Below, piece after piece: positions 1 to 51,872 of a DNA stretch of 51,872 bases. The DNA lies in the NCBI GenBank assembly GCA_018816095.1, contig JAHIWP010000025.1:1-51872 (forward strand), written 5' to 3'. The first letter of the stretch is position 1, and the number at the start of each line of letters is the position of its first letter. The translations under genes and the position numbers were made by a program. The notes beneath the pieces are model-generated. The model made no database searches. It worked only from the letters and a program-made list of their open reading frames with translations, and was not told the origin of the DNA. The stretch is from Gammaproteobacteria bacterium. GTDB lineage: Bacteria > Pseudomonadota > Gammaproteobacteria > Pseudomonadales > Pseudomonadaceae.

Positions 1-246
1 GATACGTCTGGGGCTTGACGAGGCTCGTGCCTGGAAATCAGCAACCAATGGTCTGGGCGCTTGGTGGAACTCGGGAGCGCCACATGTAAATCATGCGCTA
101 CCGAAGAAGCTTTGGGATGGCCTTGGACTGGTCTCAATACTAGATACGATTAATCGGCTTAGCCGTATAACCTGAACCGCCGTATACGGAACCGTACGTA
201 CGGTGGTGTGAGAGGACGGCAGATGTGAATCTGCCTCCTACTCGAT
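1..246 (+). mobile_element. 3' end of a group II intron (maturase tail plus domains V and VI)
   Basis: The end of an intron-encoded reverse transcriptase/maturase is followed at once by a catalytic-RNA-like tail. Domain V reads as a hairpin at about 176-209, with GCCGTA opposite TACGGT around a GGAACCGTACG core. Domain VI follows at about 211-240 and includes the arm pair GGCAGAT/ATCTGCC. The 3' splice boundary is probably near CTCGAT at 241-246; I cannot fix it to the base. The 5' part lies outside the window. Such introns are often multicopy, which fits a contig edge here. Confidence 0.8.
2..175 (+). CDS. ltrA: Group II intron reverse transcriptase/maturase, C-terminal fragment
   Basis: This is an open frame from the window edge to a TGA at 173-175, 57 codons long. 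It contains the tail motif typical of Pseudomonas group II intron proteins: ARAWKSATNGLGAWWNSGAP, then HALPKKLWDGLGLVSILDTI. The reverse transcriptase and maturase core domains are outside the window. The protein would help its own intron RNA splice and retrohome. The stop lies directly before intron domain V, the usual arrangement for the end of such a gene. It is partial at its 5' end only because of the window edge. Confidence 0.8.
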   Translation: MRLGLDEARAWKSATNGLGAWWNSGAPHVNHALPKKLWDGLGLVSILDTINRLSRIT

Positions 247-766
247 TCTGCGAAAAGGCGATTTTTGTGTCAGTCGACTGATTAACGAGTCGGCGAGATC
301 GCTAAAAAATGAGTGTGAGCAGTAACCATTTCCTCCAGTGTTGATGACCTGGCTATTTTTCAGCGCGGGAAGGTTGCTCGGACGACCTTTAGCCTCGGTA
401 CTGAAGGAATAGAAAAGTCTGGGTGATAGCGCCGTCAATACTTCAGCTAAAAGCACGTCGAGCTAATGCGAGTCCGCCAATCGAAGTCGACCATCGCCAC
501 TCACTGCAGCAGCTACCCATAGGGGCATCAGGTGGGCGATTGTGAGGTGCGGTACTGGTGGTCGTGGCTAATTACTGTAATCAGGTGGCGTTGACAGGCG
601 GTCAACTCAGGCTGTGGCTTGAAGCCTGCCGCTAGCCTCCAAGCTGGGTTGCGCGCCCGATAAGCGCCTCACGTATCCCTAGCCAGCGTTTCAGCCTGTA
701 GGCGCCCCTTACGCTTGGCTCCGAGCTAATGGAGTCGATGCCATGGGGCGCCTGGTTACAGACGGC
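247..766. other. Unassigned DNA between the intron and plsC
   Basis: No recognised gene lies in these 520 bases, where gyrB would be expected from synteny. A 72-codon minus-strand frame (456 to 238) begins just downstream of an in-frame TAG and runs across the intron boundary, so it may be the relic of a gene the intron entered; I do not recognise the product. Composition and codon pattern differ from the plsC operon. The right part holds a large inverted repeat, listed separately. Confidence 0.5.
696..761. repeat. Nested inverted repeat next to the plsC 3' end
   Basis: The outer arms are GGCGCCCC (701-708) and GGGGCGCC (745-752), extended by CTGTA (696-700) and TACAG (757-761). An inner stem is CTCC (719-722) with GGAG (731-734). 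Transcripts leaving plsC, whose stop is at 767-769, would fold this into a branched hairpin, but there is no U run, so it is not a standard terminator. It could be a mobile-element end or a folded recombination site; neither is shown. Confidence 0.5.
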
Positions 767-1540
767 TCAGGCAGACGCCTGAGTTTCGAGGGGCTGGTTC
801 TGCGTATCCAGTGAGCCGATATCACGCTGCGCCTGGCTGACCCACGCAAAGGCGCGGTCGTTAAGTTCAGCGATGGCGCGCGGGCCGGTGCATTCGGCGT
901 ACATCAGCGGGCCGATCACCACTTGAACGGTACCCGGGGTTTTACCCCAGCCCTGCTTGGGCCAGAACTCGCCAGCGTTGTGGGCAATCGGCAGCACGGG
1001 CAGGTTGGCGTTGACCGCGAGGGAGGCGCCGCCGCGGCTGAATTTGCCGATCTGGCCAGGTGGAATACGCGTGCCTTCCGGGAAGACCAATACCCAGGCG
1101 CCCTGCTCCAAGCGTTCATGGCCCACTTTGGCCAGTTGCTTGAGTGCCGCCTTGGGGTTGCTACGGTCGATGGCGATGGGCTTGAGCATGGCCATCGCCC
1201 AGCCGAAGAACGGTACATACAGCAGCTCGCGTTTGACCACCTGGCTCAGCGGCTCGAAGAAGCCACAGAGGAAGAAGGTCTCCCAGGTGCTCTGGTGCTT
1301 GGCCAGAATTACACAGGGCTGCTCCGGGATATTTTCCAGGCCCTTGATCTCATAACGGATACCGACCACCACCTTGGCCAGCCAGGTGGCGCAGCGGCAC
1401 CAGTTCTGCACGACGAACCGGTAGCGGGCACGAAAGGGTAAAAAGGGCGCGACAAAGACGCTGAGGGTGCACCAGAAGAAGGCGCTGAAAGACAACAACA
1501 GATAGAAGAGGAAGGTTCTGAGGGTCTGCACTATCGACAT
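767..1540 (-). CDS. plsC: 1-acyl-sn-glycerol-3-phosphate acyltransferase (PlsC/HdtS type)
   Basis: Predicted inner-membrane enzyme of 257 aa that acylates lysophosphatidic acid to phosphatidic acid in phospholipid synthesis. A hydrophobic N-terminal segment covers about residues 8-32. The acyltransferase motifs are visible: block I HQSTWE (His82, with Glu87 in place of the more common Asp) and block III FPEGTR (153-158). The H-x4-E form is usual for the pseudomonad HdtS branch. It is the last gene of glyQ-glyS-gmhB-plsC, 32 bp after gmhB. The same position next to gmhB is held by PA0005 in P. aeruginosa. The start is ATG at 1540. Confidence 0.9.
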   Translation of the reverse strand: MSIVQTLRTFLFYLLLSFSAFFWCTLSVFVAPFLPFRARYRFVVQNWCRCATWLAKVVVGIRYEIKGLENIPEQPCVILAKHQSTWETFFLCGFFEPLSQVVKRELLYVPFFGWAMAMLKPIAIDRSNPKAALKQLAKVGHERLEQGAWVLVFPEGTRIPPGQIGKFSRGGASLAVNANLPVLPIAHNAGEFWPKQGWGKTPGTVQVVIGPLMYAECTGPRAIAELNDRAFAWVSQAQRDIGSLDTQNQPLETQASA

Positions 1541-1572
1541 GGGAGCTTTTACCGTCGCAGGCAGGGCCTGCT

Positions 1573-2106
1573 CTATAGGTGGAGAAGCTGATCGGCAACC
1601 GCCGCCAGATCATCGAATATCAGGGTGCCCGCTGGCAATCCTTGCGCCAGGGTACGCTCACCCTTGCCGGTTTTTACTAAAACTGGCTGACAGTCGACGG
1701 TTTGTGCGGCCTTCAGGTCACCGCTGCTGTCGCCGACAAACCAGATACCCTTGAGTGCGACGTCATAGTACGCAGCAATCTGCTCAAGCATCCCGGGTTT
1801 CGGTTTACGGCAGGCGCAGCCTTCATCCGGGCCGTGAATGCAGTGCACGATCAGACCCAATTCGCCGCCCTGCTCCGCTACCAATTCGCGTAAACGCGCA
1901 TGCATGGCTTCCAGCGTGGCCAGGTCGTAATAGCCGCGAGCCACCCCGGATTGATTAGTGGCAACGGCGACTGTCCAGCCGGACTGTGACAGGCGCGCGA
2001 TCGCTTCAATGGCGCCGGGTAAGGGAATCCATTCAGCGACGCTTTTGATATAGGCGTCGGAGTCGTAATTGATTACGCCGTCGCGGTCGAGAATCAGCAG
2101 TTTCAT
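1573..2106 (-). CDS. gmhB: D-glycero-beta-D-manno-heptose-1,7-bisphosphate 7-phosphatase
   Basis: HAD-superfamily phosphatase of 177 aa that removes the 7-phosphate in ADP-heptose synthesis for the LPS inner core. The catalytic motif is LDRDGV with Asp7 and Asp9. The structural zinc site of the family is present as Cys89, His91, Cys97 and Cys99, and GDSSGD (125-130) is the last HAD motif. The frame stays open 24 codons further upstream, but that part runs into a repeat, and the family begins at MKLLILDRDG, so ATG 2106 was chosen. It lies between glyS and plsC on the same strand. Cytoplasmic. Confidence 0.9.
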   Translation of the reverse strand: MKLLILDRDGVINYDSDAYIKSVAEWIPLPGAIEAIARLSQSGWTVAVATNQSGVARGYYDLATLEAMHARLRELVAEQGGELGLIVHCIHGPDEGCACRKPKPGMLEQIAAYYDVALKGIWFVGDSSGDLKAAQTVDCQPVLVKTGKGERTLAQGLPAGTLIFDDLAAVADQLLHL

Positions 2107-2157
2107 GCAGTATTCCGAACCGGCTGGCGGTGATGGCCGCCACCCGGTAAAGGTGGT

Positions 2158-2188
2158 GATGGGTATCGCTTTGCTCAACCCATCCTAC
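2158..2188. repeat. GATGGGTT/AACCCATCCTAC repeat, copy 1 (glyS-gmhB gap)
   Basis: A short inverted repeat: GATGGGTATCGC, a TTT loop, then GCTCAACCCATC followed by CTAC. It lies between the glyS stop and the gmhB start. The same core (GGTGGGTTA or GATGGGTTA paired with TAACCCA(T/C)C, flanked by a CTAC/GTAG end) recurs at 15666-15736 and 17789-17859, so this is a dispersed palindromic element of this genome, distinct from the REP at 26580. Confidence 0.65.
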
Positions 2189-2201
2189 GATTTAGCAGGC
2201 G

Positions 2202-4256
2202 TTAGCCGAGTACCGAGATGTCGGCGACACCAAGGAACAGGCCACGTAGCTTGGCCAGCAGCGCGTAGCGGTTGGCGCGTACGGCTGGATCTTCGGCGTT
2301 GACCAGCACCGCCTCGAAGAACGCATCCACCGGCTCGCGCAAGTTCGCCAGCTGGCTCAGGGCCAGGTTGTATTGGCGCGCCGCAGCGAGTGGCTGTACC
2401 GCTTGCTCAGCCTGCTGGATAGCCGCATTCAGCGCAAACTCGCTGGGGTTGTCGAAGTAGTGGGCTTCGACGCTCGCCGCCACTTGCCCTTCGGCCTTGC
2501 TCAACAAGTTGGAGACGCGCTTGTTGGCAGCGGCCAATGCGGCAGCCTGCGGCAGCGCACGGAAACCCTGCACAGCCTGTACGCGCTGGTCGAAGTCCAG
2601 CGGCGAGGTCGGGCTGACGGCACGCACGGCCTGGTACACGGCCACTTCCACGCCTTCGTCTTCATAACGTGCGCGCAGACGGTCGAAGATAAAGTCCAGC
2701 ACCTGAGAGGCCAGGCCAGCGGCTTTCACCTTGTCGCCAAACTGCTTGATGGCGAACGCCACGGCGTCGGCCAGGTCGAGGTCCAGCTGCTTCTCGATCA
2801 GGATACGCAGCACACCGAGCGCCGCACGGCGCAAGGCATACGGATCTTTGCTGCCGGTGGGCAGCATGCCGATGCCGAAGATCCCGACCAGAGTATCCAG
2901 CTTGTCAGCCAGGGCCACAGCAGAGCCGGTGAGGGTGCTGGGCAGTTCAGCGCCGGCACCGCGCGGCATGTACTGCTCGTTCAGCGCCAGGGCGACGTCT
3001 TCGTCTTCGCCGTCATGCTTGGCGTAGTAGTAACCGGCGATACCCTGCATTTCCGGGAACTCGCCGACCATCTCACTGGCCAGGTCGCATTTGCACAGCA
3101 GGCCCGCGCGGGCGGCATTCGTGGCGTTGCCAGCGGTACGCTCGGCGATAAAACCGGCCAGGGCAGAAACTCGCTGCGCCTTGTCGAATAACGAACCCAG
3201 CTGAGCCTGGAACACCACATTGGCCAGGCGCTGGTTGAAGCTTTCCAACTTCTGCTTCTTGTCTTGCTTGAAGAAGAACTCGGCGTCGGTCAGGCGCGGA
3301 CGCACCACCTTCTCGTTGCCGGAAATGATCTGCGCCGGGTCTTTGCTCTCGACGTTGGCCACGGTGATAAAGCGCGGCAGCAGCTTGCCGTTAGCATCCA
3401 GCAGGCAGAAGTACTTCTGGTTGTCCTGCATGGTGATGATCAGTGCTTCTTGCGGCACCTCGAGGAAGCGCTCCTCGAAGGAGCACACCAGCGGAACTGG
3501 CCACTCAACCAGCGCGCTGACTTCATCGAGTAGCGCTGGCGGGACAATCGCGGTGCCTTGTTGCTCGGCGGCAAGCTGGTCAATACGCGCGGCGATCTGT
3601 GCACGGCGTTCGGTGAAGTCAGCAATCACATAAGCGCCGCGCAGGTCTTCGGCATAGCTGGCCGGCGCGCTAATGCGCACCTCGTGGTTGGCGTGGAAGC
3701 GATGCCCACGGGAAACGCGACCCGCTTTCTGCGCGAGGATCTCGCAGTCGATCACTTCATCACCAAACAGCATCACCAGCCACTGGCTTGGGCGAACGAA
3801 TTCGGTTTTACGCGCACCCCAGCGCATGCGCTTAGGGATAGGCAGTTCGTTCAGCGAAGTTTCGACGATGCTTGGCAGCAGACCGGCAGCAGCCTGGCCT
3901 GGAATGCTCTGGCTGAATTTCAGCTTGGGGCCGCTCTGGTCGATCTGGCTCAGCTCAACGCCGCACTTCTTGGCAAAGCCCAGGGCGGCCTGAGTTGGAT
4001 TACCGTCTTTATCGAAGGCTGCCTGCACGGGTGGGCCGTCGATGTTCTGGGTGCGATCGGCTTGCTGTTCTTCAAGCTGTTCGATCAGCACGGCCAAACG
4101 ACGCGGTGCGGCGTAATAGCGGCTGGCGCTGTAGGACAAGCCAGCAGTTTTCAGGCCTTTTTCGATGCCGGCCAAAAAGGCCTCACCGAGGGTTTTCAGG
4201 GCTTTTGGCGGCAGCTCTTCGGTGCCCAGCTCTACCAGGAAATCACGGGTACTCAT
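2202..4256 (-). CDS. glyS: Glycine--tRNA ligase beta subunit
   Basis: Beta subunit (684 aa) of the bacterial alpha2-beta2 glycyl-tRNA synthetase. It binds tRNA-Gly while GlyQ carries the class II catalytic core. The family N-terminus is recognisable ([19 protein letters not shown]), as are the later conserved block [12 protein letters not shown] and the C-terminal DALR-like anticodon-binding region (about 580-684). Its length equals that of the P. aeruginosa protein as I recall it. Its ATG overlaps the glyQ stop in an ATGA, so the two subunits are translationally coupled. A palindromic repeat separates it from gmhB. Cytoplasmic. Confidence 0.96.
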
Positions 4257-5200
4257 TCTGCTGCCTCCAGCTTGGCTAACACTTCATCACGCAGGTCAGG
4301 GGTGGCGAGCGGGAAGCCGAGTTTGCGCCGCGCTTGCAGGTAGCTCTGCGCCACCGAGCGGGCCAGGGCGCGTACACGCAGGATGTACTGCTGACGTGCG
4401 GTTACCGAGATCGCCCGGCGCGCATCCAGCAAGTTAAAGGTGTGCGAGGCCTTGAGCACCATCTCGTAAGTCGGCAGCGGCAACTCCAACTCGATCAGGC
4501 GATTGGCTTCCGACTCATAGAAGTCGAACAGTTCAAACAGCTTCTCGACGTTGGCGTGCTCAAAGTTGTAGGTGGATTGCTCCACTTCGTTCTGATGGAA
4601 CACGTCGCCGTAGGTGACCTTGCCGAACTGGCCGTCGGTCCACACCAGGTCATACACCGAATCCACGCCCTGGATGTACATGGCCAAGCGCTCAAGGCCG
4701 TAGGTGATCTCACCGGTCACCGGGTAGCACTCGATGCCACCAACTTGCTGGAAGTAGGTGAATTGGGTGACTTCCATGCCGTTCAGCCAGATTTCCCAGC
4801 CCAGACCCCAGGCGCCGAGGGTCGGCGATTCCCAGTTGTCTTCGACGAAGCGGATGTCGTGCACCAGCGGGTCGATGCCGATGGCTTTCAGCGAGCCGAG
4901 GTACAGCTCCTGGAAGTTTTCCGGGTTCGGCTTGAGAACCACTTGGAACTGGTAGTAGTGCTGCAGACGGTTGGGGTTTTCACCGTAGCGACCGTCGGCC
5001 GGACGGCGTGAAGGCTGCACGTAGGCGGCGTTCCAGGTCTCGGGGCCAATGGCGCGCAGGAAGGTCGCGGTGTGGAAGGTGCCCGCGCCCATTTCCATGT
5101 CGTAGGGCTGCATCACTACGCAGCCCTGCTCAGCCCAGTACTGTTGCAGGGCGAGGATCAAATCTTGGAAGGTGCGCACGGCAGGCGTAGTCTGGCTCAC
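4253..5200 (-). CDS. glyQ: Glycine--tRNA ligase alpha subunit
   Basis: Catalytic alpha subunit (315 aa) of glycyl-tRNA synthetase; makes glycyl-adenylate and charges tRNA-Gly together with GlyS. Conserved blocks include [40 protein letters not shown] and [20 protein letters not shown]. The start is GTG at 5200 ([11 protein letters not shown]), matching the known pseudomonad N-terminus. The frame is open 104 codons further upstream, but that stretch is the antisense of tag and is not coding here. It is the first gene of its operon and is divergent from tag, 66 bp away. Confidence 0.96.
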
Positions 5201-5266
5201 AAATATCACCCGTACTTTGGCGGCTTCAGAAAGTCCGCGAGTATACCGAAGCTCAGGAAAACCCGC

Positions 5267-5824
5267 ATGCCGCGCTGTTTCTGGTGCACCGATGATCCGC
5301 TGTATATCGCCTACCACGACCACGAATGGGGCGTGCCGCAGCGCGATCCGCAGGTGCTGTTCGAGTTGTTGTTGTTGGAAGGCTTTCAGGCGGGCTTGTC
5401 GTGGATCACCGTGCTGAAGAAGCGCGAGCGCTACCGCGAGGTGTTGTTCGGCTTTGATGTGCAGCGTTTGGCGGCGCTCAGCGATGAATACATCGAAGAC
5501 ACGCTGATGCACGATGCCGGCATCATCCGTAATCGCCTCAAGCTTAAAGCCGCGCGGCAGAATGCCCAGGCCTGGTTAAAACTGGATGACCCGGTGGCGC
5601 TGCTTTGGTCGTTTGTCGGTGGTGCACCGATGATCAATCACTTCAGCGAGCGCAGCCAGGTGCCGGCTATCACCGCCGAAGCCGAGGCCATGAGCAAGGC
5701 CTTGAAGAAGGCCGGTTTCACCTTCGTCGGGCCGACCATTTGTTATGCCTACATGCAGGCCACCGGCATGGTCATGGATCACATCACTGACTGTGATCGC
5801 TACGCGGCGTTGCGCCGCGACTGA
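5267..5824 (+). CDS. tag: DNA-3-methyladenine glycosylase I
   Basis: Base-excision repair glycosylase of 185 aa that removes 3-methyladenine from alkylated DNA. The family start [20 protein letters not shown] is seen, with Cys4 among the zinc ligands, and the lesion-pocket segment [20 protein letters not shown] follows. The helix-hairpin-helix fold of the family is expected. ATG 5267 was chosen because upstream in-frame codons overlap glyQ on the other strand. It sits between glyQ (divergent) and lpxL (same strand), as tag does in P. aeruginosa. Cytoplasmic. Confidence 0.93.
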
Positions 5825-5880
5825 ACACCGAGCCGCGTGGCCGGTTACACTAAGCGCCTTTTGATCGGCTGGAGTTGCCT

Positions 5881-6768
5881 GTGGAAAAGCTCAAAGGTGC
5901 CCTGGTTGTGGGCTTTCTGCGTTTGTTCGCGTTACTGCCGTGGCGCGCGGTGCAGGCTGTGGGGGCGGCGATTGGTTGGCTGATGTGGAAGCTGCCCAAC
6001 AGTTCGCGAGAAGTGGCCAGCATCAACCTACGCAAATGCTTTCCTGAGTTGGATGAAGCACAACACCAGCGGTTGTTGCGCCAATCATTGATGGATATCG
6101 GCCGCGCCTTTACCGAGAGCGCCTGCGCCTGGATCTGGCCCGCACAGAAGACCTTGGGTCTAGTCCGCGAAGTTGAAGGTATTGAGGTCTTGCAAGACGC
6201 CTTGGCCAGTGGCCAAGGCGTGGTCGGCATCACCAGTCACCTCGGTAACTGGGAAGTGCTTAACCATTTCTATTGCAACCAGTGCAAACCGATCATTTTC
6301 TTCCGTCCGCCTAAGCTCAAGGCGGTCGATGACTTGTTGCGCCAACAGCGCGTGCAGATGGGCAACCGCGTCGCGCCGTCGACCAAAGAAGGCATCCTCA
6401 GCGTCATCAAGGAAGTGCGCAAAGGCGGGGCGGTGGGGATTCCGGCCGATCCAGAGCCGAGCCTGTCTTCTGGCGTATTTGTGCCCTTCCTCGGCACCGA
6501 GGCACTGACCAGCAAGTTTGTGGCCGGCATGCTCAGTGGCGGCAAGGCCCGTGGTGTGTTTTTGCATGCGCTGCGCCTGCCGGATGGCTCGGGTTTCAAG
6601 GTGATTCTTGAGGCCGCCCCGGAGGAGATGTACAGCACCGACACGGCCACGGCGGTTGCTGCCATGAGTACAGTGATCGCGCGTTATGTGCGGGCTTACC
6701 CGAGCCAGTACATGTGGACCATGAAACGCTTCAAGAAGCGTCCGCCAGGCGAGGTGAAGTGGTATTGA
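5881..6768 (+). CDS. lpxL: Lipid A biosynthesis lauroyl-type acyltransferase (LpxL/HtrB)
   Basis: Inner-membrane secondary acyltransferase of 295 aa that adds an acyloxyacyl chain to lipid A using acyl-ACP. The catalytic H-x4-E is in SHLGNWE (His120, Glu125), and the N-terminus has one hydrophobic anchor. A TTG six bases earlier (5875) is in frame, but the GGAG at 5871-5874 abuts it with no spacer, whereas it is 6 bases from GTG 5881, so GTG was chosen. Pseudomonads carry two HtrB-type enzymes; this one matches the PA0011 locus, and which lipid A position it acylates cannot be read from sequence. A hairpin with a T run follows. Confidence 0.9.
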   Translation: MEKLKGALVVGFLRLFALLPWRAVQAVGAAIGWLMWKLPNSSREVASINLRKCFPELDEAQHQRLLRQSLMDIGRAFTESACAWIWPAQKTLGLVREVEGIEVLQDALASGQGVVGITSHLGNWEVLNHFYCNQCKPIIFFRPPKLKAVDDLLRQQRVQMGNRVAPSTKEGILSVIKEVRKGGAVGIPADPEPSLSSGVFVPFLGTEALTSKFVAGMLSGGKARGVFLHALRLPDGSGFKVILEAAPEEMYSTDTATAVAAMSTVIARYVRAYPSQYMWTMKRFKKRPPGEVKWY

Positions 6769-6773
6769 GTTGA

Positions 6774-6794
6774 GGTGCCCACGTGGCACCTTTT
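6774..6794 (+). terminator. Intrinsic terminator after lpxL
   Basis: The stem GGTGCC (6774-6779) and GGCACC (6785-6790) encloses the loop CACGT and is followed by TTTT. It lies 6 bases past the lpxL stop. Confidence 0.75.
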
Positions 6795-6867
6795 CAGTAT
6801 TAATGCTTGGCGGTTTCAGGGTTTTTCGCTATTAATCGCACCACCCTTATAGAGGTCGGTCAGGTTT

Positions 6868-7131
6868 ATGCCCAGTCAACGCCAGCATCCTCGCACCCCA
6901 ATGAAGTGTCGGATCAAGATATGCCACCCGAGTTTCGGTGAAGTCGTGGCGCAGACCCGCGACCTTTCTGACGGTGGCGTTTACGTCAAACACCCTGACC
7001 TCGCGGCCCTGCCCTACGGCACGATTGTTACCGGCCAGGTGCAGGATTTGCCTATCGAGGCACCGGTGCTGCAGATGGAAGTTATGCGCGTAGATGCCGA
7101 CGGCATCGGCCTGCGCTTTATCGAACGCTGA
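6868..7131 (+). CDS. PilZ-domain protein (c-di-GMP receptor candidate)
   Basis: Single-domain PilZ protein of 87 aa. Both c-di-GMP binding motifs are intact: R-x3-R as Arg5-Arg9 and (D/N)-x-S-x2-G as Asp32, Ser34, Gly37. There is no signal peptide or membrane segment, so it is cytosolic and probably acts by binding a partner. Its partner and output cannot be read from the sequence; the neighbours (lpxL, a vitamin-like transporter) give no direct hint. The same small gene occurs at this point of the P. aeruginosa map (PA0012). It starts at ATG 6868. Confidence 0.9.
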   Translation: MPSQRQHPRTPMKCRIKICHPSFGEVVAQTRDLSDGGVYVKHPDLAALPYGTIVTGQVQDLPIEAPVLQMEVMRVDADGIGLRFIER

Positions 7132-7217
7132 CCAGCGGTCTGGTTACGCGAGGAAAACCATCCTCTCGGTCAAGAAAACGCTAGAATGCCGCGCGGCTAC
7201 TTTTCCCTGCCGCGGCA

Positions 7218-7251
7218 ATGGGTTCCCTAACCCCATCTCATTCAAAAAGGA
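7218..7251 (+). promoter_or_regulatory. preQ1-I riboswitch
   Basis: A 34-nt element fits the preQ1 class I aptamer. P1 is ATGGG (7218-7222) with CCCAT (7232-7236). The loop is TTCCCTAAC, with C7231 placed like the ligand-recognising cytosine of the T. tengcongensis aptamer (after TAA, before the P1 3' strand). An A-rich tail, CAAAAAGGA, follows. P2 would pair TCC of the loop (7224-7226) with GGA (7249-7251), which is also the Shine-Dalgarno of the gene at 7258. Binding of preQ1 should therefore block translation. The downstream gene is a queuosine-precursor transporter, as expected for this class. Confidence 0.78.
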
Positions 7252-7257
7252 CATGAC

Positions 7258-7911
7258 ATGCCAACGGTTTCTCCGTCGATCTGGCGCCCGGCTCTGGCCG
7301 GCCTGATCGCCTTTCACATGCTGATCATCATTGCCAGTAACTACCTGGTGCAACTGCCCATGACCCTGTTCGGCTGGCAGACCACCTGGGGCGCGTTCAG
7401 CTTTCCGTTTATCTTCCTGGCCACTGACCTCACCGTACGCCTGCTTGGCAAAGATCCGGCGCGGAAAGTCATCGCGCGGGTGATGCTGCCCGCCTTGCTC
7501 GCTTCGTATGTAGTGTCGGTGCTGTTCCAGAGCGGCAGTTTTGCCGGGTTTGCCGCGCTGCAGGAGTTCAACGTATTCGTTGCCCGCATCGCCCTGGCCA
7601 GCTTCCTTGCCTATGCCCTCGGCCAACTGCTGGATATTCAGGTGTTCGACCGTTTGCGCAACTTGCGACAATGGTGGGTCGCGCCAGCGGCCTCGACGGT
7701 ATTGGGCAATCTACTGGATACCGCGGTGTTCTTTGCCATCGCCTTTTGGCACAGCAGCGACCCGTTTATGGCCGAGCACTGGGTCGAGATTGCCAGCGTG
7801 GATTATGTGATCAAGCTGGCGGTCAGCTTGCTGCTTTTCGTGCCGCTCTACGGCATGTTGCTCAACGCCATTACTCGGCTGATGGTAAGGCGCGTCGCCA
7901 CAGCGAATTAA
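7258..7911 (+). CDS. yhhQ: Queuosine-precursor transporter, YhhQ family
   Basis: Integral inner-membrane protein of 217 aa with about six hydrophobic segments, of the COG1738/VUT-1 family that imports preQ0 or preQ1 for queuosine synthesis. Family features include the conserved acidic stretch IFLATDLTVRLLGKDPAR between the second and third helices and the motif NLLDTAVFFAIAFW. The preQ1-I riboswitch directly upstream supports the substrate. A second ATG at 7253 is out of frame. An extended -10-like TAGAAT (7182-7187) could start the leader. Matches PA0013 by position. Confidence 0.88.
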   Translation: MPTVSPSIWRPALAGLIAFHMLIIIASNYLVQLPMTLFGWQTTWGAFSFPFIFLATDLTVRLLGKDPARKVIARVMLPALLASYVVSVLFQSGSFAGFAALQEFNVFVARIALASFLAYALGQLLDIQVFDRLRNLRQWWVAPAASTVLGNLLDTAVFFAIAFWHSSDPFMAEHWVEIASVDYVIKLAVSLLLFVPLYGMLLNAITRLMVRRVATAN

Positions 7912-8053
7912 GCGCAACTGCTGCCGTGCATTCGCGGTGGCAGTGCGTATTACCTAGGTTCGGCCGCACTTGCAGGCCAGTAGCCAAGCCTGCGCTGGCC
8001 AGCAGCGGCCGTGGTTGGGTGCATGAGAGAAATGGCCAGGCCCGCCGTCAGCG

Positions 8054-8377
8054 CTAGTCGGCGGGGTGCTGCTTCGCCAGCTTGCGCAGAAACACCGTCA
8101 TTTCCTTTTCCGCCTGCTTATCTCCCCGCGCTTGCGCAGCCGCCATGCCCTGCTCCCAGGCCTGGCGTGCCGCCAGCGGTTGCTCGGCGGCGAGTAGCGC
8201 TTTACCGAGCAGCTTCCAGGCTGCCGAATATTGCGGGTCGAACTGCACGCAGCATTGCAGGTGCTGCGCCGCCCGCGAGTTATCGCCCGCGTCCAGATAG
8301 CCCTTGCCCAGGCCGAAGCGCAGCAGGGCGTTATCCACACCCTTGGCCAGCATCTTTTCCAGCGCTTCTGTACTCAT
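8054..8377 (-). CDS. Small TPR-repeat protein
   Basis: A 107-aa all-helical protein. Two to three tetratricopeptide-like repeats are visible (ALLRFGLGKGYLDAGDNSRA; YSAAWKLLGKALLAAEQPLA; then a helical tail rich in Lys and Glu). It has no signal peptide and is probably a cytosolic protein-protein adaptor. Its start is 10 bp after the trkA stop, so it is the last gene of the def-fmt-rsmB-trkA run. A homologous hypothetical protein sits here in P. aeruginosa. The function is unknown. Confidence 0.8.
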   Translation of the reverse strand: MSTEALEKMLAKGVDNALLRFGLGKGYLDAGDNSRAAQHLQCCVQFDPQYSAAWKLLGKALLAAEQPLAARQAWEQGMAAAQARGDKQAEKEMTVFLRKLAKQHPAD

Positions 8378-8387
8378 GGCGCGCTTC

Positions 8388-9761
8388 CTAGAAGAAGGTC
8401 AGGCCGACCTGGAACAACCGCTCGGCATCGCGAATGTATTTTTTGTCGACCAGGAACAGGATCACATGGTCGCCGGAATTGATCACCGTGGCGTCATGGG
8501 CAATCAGCACTTCTTCATTGCGAATGATTGCGCCGATGGTGGTGCCGGGCGGCAGGTCAATGTCCTTGATTGCGCGGCCGACCACCTTGCTCGATTTGGC
8601 GTCGCCATGCGCGATGGCTTCGATGGCTTCGGCTGCACCGCGGCGCAAGGAGTGCACGCTTTCGATATCGCCACGGCGCACGTGGGTCAGCAAGGTGCCG
8701 ATGGTGGCCATTTGCGGGCTGATGGCGATGTCGATTTCGCCGCCCTGGACCAGGTCCACATAGGCGGGATTGTTGATGATGGTCATCACCTTGCGCGCGC
8801 CGAGGCGCTTGGCCAGCAAGGACGACATGATGTTGGCTTCGTCGTCGTTGGTCAGTGCCAGGAACAGGTCGGCGTCGCTGATGTTTTCTTCCACCAGCAG
8901 GTCGCGGTCTGAGGCGCTGCCCTGCAGCACGATGGTGCTGTCGAGGGTTTCCGAGAGGTAGCGGCAGCGCGCCGGGTTCATCTCGATAATCTTCACTTGG
9001 TAGCGGCTCTCGATGGCTTCGGCCAGGCGCTCGCCGATATGCCCACCGCCCGCGATGACGATCTTCTTGTAGCTGTCTTCCATGCGGCGCATCTCGCTCA
9101 TCACCGCGCGGATATGCGCCTTGGCGGCGATAAAGAACACTTCGTCATCGGCTTCGATCACCGTGTCGCCCTTCGGCATGATCGCCCGGTTGCGGCGGAA
9201 GATCGCCGCCACACGGGTGTCGACATTGGGCATGTGTTCGCGTAATTGCCGCAGTTGCTGACCGACCAGTGGGCCGCCGTAATAGGCCTTGACCGCGACC
9301 AACTGAGCTTTGCCGTCGGCAAAGTCGATGACCTGCAGCGCACCGGGGTATTCGATCAGGCGCTTGATGTAATTGGTCACCACCTGCTCGGGGCTGATCA
9401 GCACGTCGACCGGGATCGACTCGTTGCAGAACAGGCCGCTGCGGGTCAGGTAGGCCGCTTCGCGCACCCGGGCAATCTTGGTCGGGGTGTGGAACAAGCT
9501 GTAGGCCACCTGGCAGGCGATCATGTTGATCTCGTCGCTGTTGGTCACCGCCACCAGCATGTCGGCATCGTCTGCACCGGCTTGGCGCAATACCGTGGGG
9601 AACGAGCCCCGGCCCTGTACGGTGCGGATATCCAGGCGGTCGCCGAGGTCACGCAGGCGCTCGCCGTCCGTGTCGACCACGGTGATGTCGTTGGCTTCGC
9701 TGGCCAGGTGTTCCGCCAAGGTGCCGCCGACCTGGCCTGCACCGAGAATGATGATCTTCAT
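8388..9761 (-). CDS. trkA: Trk system potassium uptake protein TrkA
   Basis: Peripheral regulatory subunit (457 aa) of the Trk potassium importer. It is made of two tandem RCK units, each with a Rossmann NAD-binding half followed by a TrkA-C half. The first glycine motif is GAGQVG near the N-terminus and the second is AGGGHIG near residue 235. It binds NAD(H)/ATP and gates the membrane subunit TrkH, which is not in the window. It follows rsmB by 12 bp, the classical fmt-rsmB-trkA order of gammaproteobacteria. Start ATG 9761. Confidence 0.95.
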
Positions 9762-9773
9762 GCCGTGTGTTCC

Positions 9774-11087
9774 TCAGCTGCGCGCAGCGGCAGCGATTTT
9801 CATCAGCTTGGCATAGTAGAAGCCGTCGTGGCCGTCTACTTGCGGGAATAGCTGGCGCCCGTGGGCGGTCTTGTGACCGAACGCCCCGGCAATATCCAGC
9901 TCACGCGCACCGGGGGTACGGGCGAGAAAAGCGGCAATGTTGTCGCTGTTTTCTGCCGGCATCACCGAGCAGGTTGCATAGAGCAGGATGCCGCCAACCT
10001 CAAGGGTTTGCCACAGGCTGTCCAGCAACTCGCCCTGCAACTGCGCCAGGGCGGCAATGTCGTCGGGCTGACGGGTCAGTTTGATATCTGGGTGGCGGCG
10101 GATCACCCCGGTGGCCGAGCAAGGCGCGTCGAGCAGGATGCGCTGGAATGCTTTACCGTCCCACCAGGCGTCCAAGTCGCGACCGTCGGCGGCGATCAGC
10201 TCGGCGTCCAGGCCCAGGCGCTTGAGATTCTCACGCACCCGCACCAGGCGTTTTTCTTCTAGGTCTACCGCGACTACGCCGGCCAGTGCCGGTTCGGCTT
10301 CGAGCAGATGACAGGTCTTGCCGCCGGGCGCAGCGCAGGCGTCCAGCACGCGTTGGCCGGGGGCGAGGTCGAGCAACTTGGCCGCCAGTTGCGCCGCTTC
10401 GTCCTGCACGCTGACGCGGCCTTCGGCAAAGCCCGGTAGCGTGGTGACATCACAGGCCTGGAGCAAGCGGATGCCGTCGCGGCTAAACGTACAAGGTTCG
10501 GCTTCGAAACCAACGCGGCGCAGTTCGGCCAGGTACTCATCGCGGCTACCAAGGCGGCGGTTGACCCGCAGAATCAGTGGCGGGTGGGCGTTGTTGGCCG
10601 CGCAGATGGCTTCCCACTGTTCTGGCCACTGAGCTTTCAGGGCTTTCTGCAGCCAGCGGGGATGCGCGGTGTGCAACACCGGGTCGCGGTCGAGGCTGGC
10701 AAGAATGCTTTCGCTGTCGCGCTGGGCATTGCGCAGTACGGCGTTGAGTAGGCCCTTGAGCGAAGGCTTCTTCAGTTTGTCGACACAGGCCACCGTCTCG
10801 CCGATGGCGGCATGGGCCGGAATACGGGTGTAGAACAGCTGATACAGGCCGATCAGCAGCAGCGCCTCAACGTCACGGTCGACGGCCTTGAAGGGCTTTT
10901 GCAGCAGATGCTCGGCGATTAATGCCAAGCGCGGCTGCCAGCGGGCAGTGCCAAAGGCCAGATCCTGAGTCAGGCCACGGTCGCGCAGTTCAACTTTATC
11001 CAGTAACGGCGGCAGGCTGCTGCCCAGTGATGCTTTGCCATTGAGCACCACGGCCAGGGCGCGGGCGGCGGCGAGACGCGGGTTCAT
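9774..11087 (-). CDS. rsmB: 16S rRNA m5C967 methyltransferase RsmB
   Basis: SAM-dependent RNA cytosine-5 methyltransferase (437 aa, also called Sun/RsmB). The N-terminal NusB-like RNA-binding domain covers about 1-140 and the catalytic Rossmann domain the rest. The SAM loop is [15 protein letters not shown], and the two active-site cysteines are in DAPCSATGV and [11 protein letters not shown]. It modifies C967 of 16S rRNA. Its ATG overlaps the fmt stop in ATGA, so they are co-translated. Confidence 0.95.
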
Positions 11088-12028
11088 TGACCGAGTACCA
11101 AGCCGGCGGCGAACTGCTCGCGACGGCTGTTGTACAGATCACTGAAATTCAGCGCTTTGCCGCCCGGCAGTTGCAGGCGCGTCAGGCGCAGTGCACCCGT
11201 GCCGCAGGCTACGGTCAGCCCGGACTTGTCGGCGGCGAGGATGGTTCCGGGGGCGCCACTGCCCTCGCCCATCTGCGCGGCATGCACTTTCAGGGCTTCG
11301 CCGTTGAGGGTGCTGTGGCAGATCGGCCATGGGTGGAAAGCCCGTACCAGGCGCTCTAATTCAACGGCTGGGCGGCTCCAGTCGATCCGCGCTTCATCTT
11401 TGTTGAGCTTGTGTGCGTAGGTGGCCAGGCTGTCGTCCTGCACCTGACCTTGCAGCGTGCCATCGGCCAAACCACCAATCGCCTCGATAACGGCCGGTGG
11501 GCCGAGCGCGGCCAAGCGGTCATGCAAGCTACCGCCGCTGTCGTCAGTGCTGATGGGTGTGCTGACTTTCAGCAGCATCGGCCCAGTGTCCAGGCCCGCC
11601 TCCATCTGCATCACGGTAACGCCCGACTCGGCATCGCCGGCTTCGACCGCGCGCTGAATCGGCGCAGCCCCGCGCCAGCGCGGCAATAAGGAGGCATGAC
11701 TATTAATACAACCAAGACGCGGGATATCGAGCACCACTTGCGGCAGGATCAGGCCATAGGCGACCACCACCATCAGGTCGGGCTTGAGCGCCGCCAGTTC
11801 GGCTTGCGCCACCGGGTCGCGCAGGGTCTGCGGCTGGTACACCGGGATGGCGTGTTGCAGGGCGAGCTGTTTGACCGGGCTGGGCGTGAGTTTCTGCCCG
11901 CGACCGGCCGGGCGGTCTGGCTGGCTGTACACCGCAACGATCTGGTGGGGTGTGTCGAGCAGGGCTTTGAGGTGTTCGGCGGCGAATTCCGGGGTGCCGG
12001 CAAAGACAATACGCAAAGACTCAGACAT
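11084..12028 (-). CDS. fmt: Methionyl-tRNA formyltransferase
   Basis: Formylates initiator Met-tRNA using 10-formyl-THF (314 aa). The N-terminal Rossmann domain has the active-site segment [19 protein letters not shown] (catalytic Asn and His), followed by [13 protein letters not shown] with the catalytic Asp. The C-terminal OB-like tRNA-binding domain begins at about residue 205. It follows def, with a terminator-like hairpin in the 59-bp gap, so part of its transcription may be attenuated relative to def. Confidence 0.96.
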
Positions 12029-12041
12029 GGATTCTCACTGC

Positions 12042-12074
12042 TAAAAAGAAAAAGGCTTGCCGCAGCAAGCCTTT
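12042..12074 (-). terminator. Terminator or attenuator between def and fmt
   Basis: On the minus strand the stem AAAGGCTTGC/GCAAGCCTTT (12074-12065 with 12060-12051) has a 4-base loop and is followed by a T-rich run, TTCTTTTTAG. It ends transcripts from def, yet fmt follows on the same strand, so it may set the def:fmt ratio. Confidence 0.75.
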
Positions 12075-12087
12075 GTAAAGGTGTGGA

Positions 12088-12594
12088 TCAAGCCTGCTGG
12101 CGATGTTGCTTTTCCAGCTTCTTCTTGATGCGGTCGCGTTTGAGATTAGACAGGTAATCGACAAACAGCTTGCCGTTGAGGTGATCACACTCATGCTGGA
12201 TACACACGGCCAGCAGGCCTTCGGCGATCAGCTCGTAGGGCTGGCCATCACGGTCCAACGCCTTGATCTTGACCTTTTGCGGGCGGTCGACGTTCTCGTA
12301 GAACCCCGGCACCGACAGGCAACCTTCCTGGTACTGATCCATTTCTTCGGTCAGTGGTTCGAACTCGGGGTTGATAAACACCCGCGGCTCGGACTTGTCT
12401 TCAGACAGGTCCATCACCACCAGGCGTTTATGCACGTTGACCTGGGTCGCCGCCAGGCCAATACCGGGCGCGTCGTACATGGTTTCAAACATGTCATCGA
12501 TCAGCTGACGCAAGGCGTCGTCGACTACGTCCACCGGCTTGGCGATGGTGCGCAGGCGCGGATCGGGAAATTCGAGGATATTCAGGATCGCCAT
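12088..12594 (-). CDS. def: Peptide deformylase
   Basis: Fe/Zn metalloenzyme of 168 aa that removes the N-formyl group from nascent proteins, the counterpart of Fmt. All three family motifs are intact: GIGLAATQV (motif 1), EGCLSVPG (motif 2, metal-binding Cys) and QHECDHLNG (motif 3, HExxH). It is cytosolic and acts at the ribosome exit. It is divergent from the LysM gene. Start ATG 12594. Confidence 0.96.
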
Positions 12595-12746
12595 ATGCGT
12601 TTGTGATGCACTTGTGGAATAAAGTCAAAATCCGCTGCTAAGATGATGAGCAGCATTGAAAAACGGCTTCACGCCGCAGCACGACTGGGTTTTGTCGCGG
12701 CGCTAGGGCGCTCCACGTGAAGGCACATAATAAAGGGATTCACCGC

Positions 12747-13772
12747 ATGAGGAAATCACTACTCGCCCTGCTGCTGGTTGCGGCAAGCGGCTTGGTCCAT
12801 GCCGCCGTGCAACTTAAGGACGGTCACCCAGACCGTTATACCGTGGTCAAGGGCGATACCCTCTGGGATATTTCCGGAAAATTCCTTAGCCAGCCATGGA
12901 AATGGCCAGAAATCTGGCATGCCAACCCACAGGTGGAAAATCCTCATCTGATCTACCCAGGCGACCAACTTACCCTAGTGTATGTCGATGGCCAGCCGCG
13001 CCTGATGCTTAACCGTGGCGAGTCGCGCGGCACCATCAAGCTGTCGCCGCAGATCCGCAGCACACCGATGGCTGAAGCCATTCCGGCCATTCCGCTGGAG
13101 GCGATCAACAGCTTCCTGCTGAGCAACCGCATTGTGGATAAGCCCGAGCAGTTTTTGGGTGCGCCCTATATCGTCGCCGGTAACGCCGAGCGCGTCGTCA
13201 GCGGTGCTGGTGACCGCGTGTATGCCCGTGGCAGCTTTGATCAAGCCGCGCCGGCCTACGGTATTTTCCGTCAAGGCAAAACCTACACAGACCCTGAGAC
13301 CAAGGAATTCCTTGGGATCAACGCTGACGACATCGGCTCCGGTCAAATTGTTGCCGAGGAAGGCGACGTCGGCACGATGGAACTCACCCGTTCGACTCAG
13401 GAAGTTCGCCTTGGCGACCGCCTGTTCGCCACCGAAGAGCGTGCGATCAACTCGACCTTTATGCCGAGCGAGCCGGAAGGTGAAATCAACGGGGTGATCC
13501 TTGATGTGCCGCGCGGTGTGACCCAGATTGGTCAGTTCGATGTGGTGACCATCAACAAAGGCGCACGTGACGGTCTGAAAGAAGGCAACGTGCTGGCAAT
13601 CTACAAGACCGGCGAAACCGTACGTGACCGTATAACCGGTGACTCGGTGAAGATCCCGGATGAGCGTTCGGGCTTGCTGATGGTGTTCCGCACCTACGAA
13701 AAGCTCAGCTATGGCCTGGTGCTGGGGGCTTCTCGCTCGCTTGAACTGATGGACAAAGTGCGTAACCCGTAA
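12747..13772 (+). CDS. tsaP: LysM-domain periplasmic protein, TsaP-like
   Basis: Exported protein of 341 aa with a signal peptide (MRKSLLALLLVAASGLVHA). An N-terminal LysM peptidoglycan-binding domain covers about 30-79 (YTVVKGDTLWDISGKFL to PGDQLTLVYVDG), and a long C-terminal beta-rich region follows. The architecture and the place between def and dprA match PA0020, whose relatives (TsaP) anchor the type IV pilus secretin PilQ to the cell wall. The frame is open 10 codons upstream from a GTG, but the signal peptide begins at ATG 12747. The pilus role is inferred from homology. A strong terminator follows. Confidence 0.85.
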   Translation: MRKSLLALLLVAASGLVHAAVQLKDGHPDRYTVVKGDTLWDISGKFLSQPWKWPEIWHANPQVENPHLIYPGDQLTLVYVDGQPRLMLNRGESRGTIKLSPQIRSTPMAEAIPAIPLEAINSFLLSNRIVDKPEQFLGAPYIVAGNAERVVSGAGDRVYARGSFDQAAPAYGIFRQGKTYTDPETKEFLGINADDIGSGQIVAEEGDVGTMELTRSTQEVRLGDRLFATEERAINSTFMPSEPEGEINGVILDVPRGVTQIGQFDVVTINKGARDGLKEGNVLAIYKTGETVRDRITGDSVKIPDERSGLLMVFRTYEKLSYGLVLGASRSLELMDKVRNP

Positions 13773-13777
13773 CACCG

Positions 13778-13803
13778 AAAGCCCCGCAGATGCGGGGCTT
13801 TTT
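13778..13803 (+). terminator. Intrinsic terminator after the LysM gene
   Basis: AAAGCCCCGC (13778-13787), loop AGAT, GCGGGGC (13792-13798) followed by TTTTT. It is a strong GC stem with a T run, 6 bases after the stop. Confidence 0.9.
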
Positions 13804-13875
13804 ATGGCGTGCCAGCCCTGGCCGCCTGACCTGAATCTGCCGCCCACGCGGCGCGACCGATCAAGGATGATCCCG

Positions 13876-14979
13876 ATGTCGCAATCTGCCCTTATTTCCC
13901 CCTCCGAACTTGAAGCCCGTCTGCGCCTGCATTGCTTGCCGGAGCTGGGCCCCCGTCGTTTTCGCAAACTCCTCAGTGCTTTCGACAGTGCGTCTGCCGC
14001 GCTCAGCGCACCGGCTAGCGCCTGGCGTTCATTGGGTTTGCCGCAGGCCTGCAGTGAGGCGCGGCGCAGTGCAACCGTGCGTGAGCGCGCCGCACACAGT
14101 CTGGCCTGGCTGGAGGGCGAGAATCAGCACCTGTTGATGTGGGACGACCCCATTTATCCCGGGTTGCTGGGCGAACTGACGGATGCCCCGCCGCTGTTGT
14201 TTGTGCAGGGCGACCCGACGCTGCTGGAACAGCCGCAACTGGCCATGGTCGGCAGCCGACGTGCATCGCGACCTGGGCTGGATACCGCGCACAGTTTTGC
14301 CCGCAGCTTGGCCGGCGGCGGCTTTGTGATTACTAGTGGCCTGGCGCTGGGCATTGATGGCGCGGCCCATCAAGGCGCGCTGGATGCCAACGGCAAGACG
14401 GTGGCGGTGCTGGGTACCGGCTTGCAGTGTTTGTATCCGGCGCGGCACAAACAGTTGGCGGCGGCGATAGTGGCCGAGGGCGGCGCTCTGGTTTCCGAGT
14501 TACCACTGGATTGCCCGCCGCATGCCAGCAATTTTCCGCGGCGTAACCGCATCATCAGTGGCCTCTCCGTCGGCGTACTGGTGGTGGAGGCCAGCCCGTC
14601 CAGCGGCTCGCTGATTACTGCACGCTTGGCGGCTGAGCAGGGCCGCGAGGTGTATGCGATTCCCGGCTCAATTCATCATCCCGGTGCGCGTGGCTGTCAT
14701 CAGCTGATTCGCGAAGGCGCGACCCTGGTGGAAAGCATCGAGGATATTTTGCAGGCCTTGCGTGGCTGGCAGGCGCAGCCGCCAATGGGCGCAGTGGATA
14801 AAGCGCAGTCTTTTAGTCATCCATTGCTGACCTTGTTACATGCCGCTCCCCATAGCAGCGAGGCGTTGGTGGTGGCCAGTGGTCTGCCGTTAGCCGCAGT
14901 TCTAGCCGCGCTGACGGAGCTGGAGTTGGAAGGCCAAGTGGTGTGTGAAAATGGCCACTGGGTAGCTCGCGCGCCTTAA
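13876..14979 (+). CDS. dprA: DNA-processing protein DprA
   Basis: Protein of 367 aa that loads RecA on incoming single-stranded DNA during natural transformation. The order is an N-terminal SAM-like helical region (1-75), the Rossmann-type DprA core (about 95-300; [38 protein letters not shown]) and a C-terminal winged-helix domain (about 310-367). Three in-frame starts exist (13804, 13867, 13876). The AAGGA at 13863-13867 is 8 bases from ATG 13876, which gives MSQSALIS, so this start was chosen; it overlaps the ATG at 13867. Cytosolic. Confidence 0.92.
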
Positions 14980-15086
14980 ACACTGCCGGCAGCGCACTTT
15001 TGTCTGGCTTAGCTCTAGCGTGCGAGGCCTTGTGTAGGCTCTTGGCTTGGATACACTGCCCGCAAGACCTTAGTGGAGAGCAGTCA

Positions 15087-15644
15087 ATGGTCAGCAACTG
15101 GCAAATACAACAGGCCGCACTGGTTGTGCGTAATGGTGGGGTGATTGCCTATCCGACTGAAGCGGTATGGGGGCTGGGCTGCGATCCTTGGCATGCCGAA
15201 GCCGTGGAGCGCTTGTTGGAACTGAAGGACCGGCCCATGCACAAGGGGCTGATTTTGGTCGCTGGTGACATCGAGCAGTTCGACTTCCTCCTCGAAGACC
15301 TGCCGGAAATCTGGCTGGCGCGCTTGGCCGGTAGCTGGCCTGGGCCCAACACCTGGCTGGTGCCGCATCAGAATCGCTTACCCGAGTGGATCAGCGGCCA
15401 GCACAATAGCGTGGCCCTGCGCGTCAGCGATCATCCACAGGTGCGTGCGCTTTGCCGTCTGACCGGCCCCCTGGTTTCAACGTCGGCCAATCCCGCCGGT
15501 CGCCCGTCCGCGCGCTCGCGCCTGCGAGTCGAGCAGTATTTCCCCGGTCAGCTGGATGCTGTGCTTGGCGGGGCGTTGGGCGGGCGCAAGAACCCCAGCC
15601 TGATCCGTGACCTGATTACTGGGGATGTGATTAGGCCGTCCTGA
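15087..15644 (+). CDS. tsaC: Threonylcarbamoyl-AMP synthase TsaC/YrdC
   Basis: Makes threonylcarbamoyl-adenylate from Thr, bicarbonate and ATP, the first step of tRNA t6A37 modification (185 aa). The family signature is clear: [14 protein letters not shown] near the N-terminus, the [12 protein letters not shown] loop, and [12 protein letters not shown] in the C-terminal half. ATG 15087 was chosen over a start 29 codons upstream because the YrdC family begins about 12 residues before the first strand. It follows dprA on the same strand, as in P. aeruginosa (PA0022). Confidence 0.93.
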
Positions 15645-15665
15645 AGACTGTCTGCGCCTCTAAAT

Positions 15666-15736
15666 GGTGGGTTACGCGACGCACGGGCACCTCACGGGAT
15701 GCACGTTTTGTGGAGGCGTCACTAACCCACCCTACG
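15666..15736. repeat. GATGGGTT-type repeat, copy 2
   Basis: Left arm GGTGGGTTACGCGACG (15666-15681) and right arm GGCGTCACTAACCCACCCTACG (15715-15736) form an interrupted 17-bp stem with a 33-base loop. It lies between the convergent ends of tsaC and qor and may serve both as a transcript end. It belongs to the same family as the copies at 2158 and 17789. Confidence 0.7.
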
Positions 15737-15741
15737 GATTT

Positions 15742-16719
15742 TTACGGCAGCAGAATGGTCGAGCCAGTGGTCTGCCGCGCGCTCAGGGCGGTTTGCGCCA
15801 GCGCGGCATCCTTGAGCGCATAGCGGTTGCTGATGTCCACGTGCAGCTTGCCATTTTCGATCATGGCAAACAGCTCGTCGGCCATGCTTTGCAGGCGCGC
15901 CGGAGTATCGGCATAGCCCGCCAGCGTCGGTCGGGTTACGAACAGTGAGCCTTTCTGCGCGAGGATGCCCAGGTTGACGCCCGTCACCGCACCGGAGGCA
16001 TTGCCGAAGCTGACCAGCAAACCGCGTGGTGCCACGCAGTCCAGCGAGGTTTCCCAGGTGTCCTTGCCAACGCCGTCATACACCACCGGGCACTTCTGGC
16101 CGTCGGTCAGCTCGAGTACACGCTGGGCGACATTTTCATGGCTGTAATCGATGGTTGCCCAGGCGCCCTGCGCCTTGGCTCGTGCGGCTTTCTCGGCCGA
16201 GCTAACGGTGCCGATCAACTTGACGTCCAGGGCCTTGGCCCATTGGCAAGCCAGTGAGCCAACACCACCGGCGGCGGCATGGAACAGGATGGTTTCGCCA
16301 CCCTGCAGGGCAAACGTCTGACGCAGCAGGTACTGCACGGTCAGGCCCTTGAGCATCACCGCTGCCGCTTGCTCGAAGCTGATCGCATCCGGCAACTTCA
16401 CCAGCTTCTCGGCCGGCAACACATGCAGCTCGCTGTAAGCGCCCAGCGGCCCGGTGGCGTAGGCCACGCGGTCGCCCACCTGAAAACCGCTCACAGCAGC
16501 ACCCACCGCCTCGACAATCCCTGCACCCTCAGTGCCCAGGCTGCTTGGCAGGCTGGGTGGTGCGTACAAGCCGCTGCGGAAATAGGTGTCGATAAAATTC
16601 AGGCCAATTGCCTGGTTGTGCACACGGACTTCATTAGGGCCTGGTGCGGCAGGGGTGTAGTCGCGGTATTCGAGAACTTCCGGGCCGCCGTGGTGGCTGA
16701 ACTGGATACGCTTGGCCAT
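15742..16719 (-). CDS. qor: Quinone oxidoreductase (zinc-free MDR family)
   Basis: NADPH:quinone reductase-like medium-chain dehydrogenase of 325 aa without the zinc cysteines of alcohol dehydrogenases. The N-terminal GroES-like catalytic half carries RSGLYAPPSLPSSLGTEGAG, and the Rossmann half has the cofactor motif HAAAGGVGS with the preceding substrate loop. It probably makes semiquinones by one-electron transfer, as does E. coli QorA. It is divergent from hemF and convergent with tsaC; PA0023 has the same position. Cytosolic. Confidence 0.9.
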   Translation of the reverse strand: MAKRIQFSHHGGPEVLEYRDYTPAAPGPNEVRVHNQAIGLNFIDTYFRSGLYAPPSLPSSLGTEGAGIVEAVGAAVSGFQVGDRVAYATGPLGAYSELHVLPAEKLVKLPDAISFEQAAAVMLKGLTVQYLLRQTFALQGGETILFHAAAGGVGSLACQWAKALDVKLIGTVSSAEKAARAKAQGAWATIDYSHENVAQRVLELTDGQKCPVVYDGVGKDTWETSLDCVAPRGLLVSFGNASGAVTGVNLGILAQKGSLFVTRPTLAGYADTPARLQSMADELFAMIENGKLHVDISNRYALKDAALAQTALSARQTTGSTILLP

Positions 16720-16765
16720 GCCGGTCTCCTGACGCTAGATAGGGGGTGCTATCCAATCCTCTCCA

Positions 16766-16779
16766 TTGACCGGCGTCAA
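16766..16779. promoter_or_regulatory. Anr/FNR-type box in the hemF promoter
   Basis: TTGAC-CGGC-GTCAA is a perfect 5-4-5 dyad that differs from the FNR/Anr consensus (TTGAT-N4-ATCAA) only symmetrically at position 5 of each half. A -10-like TATGCT lies at 16804-16809, which puts the dyad centre about 42 bases before the likely start, the class II activator position. P. aeruginosa hemF is known to depend on Anr under low oxygen. Confidence 0.7.
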
Positions 16780-16865
16780 CTGCGAGGTGGCGAATGCAAA
16801 TGTTATGCTTGCCGCCGATTTCGCCGCTCAGCCCTCTGGCTGCTGAGCCGCCCTACCTGCTTTAA

Positions 16866-17859
<994 letters not shown>

Positions 17860-17975
17860 TGCGTTGCGCCCGCTGACGCCCTGTTGGGTTACGCAGCGGG
17901 TTAAAGTGTCTTCGTTGTTGCGCAGGTGTTCTCCTCTAACCTGCGCGGCGTATCGATCACTACAAAGGACGTTCC

Positions 17976-18800
17976 ATGGACCGCTACGGTGTATTCGGTA
18001 ACCCCATCGGCCATAGTAAATCGCCGCTGATCCATCGCCTGTTTGCCGAGCAGAGCGGTGAGCAGTTGAGCTATGAGGCCTTACTGGCGCCGCTGGAGGA
18101 TTTCCCCGGCTATGCCCGCGCCTTCTTCGAGCATGGTCTGGGTGCCAATGTCACCGTACCATTCAAGGAACAGGCGTTTGCCCTGGCCGATCAGCTCAGC
18201 GCCCGCGCGCGCCGCGCCGGTGCGGTGAATACCCTGAAGAAGCTGGATGACGGCAGCCTGCTCGGTGATAACACCGACGGCGCTGGCCTGGTGCGTGATC
18301 TGACGGTGAATGCCGGGGTGCCGCTCAAAGGTAAACGCATTCTCCTGCTCGGCGCGGGCGGTGCTGTGCGCGGTGTGCTGGAACCGTTGCTGGCCGAACA
18401 GCCGGCGGCGCTGGTGATTGCCAACCGCACGGTGGCAAAGGCCGAGCAATTAGCCGGTGAATTCGCCGACCTGGGCCCGGTGGTCGCCAGCGGTTATGAC
18501 TGGATCGATGCACCGGTCGACCTGATTATCAACGGCACCTCGGCCAGCCTGGCCGGTGATGTACCGCCGATTGCGCCGAGCCTGATCCAGCCGGGGCATA
18601 CCCTGTGTTACGACATGATGTACGGCAAGGAGTTGACGGCCTTCAACCGTTGGGCCGCCGAACAGGGCGCGGCGCGCACCTTGGATGGGTTGGGCATGTT
18701 GGTCGAGCAGGCGGCTGAGGCCTTTACTCTGTGGCGTGATATACGCCCGGCCAGCGCTCCGGTATTGGCGGAGTTACGCCGTTTGTTGGCCGAGGGTTAA
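17976..18800 (+). CDS. aroE: Shikimate dehydrogenase (NADP+)
   Basis: Reduces 3-dehydroshikimate to shikimate in aromatic amino acid synthesis (274 aa). The substrate motif is [12 protein letters not shown], the catalytic Lys is in [10 protein letters not shown], the NADP Rossmann loop is GAGGAVRG, and the basic NADP-phosphate motif is NRTVAKA. It starts at ATG 17976 with AAAGGA before it. The next gene follows after 6 bp. Cytosolic. Confidence 0.96.
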
Positions 18801-18806
18801 GCGCGT

Positions 18807-19436
18807 ATGCGCCTGAGCGCGGAGCAGTTGGCGCAGATCAGTGCGCTGACGGTGCAGCATTATCAGGACTGCGCCGAAGACTTTCGTGAGGGCACCCGCG
18901 GGCACGATGTCAGCCAGAACATCGCCGCCCTGCTCGCGCCCATTCAAGCGACTGCGCCCTATCAGATTCTCGATTTTGGCTGCGGCCCCGGACGCGATTT
19001 GCGCACCTTCAGCGCCATGGGCCACACCGCCGTTGGTCTGGACGGCTGCCCACGGTTTGTCGAAATGGCCCGTGCCGACAGCGGCTGCGAAGCCTGGCAG
19101 CAGGACTTTCTCGCCCTCGATCTGCCGCTCGAGCGCTTTGACGGCGTGTTCGCCAATGCCGTGCTGTTCCATATCCCCAGCCAGGAATTGCCACGGGTGC
19201 TGGCGCAGTTGCATGCCACGCTCAAACCGGGCGGCGTGTTGTTCAGCTCCAACCCGCGTGGTGATAATCAGGAAGGCTGGCAGGGTGACCGCTACGTCGC
19301 CTATTACGACCTGAACACCTGGCGCGCGTTGTTAACCGCCGCTGGTTTTAGCGAGTTGCAGCATTACTACCGCCCAGCCGGCTTGCCGCGCGAACAGCAG
19401 CCCTGGCTAGCCAGTGTTTGGCGCCGAACCGACTAA
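18807..19436 (+). CDS. Class I SAM-dependent methyltransferase
   Basis: Rossmann-fold methyltransferase of 209 aa. Motif I is ILDFGCGPGRDLRTF, motif II ends in GLDGCPRFVEMAR, motif III is FDGVFANAVLFHIP, and the LKPGGVLFSS block follows. No target-recognition domain is visible, so the substrate (a small molecule is likely) is unknown. It starts 6 bp after aroE and should share its transcript, but nothing links it to the shikimate pathway. Confidence 0.85.
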   Translation: MRLSAEQLAQISALTVQHYQDCAEDFREGTRGHDVSQNIAALLAPIQATAPYQILDFGCGPGRDLRTFSAMGHTAVGLDGCPRFVEMARADSGCEAWQQDFLALDLPLERFDGVFANAVLFHIPSQELPRVLAQLHATLKPGGVLFSSNPRGDNQEGWQGDRYVAYYDLNTWRALLTAAGFSELQHYYRPAGLPREQQPWLASVWRRTD

Positions 19437-19482
19437 GCCATGCGCAATACTTGGCTGTTCGCCGCACGGCATTGAAGCCTGA

Positions 19483-20424
<942 letters not shown>

Positions 20425-20430
20425 AGGAAT

Positions 20431-21117
20431 GTGCTGATGCCTCTGACTGAAGCTGATTTTGCTGCGGTACTGTTGACGCTTGAGCTGGCCGCCCTGACCA
20501 CGGTCTTGCTGCTGCTGATCGGTACGCCGATGGCCTGGTGGTTAGCGCGTACCGACTCGCGCTGGAAGCAGCCGATTGGCGCCATCGTCGCCCTGCCGCT
20601 GGTGCTGCCGCCCACGGTGATCGGTTTCTACCTGCTGGTGAGCATGGGTCCGCATGGCGTTATCGGTCAGCTGACGCAGAGCCTCGGGTTGGGCACCCTG
20701 ACGTTTACCTTTACCGGGCTGTTGATTGGCTCGGTGTTCTATTCCCTGCCCTTTGTTGTCCAGCCGCTGCAGAACGCCTTTGAGGCAATTGGTCGTGCGC
20801 CGCTGGAGGCCGCCGCTACGCTGCGTGCGGGGCCGTGGGATGCGTTTTTTACGGTGGTGCTGCCGTTGGCCAAACCGGGTTTTGTAACCGCCGCTATTCT
20901 CGGCTTCGCCCATACCGTTGGTGAGTTCGGTGTGGTGCTGATGATTGGCGGCAATATCCCCGGCAAGACCCAGGTGGCGTCTGTGCAGATCTACAACCAC
21001 GTGGAAAGCATGAACTACGCCCAGGCCCATTGGCTGGCCGGTGGGATGGTGCTGTTTTCCTTTATCGTGCTGCTGGCCCTGTATTCCGGGCGCAGCAGCC
21101 AGCGGGTGTGGCGATGA
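20431..21117 (+). CDS. modB: Molybdate ABC transporter permease
   Basis: Inner-membrane subunit of 228 aa with five to six hydrophobic helices. The EAA loop that docks to the ATPase is [20 protein letters not shown]. It forms the ModB2 channel. It lies 6 bp after modA, and its TGA overlaps the modC ATG (ATGA). Confidence 0.95.
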
Positions 21118-22256
21118 TCTGGCCGTTGCAGCGGCGCAATGCGCCGACGCCGACGCTCGGCGGCGCGGGCGCAATCCAAGCGCGCTTCAAGGTTGAGCAT
21201 GCTGGCTTCACCCTGGATGTCGACCTCAACTTGCCCGGTCGTGGAGTGAGTGCCTTGTTCGGCCACTCGGGTTCGGGCAAGACCAGTTGCCTGCGTTGTT
21301 TTGCCGGGTTGGATCGGCCCAGCGAGGGCTATCTGCAGGTCAATGGCGAGGTGTGGCAAGACAGTGCCCAAGGCCTCTTTGTGCCGGCCCATAAACGCGC
21401 GGTGGGTTACGTGTTTCAGGGCGCCAACCTGTTTGCCCATCTGTCGGTGCGGCGCAACCTGGAGTACGGGCTTAAACGTATTCCGGCAGCGCAGCGGCGG
21501 ATTGCCCTAGAGCAGGCAGTGGCGTTACTGGGTATTGGCCATTTGCTGCAGCGTTTGCCGGGCAAGCTATCCGGCGGCGAGCAGCAGCGTGTCGGCATCG
21601 CCCGTGCCCTACTGACCAGCCCGCGGATGCTGTTATTGGATGAGCCACTGGCCGCCCTCGACCTCAAGCGCAAACAGGAAGTGCTGCCTTATCTGGAGCG
21701 CCTGCACAGCGAGCTGCAGATGCCCATTATCTACGTCAGTCATGCGCCCGATGAAGTCGCGCGCCTGGCCGATCATCTGGTGTTGCTGGAAGACGGCAAG
21801 GTCAGCGCCAGTGGCCCCTTGAAGGAAACCCTGCTGCGCGCCGACCTGCCGTTTATTTTCGAGGACGATGCCGAGGCCGTGGTGGATGCCCAGGTCATGG
21901 CTCATGACCCCGCTTACGGGTTGCTCGCGGTGCAGTTGCCCGGCAGCGACATTAGCCTGCAGTTGCCCCATGGGCCGCTGCCGCAGGGTCAGTCGGTGCG
22001 GGTCAAGATCAAGGCGCGCGATGTCAGCCTGAGCTTGCAGCAGGCTCAGCACAGCAGTGTGCTCAACCTGCTGCCGGCGCGGGTGGTGGACTGGATCAAC
22101 GTCGTCGAACAGGCGCATGTGCTGGTGCGTGTGCAGGTCGGGCGCGAGCAACTGATGGCGCGGATCACCCGTTACTCCTTCGACCGCCTGAACATCCAGC
22201 GCGAGCAATCACTGTGGGCGCAGGTCAAGTCGGTATCACTGCTGGGCGCCAGTTGA
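21114..22256 (+). CDS. modC: Molybdate ABC transporter ATP-binding protein
   Basis: ATPase of 380 aa that powers molybdate import. Walker A is GHSGSGKT (50-57), the signature is [10 protein letters not shown], and Walker B is [12 protein letters not shown]. The C-terminal third is a Mop/TOBE-type domain (about 310-380), usual for ModC and thought to sense molybdate. ATG 21114, overlapping the modB stop, was taken as the start; the open frame 28 codons upstream lies inside modB. Confidence 0.95.
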
Positions 22257-22429
22257 CGGGCCGTCAGATTACAGCGCGCGGCGCATCTGGTGGATTGGCG
22301 CATCTTTCCGACGAAATCACTCTTTAGGCTGCTTTTCTGCGCTATTCAGTGCAGTACCCTGTGGCGCGCGTTTGTATTAGCTGACTCGACTCAGCGCTGC
22401 TCACAACAATAATAAGGAGCACCCCTCGT

Positions 22430-23179
22430 ATGCGTTTTACATCGCTGTATCGCCCGCTATTGCTCGCGGTTATTGGCCTGCTGGCCGCTCTCTCACCACT
22501 GACCGCAGCTCATGCCGTGACCCCGCAAGAACAGGTGCAGGTACAGGCCAGCCGGGCCACCAGCAGCCTGATGCTGTTACGCGGTGAAGGTTTCCAAAAG
22601 AAACATCAGGATGCCCTTGAGAACGATCTGCAAGCCCTGGCGGCGGCGGTGCAAAGCCTGCCGCAAAGCAGCGATGCCCTGCGCGGCGCACATCAGGAGC
22701 TGGTGGTGCAGATTCGGCGTGGCGTGGCCTTTGGCCCGAACGAAGAAGACATGCCCTGGCGCTACCCCGAGGACCTCAGCAAAGCCCTGCTAGGCGTGCT
22801 GGAGCAGAGTCGCACACTTGCCAGCCCGGACGACAGCGAACTGTCCGCCAAGCTCGAATACCTCTCGGTGCAGTATTTGAGCCGCGCCTACTTCGGCAAT
22901 TTCGAAACCGCCCGTGAGCAGCCCGATACCTACCTCGGTCAGGATGAGCGCAAGATCGTGCCCTCGGTGGATGCGCAACTGGCCACTCTAGACAGCAAGG
23001 CCAATCCGCAGGTCGGCAAGCTGAAAACCCGCTGGGATTATCTCAAGGCCGCCCTGGTTGACCTCAACAGTCAGAGCAGCGCCCTGCAGAGTGCCTCGGG
23101 CCGGCCGTTTGCGCCGATGACCGTGTATCGTCATACGCGGTCACTGACTGATCAGTGGATGGCGCTCTCCAAAGGCTGA
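22430..23179 (+). CDS. Conserved exported protein of unknown function
   Basis: Protein of 249 aa with a clear signal peptide (hydrophobic 9-27, cleavage near AAHAVTPQ). The mature part is mostly helical and Gln/Leu/Ala rich, without cysteines or known catalytic motifs, and probably periplasmic. It stands alone 173 bp after modC with an AAGGAG ribosome site. I do not assign a family. A role in envelope upkeep would be a guess. Confidence 0.75.
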   Translation: MRFTSLYRPLLLAVIGLLAALSPLTAAHAVTPQEQVQVQASRATSSLMLLRGEGFQKKHQDALENDLQALAAAVQSLPQSSDALRGAHQELVVQIRRGVAFGPNEEDMPWRYPEDLSKALLGVLEQSRTLASPDDSELSAKLEYLSVQYLSRAYFGNFETAREQPDTYLGQDERKIVPSVDAQLATLDSKANPQVGKLKTRWDYLKAALVDLNSQSSALQSASGRPFAPMTVYRHTRSLTDQWMALSKG

Positions 23180-23203
23180 ACCGTACCGCGCGCTCAGTAG
23201 GGT

Positions 23204-23728
23204 TTAGGAGCTGGCGTGCTTGTCACGGATGCAGGTTGGCCCTGCGCGCTCGACGATGGCCTGCTCAACGTCTTTGCGCAGGCCCAGCAGGAAGGCGGCT
23301 TCGGCGGCGACGAACAGTGGGCCGATCACCAGGCCCATGACATCATCGACAAACGCCGGTTTGCGCCCTTCGTAGTAATGGCCGACAAACTGGATGACCC
23401 AGCCAATCACGAACAGGCCAATGCCGCTGCTGAGCCAGACTGGCGTCGATTGCAGCGCCAAGCCGGCGCCCGCCCACAGGCTGAGCGCCAGCAGCAGCGC
23501 CATCACCAGGCCGAAACGCCGATCCAGGCGCACGTAGAATGCTCCGGCGGCCAACGCCACCAATAACGCTGGGGACAGCCACAGCCCGAAGGCCTCACTG
23601 CCGGGACGGGAAAGCAGCACGGCTACGGCCAGCACAATCAGGGGAATACCGATAAAGTGGCTGAGAATGTTGCGTTGATCGCGGTGATACGCCGCGTATT
23701 GCGCCAGATGATCGACCAGGGTTTTCAT
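23204..23728 (-). CDS. DUF962 (Mpo1-like) membrane protein
   Basis: Membrane protein of 174 aa with four to five hydrophobic helices. The family marks are YHRDQRNILSHFIGIPLIVLA near the N-terminus (with the conserved His residues) and GHYYEGRKPA in the middle. Yeast Mpo1 is a dioxygenase in alpha-oxidation of 2-hydroxy fatty acids; the bacterial substrate is not known. The start was set at MKTLVDHL (23728) rather than an ATG 5 codons upstream, by comparison with the family. It converges with the gene at 22430. Confidence 0.82.
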   Translation of the reverse strand: MKTLVDHLAQYAAYHRDQRNILSHFIGIPLIVLAVAVLLSRPGSEAFGLWLSPALLVALAAGAFYVRLDRRFGLVMALLLALSLWAGAGLALQSTPVWLSSGIGLFVIGWVIQFVGHYYEGRKPAFVDDVMGLVIGPLFVAAEAAFLLGLRKDVEQAIVERAGPTCIRDKHASS

Positions 23729-23832
23729 TATTATTTTCCTCACGCAAGACAGGTGCTCAGCATGAACTCGCCTACTCGCACGGCTCTGTCAGCTAGCCGA
23801 CAAATCGGGAGCCGTCGCTTCGGAAGCCGCCA

Positions 23833-24519
23833 ATGAGCGCGGCGGCCTACGCTTATCAGGCGCGTCTGCGTCAGGGCCACTGGTTCAGCGGCTTGCCCAC
23901 GGCGTTGCAGGAAGCCCTGTTGACAGCTGCCCAGGTGCAGCCGTTAGCCGCGGGCCAGGTGCTGTTTCGGCGGGGCGACAAGCCCTGCGGCCTGTATGCG
24001 GTGGTGGCCGGCGGTATGCGCATTGGTGCGGTCAGTGCGACCGGCAAAGAGGCGCTGCTGACCCTGGTCGAAGCGCCCTACTGGTTTGGCGAAATTTCCT
24101 TGTTCGACGGCCAGCCGCGCACCCACGACGCCTTTGCCGAAAGCGCTTCAACCCTGTTGTGGGTACCGCAGGCGCGCTTGCTCACGCTGCTCGAACAACA
24201 GCCGCAGCACTGGCGTGACTTTGCCCTGCTGATGAGCCAGAAACTGCGTCTGGCGTTTATCGCCCTGGAAGAAATGAGTCTGCTGCCCGCCGCCCCCCGG
24301 TTGGCTCGGCGCTTACTGCTGATGGCCGAGAACTACGGCGAAGGCGAGCCGCGCCGCGTCCTGCATTTGCCCCAGGAGCAGCTGGCGCTAATGCTGGCGA
24401 TCTCCCGGCAAACCACCAATCAGATTCTCAAGGAGCTGGAAGGCCAGGGCATTGTGCGCCTGACCTATGGCGAGATCGAAATCCTCGACTGGCCGCGCCT
24501 GCGCCAAGCAGCGCAGTGA
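23833..24519 (+). CDS. Crp/Fnr-family transcriptional regulator
   Basis: Regulator of 228 aa with an N-terminal cyclic-nucleotide-type beta-roll (about 20-140; WFGEISLFDGQPRTHDAFAE) and a C-terminal winged helix (about 150-225; LPQEQLALMLAISRQTTNQ is the recognition helix region). It lacks the Fnr/Anr cysteine set, so it is unlikely to sense oxygen through an Fe-S cluster. The ligand and targets are unknown. The PhoD-like gene follows 94 bp downstream on the same strand and is a plausible target. Confidence 0.87.
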   Translation: MSAAAYAYQARLRQGHWFSGLPTALQEALLTAAQVQPLAAGQVLFRRGDKPCGLYAVVAGGMRIGAVSATGKEALLTLVEAPYWFGEISLFDGQPRTHDAFAESASTLLWVPQARLLTLLEQQPQHWRDFALLMSQKLRLAFIALEEMSLLPAAPRLARRLLLMAENYGEGEPRRVLHLPQEQLALMLAISRQTTNQILKELEGQGIVRLTYGEIEILDWPRLRQAAQ

Positions 24520-24613
24520 GGCAAACTGCCGCGACACGCTGCACCGACTGAACCTCTGGTGCACACTGGCGCTCTATTGCCGACCTGTATTGCCACTCGA
24601 GCTCAATGACCTG

Positions 24614-26620
24614 ATGCCAACCACCAGCGCTGTTGCCCACCTTGACGTGCCCCCGGTGCTGGCTGGCCCGCTGCTGCGGCGCATGGAGCCAAAGCGCCTG
24701 GTGCTGTGGCTGGTCGGTAGTCAGCCACTGACGCTGAGCCTGCAGTTGGCGCATGGCGACGCTGCAGAGCCGCAGCGCTACCCATTGCAAGGCGACAGCT
24801 GCCAGGTCATCCAGATCGGCGAGCAGGCATTTATTCACCTGATCGACCTCAAGCTGGATACGCCGCTGCCCTGCGACGTGCAGATCGACTACGACCTGCT
24901 GATCGAACAGGCCGGCCAGGCCGACATGGGCATGGCGGAGTGGGCCCCGCACCTGCTGTATGCCGGCGCGCGCCAGGCGAATTTTGTCCTGCGTGCGCAA
25001 CTTGATCACCTTCTGCATGGCTCCTGCCGCAAGCCGCATCACCCGGCGGCCGATGGCCTGCTCTGCGCCGACCGTTTGCTGGCTGAAGCGCACACCCCCG
25101 AACAACGTCCGGCCTTGCTGCTGATGAGCGGTGATCAGATCTATGCCGATGATGTCAGCGGACCGATGCTGCGGGCGATTCATCAGGTGATCGCGCGCCT
25201 CGGCCTGTTCGGTGAGCACCTGGAGGGCGCGGTGGTCGATGACAGCGAGGCGCTGTATCAGCACCCGGCCAGCTACTACCAGCGCGGCGAGTTGCTGCCG
25301 GCGCTGAAGAGCAACGAAACCCTGCGTGAGCGCTTCTTCGGTGGGGTGGAAAAGCCGGTGTTTACCACCAGCAGCGCCGACAACCACCTGGTCACCTGCG
25401 CCGAAGTATTGGCCATGTACCTGCTGGTCTGGTCGCCGCTGCCCTGGACGCTGCTCAAGGCCGAAATGCCTGAATTGAGCGTGGAGAAAGTCGCGCGTTA
25501 TCAGGCTGAGCGTGAGCATATCGAGGCGTTTCGCGCTGGCCTCGGCGGGGTTGCGCGTGCCCTCGCCCACTTGCCGACCTTGATGATTTTCGATGATCAC
25601 GACATCACCGATGACTGGAACCTCTCCGCGCAGTGGGAACAGACCGCCTATGGTCATCCGTTTTCCAAACGGATTATCGGCAATGCCTTGATTGCCTACC
25701 TGCTGTGCCAGGGCTGGGGTAACAACCCGGATGTGTTCGCCAAACCGCTGCAGATGATCCGCGCGATGACCGAGGGCCGTGATGCCGCCAATCATATGGA
25801 CTGTCGGCCGCAGGACGCGCTGATCGACGAGCTGCTGCGCTTTCACCAGTGGCAGTTTGTGCTGCCCAGCACCCCGGCGCTGGTGGTGCTGGATACGCGC
25901 ACCCGGCGCTGGCGCAGCGAGCGCAACCTCAAGCGGCCGTCCGGCCTGCTGGATTGGGAAGCGCTGTGCGAGTTTCAACAAGAACTGCTCGATCATCCCT
26001 CGGCGATTATCGTGTCCCCGGCACCGATGTTCGGCGTCAAGCTGATCGAGGCTATCCAGAAGCTCTTCAGCTGGGCCGGCCATCCGCTGATGGTCGATGC
26101 GGAAAACTGGATGGCCCATCGCGGCGCCGCGCAGGTGATGCTGAACATTTTTCGCCACTCGCGCACGCCGGGTAACTACGTGATTCTCTCCGGGGACGTG
26201 CACTATTCGTTCGTTTACGAGGTGCTAATCCGCCAGCGCAAACGCGGCCCGCAGCTCTGGCAGATCACCAGCAGCGGGGTGAAAAACGAATTTCCACGGC
26301 GCTTGCTCGACTGGTTTGATCGCCTCAATCGCTGGTTGTATGCACCGTGGTCGCCGCTCAACTGGCTGACCAAGCGTCGGCGTATGCAGGTCACACCGCG
26401 CATCCCCTCACGCAGCAAGGCCGGCGAGCGCCTGTGGAATGGCGCGGGGCTGGGGCAGGTGTTCTTCAACGACAACGGCCAGCCACGCGCGATCTACCAG
26501 CTAAATGCCGACGGCTCGCCAGCGGTGGAGTTTGTCGATGAGCGTGGTGAGGCCCAGGATCCCTGCGCTGATCCAACGCTCGCAGCTAAGGCCGCTCCTA
26601 CAGACTCACACCTGTTGTAG
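24614..26620 (+). CDS. PhoD-like phosphatase/phosphodiesterase
   Basis: Protein of 668 aa of the PhoD-like metallophosphatase superfamily. Metal-site motifs are LLMSGDQIYADD, LMIFDDHDITDDWN and ILSGDVHYSF. There is no signal peptide or Tat motif, so it is predicted to be cytosolic, unlike classical PhoD. ATG 24614 (MPTTSAVAHL) was chosen; the frame is open further upstream inside the Crp gene. The last 12-15 residues and the TAG stop are encoded by a REP element, so the native C-terminus was probably replaced or extended by the repeat. The substrate is unknown. Confidence 0.82.
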   Translation: MPTTSAVAHLDVPPVLAGPLLRRMEPKRLVLWLVGSQPLTLSLQLAHGDAAEPQRYPLQGDSCQVIQIGEQAFIHLIDLKLDTPLPCDVQIDYDLLIEQAGQADMGMAEWAPHLLYAGARQANFVLRAQLDHLLHGSCRKPHHPAADGLLCADRLLAEAHTPEQRPALLLMSGDQIYADDVSGPMLRAIHQVIARLGLFGEHLEGAVVDDSEALYQHPASYYQRGELLPALKSNETLRERFFGGVEKPVFTTSSADNHLVTCAEVLAMYLLVWSPLPWTLLKAEMPELSVEKVARYQAEREHIEAFRAGLGGVARALAHLPTLMIFDDHDITDDWNLSAQWEQTAYGHPFSKRIIGNALIAYLLCQGWGNNPDVFAKPLQMIRAMTEGRDAANHMDCRPQDALIDELLRFHQWQFVLPSTPALVVLDTRTRRWRSERNLKRPSGLLDWEALCEFQQELLDHPSAIIVSPAPMFGVKLIEAIQKLFSWAGHPLMVDAENWMAHRGAAQVMLNIFRHSRTPGNYVILSGDVHYSFVYEVLIRQRKRGPQLWQITSSGVKNEFPRRLLDWFDRLNRWLYAPWSPLNWLTKRRRMQVTPRIPSRSKAGERLWNGAGLGQVFFNDNGQPRAIYQLNADGSPAVEFVDERGEAQDPCADPTLAAKAAPTDSHLL

Positions 26621-26638
26621 GAGCGGTTTTGGCCGCGA
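26580..26638. repeat. REP pair (REPIN-like) at the end of the PhoD-like gene
   Basis: Two inverted Pseudomonas REP units are seen: TCGCAGCTAAGGCCGCTCCTACA (26580-26602, minus orientation) and TGTAGGAGCGGTTTTGGCCGCGA (26616-26638, plus orientation), with 13 bases between. The TGTAGGAGCGG core is the common REP signature of P. putida/P. fluorescens-type genomes. The stop codon of the upstream gene is the TAG at 26618-26620 inside the right unit. No RAYT transposase is in the window. Confidence 0.88.
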
Positions 26639-26657
26639 TTTAATACAAGCGCATGGC

Positions 26658-27971
26658 TTAGCGGAATTTTTCCAGCATCTGGTAGTACCACATGCCAGCC
26701 GCCAGTATCGGGTTGCCGAACACATCACCCAGCGGCACCTTGATGTGTTTACAGGCGGCGAAGGTGTCGTAATGACCCAGGGTGCCGGTCAGGGCGTTGG
26801 CCATGATTTCACCCATGATGTGGGTGGTGGCGATGCCGTGGCCGGAGTAGCCCTGGCAGTACCAGACGTTGTCCGAGAGCTTGCCCAGCTGCGGGATACG
26901 GTTGATCACGATGCCCATGGCGCAGCTCCACTGAAAATCAATGGCGACGCCCTTGAGCTGCGGGAAGGTTTGTTCGATGCCGGGGCGCAGCTCGGCGGCG
27001 ATATCGCGTGAATCGCGCCCCGAGTAGTTGCAGCCGCCGCCAAATAGCAGGCGACCGTCGGCGGTCATGCGGTAGTAGTCGAGGACGAAGCGGCAGTCAT
27101 ACACGGCCAGGTCTTGCGGATTGATTTGCTTCGCCAGCTCACCCAGCGGCGCAGTGGTGACGATGCCGCCCATGGCCGGGAAGATCATGCCTTTGAGCTT
27201 TTTCGGCTCCAGCTTGTGGTACACGTCGCCGGCCAACAGCACCTGCTTGGCGTTGATTCGGCCTTGGGCGGTAACCACCGCCGGCTTGGCGCCATGGACG
27301 ATCTCGAGCACCTCGGAGTGTTCGAAGATCAGCGCACCCAGGCTGGCGGCAGCCTTGGCTTCACCGATGCACAGATTCAGCGGGTGCAGGTGCATGTTGC
27401 GGGTGTTCTTCAAGGCGCCGTTGTACAGGTCGCTGGCCAAGTGGCTGCGCACACCCTCACGGTCAAGCAGGGTCACGTCGTCGGCCATGCCACGGCGTAC
27501 GGCTTCAGTGTAGGTGGCTTCCAGTTCGTGCATGTGCACGGGCTTCATCGCCGCATGCAGGTGGCCGTGCTTGAGGTCGCAGTTGATCCCGTACTTTTCC
27601 ACGCGGTTCTTGATGATGTCGTGGCCGCGCCAGCGCAGGTGCCAGATAAAGTCTTCAACCTCTTCGCCGAGGGTGTTGCGCATCTGCTTGGTCATTGCCG
27701 CATCGCCCGACAGGCTGCCGGTGACCTGGCCGCCGTTGCGCCCGGTGGCGCCCCAGCCAATCTTGTTGGACTCGACAATTGCCACTTTCAGGCCGCGTTC
27801 GGCCAATTCAACGGCAGACGCTACGCCGGTAAAACCGCCGCCGATAATCACCACATCGACACTGACCTCGCCTTGCAGGGTCGGGTAGTCGGTTTCTTCA
27901 TTGAGGGTGGCGCTGTAATAGGACGGGCAGCGTTCGGCGGCGGGCAGCACGGGTTTGATTGCGGCGTTCAT
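26658..27971 (-). CDS. puuB: FAD-dependent amine oxidase, PuuB/PauB type
   Basis: DAO-family flavoprotein of 437 aa resembling gamma-glutamylputrescine oxidase. The FAD dinucleotide motif is VVIIGGGFTGVASAVELAE, followed by GWGATGRNGGQVTGS as in PuuB. The C-terminal block WYCQGYSGHGIATTHIMGE is also typical. It would oxidise glutamylated polyamines to aldehydes. The GABA genes gabT/gabD about 16 kb away would complete such a pathway, but no puuA/pauA or spuC-type gene is adjacent. The gene symbol is by similarity; the exact substrate is not certain. Confidence 0.8.
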   Translation of the reverse strand: MNAAIKPVLPAAERCPSYYSATLNEETDYPTLQGEVSVDVVIIGGGFTGVASAVELAERGLKVAIVESNKIGWGATGRNGGQVTGSLSGDAAMTKQMRNTLGEEVEDFIWHLRWRGHDIIKNRVEKYGINCDLKHGHLHAAMKPVHMHELEATYTEAVRRGMADDVTLLDREGVRSHLASDLYNGALKNTRNMHLHPLNLCIGEAKAAASLGALIFEHSEVLEIVHGAKPAVVTAQGRINAKQVLLAGDVYHKLEPKKLKGMIFPAMGGIVTTAPLGELAKQINPQDLAVYDCRFVLDYYRMTADGRLLFGGGCNYSGRDSRDIAAELRPGIEQTFPQLKGVAIDFQWSCAMGIVINRIPQLGKLSDNVWYCQGYSGHGIATTHIMGEIMANALTGTLGHYDTFAACKHIKVPLGDVFGNPILAAGMWYYQMLEKFR

Positions 27972-28331
27972 AAGACGATTCCTGGGTACAACATGCGGGG
28001 GCTGGAGCAGGCAGGGCTCAGCGTTGGCAACCAGCGGCGCTGGCTACAAGGCAATCAGACAGAGGAATAGCTGTGCAGCATCCGGTGGGCGCGCATGGCG
28101 GCAATGCCAGAGCGCCCAGAAGGCCAGGGGTTTTGGCAGCGTGGCATTGCTCTGCCGGGCGGCGCAATGGCGCCGTTTAGACAGCTGCGTGGCGCATGCA
28201 GAGGGGGCGGAAAACGCGGTGGAAGAACACATGGCCAGCAGGGTCACACAGGGCCAAGCATCGGTTAAATCTGATTTTTCACATGCTTGGTTGCTGTATC
28301 GCTAAACATTGGTCGGGCTTGTTTGGCTGAT
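27972..28331. other. Intergenic region upstream of the PuuB-type gene
   Basis: No gene is seen in these 360 bases. A 9-bp perfect inverted repeat, GCAATGCCA (28101-28109) and TGGCATTGC (28142-28150), with a 32-base spacer, lies about 130-180 bases before the puuB-type start and could be a leader hairpin or an operator. Confidence 0.5.
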
Positions 28332-28736
28332 TCAGGCGCCGCGCAGATTGGCCAGTACCCGTTCGGCATTCTCGCTGCAGGGCATGCCTTCGGGTTTATT
28401 TTCGATGGTGGCGATGATCGTCAGCAGTTGTGCTTTGTTCTCGAGCAACCGCTGCTGCATGGCCTCGATTTCGACGACCTTGCGTTGCAGGCTGGCGAGC
28501 AATTCAGCGTGCCCCAAGCCTTGTGACTCGGTTTGCGGCAGCAAGCGGCGAATCTCGTCCAGGCTAAAGCCGGCTTGTTGCGCGCCGCTGATGATGGCCA
28601 GGGTTTGCACGGCTTGCTCGGGGTAGTGCCGGTAACCGTTGGCCTGGCGTTGGGCGTTGATCAGCCCGCTGGCTTCATAGAAACGAATACGCGACGCCGC
28701 CAGGCCGCTGCGGGTCGCCAGTTCGCCAATCTTCAT
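28332..28736 (-). CDS. MerR-family transcriptional regulator
   Basis: Regulator of 134 aa. The N-terminal winged helix begins MKIGELATRSGLAASRIRFY, followed by the dimerisation coiled coil (about 80-115). There are two cysteine-free effector regions and only one Cys near the end (MPCSENAERV), so it is not a classical metal sensor of the MerR/CueR/ZntR kind. ATG 28736 was preferred over the in-frame GTG 28745 because GGAG precedes it by 8 bases. It is divergent from an Old Yellow Enzyme gene with a MerR-type promoter between them. Confidence 0.9.
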   Translation of the reverse strand: MKIGELATRSGLAASRIRFYEASGLINAQRQANGYRHYPEQAVQTLAIISGAQQAGFSLDEIRRLLPQTESQGLGHAELLASLQRKVVEIEAMQQRLLENKAQLLTIIATIENKPEGMPCSENAERVLANLRGA

Positions 28737-28754
28737 GCGCTTCACTCCGGGCTA

Positions 28755-28785
28755 TTGACCTTAAAGCTGAATTTAACCTTAGGCT
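28755..28785 (+). promoter_or_regulatory. MerR-type promoter of the Old Yellow Enzyme gene
   Basis: The -35 TTGACC (28755-28760) and -10 TAGGCT (28780-28785) are 19 bases apart, the over-long spacer that MerR activators correct. Within the spacer TTAAA (28761-28765) and TTTAA (28772-28776) form a centred dyad. It faces the gene at 28814 and probably serves the MerR gene in autoregulation. Confidence 0.7.
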
Positions 28786-28813
28786 TGTTTGATCTGCCAC
28801 CCCGGAGTCGTCT

Positions 28814-30046
28814 ATGCGCGCATTCGAAGCTCTGCAACTGCCCAACGGCAGCGTTATCCCTAATCGTATTGCCAAGGCGGCAATGGAAGAGAACCTTGCT
28901 GACGTGGCACAGGGGCCGTCCGCCGAGTTGCTGCGCTTGTATCAGGCCTGGGCCGAAGGCGGTACGGGCTTGCTGCTGACGGGGAACGTCATGGTTGACC
29001 GCCGCGCCATGACCGGCCCCGGCGGTGTGGTGCTGGAAGATCAGCGGCAGCTGGATAAATTCCGTGAGTGGGCGCGCATTGGCCGCTCCCACGGCGCGCA
29101 GATCTGGATGCAGCTCAACCATCCAGGGCGGCAGATGCAGGCCAATCTCGGTCAGCAAACCGTCGCGCCCTCTGCGGTAGCGCTTGAGCTGGGTGGCTTG
29201 TCGAAGATGTTCCCCGTGCCCAAGGCGCTGGATGACGCTGAGATAGCGGCATTAATTGAGCGCTTTGCCCGGTCTGCCCAGCTCGCCGAACAGGTCGGCT
29301 TCAATGGCGTGCAGATTCACGCGGCGCACGGTTATCTGATCAGCCAGTTTCTCTCGCCACTGAGCAATAAGCGCACCGATGACTGGGGCGGTTCGTTGGC
29401 AAATCGCGCCCGTTTGCTGCTGGAGGTGATCAAGGCCGTGCGTGCGAGGGTCGCGCCGGGTTTCAGCGTGGCGGTCAAACTCAACTCGGCGGATTTTCAG
29501 CGTGGCGGTTTTGCCGAAGCCGATGCCAAGCAGGTGGTGCTGTTGCTCAATGAGCTAGCGGTGGACATGGTTGAATTGTCTGGCGGCAGCTACGAGGCAC
29601 CGGCCATGCAAGGTGATTCGCGCGATGGCCGCACCTTGGCACGCGAAGCGTACTTTCTCGAGTTTGCTGGCGAGATCGCTGCCGTGGCGCAGATGCCGAT
29701 CATGGTCACTGGCGGTATTCGCCGCCTGCCGGTGGTCGAGCAGGTGCTGGCCAGCGGTGTGGCCATGGCCGGTATCGGTACGGCATTGGCGATCAACCCG
29801 GCACTGCCCAAGCAGTGGCAGGCGGGGCAGCGTGAAGCCCTGGCCGAGTTGCCGCCGATTCGCTGGAAGAACAAGGCGCTGGCCTCACTGGCGTATATGG
29901 CCACGGTGAAGTTTCAGCTACGCCAACTCAGCCGCGGTAAGCGCACCCATGCACAGGTGTCACCGCTGCGCGCCTTATTGCTGGAGCAACTCAAAGCGGC
30001 GCGGCGCACCCGTGTGTATAAGCGGTTGATGGCCAGCGAGGGTTAA
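28814..30046 (+). CDS. NADH:flavin oxidoreductase, Old Yellow Enzyme family
   Basis: FMN-dependent ene-reductase-type TIM barrel of 410 aa. Seen are PNRIAKAAMEENLAD at the N-terminus, the substrate-anion motif HAAHGYLISQFLSPLSNKRT, NHPGRQMQ, and the FMN-phosphate loop VTGGIRR. It lacks the C-terminal Fe-S and FAD domains of 2,4-dienoyl-CoA reductase. It probably reduces electrophilic alkenes or nitro compounds. It is controlled with the divergent MerR gene by a 19-bp-spacer promoter. It ends 4 bp inside the convergent cupin gene. Confidence 0.87.
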   Translation: MRAFEALQLPNGSVIPNRIAKAAMEENLADVAQGPSAELLRLYQAWAEGGTGLLLTGNVMVDRRAMTGPGGVVLEDQRQLDKFREWARIGRSHGAQIWMQLNHPGRQMQANLGQQTVAPSAVALELGGLSKMFPVPKALDDAEIAALIERFARSAQLAEQVGFNGVQIHAAHGYLISQFLSPLSNKRTDDWGGSLANRARLLLEVIKAVRARVAPGFSVAVKLNSADFQRGGFAEADAKQVVLLLNELAVDMVELSGGSYEAPAMQGDSRDGRTLAREAYFLEFAGEIAAVAQMPIMVTGGIRRLPVVEQVLASGVAMAGIGTALAINPALPKQWQAGQREALAELPPIRWKNKALASLAYMATVKFQLRQLSRGKRTHAQVSPLRALLLEQLKAARRTRVYKRLMASEG

Positions 30047-30699
30047 TCGGGCAGGTGCCCGGTTTTTACCCAGATCAGACAGCCCTGTTCACTGAACGGG
30101 GTGTGTTGCGACAGGTGTGGGCTGCGTAGCCAGCTGCCGGTAGGGTAGTCGCCGAACTCATCCTGAAAGGTGCCTTCGAGCACCAGAATTTCTTCGCCGC
30201 CCCAATGCCGGTGCGCATTGAAATAGGTGCCCGGTGCCCAACGCACCAGCGCCACATGCTCGGTGCCATGTTGATGCAGCGGCAATACCTGCAGGCCGGG
30301 GACCAAGCCCTGCCGCCATTCGGCGCGGTTGCTGTCGGTGACGACGTGTTGGTCATCTGCCGGGTCAAACTGCATGAGTTTGACGAAGATTGTGCAGCCT
30401 TCGCGGCTGAACGGCGCATGTTGGCTGCCGATTGGGTTACGCACATAGGTGCCGGCCGGGTAATCGCCGCGCTCGTCGGAGAACACGCCTTCCAGCACCA
30501 GAAACTCCTCACCGCCGGGGTGCTGGTGCGCGCTGAAGTGAGAGCCTGCGGCATAGCGCACGATGGAGGTCGCCCGTGCCTTTTCCTCACCAATGCGGTC
30601 GAGCATGCGCCGCTCTACACCGGGCATGGGCGATGCCACCCAAGGGCTGTCGTCTGGACGCACAAGCGCCCGCTGGCTGAAATCGGCGTTAAGTTGCAT
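30043..30699 (-). CDS. Two-cupin ChrR-like protein
   Basis: Protein of 218 aa with two tandem ChrR-type cupin domains. Metal-binding motifs are HQHPGGEEFLVLEG (about 58-71) and HRHWGGEEILVLEG (about 162-175), each with His, His and Glu. ChrR proper is an anti-sigma factor with a zinc N-terminal domain; this protein lacks that domain, so it is more likely a metal-dependent enzyme or sensor, as in related double-cupin proteins. It converges with the Old Yellow Enzyme gene with a 4-bp overlap. Confidence 0.78.
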   Translation of the reverse strand: MQLNADFSQRALVRPDDSPWVASPMPGVERRMLDRIGEEKARATSIVRYAAGSHFSAHQHPGGEEFLVLEGVFSDERGDYPAGTYVRNPIGSQHAPFSREGCTIFVKLMQFDPADDQHVVTDSNRAEWRQGLVPGLQVLPLHQHGTEHVALVRWAPGTYFNAHRHWGGEEILVLEGTFQDEFGDYPTGSWLRSPHLSQHTPFSEQGCLIWVKTGHLPD

Positions 30700-30762
30700 G
30701 GTTGAAATGACCTCTGGCTGGCGTTCAGCTTTATATACGCGGCACGCCAGCCTGTTTAGCGA

Positions 30763-31446
30763 TTAGTGGCTGTTTAGCAGCGTGATCAGTGCTTCGGCGG
30801 TGGCCTCTGAGGACGCCGGGTTTTGCCCGGTGATCAGCAGCCCGTCGACCTTCACATGGCTGTGCCAGTCGTTGACGCTGGAGTAGTGGCCGCCATTGGC
30901 GATCAGCATGTCCTGCACCAGAAACGGCACCACTGTGGTCAGCTGCACGGCTTCTTCTTCACTGTTGCTGAAACCGGTGACCTTCTTACCGCTGACCAGC
31001 GGCTGGCCGTTGGCGGCCTTGGTGTGGCGGAAGATGCCAGGGGCATGGCAGACCGCAGCAACCGGTTTGTGTGCCGCGATAAAGCCTTCAATCAAGGCAA
31101 TCGAGGTGGCATCTTCGGCCAAATCCCACAGCGGGCCGTGGCCACCGGGGTAGAACACCGCATCGAAATCGTCCGCTTTCACTTGGCTCAACGGCAGGGT
31201 ATTGGCCAATACCTGTTGCGCTTCGGGGTCTGCCTTGAAGCGTGTGGTGGCCGGGGTTTGCGCATCGGCATCATCGCTTTTCGGGTCAAGGGGTGGCTGG
31301 CCACCCTTAGGCGAGGCCAGGGTTAGCTGCGCGCCGGCGTCCTTGAATACGTAATAAGGCGCGGCAAACTCTTCCAGCCAGAAACCGGTCTTGTGGCCCG
31401 TGTCGCCGAGTTGGTCGTGGGAAGTCAGAACCAGCAGAATCTTCAT
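30763..31446 (-). CDS. DJ-1/PfpI family protein (Hsp31/glyoxalase III-like)
   Basis: Class I amidotransferase-like protein of 227 aa. The nucleophile elbow is AVCHAPG (Cys133-His134), with the partner Glu in FWLEEFAAPY (Glu25 or Glu26) and the DAVFYPGGHG loop. This arrangement is that of the YDR533c/Hsp31 branch, which detoxifies methylglyoxal or repairs glycated proteins. Cytosolic. It stands 63 bp before the cupin gene on the same strand and could share its transcript. Confidence 0.86.
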   Translation of the reverse strand: MKILLVLTSHDQLGDTGHKTGFWLEEFAAPYYVFKDAGAQLTLASPKGGQPPLDPKSDDADAQTPATTRFKADPEAQQVLANTLPLSQVKADDFDAVFYPGGHGPLWDLAEDATSIALIEGFIAAHKPVAAVCHAPGIFRHTKAANGQPLVSGKKVTGFSNSEEEAVQLTTVVPFLVQDMLIANGGHYSSVNDWHSHVKVDGLLITGQNPASSEATAEALITLLNSH

Positions 31447-31644
31447 AACGTGCTCCTTGTGGGCAAATGCCCATGGCTAGCGTGAATGGCGTACAGCATA
31501 GGAGCACTGCGGTGATTCGATAATTCAAAAGTTTTAATGTCGAGTATCGAGAGAATGAATACCCGGCAGCACTTTAGTGCCTATCCGTGCGCCTCGCCGC
31601 CCTGGCCTGACAAGGGGGTATCAACGTGGTAGCGTCGCTCCGAT

Positions 31645-33216
31645 TTAGGCCTGGGGCTTATAACCCAGGCGTAAACCACCCCAATGGCGGCCCTGAACCA
31701 TGATCGGCACCGACAGATCGTGCATCAGCTCGCCGGTGTCGCGCATATAGGTTTGCAGCAGCAACGGCTTTTGATGGCTGCCGCAGCGGATGCCGGTGCG
31801 GTCGTTGAACAGGCGTTTGCTGCGGCTCTTCAGGGTGTCTACGGTACGGTCACCGCAGGGCGGATGATTGAAAGCGTTGTTGTGGGTCGGTACATAGCCT
31901 TGCGGGGTACAGGCGATGGCGAATACCAGGCCTTCATGCTGGCTGAGCAGCGGCTCCTGAATACTTGGCAGCACCTGATCGGCATAGCGATCGAAACGGG
32001 TGCTGTATTTGGCTGGGAAGCTACCGGCAATCGGTTGGTAGTGGCGGTCGAACAGGTCGCTGGCGCTGACCCGGCCCCCCTGCATGTCGCTTTCGAACTG
32101 CGCGGCAATCTGCGCGGCGGCGTTGCGCGCCAGATCAAAAATACGCTGGTGATAATCGTCCAGGCCGACTTCGGCGAGTTGCTCGCTGATGCTTTCCGCC
32201 TGGCCGACCAGGCGCTCGGCAGCGTTACTGAGTTGGCGGGTTTGCCCTTCGCTGTCGTCGACATCGCCGCGCAATTGGCCAACGGCGACTGACAGTTCGG
32301 CCAGGCGTTCGTGGTTATGCCGGGTGCCGCTGTCGATCTGCCCAACCTGGGCTTCGACATCCTCGGCCAGCTCGGCAATCCCCTGCAATTGTTCGCCGGT
32401 GTGCTCGACCTGTTGCGCCGCCTGGGTGAGCTGTTCGGCTTGTTGTTGCATGTGGCTGACCACGGCAGCGCTTTGCTGGCGGATATCGCCGACGATCTGC
32501 GCGACCTCCTCGGTGGCGCTGCTGGTGCGCCCGGCCAGGTTGCGCACTTCATCGGCGACCACAGCAAAGCCGCGGCCGAGCTCACCGGCGCGGGCCGCTT
32601 CGATGGCCGCATTGAGCGCCAGCAGGCTGGTCTGGCTGGCGATGGACTGGATCACCTGGGTGACTTTCTCGATCTGTTCGGTGCGGCTGCTGAGGCCGTC
32701 GATCAGCTCGCGGCTGGTCGCCGTCTGCGCGCTCAATTGCTGCATGGCCTCGATGGCTTCACGCAGCGCGTGCTGCCCGCTGGCGCTGTTCTGGCGCACG
32801 TTTTGCGCGGCCAGCAGGGTTTGCTCGGCACGCTGAGCGTTGTCCTGCTCGGTGTGGGTAATCGCCTCGGCAGCCTGATTGATCTGCTCGGTAGCGCTCA
32901 GCTGCGAGTGCAGCTTGCCGGCCAGTTGCTGCGCCGCATGGGCTACTTCGGCAGCGGCCAGGGCGTTGTGGCAGGTTTGCTGCGACAGGCTCTGGCTAAG
33001 GTCGTTGAATGATGGATGCGGCGCATTGGCCTGCGCCAGCGGCTCTTCATGTTGACGCTGCCAGGGCCCGAGCCAGGGCCAGAGCGCTAACAGCAGGAAC
33101 GACGGAATGCTGACAAACCAGGGCAGCTGGACCTGTTGATAGGCCGCCATTAATCCGGCCAGCCCAATGGCGTGCAGCAGGCAAGCCTTGGGATAGGTAA
33201 TAAACGCGGAGCGCAT
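31645..33216 (-). CDS. Methyl-accepting chemotaxis protein with C-terminal sensor-like extension
   Basis: Chemoreceptor of 523 aa. Two hydrophobic segments in the first 55 residues are joined by a very short loop, so there is no periplasmic sensor domain. The signalling hairpin follows, with the tip sequence [20 protein letters not shown]. After it comes an extension of about 150 residues ([14 protein letters not shown] to [11 protein letters not shown]) rich in conserved His, Cys and Trp, which probably senses a cytoplasmic signal. ATG 33216 was chosen because GAGG lies 6-7 bases before it; 33228 and further starts are also in frame. No che genes are nearby. Confidence 0.85.
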
Positions 33217-33517
33217 GACAAACCTCATTATTCTTATTCTGGCCCAAGTAAGACCAGAAACGGCCTGTGGCGCGCCGCTATGCAGTGGGCGAGCCATGCC
33301 TGCTGGAACCTGGGTGCGTGCAGCTCGATATGCCTGCTCAGGCAATCGGCCGCTGTCGACAATTCTATAGACCATAGTGGGTGACGTTCCCTGCGGCCAA
33401 CCTTTACTGAGAGGTTGATTCGAGCAGCCATGGGCGTATTCGGCCATGACACTTTGGTCGCAGGTGGGTTAATCACTTAGCGTTTGGTTAACCCCGCGGG
33501 GCTAGAGCGCCGAGCGG
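33217..33517. other. Intergenic region between the chemoreceptor and the flavoprotein gene
   Basis: In these 301 bases I see two small palindromes and no gene: TGCCTGCTCAGGCA (33329-33342) and ACCCCGCGGGG (33490-33500). The second lies 18 bases past the stop of the six-gene ars-type operon and may aid its termination, although it has no T run. Confidence 0.4.
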
Positions 33518-34591
33518 TTAAAAACGATGACGCTGGATAAAACCCTTATCAAGAAAATCTTTCCAGCGACCATACAGTTGCCCGCCGGCGCTGTAGCCGT
33601 GCCAGTCCAGCAGGGCACCGCCGTCACCGGTGGCCAGCAGGGCCAGGCTCTGTCGCTGCGGGCGGTAGCGTTTGAGCGGCAAACCGCGCAGCGCCGCACT
33701 CAGGTTGGTGGCCAGCACCGGGCCCTGGCGCACCGCATACACCCCGCTCTTGCGTGCACCGGGCAGGCTGGCGCAGTCGCCCACGGCAAAAATAGTCGGG
33801 TGGGTGTAGCTCTGCAGGGTGGGTGCAATCAGCACAAAGCCGCGCTCATCGCAGCCCAGGCCGCTGTGCTGTGGCCAGGCAAAGGCCTTGGCGCCGCTGG
33901 CCAGTAATAACCGTTGGCCGCGCCAGACCGGCGCATTAGCGCTGAGCAGGCAGTCGTTCTCGATGCGGCTGATTGGGCAATCCTCGCGCACTTCTACGCG
34001 GTGTTGGCGCAAGTGGCCGAGCGCGCGCAAACGCAGCCCAGGGGACAAACCATCGAGCAGATGGCCGGCGCAGAACAGGGACAGGTGCGGCACTTTATCG
34101 GCCAAGGCCAGGGCCAACTCGACCCCCGCCGCACCGCCACCGAGAATGGCCATGGGCTGAGGCGTGGCCTGCCACTGCTGCCAACCGGCCAGGAATTTAT
34201 CAAAGGGTTTGACGGCCAGCAGCTGCATGGCCTCGCCCTGCTGCGGCGGTGCGCTGATCTGCGCGCCGACGTTTAGCGATAACCAGCTGGCGTCGAGGGT
34301 GCGGCCATCATCAAGCTGCACCTGCTGCTGGGCGGCGGACAAGCTTTCCACCGGGCTGATGATCAGCTCAACCTTGGCCGCGCGACACAAGGCTTGCAGC
34401 TCTACCTGGCAATCAGCAGCGCTATGCCGGCCGGCCAGCAGCCCGGGCAACATGCCGGAATACCAGGCCACCGGTCCGGCACTCAGCAGGGCGATCCGCC
34501 CCGGCGGCCGTTCGACCAAGGCCCAGCGCCGCAACACCCCGAGGTGAGCGTGGCCGGCGCCGATTAATAGCAGGTCATAGTGATGAGTCAC
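33518..34591 (-). CDS. NDH-2/SelD-type FAD oxidoreductase
   Basis: Pyridine-nucleotide-disulfide-oxidoreductase-fold flavoprotein of 357 aa. The FAD motif is LLIGAGHAHLGVLRRW, the NAD motif is ILGGGAAGVELALALAD, and AVGDCA closes the FAD site. There is no redox cysteine pair. The N-terminal sequence style (GAGHAHL, AWYSGMLPGLLAGR) is that of the flavoprotein domain found fused in front of selenophosphate synthetase SelD in many bacteria; here the SelD part is absent. It is the last gene of the arsS operon, 64 bp after the DUF3047 gene. The substrate is unknown. Confidence 0.82.
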   Translation of the reverse strand: MTHHYDLLLIGAGHAHLGVLRRWALVERPPGRIALLSAGPVAWYSGMLPGLLAGRHSAADCQVELQALCRAAKVELIISPVESLSAAQQQVQLDDGRTLDASWLSLNVGAQISAPPQQGEAMQLLAVKPFDKFLAGWQQWQATPQPMAILGGGAAGVELALALADKVPHLSLFCAGHLLDGLSPGLRLRALGHLRQHRVEVREDCPISRIENDCLLSANAPVWRGQRLLLASGAKAFAWPQHSGLGCDERGFVLIAPTLQSYTHPTIFAVGDCASLPGARKSGVYAVRQGPVLATNLSAALRGLPLKRYRPQRQSLALLATGDGGALLDWHGYSAGGQLYGRWKDFLDKGFIQRHRF

Positions 34592-34655
34592 GCCAAGCTT
34601 CCATAGGTTGGGTGTCTGACAGTGGCTGCATGGTAAAGACTTACCCGCGCTGTTG

Positions 34656-35366
34656 TCAGGGCAGCTTGCGTATTTGTGGTGCGGCGAAATAACTGGTCAC
34701 GCTTTCACCGGTGTTGTCGCTGTCGGCAGCGAACACCACACCGAGGATCTTGCGTGGCGCGCTGCCGAAGGCGGCAGTGGCGTCGGCGCGTAGATCGCGG
34801 GATTCCGTCAGCCACTCGCCCAGTGCGGCTTCTGGGCCGCGCAGCACGCGCATTTCCACGGTTTCGGTGTAGGCGCTGCGGGCATGGCTACCGGGGGCTT
34901 CACGGTTATCCCAGACGTAGCTAAGGGTCGCCGCCGGCAAGTCGGGGTCGAAGAAGGTGCGCGCCAGCCGCAGCTTTTGCCGGGTGACAAAACTCAGCGA
35001 GTCCAGTGGGTAATCCAGCAGCACATAGACCCGTGCGGCGTAGTCATCGCCTTCGCGGGTGGCGAAACGGGCCTGATCCAGATGCTGTTCGGTGCGCCAC
35101 TGCCAGCTCAGCTGCCAGGGCTGATCGCCAGGTAGATCGAGCGGATGTAACAGCCCGCCGGCAGCCGCATCGGCGTTGATGCGTAAGACAGATTGGCCGT
35201 CCAGCTCGACCAGCGTGCGCTGCGATGGCTTGAGTTTGGGAATGTCTGCCAGCTTCCACGGCGTCGACCATGCAGCTGCCGGCGGGCCTGCTGTCCAGGG
35301 CGTCAGCAGGTTCTCCGCCTGGGTCAGCGGTGCGGCGAGGATGAGCCCCAGCACTAACGTGCGCAT
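34656..35366 (-). CDS. Secreted DUF3047 protein
   Basis: Protein of 236 aa with a short signal peptide (MRTLVLGLILAAPLTQA). The body is a beta-rich DUF3047 domain: WQLSWQWRTEQHLDQ, GDDYAARVYVLLDYPL, LSYVWDNREAPGS and ILGVVFAADSDNTGE. The fold suggests a jelly-roll carbohydrate- or ligand-binding protein in the periplasm. The ATG shares one base with the stop of the preceding gene (TGATG), so it is translated in coupling with the TVP38 oxidoreductase. The role in the operon is unknown. Confidence 0.83.
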   Translation of the reverse strand: MRTLVLGLILAAPLTQAENLLTPWTAGPPAAAWSTPWKLADIPKLKPSQRTLVELDGQSVLRINADAAAGGLLHPLDLPGDQPWQLSWQWRTEQHLDQARFATREGDDYAARVYVLLDYPLDSLSFVTRQKLRLARTFFDPDLPAATLSYVWDNREAPGSHARSAYTETVEMRVLRGPEAALGEWLTESRDLRADATAAFGSAPRKILGVVFAADSDNTGESVTSYFAAPQIRKLP

Positions 35367-37507
35367 CAGCTGCGCCGCCAGGTGTGGAAGTGCTCGACCA
35401 ACCGCAGCAGCCCTTGCGGGGCATGGGCGCGTTTCCATTCGCCGGCGGCGTACTTGTTCGCCTCGCTCATGGTCGGGTAGCTGTGGATGGTGCCGAGAAT
35501 TTTGTTCAGGCCCAGGTTGTACTTCATCGCCAGCACGTACTCGGTGAGCAGTTCACCGGCGTGTTCGCCAACGATAGTGACGCCGAGAATGCGGTCTTTG
35601 CCGGGCGTGGTCAGCACCTGCACATAGCCATGGGCGGCCTCATCGGCGATGGCGCGGTCGAGGTCGTCGATGCTGTAGCGGGTCACTTCATAGGCGACGT
35701 TTTGCGCTTGTGCTTCCGCTTCACTGAGGCCAACGCGGGCTACTTCCGGGTCAGTGAAGGTGCAGTGTGGAATCACCCGGTAATCCGCCTTGAAGCGTTT
35801 AAAACCGGCAAACAGCGCGTTGACCGCCGCGTACCAGGCTTGGTGGGCCGCCACGTGGGTGAACTGATACGGCCCGGTGACATCGCCCACCGCAAATATA
35901 TTGGGGAAGCGCGTGGCCAGGTATTCGTCAGTCTCCAACGTGCCATTGTCGCGCAGCGTCAGGCCTAGCTCCTCAGCCCCGTAGCCGCTGACATTAGCTT
36001 TACGGCCGAGGGCCAGCAGCAGGCAGTCGAAGGCGATGGTCACCGGTTCGCCGGTGTCCAGGTTGCGGGCGATCATGCGGGTTTCGCCGTCGACCACTTC
36101 AAAGCGCTCGGCCTGATGACCCAGGCGCAGGTCGACGCCGTCGGCACGCAGGCTGGCCATTACCGCTTCGCTGGCGTTGGCGTCTTCACGGGGCAGCAGG
36201 CGGCCACCGCGTTCCACTTGAATCACTTGGCTGCCAAGGCGTTGGAAGGCCTGCGAGAGTTCGCAACCAATCGGCCCGCCGCCCAACACCAGCAGCCAGC
36301 GCGGCTGCTGGCGCAGGGTCCAGATGGTGTCGGAGGTGTAAGCCTGCACCTGCTCAAGGCCAGGAATATCGGGCACGAACGGCCGCGCGCCGGCGGCGAT
36401 GATCAGGTTGCGGCTGCTCAGGGTTTGGCCATTGACCTCGACGGTCCAGGGCGAAAGGATCTTCGCTTCACCCTCAATCACTTCGACGCCCAGGCCGGTG
36501 TAGCGCTCCACCGAGTCATGCGGCTCGATGTCGGCGATCACCCGCTGGATGCGCTGCATCACGGCTGGGAAATCCACCTGGCCCTGCACGCCGGTAAAGC
36601 CCAGGGCTTCACCCTTTTTCAGTTCGTTGGCCAGTTTGGCCGAGCGCAGCAGCGCCTTGGAGGGTACGCAGCCGGTGTTGAGGCAGTCGCCGCCCATTTG
36701 GTGTTTTTCGATCAAGCTGACCTTGGCCTTCACCGCCGCGGCGATATAGGCGCTGACCAGGCCACCGGCGCCGGCACCAATCACCACCAGGTTGCGGTCG
36801 AAGGTCTTGGGTTTGTGCCAGCCGGCATACACCCGACGCGCCTGGATCAGCCCGAGCAGTTTGCGTGCAATCAGCGGGAACACCCCGAGCAGCACAAAGG
36901 CGCCGAGCAGCCCTGGCGAGAGGATGCCGGACAACGACTCCAGCTGGCCCAGCTCACGCCCGGCATTCACGTACACCAGGGTGCCGGGCAGCATGCCGAG
37001 CTGGCTGACCCACCAATAGGTGCGCAGCGGCAGGCGGGTCAGGCCCATGGCCAGGTTGATCAGGAAGAACGGAAACAGTGGCACCAGACGCAGGGCGAAC
37101 AGGTAGAACGCCCCTTCCCGCTCGACCCCGGCATCGATGCTCGCCAGGCGTTTGCCGAAGCGGCTCTGCACCCAGTCACGCAGCAGAAAGCGGCTGCTGA
37201 GCATGGCCAGGCTCGCGCCCAACGTGGAGGCAAAGGAAATCAGCACGAAGCCTTCGATCAACCCGAACAGCGCCCCGCCGAGCAAGGTCATCAGCGCCGC
37301 GCCGGGTAAGGAAAGTGCCGTGACCGCGACATAGGCGAGAAAGAACAGCCCCGCCGCCAGCCAGGGCTGCTCGGCGACCTGGGTGTTGAGTGCAACTTGC
37401 TGCGCTTTCAGCGCCTCAAGGTTGAGGTACTGGCCAATGTCGAAGACAAAAAAACTGCCGAGCAATGCGAGGATCAAGCCCATCAGGGCGATTTTGCGGC
37501 TATTCAT
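35366..37507 (-). CDS. TVP38/SNARE-associated membrane domain fused to a MerA-type disulfide oxidoreductase
   Basis: Fusion protein of 713 aa. Residues 1-230 form a TVP38/TMEM64 (DedA-like) membrane domain with about six helices, including SLPGAALMTLLGGALFG. Residues 238-713 are a flavoprotein disulfide reductase: FAD motif VVIGAGAGGL (242-250), redox pair GGDCLNTGCVPSK (Cys275, Cys280), a GGGPIGCEL NAD motif and the C-terminal partner HSYPTMSE. The N-terminal heavy-metal domain and C-terminal Cys pair of mercuric reductase are absent. It probably transfers electrons to a thiol, arsenic, selenium or similar substrate at the membrane. It overlaps both neighbours in the operon. Confidence 0.88.
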   Translation of the reverse strand: MNSRKIALMGLILALLGSFFVFDIGQYLNLEALKAQQVALNTQVAEQPWLAAGLFFLAYVAVTALSLPGAALMTLLGGALFGLIEGFVLISFASTLGASLAMLSSRFLLRDWVQSRFGKRLASIDAGVEREGAFYLFALRLVPLFPFFLINLAMGLTRLPLRTYWWVSQLGMLPGTLVYVNAGRELGQLESLSGILSPGLLGAFVLLGVFPLIARKLLGLIQARRVYAGWHKPKTFDRNLVVIGAGAGGLVSAYIAAAVKAKVSLIEKHQMGGDCLNTGCVPSKALLRSAKLANELKKGEALGFTGVQGQVDFPAVMQRIQRVIADIEPHDSVERYTGLGVEVIEGEAKILSPWTVEVNGQTLSSRNLIIAAGARPFVPDIPGLEQVQAYTSDTIWTLRQQPRWLLVLGGGPIGCELSQAFQRLGSQVIQVERGGRLLPREDANASEAVMASLRADGVDLRLGHQAERFEVVDGETRMIARNLDTGEPVTIAFDCLLLALGRKANVSGYGAEELGLTLRDNGTLETDEYLATRFPNIFAVGDVTGPYQFTHVAAHQAWYAAVNALFAGFKRFKADYRVIPHCTFTDPEVARVGLSEAEAQAQNVAYEVTRYSIDDLDRAIADEAAHGYVQVLTTPGKDRILGVTIVGEHAGELLTEYVLAMKYNLGLNKILGTIHSYPTMSEANKYAAGEWKRAHAPQGLLRLVEHFHTWRRS

Positions 37508-38468
37508 CAGTCAGCGCCTCCAGGGCGCAGAGGCTTTGGCACAGGCTAAAACCGGCCAGCAGGGCCTGCGACGGTTGATCCGCCACAGTGCCAAGAATAC
37601 GTGAGCGATAGGACTGCGCCGCCGGGCTGTGGGCGGGCCACTGGCGGTCGAAGTCGGCGAGAAAGGCAGCGTGGTCGTAGTTCAGCGGCAGGGCCTCGAT
37701 AAACAATCCGTCGCGTTGGCAGCGATACAGCGCCGCCGGGTGTGGCGTGGTGGCGATGCGGCTGAGCAGGCCATAGCGACCGCCGGCGAAGTTGGGCAGG
37801 CCGGCCGCGCCGTTATTGACCAACGCGCCATGCTTAAGGTTCAGCGCGACGGCGGCGCAGCTATGGCTGGTGGCCAATACGCGAATGTTCTGTGCGTGTA
37901 GCCAGGCATCAAGCTGCTGTTGGCGGGCCGGTTCACTCAGTGCCTCGCGCGAGCAATTCCAGCCGGCCAGGGACTGCTCATCGCCATGGCTGATGGCGAT
38001 GCGTTGCCCGCCGACGCTGACCAGCGCTGTACTCGGGCGCGCAGCCAAGCGCTCGGCCATACCGGGCAAGCTTTGCACGGTGCCATTTAGCACCTGCTGA
38101 ATGGCATTGGAACGTTCGACTACTTGGTCGTCCACGTTCATCGGGTAGGCGCAGCCGCAGCCGGCACCGCTGTCGTCGGCGCGGCCCAGCTCGGTTTCGA
38201 CATTACCGCGCAGGGTCAGGTGTACGCTCAGCCCTTCTTCAATCTGCTGGAAAATTTGCGGGTCGCGGTCAAACCAGTGGGCATCGCCGTTGAACACCAC
38301 CCGGGCATTGGGTTCGGCCGCCAGGCGCCGTTGCAGCGCTGCCAAGGCCTGACGGTTGCCATACAGGCCGCCGACGACATACAGCACTTGGCAGTCGAAC
38401 AGCGGCTCGCCGCTAAAGGCCTCAGGTGCCAGGCGGTAATCCAGCGGGCAATCGCGGCCAGCGCGCAT
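37500..38468 (-). CDS. Metallophosphoesterase-fold protein with degenerate first motif
   Basis: Protein of 322 aa in which the calcineurin-like order can be traced: VVGGLYGN (motif I; normally D-x-H-G-N), FNGDAHWFD (motif II, GDxxD), LRGNVETE (motif III, GN(H/V)(D/E)), AISHGD and ATSHSC (later His motifs). Motif I has lost both metal ligands, so activity is doubtful or altered. A CGCAYP cysteine patch lies near residue 107. The start shares one base with the symporter stop (TGATG), and its end overlaps the next gene by 8 bp. I place it in the operon as an accessory enzyme or sensor. Confidence 0.72.
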   Translation of the reverse strand: MRAGRDCPLDYRLAPEAFSGEPLFDCQVLYVVGGLYGNRQALAALQRRLAAEPNARVVFNGDAHWFDRDPQIFQQIEEGLSVHLTLRGNVETELGRADDSGAGCGCAYPMNVDDQVVERSNAIQQVLNGTVQSLPGMAERLAARPSTALVSVGGQRIAISHGDEQSLAGWNCSREALSEPARQQQLDAWLHAQNIRVLATSHSCAAVALNLKHGALVNNGAAGLPNFAGGRYGLLSRIATTPHPAALYRCQRDGLFIEALPLNYDHAAFLADFDRQWPAHSPAAQSYRSRILGTVADQPSQALLAGFSLCQSLCALEALTDE

Positions 38469-39853
38469 CAGGCTGCGCCTCGTTGACCGGCGCGCAGCCA
38501 GCCGGGAACCAGATAGCCCAGCACACACAGGCCCAGGCCATACAGGTTAGTGCCGAGTAGTAGGGCGTATTTACCGTCGCCGATGGCCCAGGTTTGTGGG
38601 ATCCAGCCCAGCGTCAGGGCGACGCCCAAGCCTAGTCCGGTCCAGAAACTCAGGTGAAAGCCCAGCCGGGTTGGTGTGGTCAGGCCATGCAGGATAAACA
38701 CCGGCGCCAGGCCGATGACCATGGTGCCGCTGATGGTGGTGGCCTTGAGAATGTCGGTGCCGGCGATCATCGGCAGGTTGCCGAGCAAGGCGAAGACCAC
38801 CATGACGGCCATGCCGACGCCGATGGCCTTCTGCCCCAAGTCGCGACCGGCCAACTTAGGCAGCTCACGCCCGGCCAACTTGGCCAGGCTGGAGAAGGTT
38901 GAGTCCAGGGTTGAGCCCGCGGCAGAGACCATCACCACGGTCATCACCATCAACGCGCCGATGCCCATAGTCTTGGCCAGGGCAGCGGGCACGTTGTCCG
39001 AGGCCGCTAAACCAGTGAGCTGCGCATGCACGCCGATCAGGCTGAAGGCGAGGATGGCGATAAAGCCCAGAACCCCGGCAATCACGAAGGAGCGGCGCAT
39101 GGTTTTCTCTTCGCTGATAAAGCCGCGATCCGTCAGTACCGGGTCATGGAAGCCATAGCTAAAGGCTTGCAGGCCGGCGACCAACAGCAGGTCGACGCCG
39201 GCGTTCAGCGCCCAGTGGCTGGTGCTGGCCAGCTCGCTGGGCGAGTGCTGTGGCAGCACCAAGCCGAGCACCCAGACCAGCGCGACGATAAAGATCGCCG
39301 CCTGCGCTGCATCGGTAAGGATCGAGCTACGCAGGCCGCCGCGCAGGCTGTAGGCCAGGGTCACGGCGGTAAACAGCAGAGCCGCGCCGATAAACTCAAG
39401 GCTGCCGGCGTCGCCGTAATAACCGCCAACCACGGCGGTGTTGCTCCACACCTCGTTAAACAGGCGGATCAGGATGGCAGCAGAAAACGCCAGCGCCGCG
39501 CCACGGCCGTAATGGCTGCTGAGAAAGCTCACCAGCCCCGTGGCCGCATAACGCCGACGCAGGCGGTAGATGACGAAGCCGGTCAGCGGAATCGACAGCC
39601 AATACATGGCGTAGGCCAGGCCGCCGATCAGGCCGTAACTGGCCCCCAGATTGGCGGCGTTGGTCACCGACTTGGCGAAGATCCAGCTGATAAAAATGCT
39701 TGAGGTCAGCAACCAAGGCGCAGCACTGCGGCCTTGATTGTCTTCACCGTTGAAGAAGCCACCGAGGGTCACGGCGCGCGGCGACAGCGCCACCATCAGC
39801 GCGCCATACACCAGCAGAAACCCCCAGAAAAACAGCCCGACCGTGCTGCTCAT
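38468..39853 (-). CDS. Sodium:solute symporter family permease
   Basis: Polytopic inner-membrane protein of 461 aa with about 12-13 helices and the SSS fold signature: WLLTSSIFISWIFAKSVTNA, AYSLRGGLRSSILTDAAQAA, and AAGSTLDSTFSSLAKL, the sodium-site helix. It is divergent in sequence from the proline and pantothenate carriers, and its solute cannot be named. It starts 15 bp after arsS, and its stop is fused to the next start, so it should carry a precursor or product of the ArsS pathway. Confidence 0.82.
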   Translation of the reverse strand: MSSTVGLFFWGFLLVYGALMVALSPRAVTLGGFFNGEDNQGRSAAPWLLTSSIFISWIFAKSVTNAANLGASYGLIGGLAYAMYWLSIPLTGFVIYRLRRRYAATGLVSFLSSHYGRGAALAFSAAILIRLFNEVWSNTAVVGGYYGDAGSLEFIGAALLFTAVTLAYSLRGGLRSSILTDAAQAAIFIVALVWVLGLVLPQHSPSELASTSHWALNAGVDLLLVAGLQAFSYGFHDPVLTDRGFISEEKTMRRSFVIAGVLGFIAILAFSLIGVHAQLTGLAASDNVPAALAKTMGIGALMVMTVVMVSAAGSTLDSTFSSLAKLAGRELPKLAGRDLGQKAIGVGMAVMVVFALLGNLPMIAGTDILKATTISGTMVIGLAPVFILHGLTTPTRLGFHLSFWTGLGLGVALTLGWIPQTWAIGDGKYALLLGTNLYGLGLCVLGYLVPGWLRAGQRGAA

Positions 39854-39868
39854 AGGTTCACTCCAAGC

Positions 39869-40846
39869 TTATTCATTTAATGCGCCGCCACAGCTGGAAC
39901 CCTGTCCGGCGGTGCAGGCGTAGCAATGATCGCGGGTAACAATCGGGTTGCCGTCGAGTGTGGCGCCGAGCAGGTCACGCAAATGCGCGCGTTCGCGGCC
40001 AATCAACTGACCTTGCAGGGGGAGCGGCAGATCAAGCATCTGGTTGAAATCACAGTCGTACAGATAGCCCTGCCAGTCGACGCTGACCAGCGCACGGCAC
40101 ATCAAGTCGTCGAGGTTTTCCGGTCGGTAGCTGTCGCGCAGCAATTGCATGTAGTCGTTGAACTGGCCTTTGCTGACCAGGGTGCTGCCAAAGCGCGCAA
40201 TCGGCTGGTTGGTAATGGTCAGCAGGTGGTTGAAGACGATGCCGAAATCTTCCGCCAGGTGCTGCTTATAGTCGGCCTCAAGGCCTTGCTGAGGAGGCGG
40301 CAGGCTTGGCCCTTGCGGGTTGTACACCAGATTGAGAATCAGGCCGCTGCCGGGTTGGCCGTAGCCAAGCGCGTTGAGCTGTTGCAGGCCTTTGATACTG
40401 GCCTCGAATACGCCATCGCCGCGCTGTTTATCGACGTTATCCCGTGAGTAACAGGGCAAAGAGGCACTGACTTCGACGCCTTGCTCGGCGAGGAACTGGG
40501 CCAGGTCTTCATAGCCGGGCTCACTGAGGATGGTCAGGTTGCAGCGGTCGATCACCCGCAGGCCTTCACGGCGCGCATGTACAACAATTTCGCGAAAGCG
40601 TGGGTGCATTTCCGGTGCGCCGCCGGTGAGGTCCAAGGTTTGCACCGGGTGCGCATCGATTACTTGATGCAATAGTGCAAGGCTTTCGTCGGTCATTTCC
40701 TCGGTGCGCGTCGGCCCGGCATTCACGTGGCAATGCAGGCAGCGCTGGTTGCAGCGGTAGGTCAGGTTGATCTGCAGCGCTTCCAGTGGCCCCCGGCGGA
40801 TTGCCGGAAAAGCCAGTTGGTCGAGCAAGGGCAGCATGGCGTGCAC
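39869..40846 (-). CDS. arsS: Radical SAM protein ArsS (arsenosugar biosynthesis type)
   Basis: Radical SAM enzyme of 325 aa. The cluster motif is RCNQRCLHCH (Cys32, Cys36, Cys39), followed by LTGGAPEM. The C-terminal DUF3641-type region ends with a cysteine-rich tail, HCYACTAGQGSSCGGALNE, which is the ArsS hallmark. The family adds the 5'-deoxyadenosyl group to methylated arsenic. GTG 40846 was chosen because GGAG is 6 bases before it; the in-frame ATG 40837 is 15 bases away. It is first of a six-gene operon. No arsM lies nearby, so the real substrate may not be dimethylarsinate. Confidence 0.87.
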   Translation of the reverse strand: MHAMLPLLDQLAFPAIRRGPLEALQINLTYRCNQRCLHCHVNAGPTRTEEMTDESLALLHQVIDAHPVQTLDLTGGAPEMHPRFREIVVHARREGLRVIDRCNLTILSEPGYEDLAQFLAEQGVEVSASLPCYSRDNVDKQRGDGVFEASIKGLQQLNALGYGQPGSGLILNLVYNPQGPSLPPPQQGLEADYKQHLAEDFGIVFNHLLTITNQPIARFGSTLVSKGQFNDYMQLLRDSYRPENLDDLMCRALVSVDWQGYLYDCDFNQMLDLPLPLQGQLIGRERAHLRDLLGATLDGNPIVTRDHCYACTAGQGSSCGGALNE

Positions 40847-40978
40847 AGTTGGCTCCTTTATGAGGGGCGCGCCGGGTGGGCGCAGCGGGCTGAATAGGCT
40901 CAGCCGTGATGTCGCCACTATAGAGAGTGCACGCGGGGTTTTGTTACACGGCTGGATAGAAGAATGCCGTGCAATTAG

Positions 40979-40997
40979 TTGTACGGATCTTATACAA
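40979..40997. promoter_or_regulatory. TTGTA/TACAA dyad in the arsS-BLUF divergent region
   Basis: TTGTA (40979-40983) and TACAA (40993-40997) face each other across 9 bases in the 194-bp gap between divergent arsS and the membrane protein-BLUF pair. The TGTAC/TATACA style resembles sites of MerR-type light regulators (LitR/CarH), but the match is weak. The controlled gene could be on either side. Confidence 0.35.
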
Positions 40998-41040
40998 ATA
41001 AGGCAGTATCGGCTAACAGTCGTTAGCCTGGGGAGCATCA

Positions 41041-41457
41041 ATGTTGCGTTTGAGTCTGTTTTTTCTCGCGGGCTTTCTGGCCGTGCCGTTTTTTCACCAG
41101 CCTGTGCTGGGCTTGCTGCATGCACTGGCAGTGGTGCCGTTTGCGCCGTTCAACCTGAGCCCTACTGCGCCATTGGGAGTGCCTGCGTTACTTTCGGCAT
41201 CCTTCTGGGGTGGGCTCTGGGCGGTGGTAATGCTGCTGGTGCTGCGTTGGCAGGCAGGCACCCCACAACCTTGGCTCAAGGCCCTGCTGTTCGGCGGTAT
41301 CGCCCTGACCACCGTCGCTTTGCTGGTGGTGTTTCCACTCAAGGGGATGGGCTTTGATCCGGTGAAGCTGCCGGGGCGTTTTCTGATCGGCTTTCTGGTT
41401 AACGCCGCCTGGGGTGTCGGCACGTTGATTTTTGCTCGAACCCTGTTGCCACGTTAA
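41041..41457 (+). CDS. Small membrane protein next to the BLUF gene
   Basis: Protein of 138 aa with four hydrophobic segments (about 1-32, 47-68, 80-102, 113-134) and no known catalytic motif. The start is ATG 41041, with GGGGAGC just before. The BLUF gene begins 19 bp after its stop, so the two are co-transcribed. I do not recognise a named family; homologs appear as conserved hypothetical membrane proteins. Confidence 0.75.
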   Translation: MLRLSLFFLAGFLAVPFFHQPVLGLLHALAVVPFAPFNLSPTAPLGVPALLSASFWGGLWAVVMLLVLRWQAGTPQPWLKALLFGGIALTTVALLVVFPLKGMGFDPVKLPGRFLIGFLVNAAWGVGTLIFARTLLPR

Positions 41458-41476
41458 TTTAATAAAGGAGATCACC

Positions 41477-41920
41477 ATGCTTGTCCGCCTCACCTATGCC
41501 AGCCGAGCCAGTCACAGCGTGTCTGCTGAGCTGATTCGCGAAATTCTCGACAGTTCGCAGCGTAACAACCCGCGTAAAGGCCTGACCGGGATTCTCTGCT
41601 GCAACGCCGATATCTTTCTGCAGGCACTGGAAGGTCCGCGGACCGAGGTTAATGCCTTGTACAACCGTCTGGCCGATGACACCCGGCACAAGGAGTTGAC
41701 CATCCTCGACTACGCCGAAATCAGCATGCGCCGTTACAGCAACTGGAGCATGGGTTGGGCCGGGGCCAAGCAGACCAACCGAGAGCTGTTTCTCAAGTAT
41801 TCGGCCAGCGACCGGTTTGATCCGTTCAACATGAGCGCCGAGCAAATTACCGGTCTGCTACTGGAGCTGAGTGAGACCGTCAGCACGCTTAAATCGCCTG
41901 TTCTCAGTTAGAACCTCAGC
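41477..41920 (+). CDS. BLUF-domain blue-light photoreceptor
   Basis: Single-domain BLUF flavoprotein of 144 aa that senses blue light through FAD. Key residues are Tyr7 (LTYASRA), Asn30/31 (QRNNPRKGLTGIL) and Gln49 (FLQALEGP), with Trp90-Ser-Met92 (NWSMGW) in the switching loop, all matching the AppA-type photocycle set. There is no output domain, so it must act on a partner protein. AAAGGAG lies 6 bases before ATG 41477. The reading frame closes with TAG at about 41909-41911, slightly before the coordinate given. It pairs with the upstream membrane protein. Confidence 0.88.
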
Positions 41921-41938
41921 GGCTCAGCCCACTGGCCG

Positions 41939-43141
41939 CTACAGCTTGGGAATGCGCTCTAGCAGGCTGATATCCAGGCGCAATAAGCGTACGCAGCGTT
42001 CGTCGCGTAACTCTTTGGCCGATTGATTGCAGCGTTGGCGTAGCAGCAGGCACACCAGATTGAGCACCAGCGCCTCGCGCGAAAAGACACCGCTACTGAG
42101 GGTGTAAAACGCGGTAATCAGCTCGCGCAGGCCGAACGGCAACCGCCAGCGGATGCGCAGCGCCGAGCCGAAGCTGGCGGCGCGTTGCTGAAGGCTTTGC
42201 GGGATTTGCTCGTCACGCAATACGCCGCCAGCGTCCTGCCAATCTTGCAGGCTACGCAGCAATGCAAGCTCACCGATGTTGTGCAACAGCGCGGCGGTAA
42301 AGCACAACTCGGCATCCAGATGCAGTTCGTTGGCCAACCAGCGCGCCAGGTCGGCACTGCGCTGAGCGTTTTCCCAGGCACTGTTGGCCAGCTCGGCCAA
42401 GCGCGGGTCGCTGAGTTGGGCGTTGCGCTGCACGGCCATGCCCAGAACCAGATTCAACGTGCGTGCCACGCCCAGACGCGGCAGTGCCTGGCTCAGGGTT
42501 TGACACGGCACGCCCTGATGCTGGGCAGCACTATTGGCGGCAGCGATCAGGCGCGCAGTGATTTGCGGATCACGGGAAAATACCTGTTCAAGCTCACGCA
42601 GGTTAGTTTCGTCGCCTTTCAGGCACTGGCTCACCGAGTCACGTACCGAGGCTAACAGTGGCGCACCCTGGCCTTCTTCACGCACTGCGTTGAGGTACTC
42701 ATCCAGGCTGTCGACGAGCAGAGGGGCGTTAGCGTTCACCGCTGGCGCCTCAGCGCTGCCGAGAATGCCCAATAGGCGCTGGCGCAGTTGTTCGGCATTG
42801 AACGGTTTAGCCAGGTAGGCCGTCGGGGCCAGCGGCCGTGTAGCGCGCACGCTGTTGGCATCCAGGCGGCTGCTGATCAGGATAAATGGCAGTGCCGGAG
42901 TGCGCGGGTGACGGCGCAGTTGGCGCAGCAGTTCCAGGCCATCGACACCCGGCAGGTCGCCATCGGCAATCACCAGATCGGGCAGGCGACGTTTGCATTT
43001 GGCCAGCGCCGCTTCGCCGTCGGTGACTCGCAGAATGCGCGCATCGGGACGAACGTCGCGTACCAGTTGCACGAGCAGATCGGCAGTCCAGGGTTCTGCT
43101 TCGGCGATCAGAATCTCCGCAGCCTTGGCCGTCGCAGTCAT
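41939..43141 (-). CDS. Response regulator with HDOD output domain
   Basis: Protein of 400 aa. An N-terminal receiver domain (8-127) carries the likely phospho-acceptor Asp60 (LVIADGDLPG) and Lys in YLAKPF. An HDOD domain follows (about 150-360; SRDPQITARLIAAANSA, FTAALLHNIGELALL). HDOD proteins lack full HD catalysis and usually work through protein contacts in signalling or motility. No histidine kinase is adjacent, so the phosphodonor is unknown. It converges with the BLUF gene. Confidence 0.87.
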   Translation of the reverse strand: MTATAKAAEILIAEAEPWTADLLVQLVRDVRPDARILRVTDGEAALAKCKRRLPDLVIADGDLPGVDGLELLRQLRRHPRTPALPFILISSRLDANSVRATRPLAPTAYLAKPFNAEQLRQRLLGILGSAEAPAVNANAPLLVDSLDEYLNAVREEGQGAPLLASVRDSVSQCLKGDETNLRELEQVFSRDPQITARLIAAANSAAQHQGVPCQTLSQALPRLGVARTLNLVLGMAVQRNAQLSDPRLAELANSAWENAQRSADLARWLANELHLDAELCFTAALLHNIGELALLRSLQDWQDAGGVLRDEQIPQSLQQRAASFGSALRIRWRLPFGLRELITAFYTLSSGVFSREALVLNLVCLLLRQRCNQSAKELRDERCVRLLRLDISLLERIPKL

Positions 43142-43459
43142 GGAAACCTCAGAGAAAAGCGTATTAGCAAAAGAATGGCTTCACTGCAGCCAGCAGCGCG
43201 CAGTGTAAGGGGCCGCTAGCTAAGCGCGCATGCAAATCGACAAAATCTTGAGCACATAGCCAAGTTTACATCATGGCCGAATAGGCTGTTCTAGAGCGGT
43301 TTTGTTGGGTAATAAGAGCTGCATGAGGCATTTTGCCACGGTTCAATCCCTCCCCCTGAAACAGGTGCCACGCAGCCGTAAATTCCAGTGCTGAGCCGGG
43401 TTAGGCGGCAGAAAACAAAAGACCCGCCTAAGCGGGTCTTTTGCATGAACGGCTGAGTA
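43142..43459. other. Intergenic region with the gabT terminator
   Basis: No gene is seen in these 318 bases. It holds the promoter side of the HDOD gene and, at its right end, the gabT terminator listed separately. Confidence 0.5.
43417..43442 (-). terminator. Intrinsic terminator of gabT (bidirectional)
   Basis: AAAAGACCCGC (43417-43427) and GCGGGTCTTTT (43432-43442) pair around CTAA. On the minus strand this lies 18 bases after the gabT stop and ends in TTTT. Confidence 0.9.
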
Positions 43460-44740
43460 TCAGGCCAGTTCGTCGAAGCACTCGGCGAGGATCGCCAGAC
43501 CCTTCTCCAGTTGTGCGTCTGGAATGGTCACGGGCATCAGGAAACGAATGACGTTGTAGTAGGTGCCGCACGACAGCAGGATCAGGCCCTTCTCACGTGC
43601 ACGCGCAACGATTTTGCCGACCAATGCCGCCGCCGGGGTGCGCTTCTCGTCGCCCTCGAACAGTTCAATGGCAATCATCGAGCCCAGACCGCGGACATCG
43701 CCAATCACCTTGTGCTTGGCTTGGATCGCGCGCAGACCGGTTTTGACTTTCTCACCCAGCGCTTGTGAACGCTCCAGCAGGTTTTCTTCGTCGAAGACCT
43801 TCAACACGGCCAAGGCCGCTGCGCAGGCAATCGGGCTGCCGGCATAGGTGCCGCCCAAGCCGCCGGGTGCGATCACGTCCATGATTTCGGCTTTGCCGCA
43901 CACGCCCGCGATCGGGAAGCCACCGCCGACCGACTTGGCGAAGGTGGTCAGGTCCGCAATCACGCCCAGTTGCTCGGTAGCAAAGAAGGTGCCGGTACGG
44001 CCTGCGCCGGTTTGTACTTCGTCAGCGATCAGCAGAATGCCGTGCTCGTCGCACAGGGCACGCAGGCGCTGCATGAAGGCTGGAGAGTTGGTGTAGAAAC
44101 CGCCCTCGCCCTGCACCGGCTCGATGATGATGGCGGCGATGTCTTGTGGCTGCGCATCGTTCTTGAAGATGCGTTCGATGCTGGCGATGGATTCGTCTTC
44201 ACTCACACCGTGCAGCTCACACGGTGCCAGCGCACGGAAGATACCGCCTGGCATCAGGCCCATACCGGCCGAGTAAGGCACGACTTTACCGGTCAGCCCG
44301 AGGGTCATCATGGTGCGGCCGTGGTAGGCGCCAGTGAAGGCGATCACGCCGGCACGGCCAGTGGCGGCGCGGGCAATCTTCACGGCGTTTTCGACCGCTT
44401 CCGAGCCGGAGGTCACCAGCAGGGTTTTCTTGTCGAAGTCACCCGGTACGCGCTTGGCGATTTCTTCGCACAGCTCGACATAGGGTTCGTAAGCCAGCAC
44501 CTGGAAGCAGGTGTGCGACAGCTTGGTCAGCTGCTCTTGTACCGCGGCTACTACCTTAGGGTGCAAGTGGCCGGTGTTGAGTACGGCGATACCGCCGGCG
44601 AAGTCGATAAACTCGCGGCCTTCGACGTCCCATACGGTGGCGTTTTCCGCGCGCTCAGCGAAGATCGGGTGGATCTGGCCGACACCGCGTGGAACGGCAG
44701 CCATCCGGCGTTGCATCAAAGATTCGTTGGTCTTGCTCAT
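43460..44740 (-). CDS. gabT: 4-aminobutyrate--2-oxoglutarate transaminase
   Basis: PLP-dependent class III aminotransferase of 426 aa that converts GABA and 2-oxoglutarate to succinic semialdehyde and glutamate. Seen are LLVTSGSEAVENAVKIAR, FTGAYHGRTMMT, IADEVQTGAGRTGTF and the PLP-lysine segment DLTTFAKSVGGGFPIAGV. It lies 171 bp downstream of gabD on the same strand, as in P. aeruginosa (PA0266/PA0265). Cytosolic tetramer or dimer. It supplies the last steps of polyamine and GABA breakdown. Confidence 0.95.
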   Translation of the reverse strand: MSKTNESLMQRRMAAVPRGVGQIHPIFAERAENATVWDVEGREFIDFAGGIAVLNTGHLHPKVVAAVQEQLTKLSHTCFQVLAYEPYVELCEEIAKRVPGDFDKKTLLVTSGSEAVENAVKIARAATGRAGVIAFTGAYHGRTMMTLGLTGKVVPYSAGMGLMPGGIFRALAPCELHGVSEDESIASIERIFKNDAQPQDIAAIIIEPVQGEGGFYTNSPAFMQRLRALCDEHGILLIADEVQTGAGRTGTFFATEQLGVIADLTTFAKSVGGGFPIAGVCGKAEIMDVIAPGGLGGTYAGSPIACAAALAVLKVFDEENLLERSQALGEKVKTGLRAIQAKHKVIGDVRGLGSMIAIELFEGDEKRTPAAALVGKIVARAREKGLILLSCGTYYNVIRFLMPVTIPDAQLEKGLAILAECFDELA

Positions 44741-44911
44741 GGTGTCCTCATTCGCCGTTTAATCGCGGCGTGGTTCAAGGATGTGTTACCGGGAGGGCTT
44801 GGCAGTATTCGATGATCGACTGCCGCAGCACACCCGGCCACAGGGTCTGTCCATATAAACGCAGAAGGTGCAGCGCTCTCGTGCACCTCTGCGCAGTTAC
44901 TTCGCCGGGGG

Positions 44912-46360
44912 TTAGATACCCAGGCAGAGGTATTTGATTTCCAGGTAGTCCTCAATGCCGTACTTGGAACCTTCGCGGCCCAGCCCAGAGGCCTTGATGC
45001 CGCCGAACGGTGCCACTTCATTGGAGATCAACCCGGTGTTGACGCCGACCATGCCGTATTCCAAGGCTTCGGCCACACGGAACACACGACCCATGTCACG
45101 GGCGTAGAAATACGAGGCCAGACCAAATTCGGTGTCGTTGGACATGGCGATGACATCGGCCTCGTCCTTGAAACGGAACAGTGGCGCCAGCGGGCCAAAA
45201 GTTTCTTCCTTGGCCACGGCGGCGTTGTTCGGCACGTCGACCAGAATGGTTGGCTCAAAGAAGCTGCCGCCCAGCGCATGTGGCTTGCCGCCGGTGAGCA
45301 GACGCGCGCCTTTGCTCAGCGCGTCGGCGATGTGCTCCTGGACCTTGGCCACGGCTTTGTCGTCGATCAACGGGCCGGTTGTGGTGCCTTCATCCAAGCC
45401 GTTACCGATCTGCAATTTAGCCACGGCGGCGGCCAGTTTCTCGGCAAACGCATCGTAAACGCTGTCTTGAATATACAAACGGTTAGCGCAGACGCAGGTC
45501 TGGCCGTTGTTGCGGTACTTAGAGATCAGCGCGCCTTCAACGGCTTTATCCAGATCTGCATCGTCGAACACGATAAACGGCGCGTTGCCGCCCAGCTCCA
45601 GCGACACCTTCTTGATGTCCTTGGCGCACTCGGCCATCAACTGGCGACCAATTTCGGTCGAGCCGGTGAAGCTCAGTTTGCGCACGATCGGGTTGCTGGT
45701 CAGCTCGCCGCCGATATCGCCGGCGCTGCCAGTCACCACACTCAGCACGCCTTTCGGAATGCCGGCGCGCTCAGCCAGAGCAACCAGGGCGAGGGCGGAG
45801 AATGGTGTTTGCGACGCGGGCTTGATCACCATGGTGCAGCCAGCGGCCAGAGCCGGGCCGGCTTTACGGGTGATCATCGCCGCCGGGAAGTTCCACGGGG
45901 TAATTGCTGCCGTCACGCCAATTGGCTGCTTGATCACGATCAAGCGCTTGTCTGGTTGGTGACCGGGAATCACATCGCCATAGACGCGCTTGGCTTCTTC
46001 GGCGAACCACTCAATAAAGGAGGCGGCATAAACGATTTCGCCTTTAGCTTCAGCCAATGGCTTGCCCTGCTCCAGGGTCATCAGGCGCGCGAGGTCGTCC
46101 TGATTTTCGATGATCAGCTCGAACCAGCGACGCAGTTTGTTGGCGCGGTCCTTGGCGGTCAGTGCACGCCAGGCCGGCAGCGCTTTCTCTGCGGCTTCAA
46201 TGGCGCGGCGGGTTTCGGCCGCGCCCATTTTGGGGACCGTACCGAGAATTTCGCCAGTTGCCGGGTTATTCACGTTGATGGTCTGGCCGCTGTCGGCGTC
46301 CAACCAAACACCATCGATATAAGCTTGCTGACGGAACAGCTGGGTGTCTTTCAGTTGCAT
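44912..46360 (-). CDS. gabD: Succinate-semialdehyde dehydrogenase (NADP+)
   Basis: Aldehyde dehydrogenase of 482 aa that oxidises succinic semialdehyde to succinate. The catalytic Cys is in NNGQTCVCANR and the general-base Glu in SLELGGNAPFIVF; the cofactor loop is FTGSTEIGRQL and the proton-relay segment is TPWNFPAAMITRK. It starts at ATG 46360 with GGAG upstream. It forms the GABA shunt with gabT. An 18-bp dyad (46503-46520) about 150 bases upstream could be its operator. Confidence 0.95.
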   Translation of the reverse strand: MQLKDTQLFRQQAYIDGVWLDADSGQTINVNNPATGEILGTVPKMGAAETRRAIEAAEKALPAWRALTAKDRANKLRRWFELIIENQDDLARLMTLEQGKPLAEAKGEIVYAASFIEWFAEEAKRVYGDVIPGHQPDKRLIVIKQPIGVTAAITPWNFPAAMITRKAGPALAAGCTMVIKPASQTPFSALALVALAERAGIPKGVLSVVTGSAGDIGGELTSNPIVRKLSFTGSTEIGRQLMAECAKDIKKVSLELGGNAPFIVFDDADLDKAVEGALISKYRNNGQTCVCANRLYIQDSVYDAFAEKLAAAVAKLQIGNGLDEGTTTGPLIDDKAVAKVQEHIADALSKGARLLTGGKPHALGGSFFEPTILVDVPNNAAVAKEETFGPLAPLFRFKDEADVIAMSNDTEFGLASYFYARDMGRVFRVAEALEYGMVGVNTGLISNEVAPFGGIKASGLGREGSKYGIEDYLEIKYLCLGI

Positions 46361-46694
46361 GGCAGTCTCCTCAATTCCGACACCCTGGCATCGGTACCTG
46401 TCATCGAATGCGCCGCACTACAGCGTCGCTGGATTTGATCGTTGGGCTCATGCTGCTTAATAAACGAGCGAAAAAGCTAACCGCAGATGATTTCAGCAAG
46501 AGCGTTTGAAATCTCAAACGAATGCTAGGGTTAAGAGGGGTAAAGGGCAATAGTATGTTCGAAAAAATTAACGAGACCTGTGCATATTCCCTGCTTGCGG
46601 GCGCAGATAGCCAGGCGGCGGTTCCCGTGCAGAATCACGAACAAAGTAGCGGCATGGACGCCCGCCAGCGAGATGCGTATGATTGCGCCGCGTT
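46361..46694. other. Region between gabD and the tRNA copies
   Basis: No gene is seen in these 334 bases. It contains the dyad at 46503-46520 and, next to the truncated tRNA copy, a promoter-like pair TGGACG (46655-46660) and TATGAT (46678-46683) with a 17-base spacer. Confidence 0.5.
46503..46520. promoter_or_regulatory. Perfect 18-bp dyad upstream of gabD
   Basis: CGTTTGA-AATC-TCAAACG is a perfect 7-4-7 palindrome about 143-160 bases before the gabD start. The half-sites TTGA/TCAA are spaced too closely for an Anr box. It could be an operator for a GntR- or LysR-type regulator of the GABA genes; no regulator gene is adjacent. Confidence 0.5.
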
Positions 46695-46733
46695 GCACCA
46701 GTAGCTCAGCTGGATAGAGTACTGCCCTCCGAA
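46695..46733 (+). pseudogene. Truncated tRNA-Arg(CCG), 5' half only
   Basis: 39 bases match the 5' half of the intact tRNA-Arg at 46798 with one difference (TACTG for TATTG). The match breaks off right after the anticodon loop CTCCGAA. It keeps the acceptor 5' strand, D arm and anticodon but lacks the T arm, so it cannot make a tRNA. It is preceded by the better-looking promoter of the two copies. Confidence 0.85.
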
Positions 46734-46797
46734 TGCGGACGTCATTTGCGGTAGATGACGAAAAACGACTACTGCACTTGCTGTACAATTTCCAAAC

Positions 46798-46874
46798 GCA
46801 CCAGTAGCTCAGCTGGATAGAGTATTGCCCTCCGAAGGCAGTGGTCGTGGGTTCGAATCCCGCCTGGTGCACCA
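46798..46874 (+). tRNA. tRNA-Arg (anticodon CCG)
   Basis: Full cloverleaf of 77 nt with encoded CCA: acceptor GCACCAG/CTGGTGC, D arm GCTC-GAGT, anticodon stem TTGCC/GGCAG with loop CTCCGAA (anticodon CCG, reading CGG), T arm GTGGG-TTCGAAT-CCCGC. A -10-like TACAAT lies at 46784-46789. A tRNA-Arg also neighbours gabD in P. aeruginosa. It marks the border between core and accessory DNA here. Confidence 0.96.
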
Positions 46875-47433
46875 AATACCCTTCAGAATCAAATAGTTAG
46901 CAACGCTACCTAACAGTTAGGGATGCGTTACTACTATTCTCTCGACACAAAATCTCTACACAACTACTTCCGTCGCCCAGCCGTGCCCTAACGCTGGCGG
47001 ACGTCGTGCAATTTTTCGCACACCATCGCGTGCCCAATCCGTGCCCATCTGGTGCCCAACCCGTGCCCGCCTCATTTCAATTACTCGCCGTACTGACTAC
47101 TGCTTGCTGTGCCCCTCGCCTCGCACATCACACATAGTCCTTGAATCCCGCTATTTAGCCGGCACGGATCACTCGACTGCCAGACTCTGAACATCAACCA
47201 TGAACTATTGCAGCTGTGCTGCGCCCACCAACAAACCTAAAGATTTACTTTGCTAGCTGGCTGCGTAATTACGTGGACAGACTTGACCAGTCAATTGCAC
47301 GACTACAAACCAATCGTTTGCATTCGACTTGACCAGCGCACGCCGTAGTGACGGCCGGCAGAAAACAGCTGAAATCGGTCTCTCCTACATTCAAGGAGTT
47401 GTGCAAGAATCGTCGCAAAGGGAGAGGGATCGT
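46875..47433. other. Non-coding start of the accessory region after tRNA-Arg
   Basis: There is no intact gene in these 559 bases. The composition is less GC-rich than the core. It holds the GTGCCC direct repeats at 47030-47073. An integrase gene, usual next to such a tRNA, is not present; it may be deleted or lie outside the window. Confidence 0.5.
47030..47073. repeat. Four 11-bp direct repeats (GTGCCCAAYCC type)
   Basis: GTGCCCAATCC, GTGCCCATCTG, GTGCCCAACCC and GTGCCCGCCTC begin at 47030, 47041, 47052 and 47063, exactly 11 bases apart (one helical turn). A further GTGCCC lies at 46983. They are 155 bases past the tRNA end, the position and style of integrase arm-type binding sites at an attachment site. 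Confidence 0.65.
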
Positions 47434-48159
47434 ATGACAAAAAAAACAGTATTCAAGGGCAGTGCTGCCATCGGTAATTCCGGAATTAAAAGGCACTTCA
47501 AGAATGCGGAGCCTTGGCAACCTCTGTTCGAGCTGGTTTGGAATGGCTTCGATGCTGCTGCGAGTTTTGTATCGGTCGATGTAGCCGAGAACGAGATGCA
47601 TGGCCTGGAGCGGGTTGTTGTGTTGGACGATGGTGATGGCATTGAGTTCGACGCACTGAACGACACATTCGGTAGCTTTAACGACTCGGCGAAGAGAACG
47701 AACCTCTCGCTGAAGGGCGAGCATGGCCGCGGACGCCTCGCGTTCCATATGATTTGCCGCAACGCCTCATGGTTCACTAGATGCAACGGCGTCGACGCAG
47801 TTATCTACGTTGCCGAGCCGACCATCAAAGACTTCGAAGGTCGGCTTCTGGAGGGGGCTGAGCAGAACGCGGATCTGTTGAGACAGGGAAAAGGCACTCT
47901 AGTAGAGCTCACGGACTTCACAGGCGCTCTACCAGAGTTGGACGCGCTACGCGAAAAGTTCTCCGTTGAGTTCGGTTGGTACCTTGCCGTACATCCCGAG
48001 AAACAAGTAGTGCTAAACGGCGTCACTATTCAGATTCCGGAGCATGAAGCCTTCCAGAAAGAGATCGCGACCGACGACGCTATCTTCCAGGCTCAGGTGA
48101 TTCGCTGGGAGCAACGGCCCACCTCGGAGAAGTCGTACGGTAATCCTGCTCAATTCTAG
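47434..48159 (+). CDS. GHKL ATPase domain, N-terminal part of a frameshifted Shedu-type gene
   Basis: 241 codons encode a histidine-kinase/gyrase/Hsp90-type ATPase. The N box is FELVWNGFDAA (Glu33, Asn37, Asp40), G1 is DDGDGI (65-70), and the lid motif is GEHGRGRLAF (95-104). GGGAGAGGG precedes ATG 47434. The frame ends at a TAG just after SEKSYGNPAQF, while the +1 frame is open through the same stretch (RTVILLNSSGAPVYK) and continues into the nuclease half, so a single-base shift at about 48128-48136 split one gene of about 660 codons. It lies in the tRNA-adjacent island and was probably an anti-phage system. Confidence 0.82.
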   Translation: MTKKTVFKGSAAIGNSGIKRHFKNAEPWQPLFELVWNGFDAAASFVSVDVAENEMHGLERVVVLDDGDGIEFDALNDTFGSFNDSAKRTNLSLKGEHGRGRLAFHMICRNASWFTRCNGVDAVIYVAEPTIKDFEGRLLEGAEQNADLLRQGKGTLVELTDFTGALPELDALREKFSVEFGWYLAVHPEKQVVLNGVTIQIPEHEAFQKEIATDDAIFQAQVIRWEQRPTSEKSYGNPAQF

Positions 48160-48178
48160 CGGCGCGCCAGTCTACAAA

Positions 48179-49414
48179 GTGTTGAGCTCGCTTAACCAGA
48201 AGCCTAACTTCTTCACCAGCGTGTGCGTAACGTCGGCATGGGCTGATACCTTCTCGAGCGAGCAAGATCTGCTGAATCCAGGGGCACATACACTGGCATC
48301 GCCAACCTGGAAGAAGTTCAAGTCCGAGCTGGACCGCCTGAGCCAGTCCATCTATGACAAATTCCTGCGCATGCGAGCCGAAGAGGTGGTGCAGGGCTAT
48401 GAGGATGAAGGCTACTTCCCGAGCTATGTAGGACTGGATGACGCGGAGAAGGCATGGCGACATCAGCATACTCGCGGCCTGGTGCGGAACCTCTACATAG
48501 CCGAGCCTCGTGTGTTCAGCAACGCCACCAAGAAGCAGGCAAAGCTCATTATTCGCCTGTTGGACCGGCTCGCTGTTTCAAACGAGAACGACGCGCTCTT
48601 TGAGGTGCTAGAAGGCGCGCTCGACCTCGATGCGAAGTCGATGCAAGTCCTCGCGAAGCAGCTGCATCGTACGACCTTAGAGAGCATCGTCGCGAGCATC
48701 GAGGTGCTGCAGCGACGAGCCACTGCAGTGCAGCAGCTGCGACACGTCATGAACGAGCACTACCGCGAAGTTCGTGAGACTCCTGATCTGCAGAAGGTCA
48801 TCGAGAACAACACATGGTTGTTCGGACCACGCTACGAGACTATTGGTGCGGAAGAAGACACCTTTGCAAAAGTTGCTCGTCGAATGCGCGACGAGGTCAT
48901 GGCTCGAACCTCCCTGAGCATGGATGACGTAGACGATGAGGAAGATCTGCCGGGGGCAAGGCGGCAAGTAGACCTCTTTCTGGCACGTAAGTTTCCCTCT
49001 ACTGATTCCCTGGGGAATAAGGTCTACAGATGTATCGTGGTGGAGATAAAGCGACCGGCGATTTCCCTGAACAAGAAGCACCTTCGACAGCTGGAAGACT
49101 ATGCAGACATCATCAAGCGTCAGCCGGAGTTCAAGTCAGAAAAAATGCATTTCGAGCTCATCTTACTCGGGCGCCAAATATCGTCAGCAGACACCATCAT
49201 TCCTAGTCGCTTGAACAACCTGATTGCACGTAGCGATCCCGGGTTGGTGGCAGACGACCCACGCATGAAGCTATACGTCATGAACTGGTACACGTTGCTC
49301 GATGGGTTTGAGTTGACGCACGGCTTCATGCTCGACAACCTCAAGCTCAAGCGAGATGACTACACCGCAGCGTCCAAGGATGACCTAGTTGCGGAGTTGC
49401 AGGCAGAACACTGA
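48179..49414 (+). CDS. Shedu-type (DUF4263) nuclease domain, C-terminal part of the frameshifted gene
   Basis: 411 codons from a GTG at 48179; the frame is already open before it, from the shift point. The middle is helical (residues about 50-215). The end is a DUF4263/Shedu PD-(D/E)xK nuclease: KVIENNTWLFGPRYE, RRQVDLFLARKF (catalytic Asp), CIVVEIKRP (the ExK motif) and HLRQLEDYADII. Shedu is a known anti-phage nuclease family. With the ATPase half in another frame, the full protein is made only if the shift is bypassed or is a sequence error. Internal initiation at the GTG has no good ribosome site. Confidence 0.8.
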   Translation: MLSSLNQKPNFFTSVCVTSAWADTFSSEQDLLNPGAHTLASPTWKKFKSELDRLSQSIYDKFLRMRAEEVVQGYEDEGYFPSYVGLDDAEKAWRHQHTRGLVRNLYIAEPRVFSNATKKQAKLIIRLLDRLAVSNENDALFEVLEGALDLDAKSMQVLAKQLHRTTLESIVASIEVLQRRATAVQQLRHVMNEHYREVRETPDLQKVIENNTWLFGPRYETIGAEEDTFAKVARRMRDEVMARTSLSMDDVDDEEDLPGARRQVDLFLARKFPSTDSLGNKVYRCIVVEIKRPAISLNKKHLRQLEDYADIIKRQPEFKSEKMHFELILLGRQISSADTIIPSRLNNLIARSDPGLVADDPRMKLYVMNWYTLLDGFELTHGFMLDNLKLKRDDYTAASKDDLVAELQAEH

Positions 49415-49591
49415 AAAAAGAGCGCCACACCGAACGAGCGTGACGAGATGGGAGGGTAGCTAACCAAGCGCCGGCAGATTTTAAGTAGCAACGCAGACTT
49501 CAAAACCGAGCCTGCGTTTTTACACAGCCTGGGCCAAAAGCAGGCGCTGGTGATAAGGCGCAAACAGCCAAGAATCGACGCTCAGAAGTGT

Positions 49592-49726
49592 CTACGAAAC
49601 TAGGGACGATTCAACTCTCAATTCCTCCGCTACTAGCAAAACCTCGTTGAACCCTTCGTTCTGAAGAGCCTCGTTGATTGCTGCCTTGAGTTTTTCGAAT
49701 ACTTCAAGCGCAGAGTGAGCTGTCAT
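49592..49726 (-). CDS. 44-aa hypothetical protein
   Basis: A short gene of 44 codons (MTAHSALEVFEKLKAAINEA to RVESSLVS), probably one or two amphipathic helices. ATG 49726 has a very good ribosome site, AAGGAG with 6 bases of spacing. The frame is open for 37 more codons upstream, but that part has no such signal. The product is unrecognised; it could be a small accessory or antitoxin-like protein, without proof. Confidence 0.5.
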   Translation of the reverse strand: MTAHSALEVFEKLKAAINEALQNEGFNEVLLVAEELRVESSLVS

Positions 49727-49876
49727 GGGGGGCTCCTTGAGTCCGTATGAGGCAATTAGCCACGATATTTTTACGCGATTCTCAGCACCTTCGGTAGGTG
49801 TTGTCATAGCGAAGTCCGTCAGCGAGTAGTGAAGCATCTACCGTACTGGTCCGTGACGGGTAATGCGACCTGATGA

Positions 49877-49905
49877 TTGACCGGTCGGTCAGTACACGCT
49901 AATGT
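49877..49905 (+). promoter_or_regulatory. TetR-like operator over a sigma70-type promoter
   Basis: TTGACC (49877-49882), a 17-base spacer and TAATGT (49900-49905) make a good promoter. Over the -35 lies TGACCG-GT-CGGTCA (49878-49891), a dyad typical of TetR-family sites. No TetR gene or target gene is attached. Confidence 0.6.
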
Positions 49906-49964
49906 TTCCACTGTCAGAGTATCCAGTGAGATGCAAACCATGGCCTCACCAAGGTTTGCGAATA

Positions 49965-49992
49965 AAAAAACCGCCCCTCAAGGCGGTTTTTT
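49965..49992 (+). terminator. Intrinsic terminator (bidirectional)
   Basis: AAAAAACCGCC, loop CCTCAA, GGCGG and TTTTTT: stem CCGCC (49971-49975) with GGCGG (49982-49986) flanked by A and T runs. Confidence 0.9.
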
Positions 49993-50099
49993 GGGCTAAG
50001 GCCTTGTTACGTGTTGCAACGAGTAAGTCGAGACACAGATACCTTCCGCCTCCGGCACCGGCGCCGCTTACCTTGGGCGTTAGCGACTGTCTGCAATGG

Positions 50100-51660
50100 G
50101 TCGATTCTGTTGAAAAAGTAGCTTCAGCGGCAGCCAACCGGTCATGAGTGCCTGCTGTCGAAGTGGCTGCGAGCCACTTCAAGTTGCCTTCCGGCGTTTC
50201 ACTGAGCGTCCTTGCTCAGGTTTAAGGGTTAATTTGAGGGTTTCTGCTCGTAGCAGGCATACCTATCCCGTGATCGGTGGCCCGTGAGGCAGCAGCTTGG
50301 CCATACGTCTCAGGTTTTGCACAGTCGCGGCCAAGGTGAATTCGTCAGTCGCACCCGTCAGTCCACGCAGTCGTAAACGGTCGAGTTTCATGATCCGTTT
50401 GAGGTGGGCGAACAGCATCTCCACCTTCTTCCGTTCGCAACGAGAGACGAGGTATTCCGGTGTCTTGGCGATGCTTCGCGCCATGTCACGGGCCGCTTCA
50501 TGGATGCTCCGAGCGATCTTGCGGAATGTGGTATTGGGGCAGCACTTCGCTTTCAGCGGACAGGTGGCGCAGTCGCTTTGGCTGGAGCGGTAGATGATGG
50601 TGTTGGCCTTGGTCACCCGAGACCGTAGCTGGGTGAAGGCACGCCATTCACTGCGTAGTGGTTTGCCGGCTGGGCAGCGGTATTCATTGGCCTCCGGATT
50701 CCAGAGGAAGTCGTTACTGGAGAGGCTGTCGTCCTTGCGCTCGGTTTTGTCCCACACCGGCACATGCGGTTCGATGTTCTTTTCTTCGACCATCCAGGCC
50801 AGCATCGGGGCAGTGCCATAGGCGGTATCACCGATGAGTCGTTCCGGCGTGAGGTCGAACTGCGATTCGACACGCGCCACCATCGTCCTGGTCGAATCGA
50901 CTTCGGCGGTACGGTGCGCCGGGGTAGCCTCCACGTCCATGATCACACCGTGTTCAGTGTCGATCAGGTAATTCGTGGAGTAGGCAAAAAAGGCCCGGCC
51001 ACCTGGCGCTGCTGTCCAACGGGACTGAGGATCTGTGAGCGAAATTTTCTTGGGAAGAGCCTCAACCAGCGCCTCTTCATCAAGGGCTTCGAGGTACTCG
51101 CGCACTGCGCGGCTGCTGAGCTTTGGATCGTTCCAATCGACCTCATCTCCCGCCACCCCACGTTGCCGACTGGCATCCGCCTTGATGATGCTGGCGTCGA
51201 CGGCGAAACCTTCACCCTTGACTAGGCCGGCTGCCATGCAGCGCCGCAGCACCTCATTGAATAACCAGCGGAACAGATCGCGGTCACGAAAACGCCCATG
51301 GCGATTCTTCGAGAAGGTCGAGTGATTTGGGACTTCGTCTTCCAGACCCAGCCGGCAGAACCAGCGATAGGCCAGGTTCAGGTGCACTTCTTCGCACAAT
51401 CGCCGCTCGGAACGAATGCCATAGCAGTAGCCGACGACCAGCATGCGCACCATCAACTCCGGGTCAATCGAGGGACGCCCGATGGGGCTATAAAAATCCG
51501 CTAGGTAGGCACGCAGATCACTGAGATCCAGGCACTGGTCGATGCTGCGCAGGAGGTGTTGGGGCGGGACGTGATCTTCCAGGTTGAACGAGTAGAACAG
51601 ACGCTGCTGTCCTCCCGGTAACTGTCCCATCATGCTGTTCGCCCCCGTGCTCGCTGACAG
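50100..51660 (-). mobile_element. IS1182-type insertion sequence, ends approximate
   Basis: The transposase gene defines the element. A motif common at the ends of such elements (TTCTGTTGAAAAAGT, 50105-50119) is on the left, but I could not match a terminal inverted repeat on the right, so both limits are estimates. Confidence 0.5.
50263..51633 (-). CDS. IS1182-family transposase
   Basis: DDE transposase of 456 aa. The start region is MMGQLPGGQQRLFYSFNLED, and the DUF772 domain follows (IGRPSIDPELMVRMLVVGYC). The acidic residues are in EGFAVDASIIKAD, RLIGDTAYGTAP and ERKKVEMLFAHLKR, and a zinc-like cysteine set occurs in SDCATCPLKAKCC. ATG 51633 was chosen (51630 is also possible); the open frame further upstream runs through tandem repeats and is not coding. 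The gene appears full length. It cuts and pastes its own element. Confidence 0.92.
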   Translation of the reverse strand: MMGQLPGGQQRLFYSFNLEDHVPPQHLLRSIDQCLDLSDLRAYLADFYSPIGRPSIDPELMVRMLVVGYCYGIRSERRLCEEVHLNLAYRWFCRLGLEDEVPNHSTFSKNRHGRFRDRDLFRWLFNEVLRRCMAAGLVKGEGFAVDASIIKADASRQRGVAGDEVDWNDPKLSSRAVREYLEALDEEALVEALPKKISLTDPQSRWTAAPGGRAFFAYSTNYLIDTEHGVIMDVEATPAHRTAEVDSTRTMVARVESQFDLTPERLIGDTAYGTAPMLAWMVEEKNIEPHVPVWDKTERKDDSLSSNDFLWNPEANEYRCPAGKPLRSEWRAFTQLRSRVTKANTIIYRSSQSDCATCPLKAKCCPNTTFRKIARSIHEAARDMARSIAKTPEYLVSRCERKKVEMLFAHLKRIMKLDRLRLRGLTGATDEFTLAATVQNLRRMAKLLPHGPPITG

Positions 51661-51734
51661 AGCAATTTTGCCAATGGCATGGGGAGGCCGAATCGGTCGG
51701 AAACGGACGCTGATGACAGGCTGCAATCGGCCAC

Positions 51735-51822
51735 ATCCGGACAGTGATTCCACGCTGATCCGGACACTCATTCCACGAGCATCCGGACACCGATTCCACG
51801 GCCATCCGGACACTTTCCAGGC
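51735..51822. repeat. Four-unit 23-bp tandem repeat (ATCCGGACA...ATTCCACG)
   Basis: Units start at 51735, 51758, 51781 and 51804, exactly 23 bases apart. The first three read ATCCGGACANNNATTCCACG plus 3 variable bases; the fourth diverges after ATCCGGACA. Multiple short repeats at a terminus are typical of IS21-family ends, where the transposase binds. An IS21-like element may begin here and continue outside the window. Confidence 0.65.
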
Positions 51823-51872
51823 AGGCAGCTACGCAGGATTTATTCACTACCATCGACCTCTTTTTCGAAGCA

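Follow-up and report, generated by a model that had tools for sequence, protein, structure and literature searches.

An arsenosugar-type ArsS operon of Pseudomonas, with a Cys-x-Cys phosphatase-like protein and a transporter, suggests a route to organic arsenic from imported arsenic

Where does the arsenic come from in an ArsS operon that has no arsM? Arsenosugars rank among the main forms of arsenic in aquatic organisms. ArsS, a radical SAM enzyme that forms a C-As bond, was reportedly characterised by Cheng in 2021. It is described as working together with ArsM (PMC8552651). The window (the whole stretch of 51,872 nucleotides analysed here, contig JAHIWP010000025.1 of a Pseudomonas) contains an arsenosugar-type ArsS operon, in which a symporter and a metallophosphoesterase-fold protein are encoded directly behind ArsS.

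The operon has six genes, as had been claimed in an initial annotation made from the letters of the DNA (the sequence-only reading), and the gaps of 15, -1, -8, -1 and 64 bp agree exactly with that claim. All genes are on the minus strand. ArsS (39869..40846, 325 aa, GTG start) exceeds the curated cut-off of TIGR04167 (450.8 versus 300 bits). It carries the cluster motif CX3CX2C (CNQRCLHC) and a Cys/Sec-rich C-terminus (CYACTAGQGSSCGG), with Cys at the GxxU place, and is 59% identical to an annotated ArsS on a Burkholderia glumae plasmid. It is followed by a divergent sodium:solute symporter (38468..39853, 461 aa), which is the proposed arsenical importer, and by the metallophosphoesterase-fold protein (37500..38468, 322 aa from its ATG; the longest ORF starts at 38528 and has 342 aa), which is the proposed arsenical reductase. 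The next gene (35366..37507, 713 aa) codes for a fusion of a TVP38 (VTT) membrane domain with a disulfide reductase resembling MerA and lipoamide dehydrogenase (PF09335, PF07992 and PF02852); it contains GGDCLNTGCVPSK and HSYPTMSE. A DUF3047 protein (34656..35366, 236 aa; PF11249, 182.8 bits for the longest ORF) is likely exported, judging by the appearance of its N-terminus. The last gene (33518..34591, 357 aa, GTG start) codes for an NDH-2/SelD-N-type flavoprotein, which scores 294.2 bits and thus stays below the curated cut-off of 310 bits for TIGR03169, a family that represents the N-terminal part of SelD fusions.

The absence of ArsM, noted earlier for the operon, extends to the genome. 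Neither a search with one ArsM protein (at 1e-20) nor one with NF008823 (above the generic level) returned an ArsM from the window's own genome. This genome is 87% complete; ArsM is likewise absent from six relatives of the genus whose completeness is listed as 100%. The survey covered 198 Pseudomonadaceae genomes, 49 with ArsS and 149 without. In both searches, 41 of the 49 ArsS genomes, including the window's own, lacked ArsM, and eight had it. Thus, the arsenic on which these bacteria live has been methylated by other organisms, or else their ArsS accepts different substrates. The companion statement, that no glycosyltransferase is present, is valid only locally, because genes for TIGR04282 (193.4 bits) and TIGR04283 (266.9 bits), both over their cut-offs, are found on another contig of the same genome.

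One idea is that the symporter and the metallophosphoesterase replace ArsM. In the arsS-arsM operon of two genomes (G003 and G020), arsM occupies the position that the two genes have in the window, and ArsM is less frequent in genomes with the symporter (1/26 versus 7/23, p 0.019, uncorrected). For the metallophosphoesterase, the corresponding p is 0.12. When ArsM was paired on the tree with the symporter or the metallophosphoesterase, about two to three of five to seven pairs were opposite and about none were the same, which is not significant. Symporter and ArsM are both present in L101 and L102, co-presence is also seen in G021, and both are missing from 16 of the 49 ArsS genomes. The case for replacement is therefore weak.

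The operon partners are linked to ArsS. Among the 198 genomes, the symporter (26/49 versus 0/149) and the metallophosphoesterase (21/49 versus 0/149) occur only where ArsS occurs, so that a lack of co-occurrence, which the sequence-only reading had named as evidence against itself, is not what was found. A strong match to the TIGR04283 glycosyltransferase is present in all 49 ArsS genomes and in none of the 149 others. A strong match to the SelD-N-type flavoprotein is present in 49/49 and 9/149, respectively, and the flavoprotein therefore follows ArsS in Pseudomonadaceae. Among the 48 other ArsS genomes, the fetched locus contains the TVP38 fusion in 41 cases and the DUF3047 gene in six. Environmental type strains that carry the gene set include Pseudomonas peli DSM 17833 (L099) and Halopseudomonas oceani DSM 100277 (L116). 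Five distant genomes also code for the metallophosphoesterase, and four of them have another radical SAM enzyme in place of ArsS. In three (G263, G330 and G365), the metallophosphoesterase is accompanied by the TVP38 fusion, the symporter and this other radical SAM protein; the fourth (G565) has symporter and metallophosphoesterase, with the other radical SAM protein encoded on a separate contig. All four have TIGR04283. A strict linkage of the metallophosphoesterase to ArsS is ruled out by these genomes.

The most informative feature of the operon, and a new one, is the metallophosphoesterase-fold protein, in which metal-binding motifs are lost and a Cys-x-Cys is conserved. It matches the calcineurin-like fold, and its AlphaFold model has a pLDDT of 93.0. 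The initial annotation had called it motif-degenerate. The motifs are indeed lost: none of 57 sequences has motif I (DxH) or motif V (GHxH), the last His of the latter being gone, and in the window protein a His-x-Cys (His222 and Cys224 in the numbering of the 342-aa ORF, codons at 37857..37865) replaces GHxH. The protein is more than degenerate, however, as a Cys-x-Cys is invariant in all 57 sequences (in the window Cys-Gly-Cys, Cys124/126 of the 342-aa ORF, codons at 38151..38159). Positions D, N, H and H, which we take to be the second metal site, are kept. The alignment comprised the window protein and 51 of 58 fetched metallophosphoesterases (three malformed references and four near-duplicates were left out). 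In one case (Adlercreutzia, locus L120), the metallophosphoesterase is fused to ArsS, and the symporter adjoins.

Car1 of Rufibacter tibetensis is reported to be an arsenate reductase of the metallophosphoesterase type, with Cys74 and Cys76 essential for arsenate reduction (PMC12124457). In a profile comparison, the Cys-x-Cys of the window protein aligns with the Cys74/Cys76 place of Car1-like proteins from ars operons (Car1 itself was not in the set). These Car1-like proteins have the motif in five of five cases, and five metallophosphoesterase controls have it in none. One of the controls is a second copy within the same Mucilaginibacter ars operon; ars context thus does not require the motif. 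Similarity over the whole profile is hardly better for the Car1-like set (E 1.4e-11) than for a mixed control set (E 4e-11), in which two of seven rows carry Cys-x-Cys, and BLASTP against a Car1-like protein gives only E 0.048. The Cys-x-Cys could therefore be convergent. Searches of the PDB returned nothing useful by sequence (one chance match, E 0.48) and only radical SAM chains by profile, via the row fused to ArsS. A literature search (titles, abstracts and term counts, subscription papers being mostly outside) returned PMC12124457 as the only paper to connect ArsS with a symporter or a metallophosphoesterase; its subject is ArsM and a Car1-like protein, and "ArsS" there refers to a cited ArsSM fusion.

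The symporter matches PF00474 (SSF) weakly, at 18.6 bits (gathering cut-off 22.8). A relative in L152 exceeds this cut-off (38.0 bits), and the window protein is therefore likely a divergent member. The nearest solved chains by profile are the urea transporter DUR3 and the choline transporter SLC5A7 (E 1e-4 to 4e-4).

Taken together, the Cys-x-Cys phosphatase-like protein and the transporter suggest a route to organic arsenic from imported arsenic. We lean, by somewhat better than an even chance, towards an arsenosugar-type pathway that is fed by imported arsenic and not by home-made dimethylarsenic. The symporter would bring in an arsenical. The metallophosphoesterase-fold protein, to go by its motif and fold, would reduce a pentavalent arsenical to As(III), as reported in PMC12124457 for Car1 and arsenate. 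ArsS would attach the 5'-deoxyadenosyl group from SAM to As(III), as expected of its family and reported for a cyanobacterial ArsS. A step resembling that of MTA phosphorylase, followed by the co-occurring TIGR04282/TIGR04283 pair, may then lead to the sugar product, and the SelD-N-type flavoprotein and the TVP38 fusion may act as electron donors or regenerate the Cys pair. The initial proposal of uptake, reduction and adenosylation is kept as the best reading. The linkage of the genes is observed; the reductase role, the substrate and the direction of transport are what we infer. The operon offers a candidate organoarsenical importer.

Instead of a reductase, the metallophosphoesterase-fold protein may be a scaffold, a sensor or a sugar-phosphate phosphatase acting after MTA phosphorylase, in an ordinary arsenosugar operon that handles environmental DMA, with the symporter as uptake or efflux carrier. 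Several islands have an MTA phosphorylase near ArsS, which would yield sugar-1-phosphate, and the presumed second metal site is kept. Nevertheless, the absence of motif I and of the last GHxH histidine from all 57 sequences speaks against phosphatase chemistry, which also does not need an invariant Cys-x-Cys, and we regard this explanation as unlikely. It is quite improbable that an unrelated methyltransferase, encoded elsewhere in the genome, methylates the arsenic, in which case the pathway would be standard and the operon would only lack the gene. Generic methyltransferases that score as high as 64 bits with the ArsM model occur in all 49 ArsS genomes, but precisely in all of them, and these matches are mostly partial (commonly 71-181 of 272 positions); an ArsM-like protein is missing from 41 of the 49 by either search.

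Selenium had been brought up earlier on account of the SelD-like domain: flavoprotein and ArsS would adenosylate a compound of selenium (or another chalcogen). The flavoprotein family is indeed named for the SelD fusion, and TIGR04167 is reported to include selenoprotein members (PMC9312934, PMC13188914). Selenocysteine in an enzyme does not make selenium its substrate, however, and the window ArsS has Cys at this place; SelD is listed in none of four annotated arsS islands, and ArsM in two. As the flavoprotein goes with ArsS, we dropped selenium as the main reading and consider it very improbable. Returning to imported arsenic, a bolder version of this reading is possible, if doubtful. The metallophosphoesterase, its metal site wrecked, might have specialised as a Cys-x-Cys reductase and pass As(III), which may be inorganic, directly to a radical SAM enzyme (to which it is fused in Adlercreutzia, and which is a different one elsewhere). 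The resulting arsenosugars would then either lack their customary methyl groups or derive from methylarsenicals that the cell has imported. If true, such a methylation-independent route could be widespread in bacteria with arsS and without arsM.

The arsQML genes of Burkholderia gladioli (arsinothricin) resemble the window in having a radical SAM enzyme that forms a C-As bond and an adjoining permease. In the proposed arsinothricin pathway, inorganic As(III) receives an aminocarboxypropyl group through ArsL and is methylated afterwards, whereas ArsS transfers deoxyadenosyl (PMC8552651). Car1-like proteins share with the window protein the superfamily, the Cys-x-Cys at 12-15 residues after the GN motif and a gene position beside arsenic genes. 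They retain motif I DxH and GHTH, both missing from the window protein, and their genes are found with acr3/arsM and not with arsS. A cyanobacterial arsenosugar cluster on the Pseudanabaena plasmid pPg_02 (L168) codes for ArsM, ArsS, two TVP38 proteins and a mercuric-reductase-like protein. Its ArsS is 47% identical to that of the window. The two halves of the window fusion correspond to individual genes in this cluster, for TVP38 (34-35%) and for the reductase (42%). Unlike the window, it has arsM, and symporter and metallophosphoesterase are not listed in this 17-kb stretch. A plasmid island of B. glumae (L165, L166) unites ArsS, the metallophosphoesterase (its gene 11 bp after that of ArsS), the TVP38 fusion, the flavoprotein, TIGR04282, TIGR04283 and MTA phosphorylase. 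No arsM is annotated in this island, and tblastn with four ArsM proteins returned none. It has an MFS carrier in place of the symporter and additionally codes for an ECF sigma factor, CcdA and thioredoxin. Its metallophosphoesterase is 44% identical to that of the window and is annotated as hypothetical in the B. glumae records. With this protein, the operon offers a concrete candidate for the reductase that the pathway had lacked.

The six minus-strand genes from 40846 down to 33518 code, in this order, for ArsS, a symporter, a metallophosphoesterase-fold protein, a TVP38-disulfide reductase, a DUF3047 protein and a flavoprotein. This is an arsenosugar operon without ArsM (arsenic methyltransferase), with the symporter and the metallophosphoesterase-fold protein as new members. 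The latter has lost motif I and GHxH and carries an invariant Cys-x-Cys (CxC protein). The sequence-only reading had described these six genes as an ArsS operon, and recomputation returned the same intergenic gaps (15, -1, -8, -1 and 64 bp). Of the promoter-like matches, which as a whole show no excess over shuffled sequence, one overlaps the 64-bp gap ahead of the flavoprotein gene. ArsS passes the NCBI equivalog cut-off (450.8 bits versus 300). The symporter is divergent, scoring under its Pfam cut-off, and the solved chains closest to its profile are DUR3 urea and SLC5A7 choline carriers (E 1e-4 to 4e-4). The CxC protein has no Pfam or NCBIfam match at 1e-3, and the Metallophos_2 match of its distant relative in locus L152 is weak (18.4 bits, cut-off 27). 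Divergently from arsS (41041-41911, plus strand), a 138-aa ORF without family matches and a BLUF blue-light sensor are encoded, which adjoin the operon in many Pseudomonas relatives too.

Neighbors failing to co-occur with arsS in other genomes had been named as grounds for refutation, and the comparison did not refute the reading. Among 198 Pseudomonadaceae genomes, 49 code for ArsS above the cut-off (weaker matches to the ArsS model, in 190 genomes, were counted as other radical SAM proteins) and were compared with the 149 others by Fisher tests. The symporter is found in 26/49 versus 0/149 genomes, the metallophosphoesterase in 21/49 versus 0/149. At E thresholds chosen post hoc, at a clear gap in the match lists, all 49 ArsS genomes have the glycosyltransferase TIGR04283 (1e-42 or better; 0/149 others) and a SelD-N-type flavoprotein (5e-73 or better; 9/149 others). 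NCBI's own cut-off is reached by TIGR04283 in 34 of the 49, the top ArsS-free match being 6e-27, and by the flavoprotein in only 2 genomes. TIGR04282, the partner of TIGR04283, is present at 1e-15 in 49/49 versus 20/149. The grouping of genes with ArsS exceeds chance, and the symporter and the metallophosphoesterase almost certainly belong to the ArsS/TIGR04283 pathway.

Stretches around ArsS from 48 other ArsS genomes, some cut by contig ends, contain the TVP38 fusion (41), TIGR04283 (39), the symporter (24), TIGR04282 (22), the metallophosphoesterase (20), the flavoprotein (17), DUF3047 (6) and ArsM (3). The operon order recurs across Pseudomonas, Halopseudomonas and Stutzerimonas, while flanking genes differ. 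Across the phylum, the metallophosphoesterase is rare (7/398 genomes, 2 of them already counted). With this protein as query, 52 loci were gathered, some from genomes among the 48; ArsS or a piece of it is present in 47 and the symporter in 43. The five loci without ArsS (L107, L123, L124, L128, L129) are all on short contigs or less than 4 kb from a contig end, and L124 has another radical SAM gene.

In the actinobacterium Adlercreutzia sp. ZJ304 (L120:9971-11995), the metallophosphoesterase-fold protein and a full ArsS (373.6 bits) share one 674-residue frame, and a symporter gene adjoins the fusion gene. Four distant Pseudomonadota genomes (G263, G330, G365, G565) have the CxC protein together with the symporter and no ArsS above the cut-off. 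In G263, G330 and G365, the gene run with the TVP38 fusion also encodes another radical SAM protein; in G565, that protein is encoded on a separate contig. Those of G365 and G565 are 70% identical; the top NCBIfam match of the former is NF049973 (98.8 bits, cut-off 380). This non-ArsS family appears to take ArsS's place at L151 (G330), L152 (G365), L153 (G263) and L159 (G565). In a further genome, G549, ArsS adjoins the CxC protein; TIGR04283 is above the cut-off in all five. In a MAG locus (L126), an MFS gene overlaps that of the CxC protein, and its product is 68% identical to the MFS protein from a Burkholderia glumae plasmid island that also encodes the CxC protein. The fusion, the distant genomes and the MFS cases thus indicate that carrier, CxC protein and radical SAM enzyme travel together in most loci read, even with the carrier or the radical SAM enzyme swapped. 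Loci L093 and L150 have no carrier beside the CxC protein.

The absence of ArsM, noted for the operon, extends to the whole genome (87% complete), as found with both the ArsM protein query and model NF008823. The same holds for six genus relatives listed as 100% complete (G063, G147, G155, G159, G175, G197). Among the 49 ArsS genomes, NF008823 gives 8 matches at 171-202 bits and none of the remainder above 64 bits; the protein query finds ArsM in 8/49 versus 1/149. That single ArsM of the ArsS-free genomes (G193:C53:43555-44595) comes from genus g5, where ArsS is common, and is perhaps a remnant of the ArsS pathway. The reported lack of a glycosyltransferase is correct for the operon and wrong for the genome, since TIGR04282 and TIGR04283 are adjacent on contig C71, beside an MFS gene. 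This second arsenosugar locus (L132:9640-12247) adjoins genes of flagellar look, as judged by eye, and its arrangement is common to seven ArsS relatives. G182, without ArsS, has kept C71-type neighbors and TIGR04282 and has no TIGR04283 match at 1e-20. A changed function of ArsS need not be assumed, because ArsM-bearing genomes are scattered in the ArsS tree (FastTree), where the arsS-arsM operons of G003 and G020 fall in the apparent sister group to the clade that includes the window.

In the mechanism that we propose, the symporter would import an arsenical, which the CxC protein would reduce, and ArsS would adenosylate the resulting As(III). Completion of a sugar would fall to an MTA phosphorylase-like enzyme together with the TIGR04282/TIGR04283 pair, and the TVP38-reductase and the flavoprotein would supply electrons. 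Gene set, co-occurrence, fold, motif loss, CxC conservation and fusion are its established part. The full mechanism is somewhat favored, with confidence slightly lowered because one CxC-free control sits in an ars operon. On a Mucilaginibacter robiniae plasmid (L172:3501-4993), an ars operon includes a tandem pair of metallophosphoesterase genes, of which only the first codes for CxC. Two cyanobacterial plasmids (L174:3501-4325, L179:3501-4310) code for metallophosphoesterases with CxC that resemble the arsenate reductase Car1. Arsenic genes are absent nearby, and directly after each comes another phosphatase-like gene, which lacks the CxC. In the literature searched, no paper was found on the CxC protein together with ArsS.

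According to PMC8552651, ArsS of Synechocystis acts together with ArsM, and the radical SAM enzyme ArsL acts on inorganic arsenite prior to methylation, which provides a precedent for a methylation-free start. Among 72,556 plasmid records, 48 encode the metallophosphoesterase-fold protein at 1e-5 (47 Burkholderia, 1 Azonexus). The B. glumae island (~14 kb) codes for the TVP38 fusion, flavoprotein, TIGR04282, TIGR04283, MTA phosphorylase, MFS, an ECF sigma factor, CcdA, thioredoxin and ArsS. The metallophosphoesterase gene, annotated as hypothetical, follows arsS there after 11 bp. Because the plasmid gene table is incomplete, four ArsM proteins were used as queries on two B. glumae stretches, with no match at 1e-5. 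Around the arsS island (L165:1-19638) are genes for DUF692, DoxX, ECF sigma, zf-HC2, CcdA, thioredoxin, YiiX and DUF547; YiiX, DUF547, CcdA and thioredoxin are also found in an Acinetobacter island (L169), and DUF692-like and DoxX-like genes, by eye, close to ArsS in L150. An Acinetobacter portensis plasmid groups ArsS, the TVP38 fusion, TIGR04282, TIGR04283, a phosphate transporter, MTA phosphorylase and a methyltransferase (62% identity to ArsM of L038). On a cyanobacterial plasmid, arsM and arsS are accompanied by two TVP38 genes and a mercuric reductase gene. From these gene sets, the window operon is seen as a rearranged arsenosugar set with two new members. It shares ArsS, the metallophosphoesterase, the TVP38 fusion and the flavoprotein with the B. 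glumae island, which differs in having an MFS carrier.
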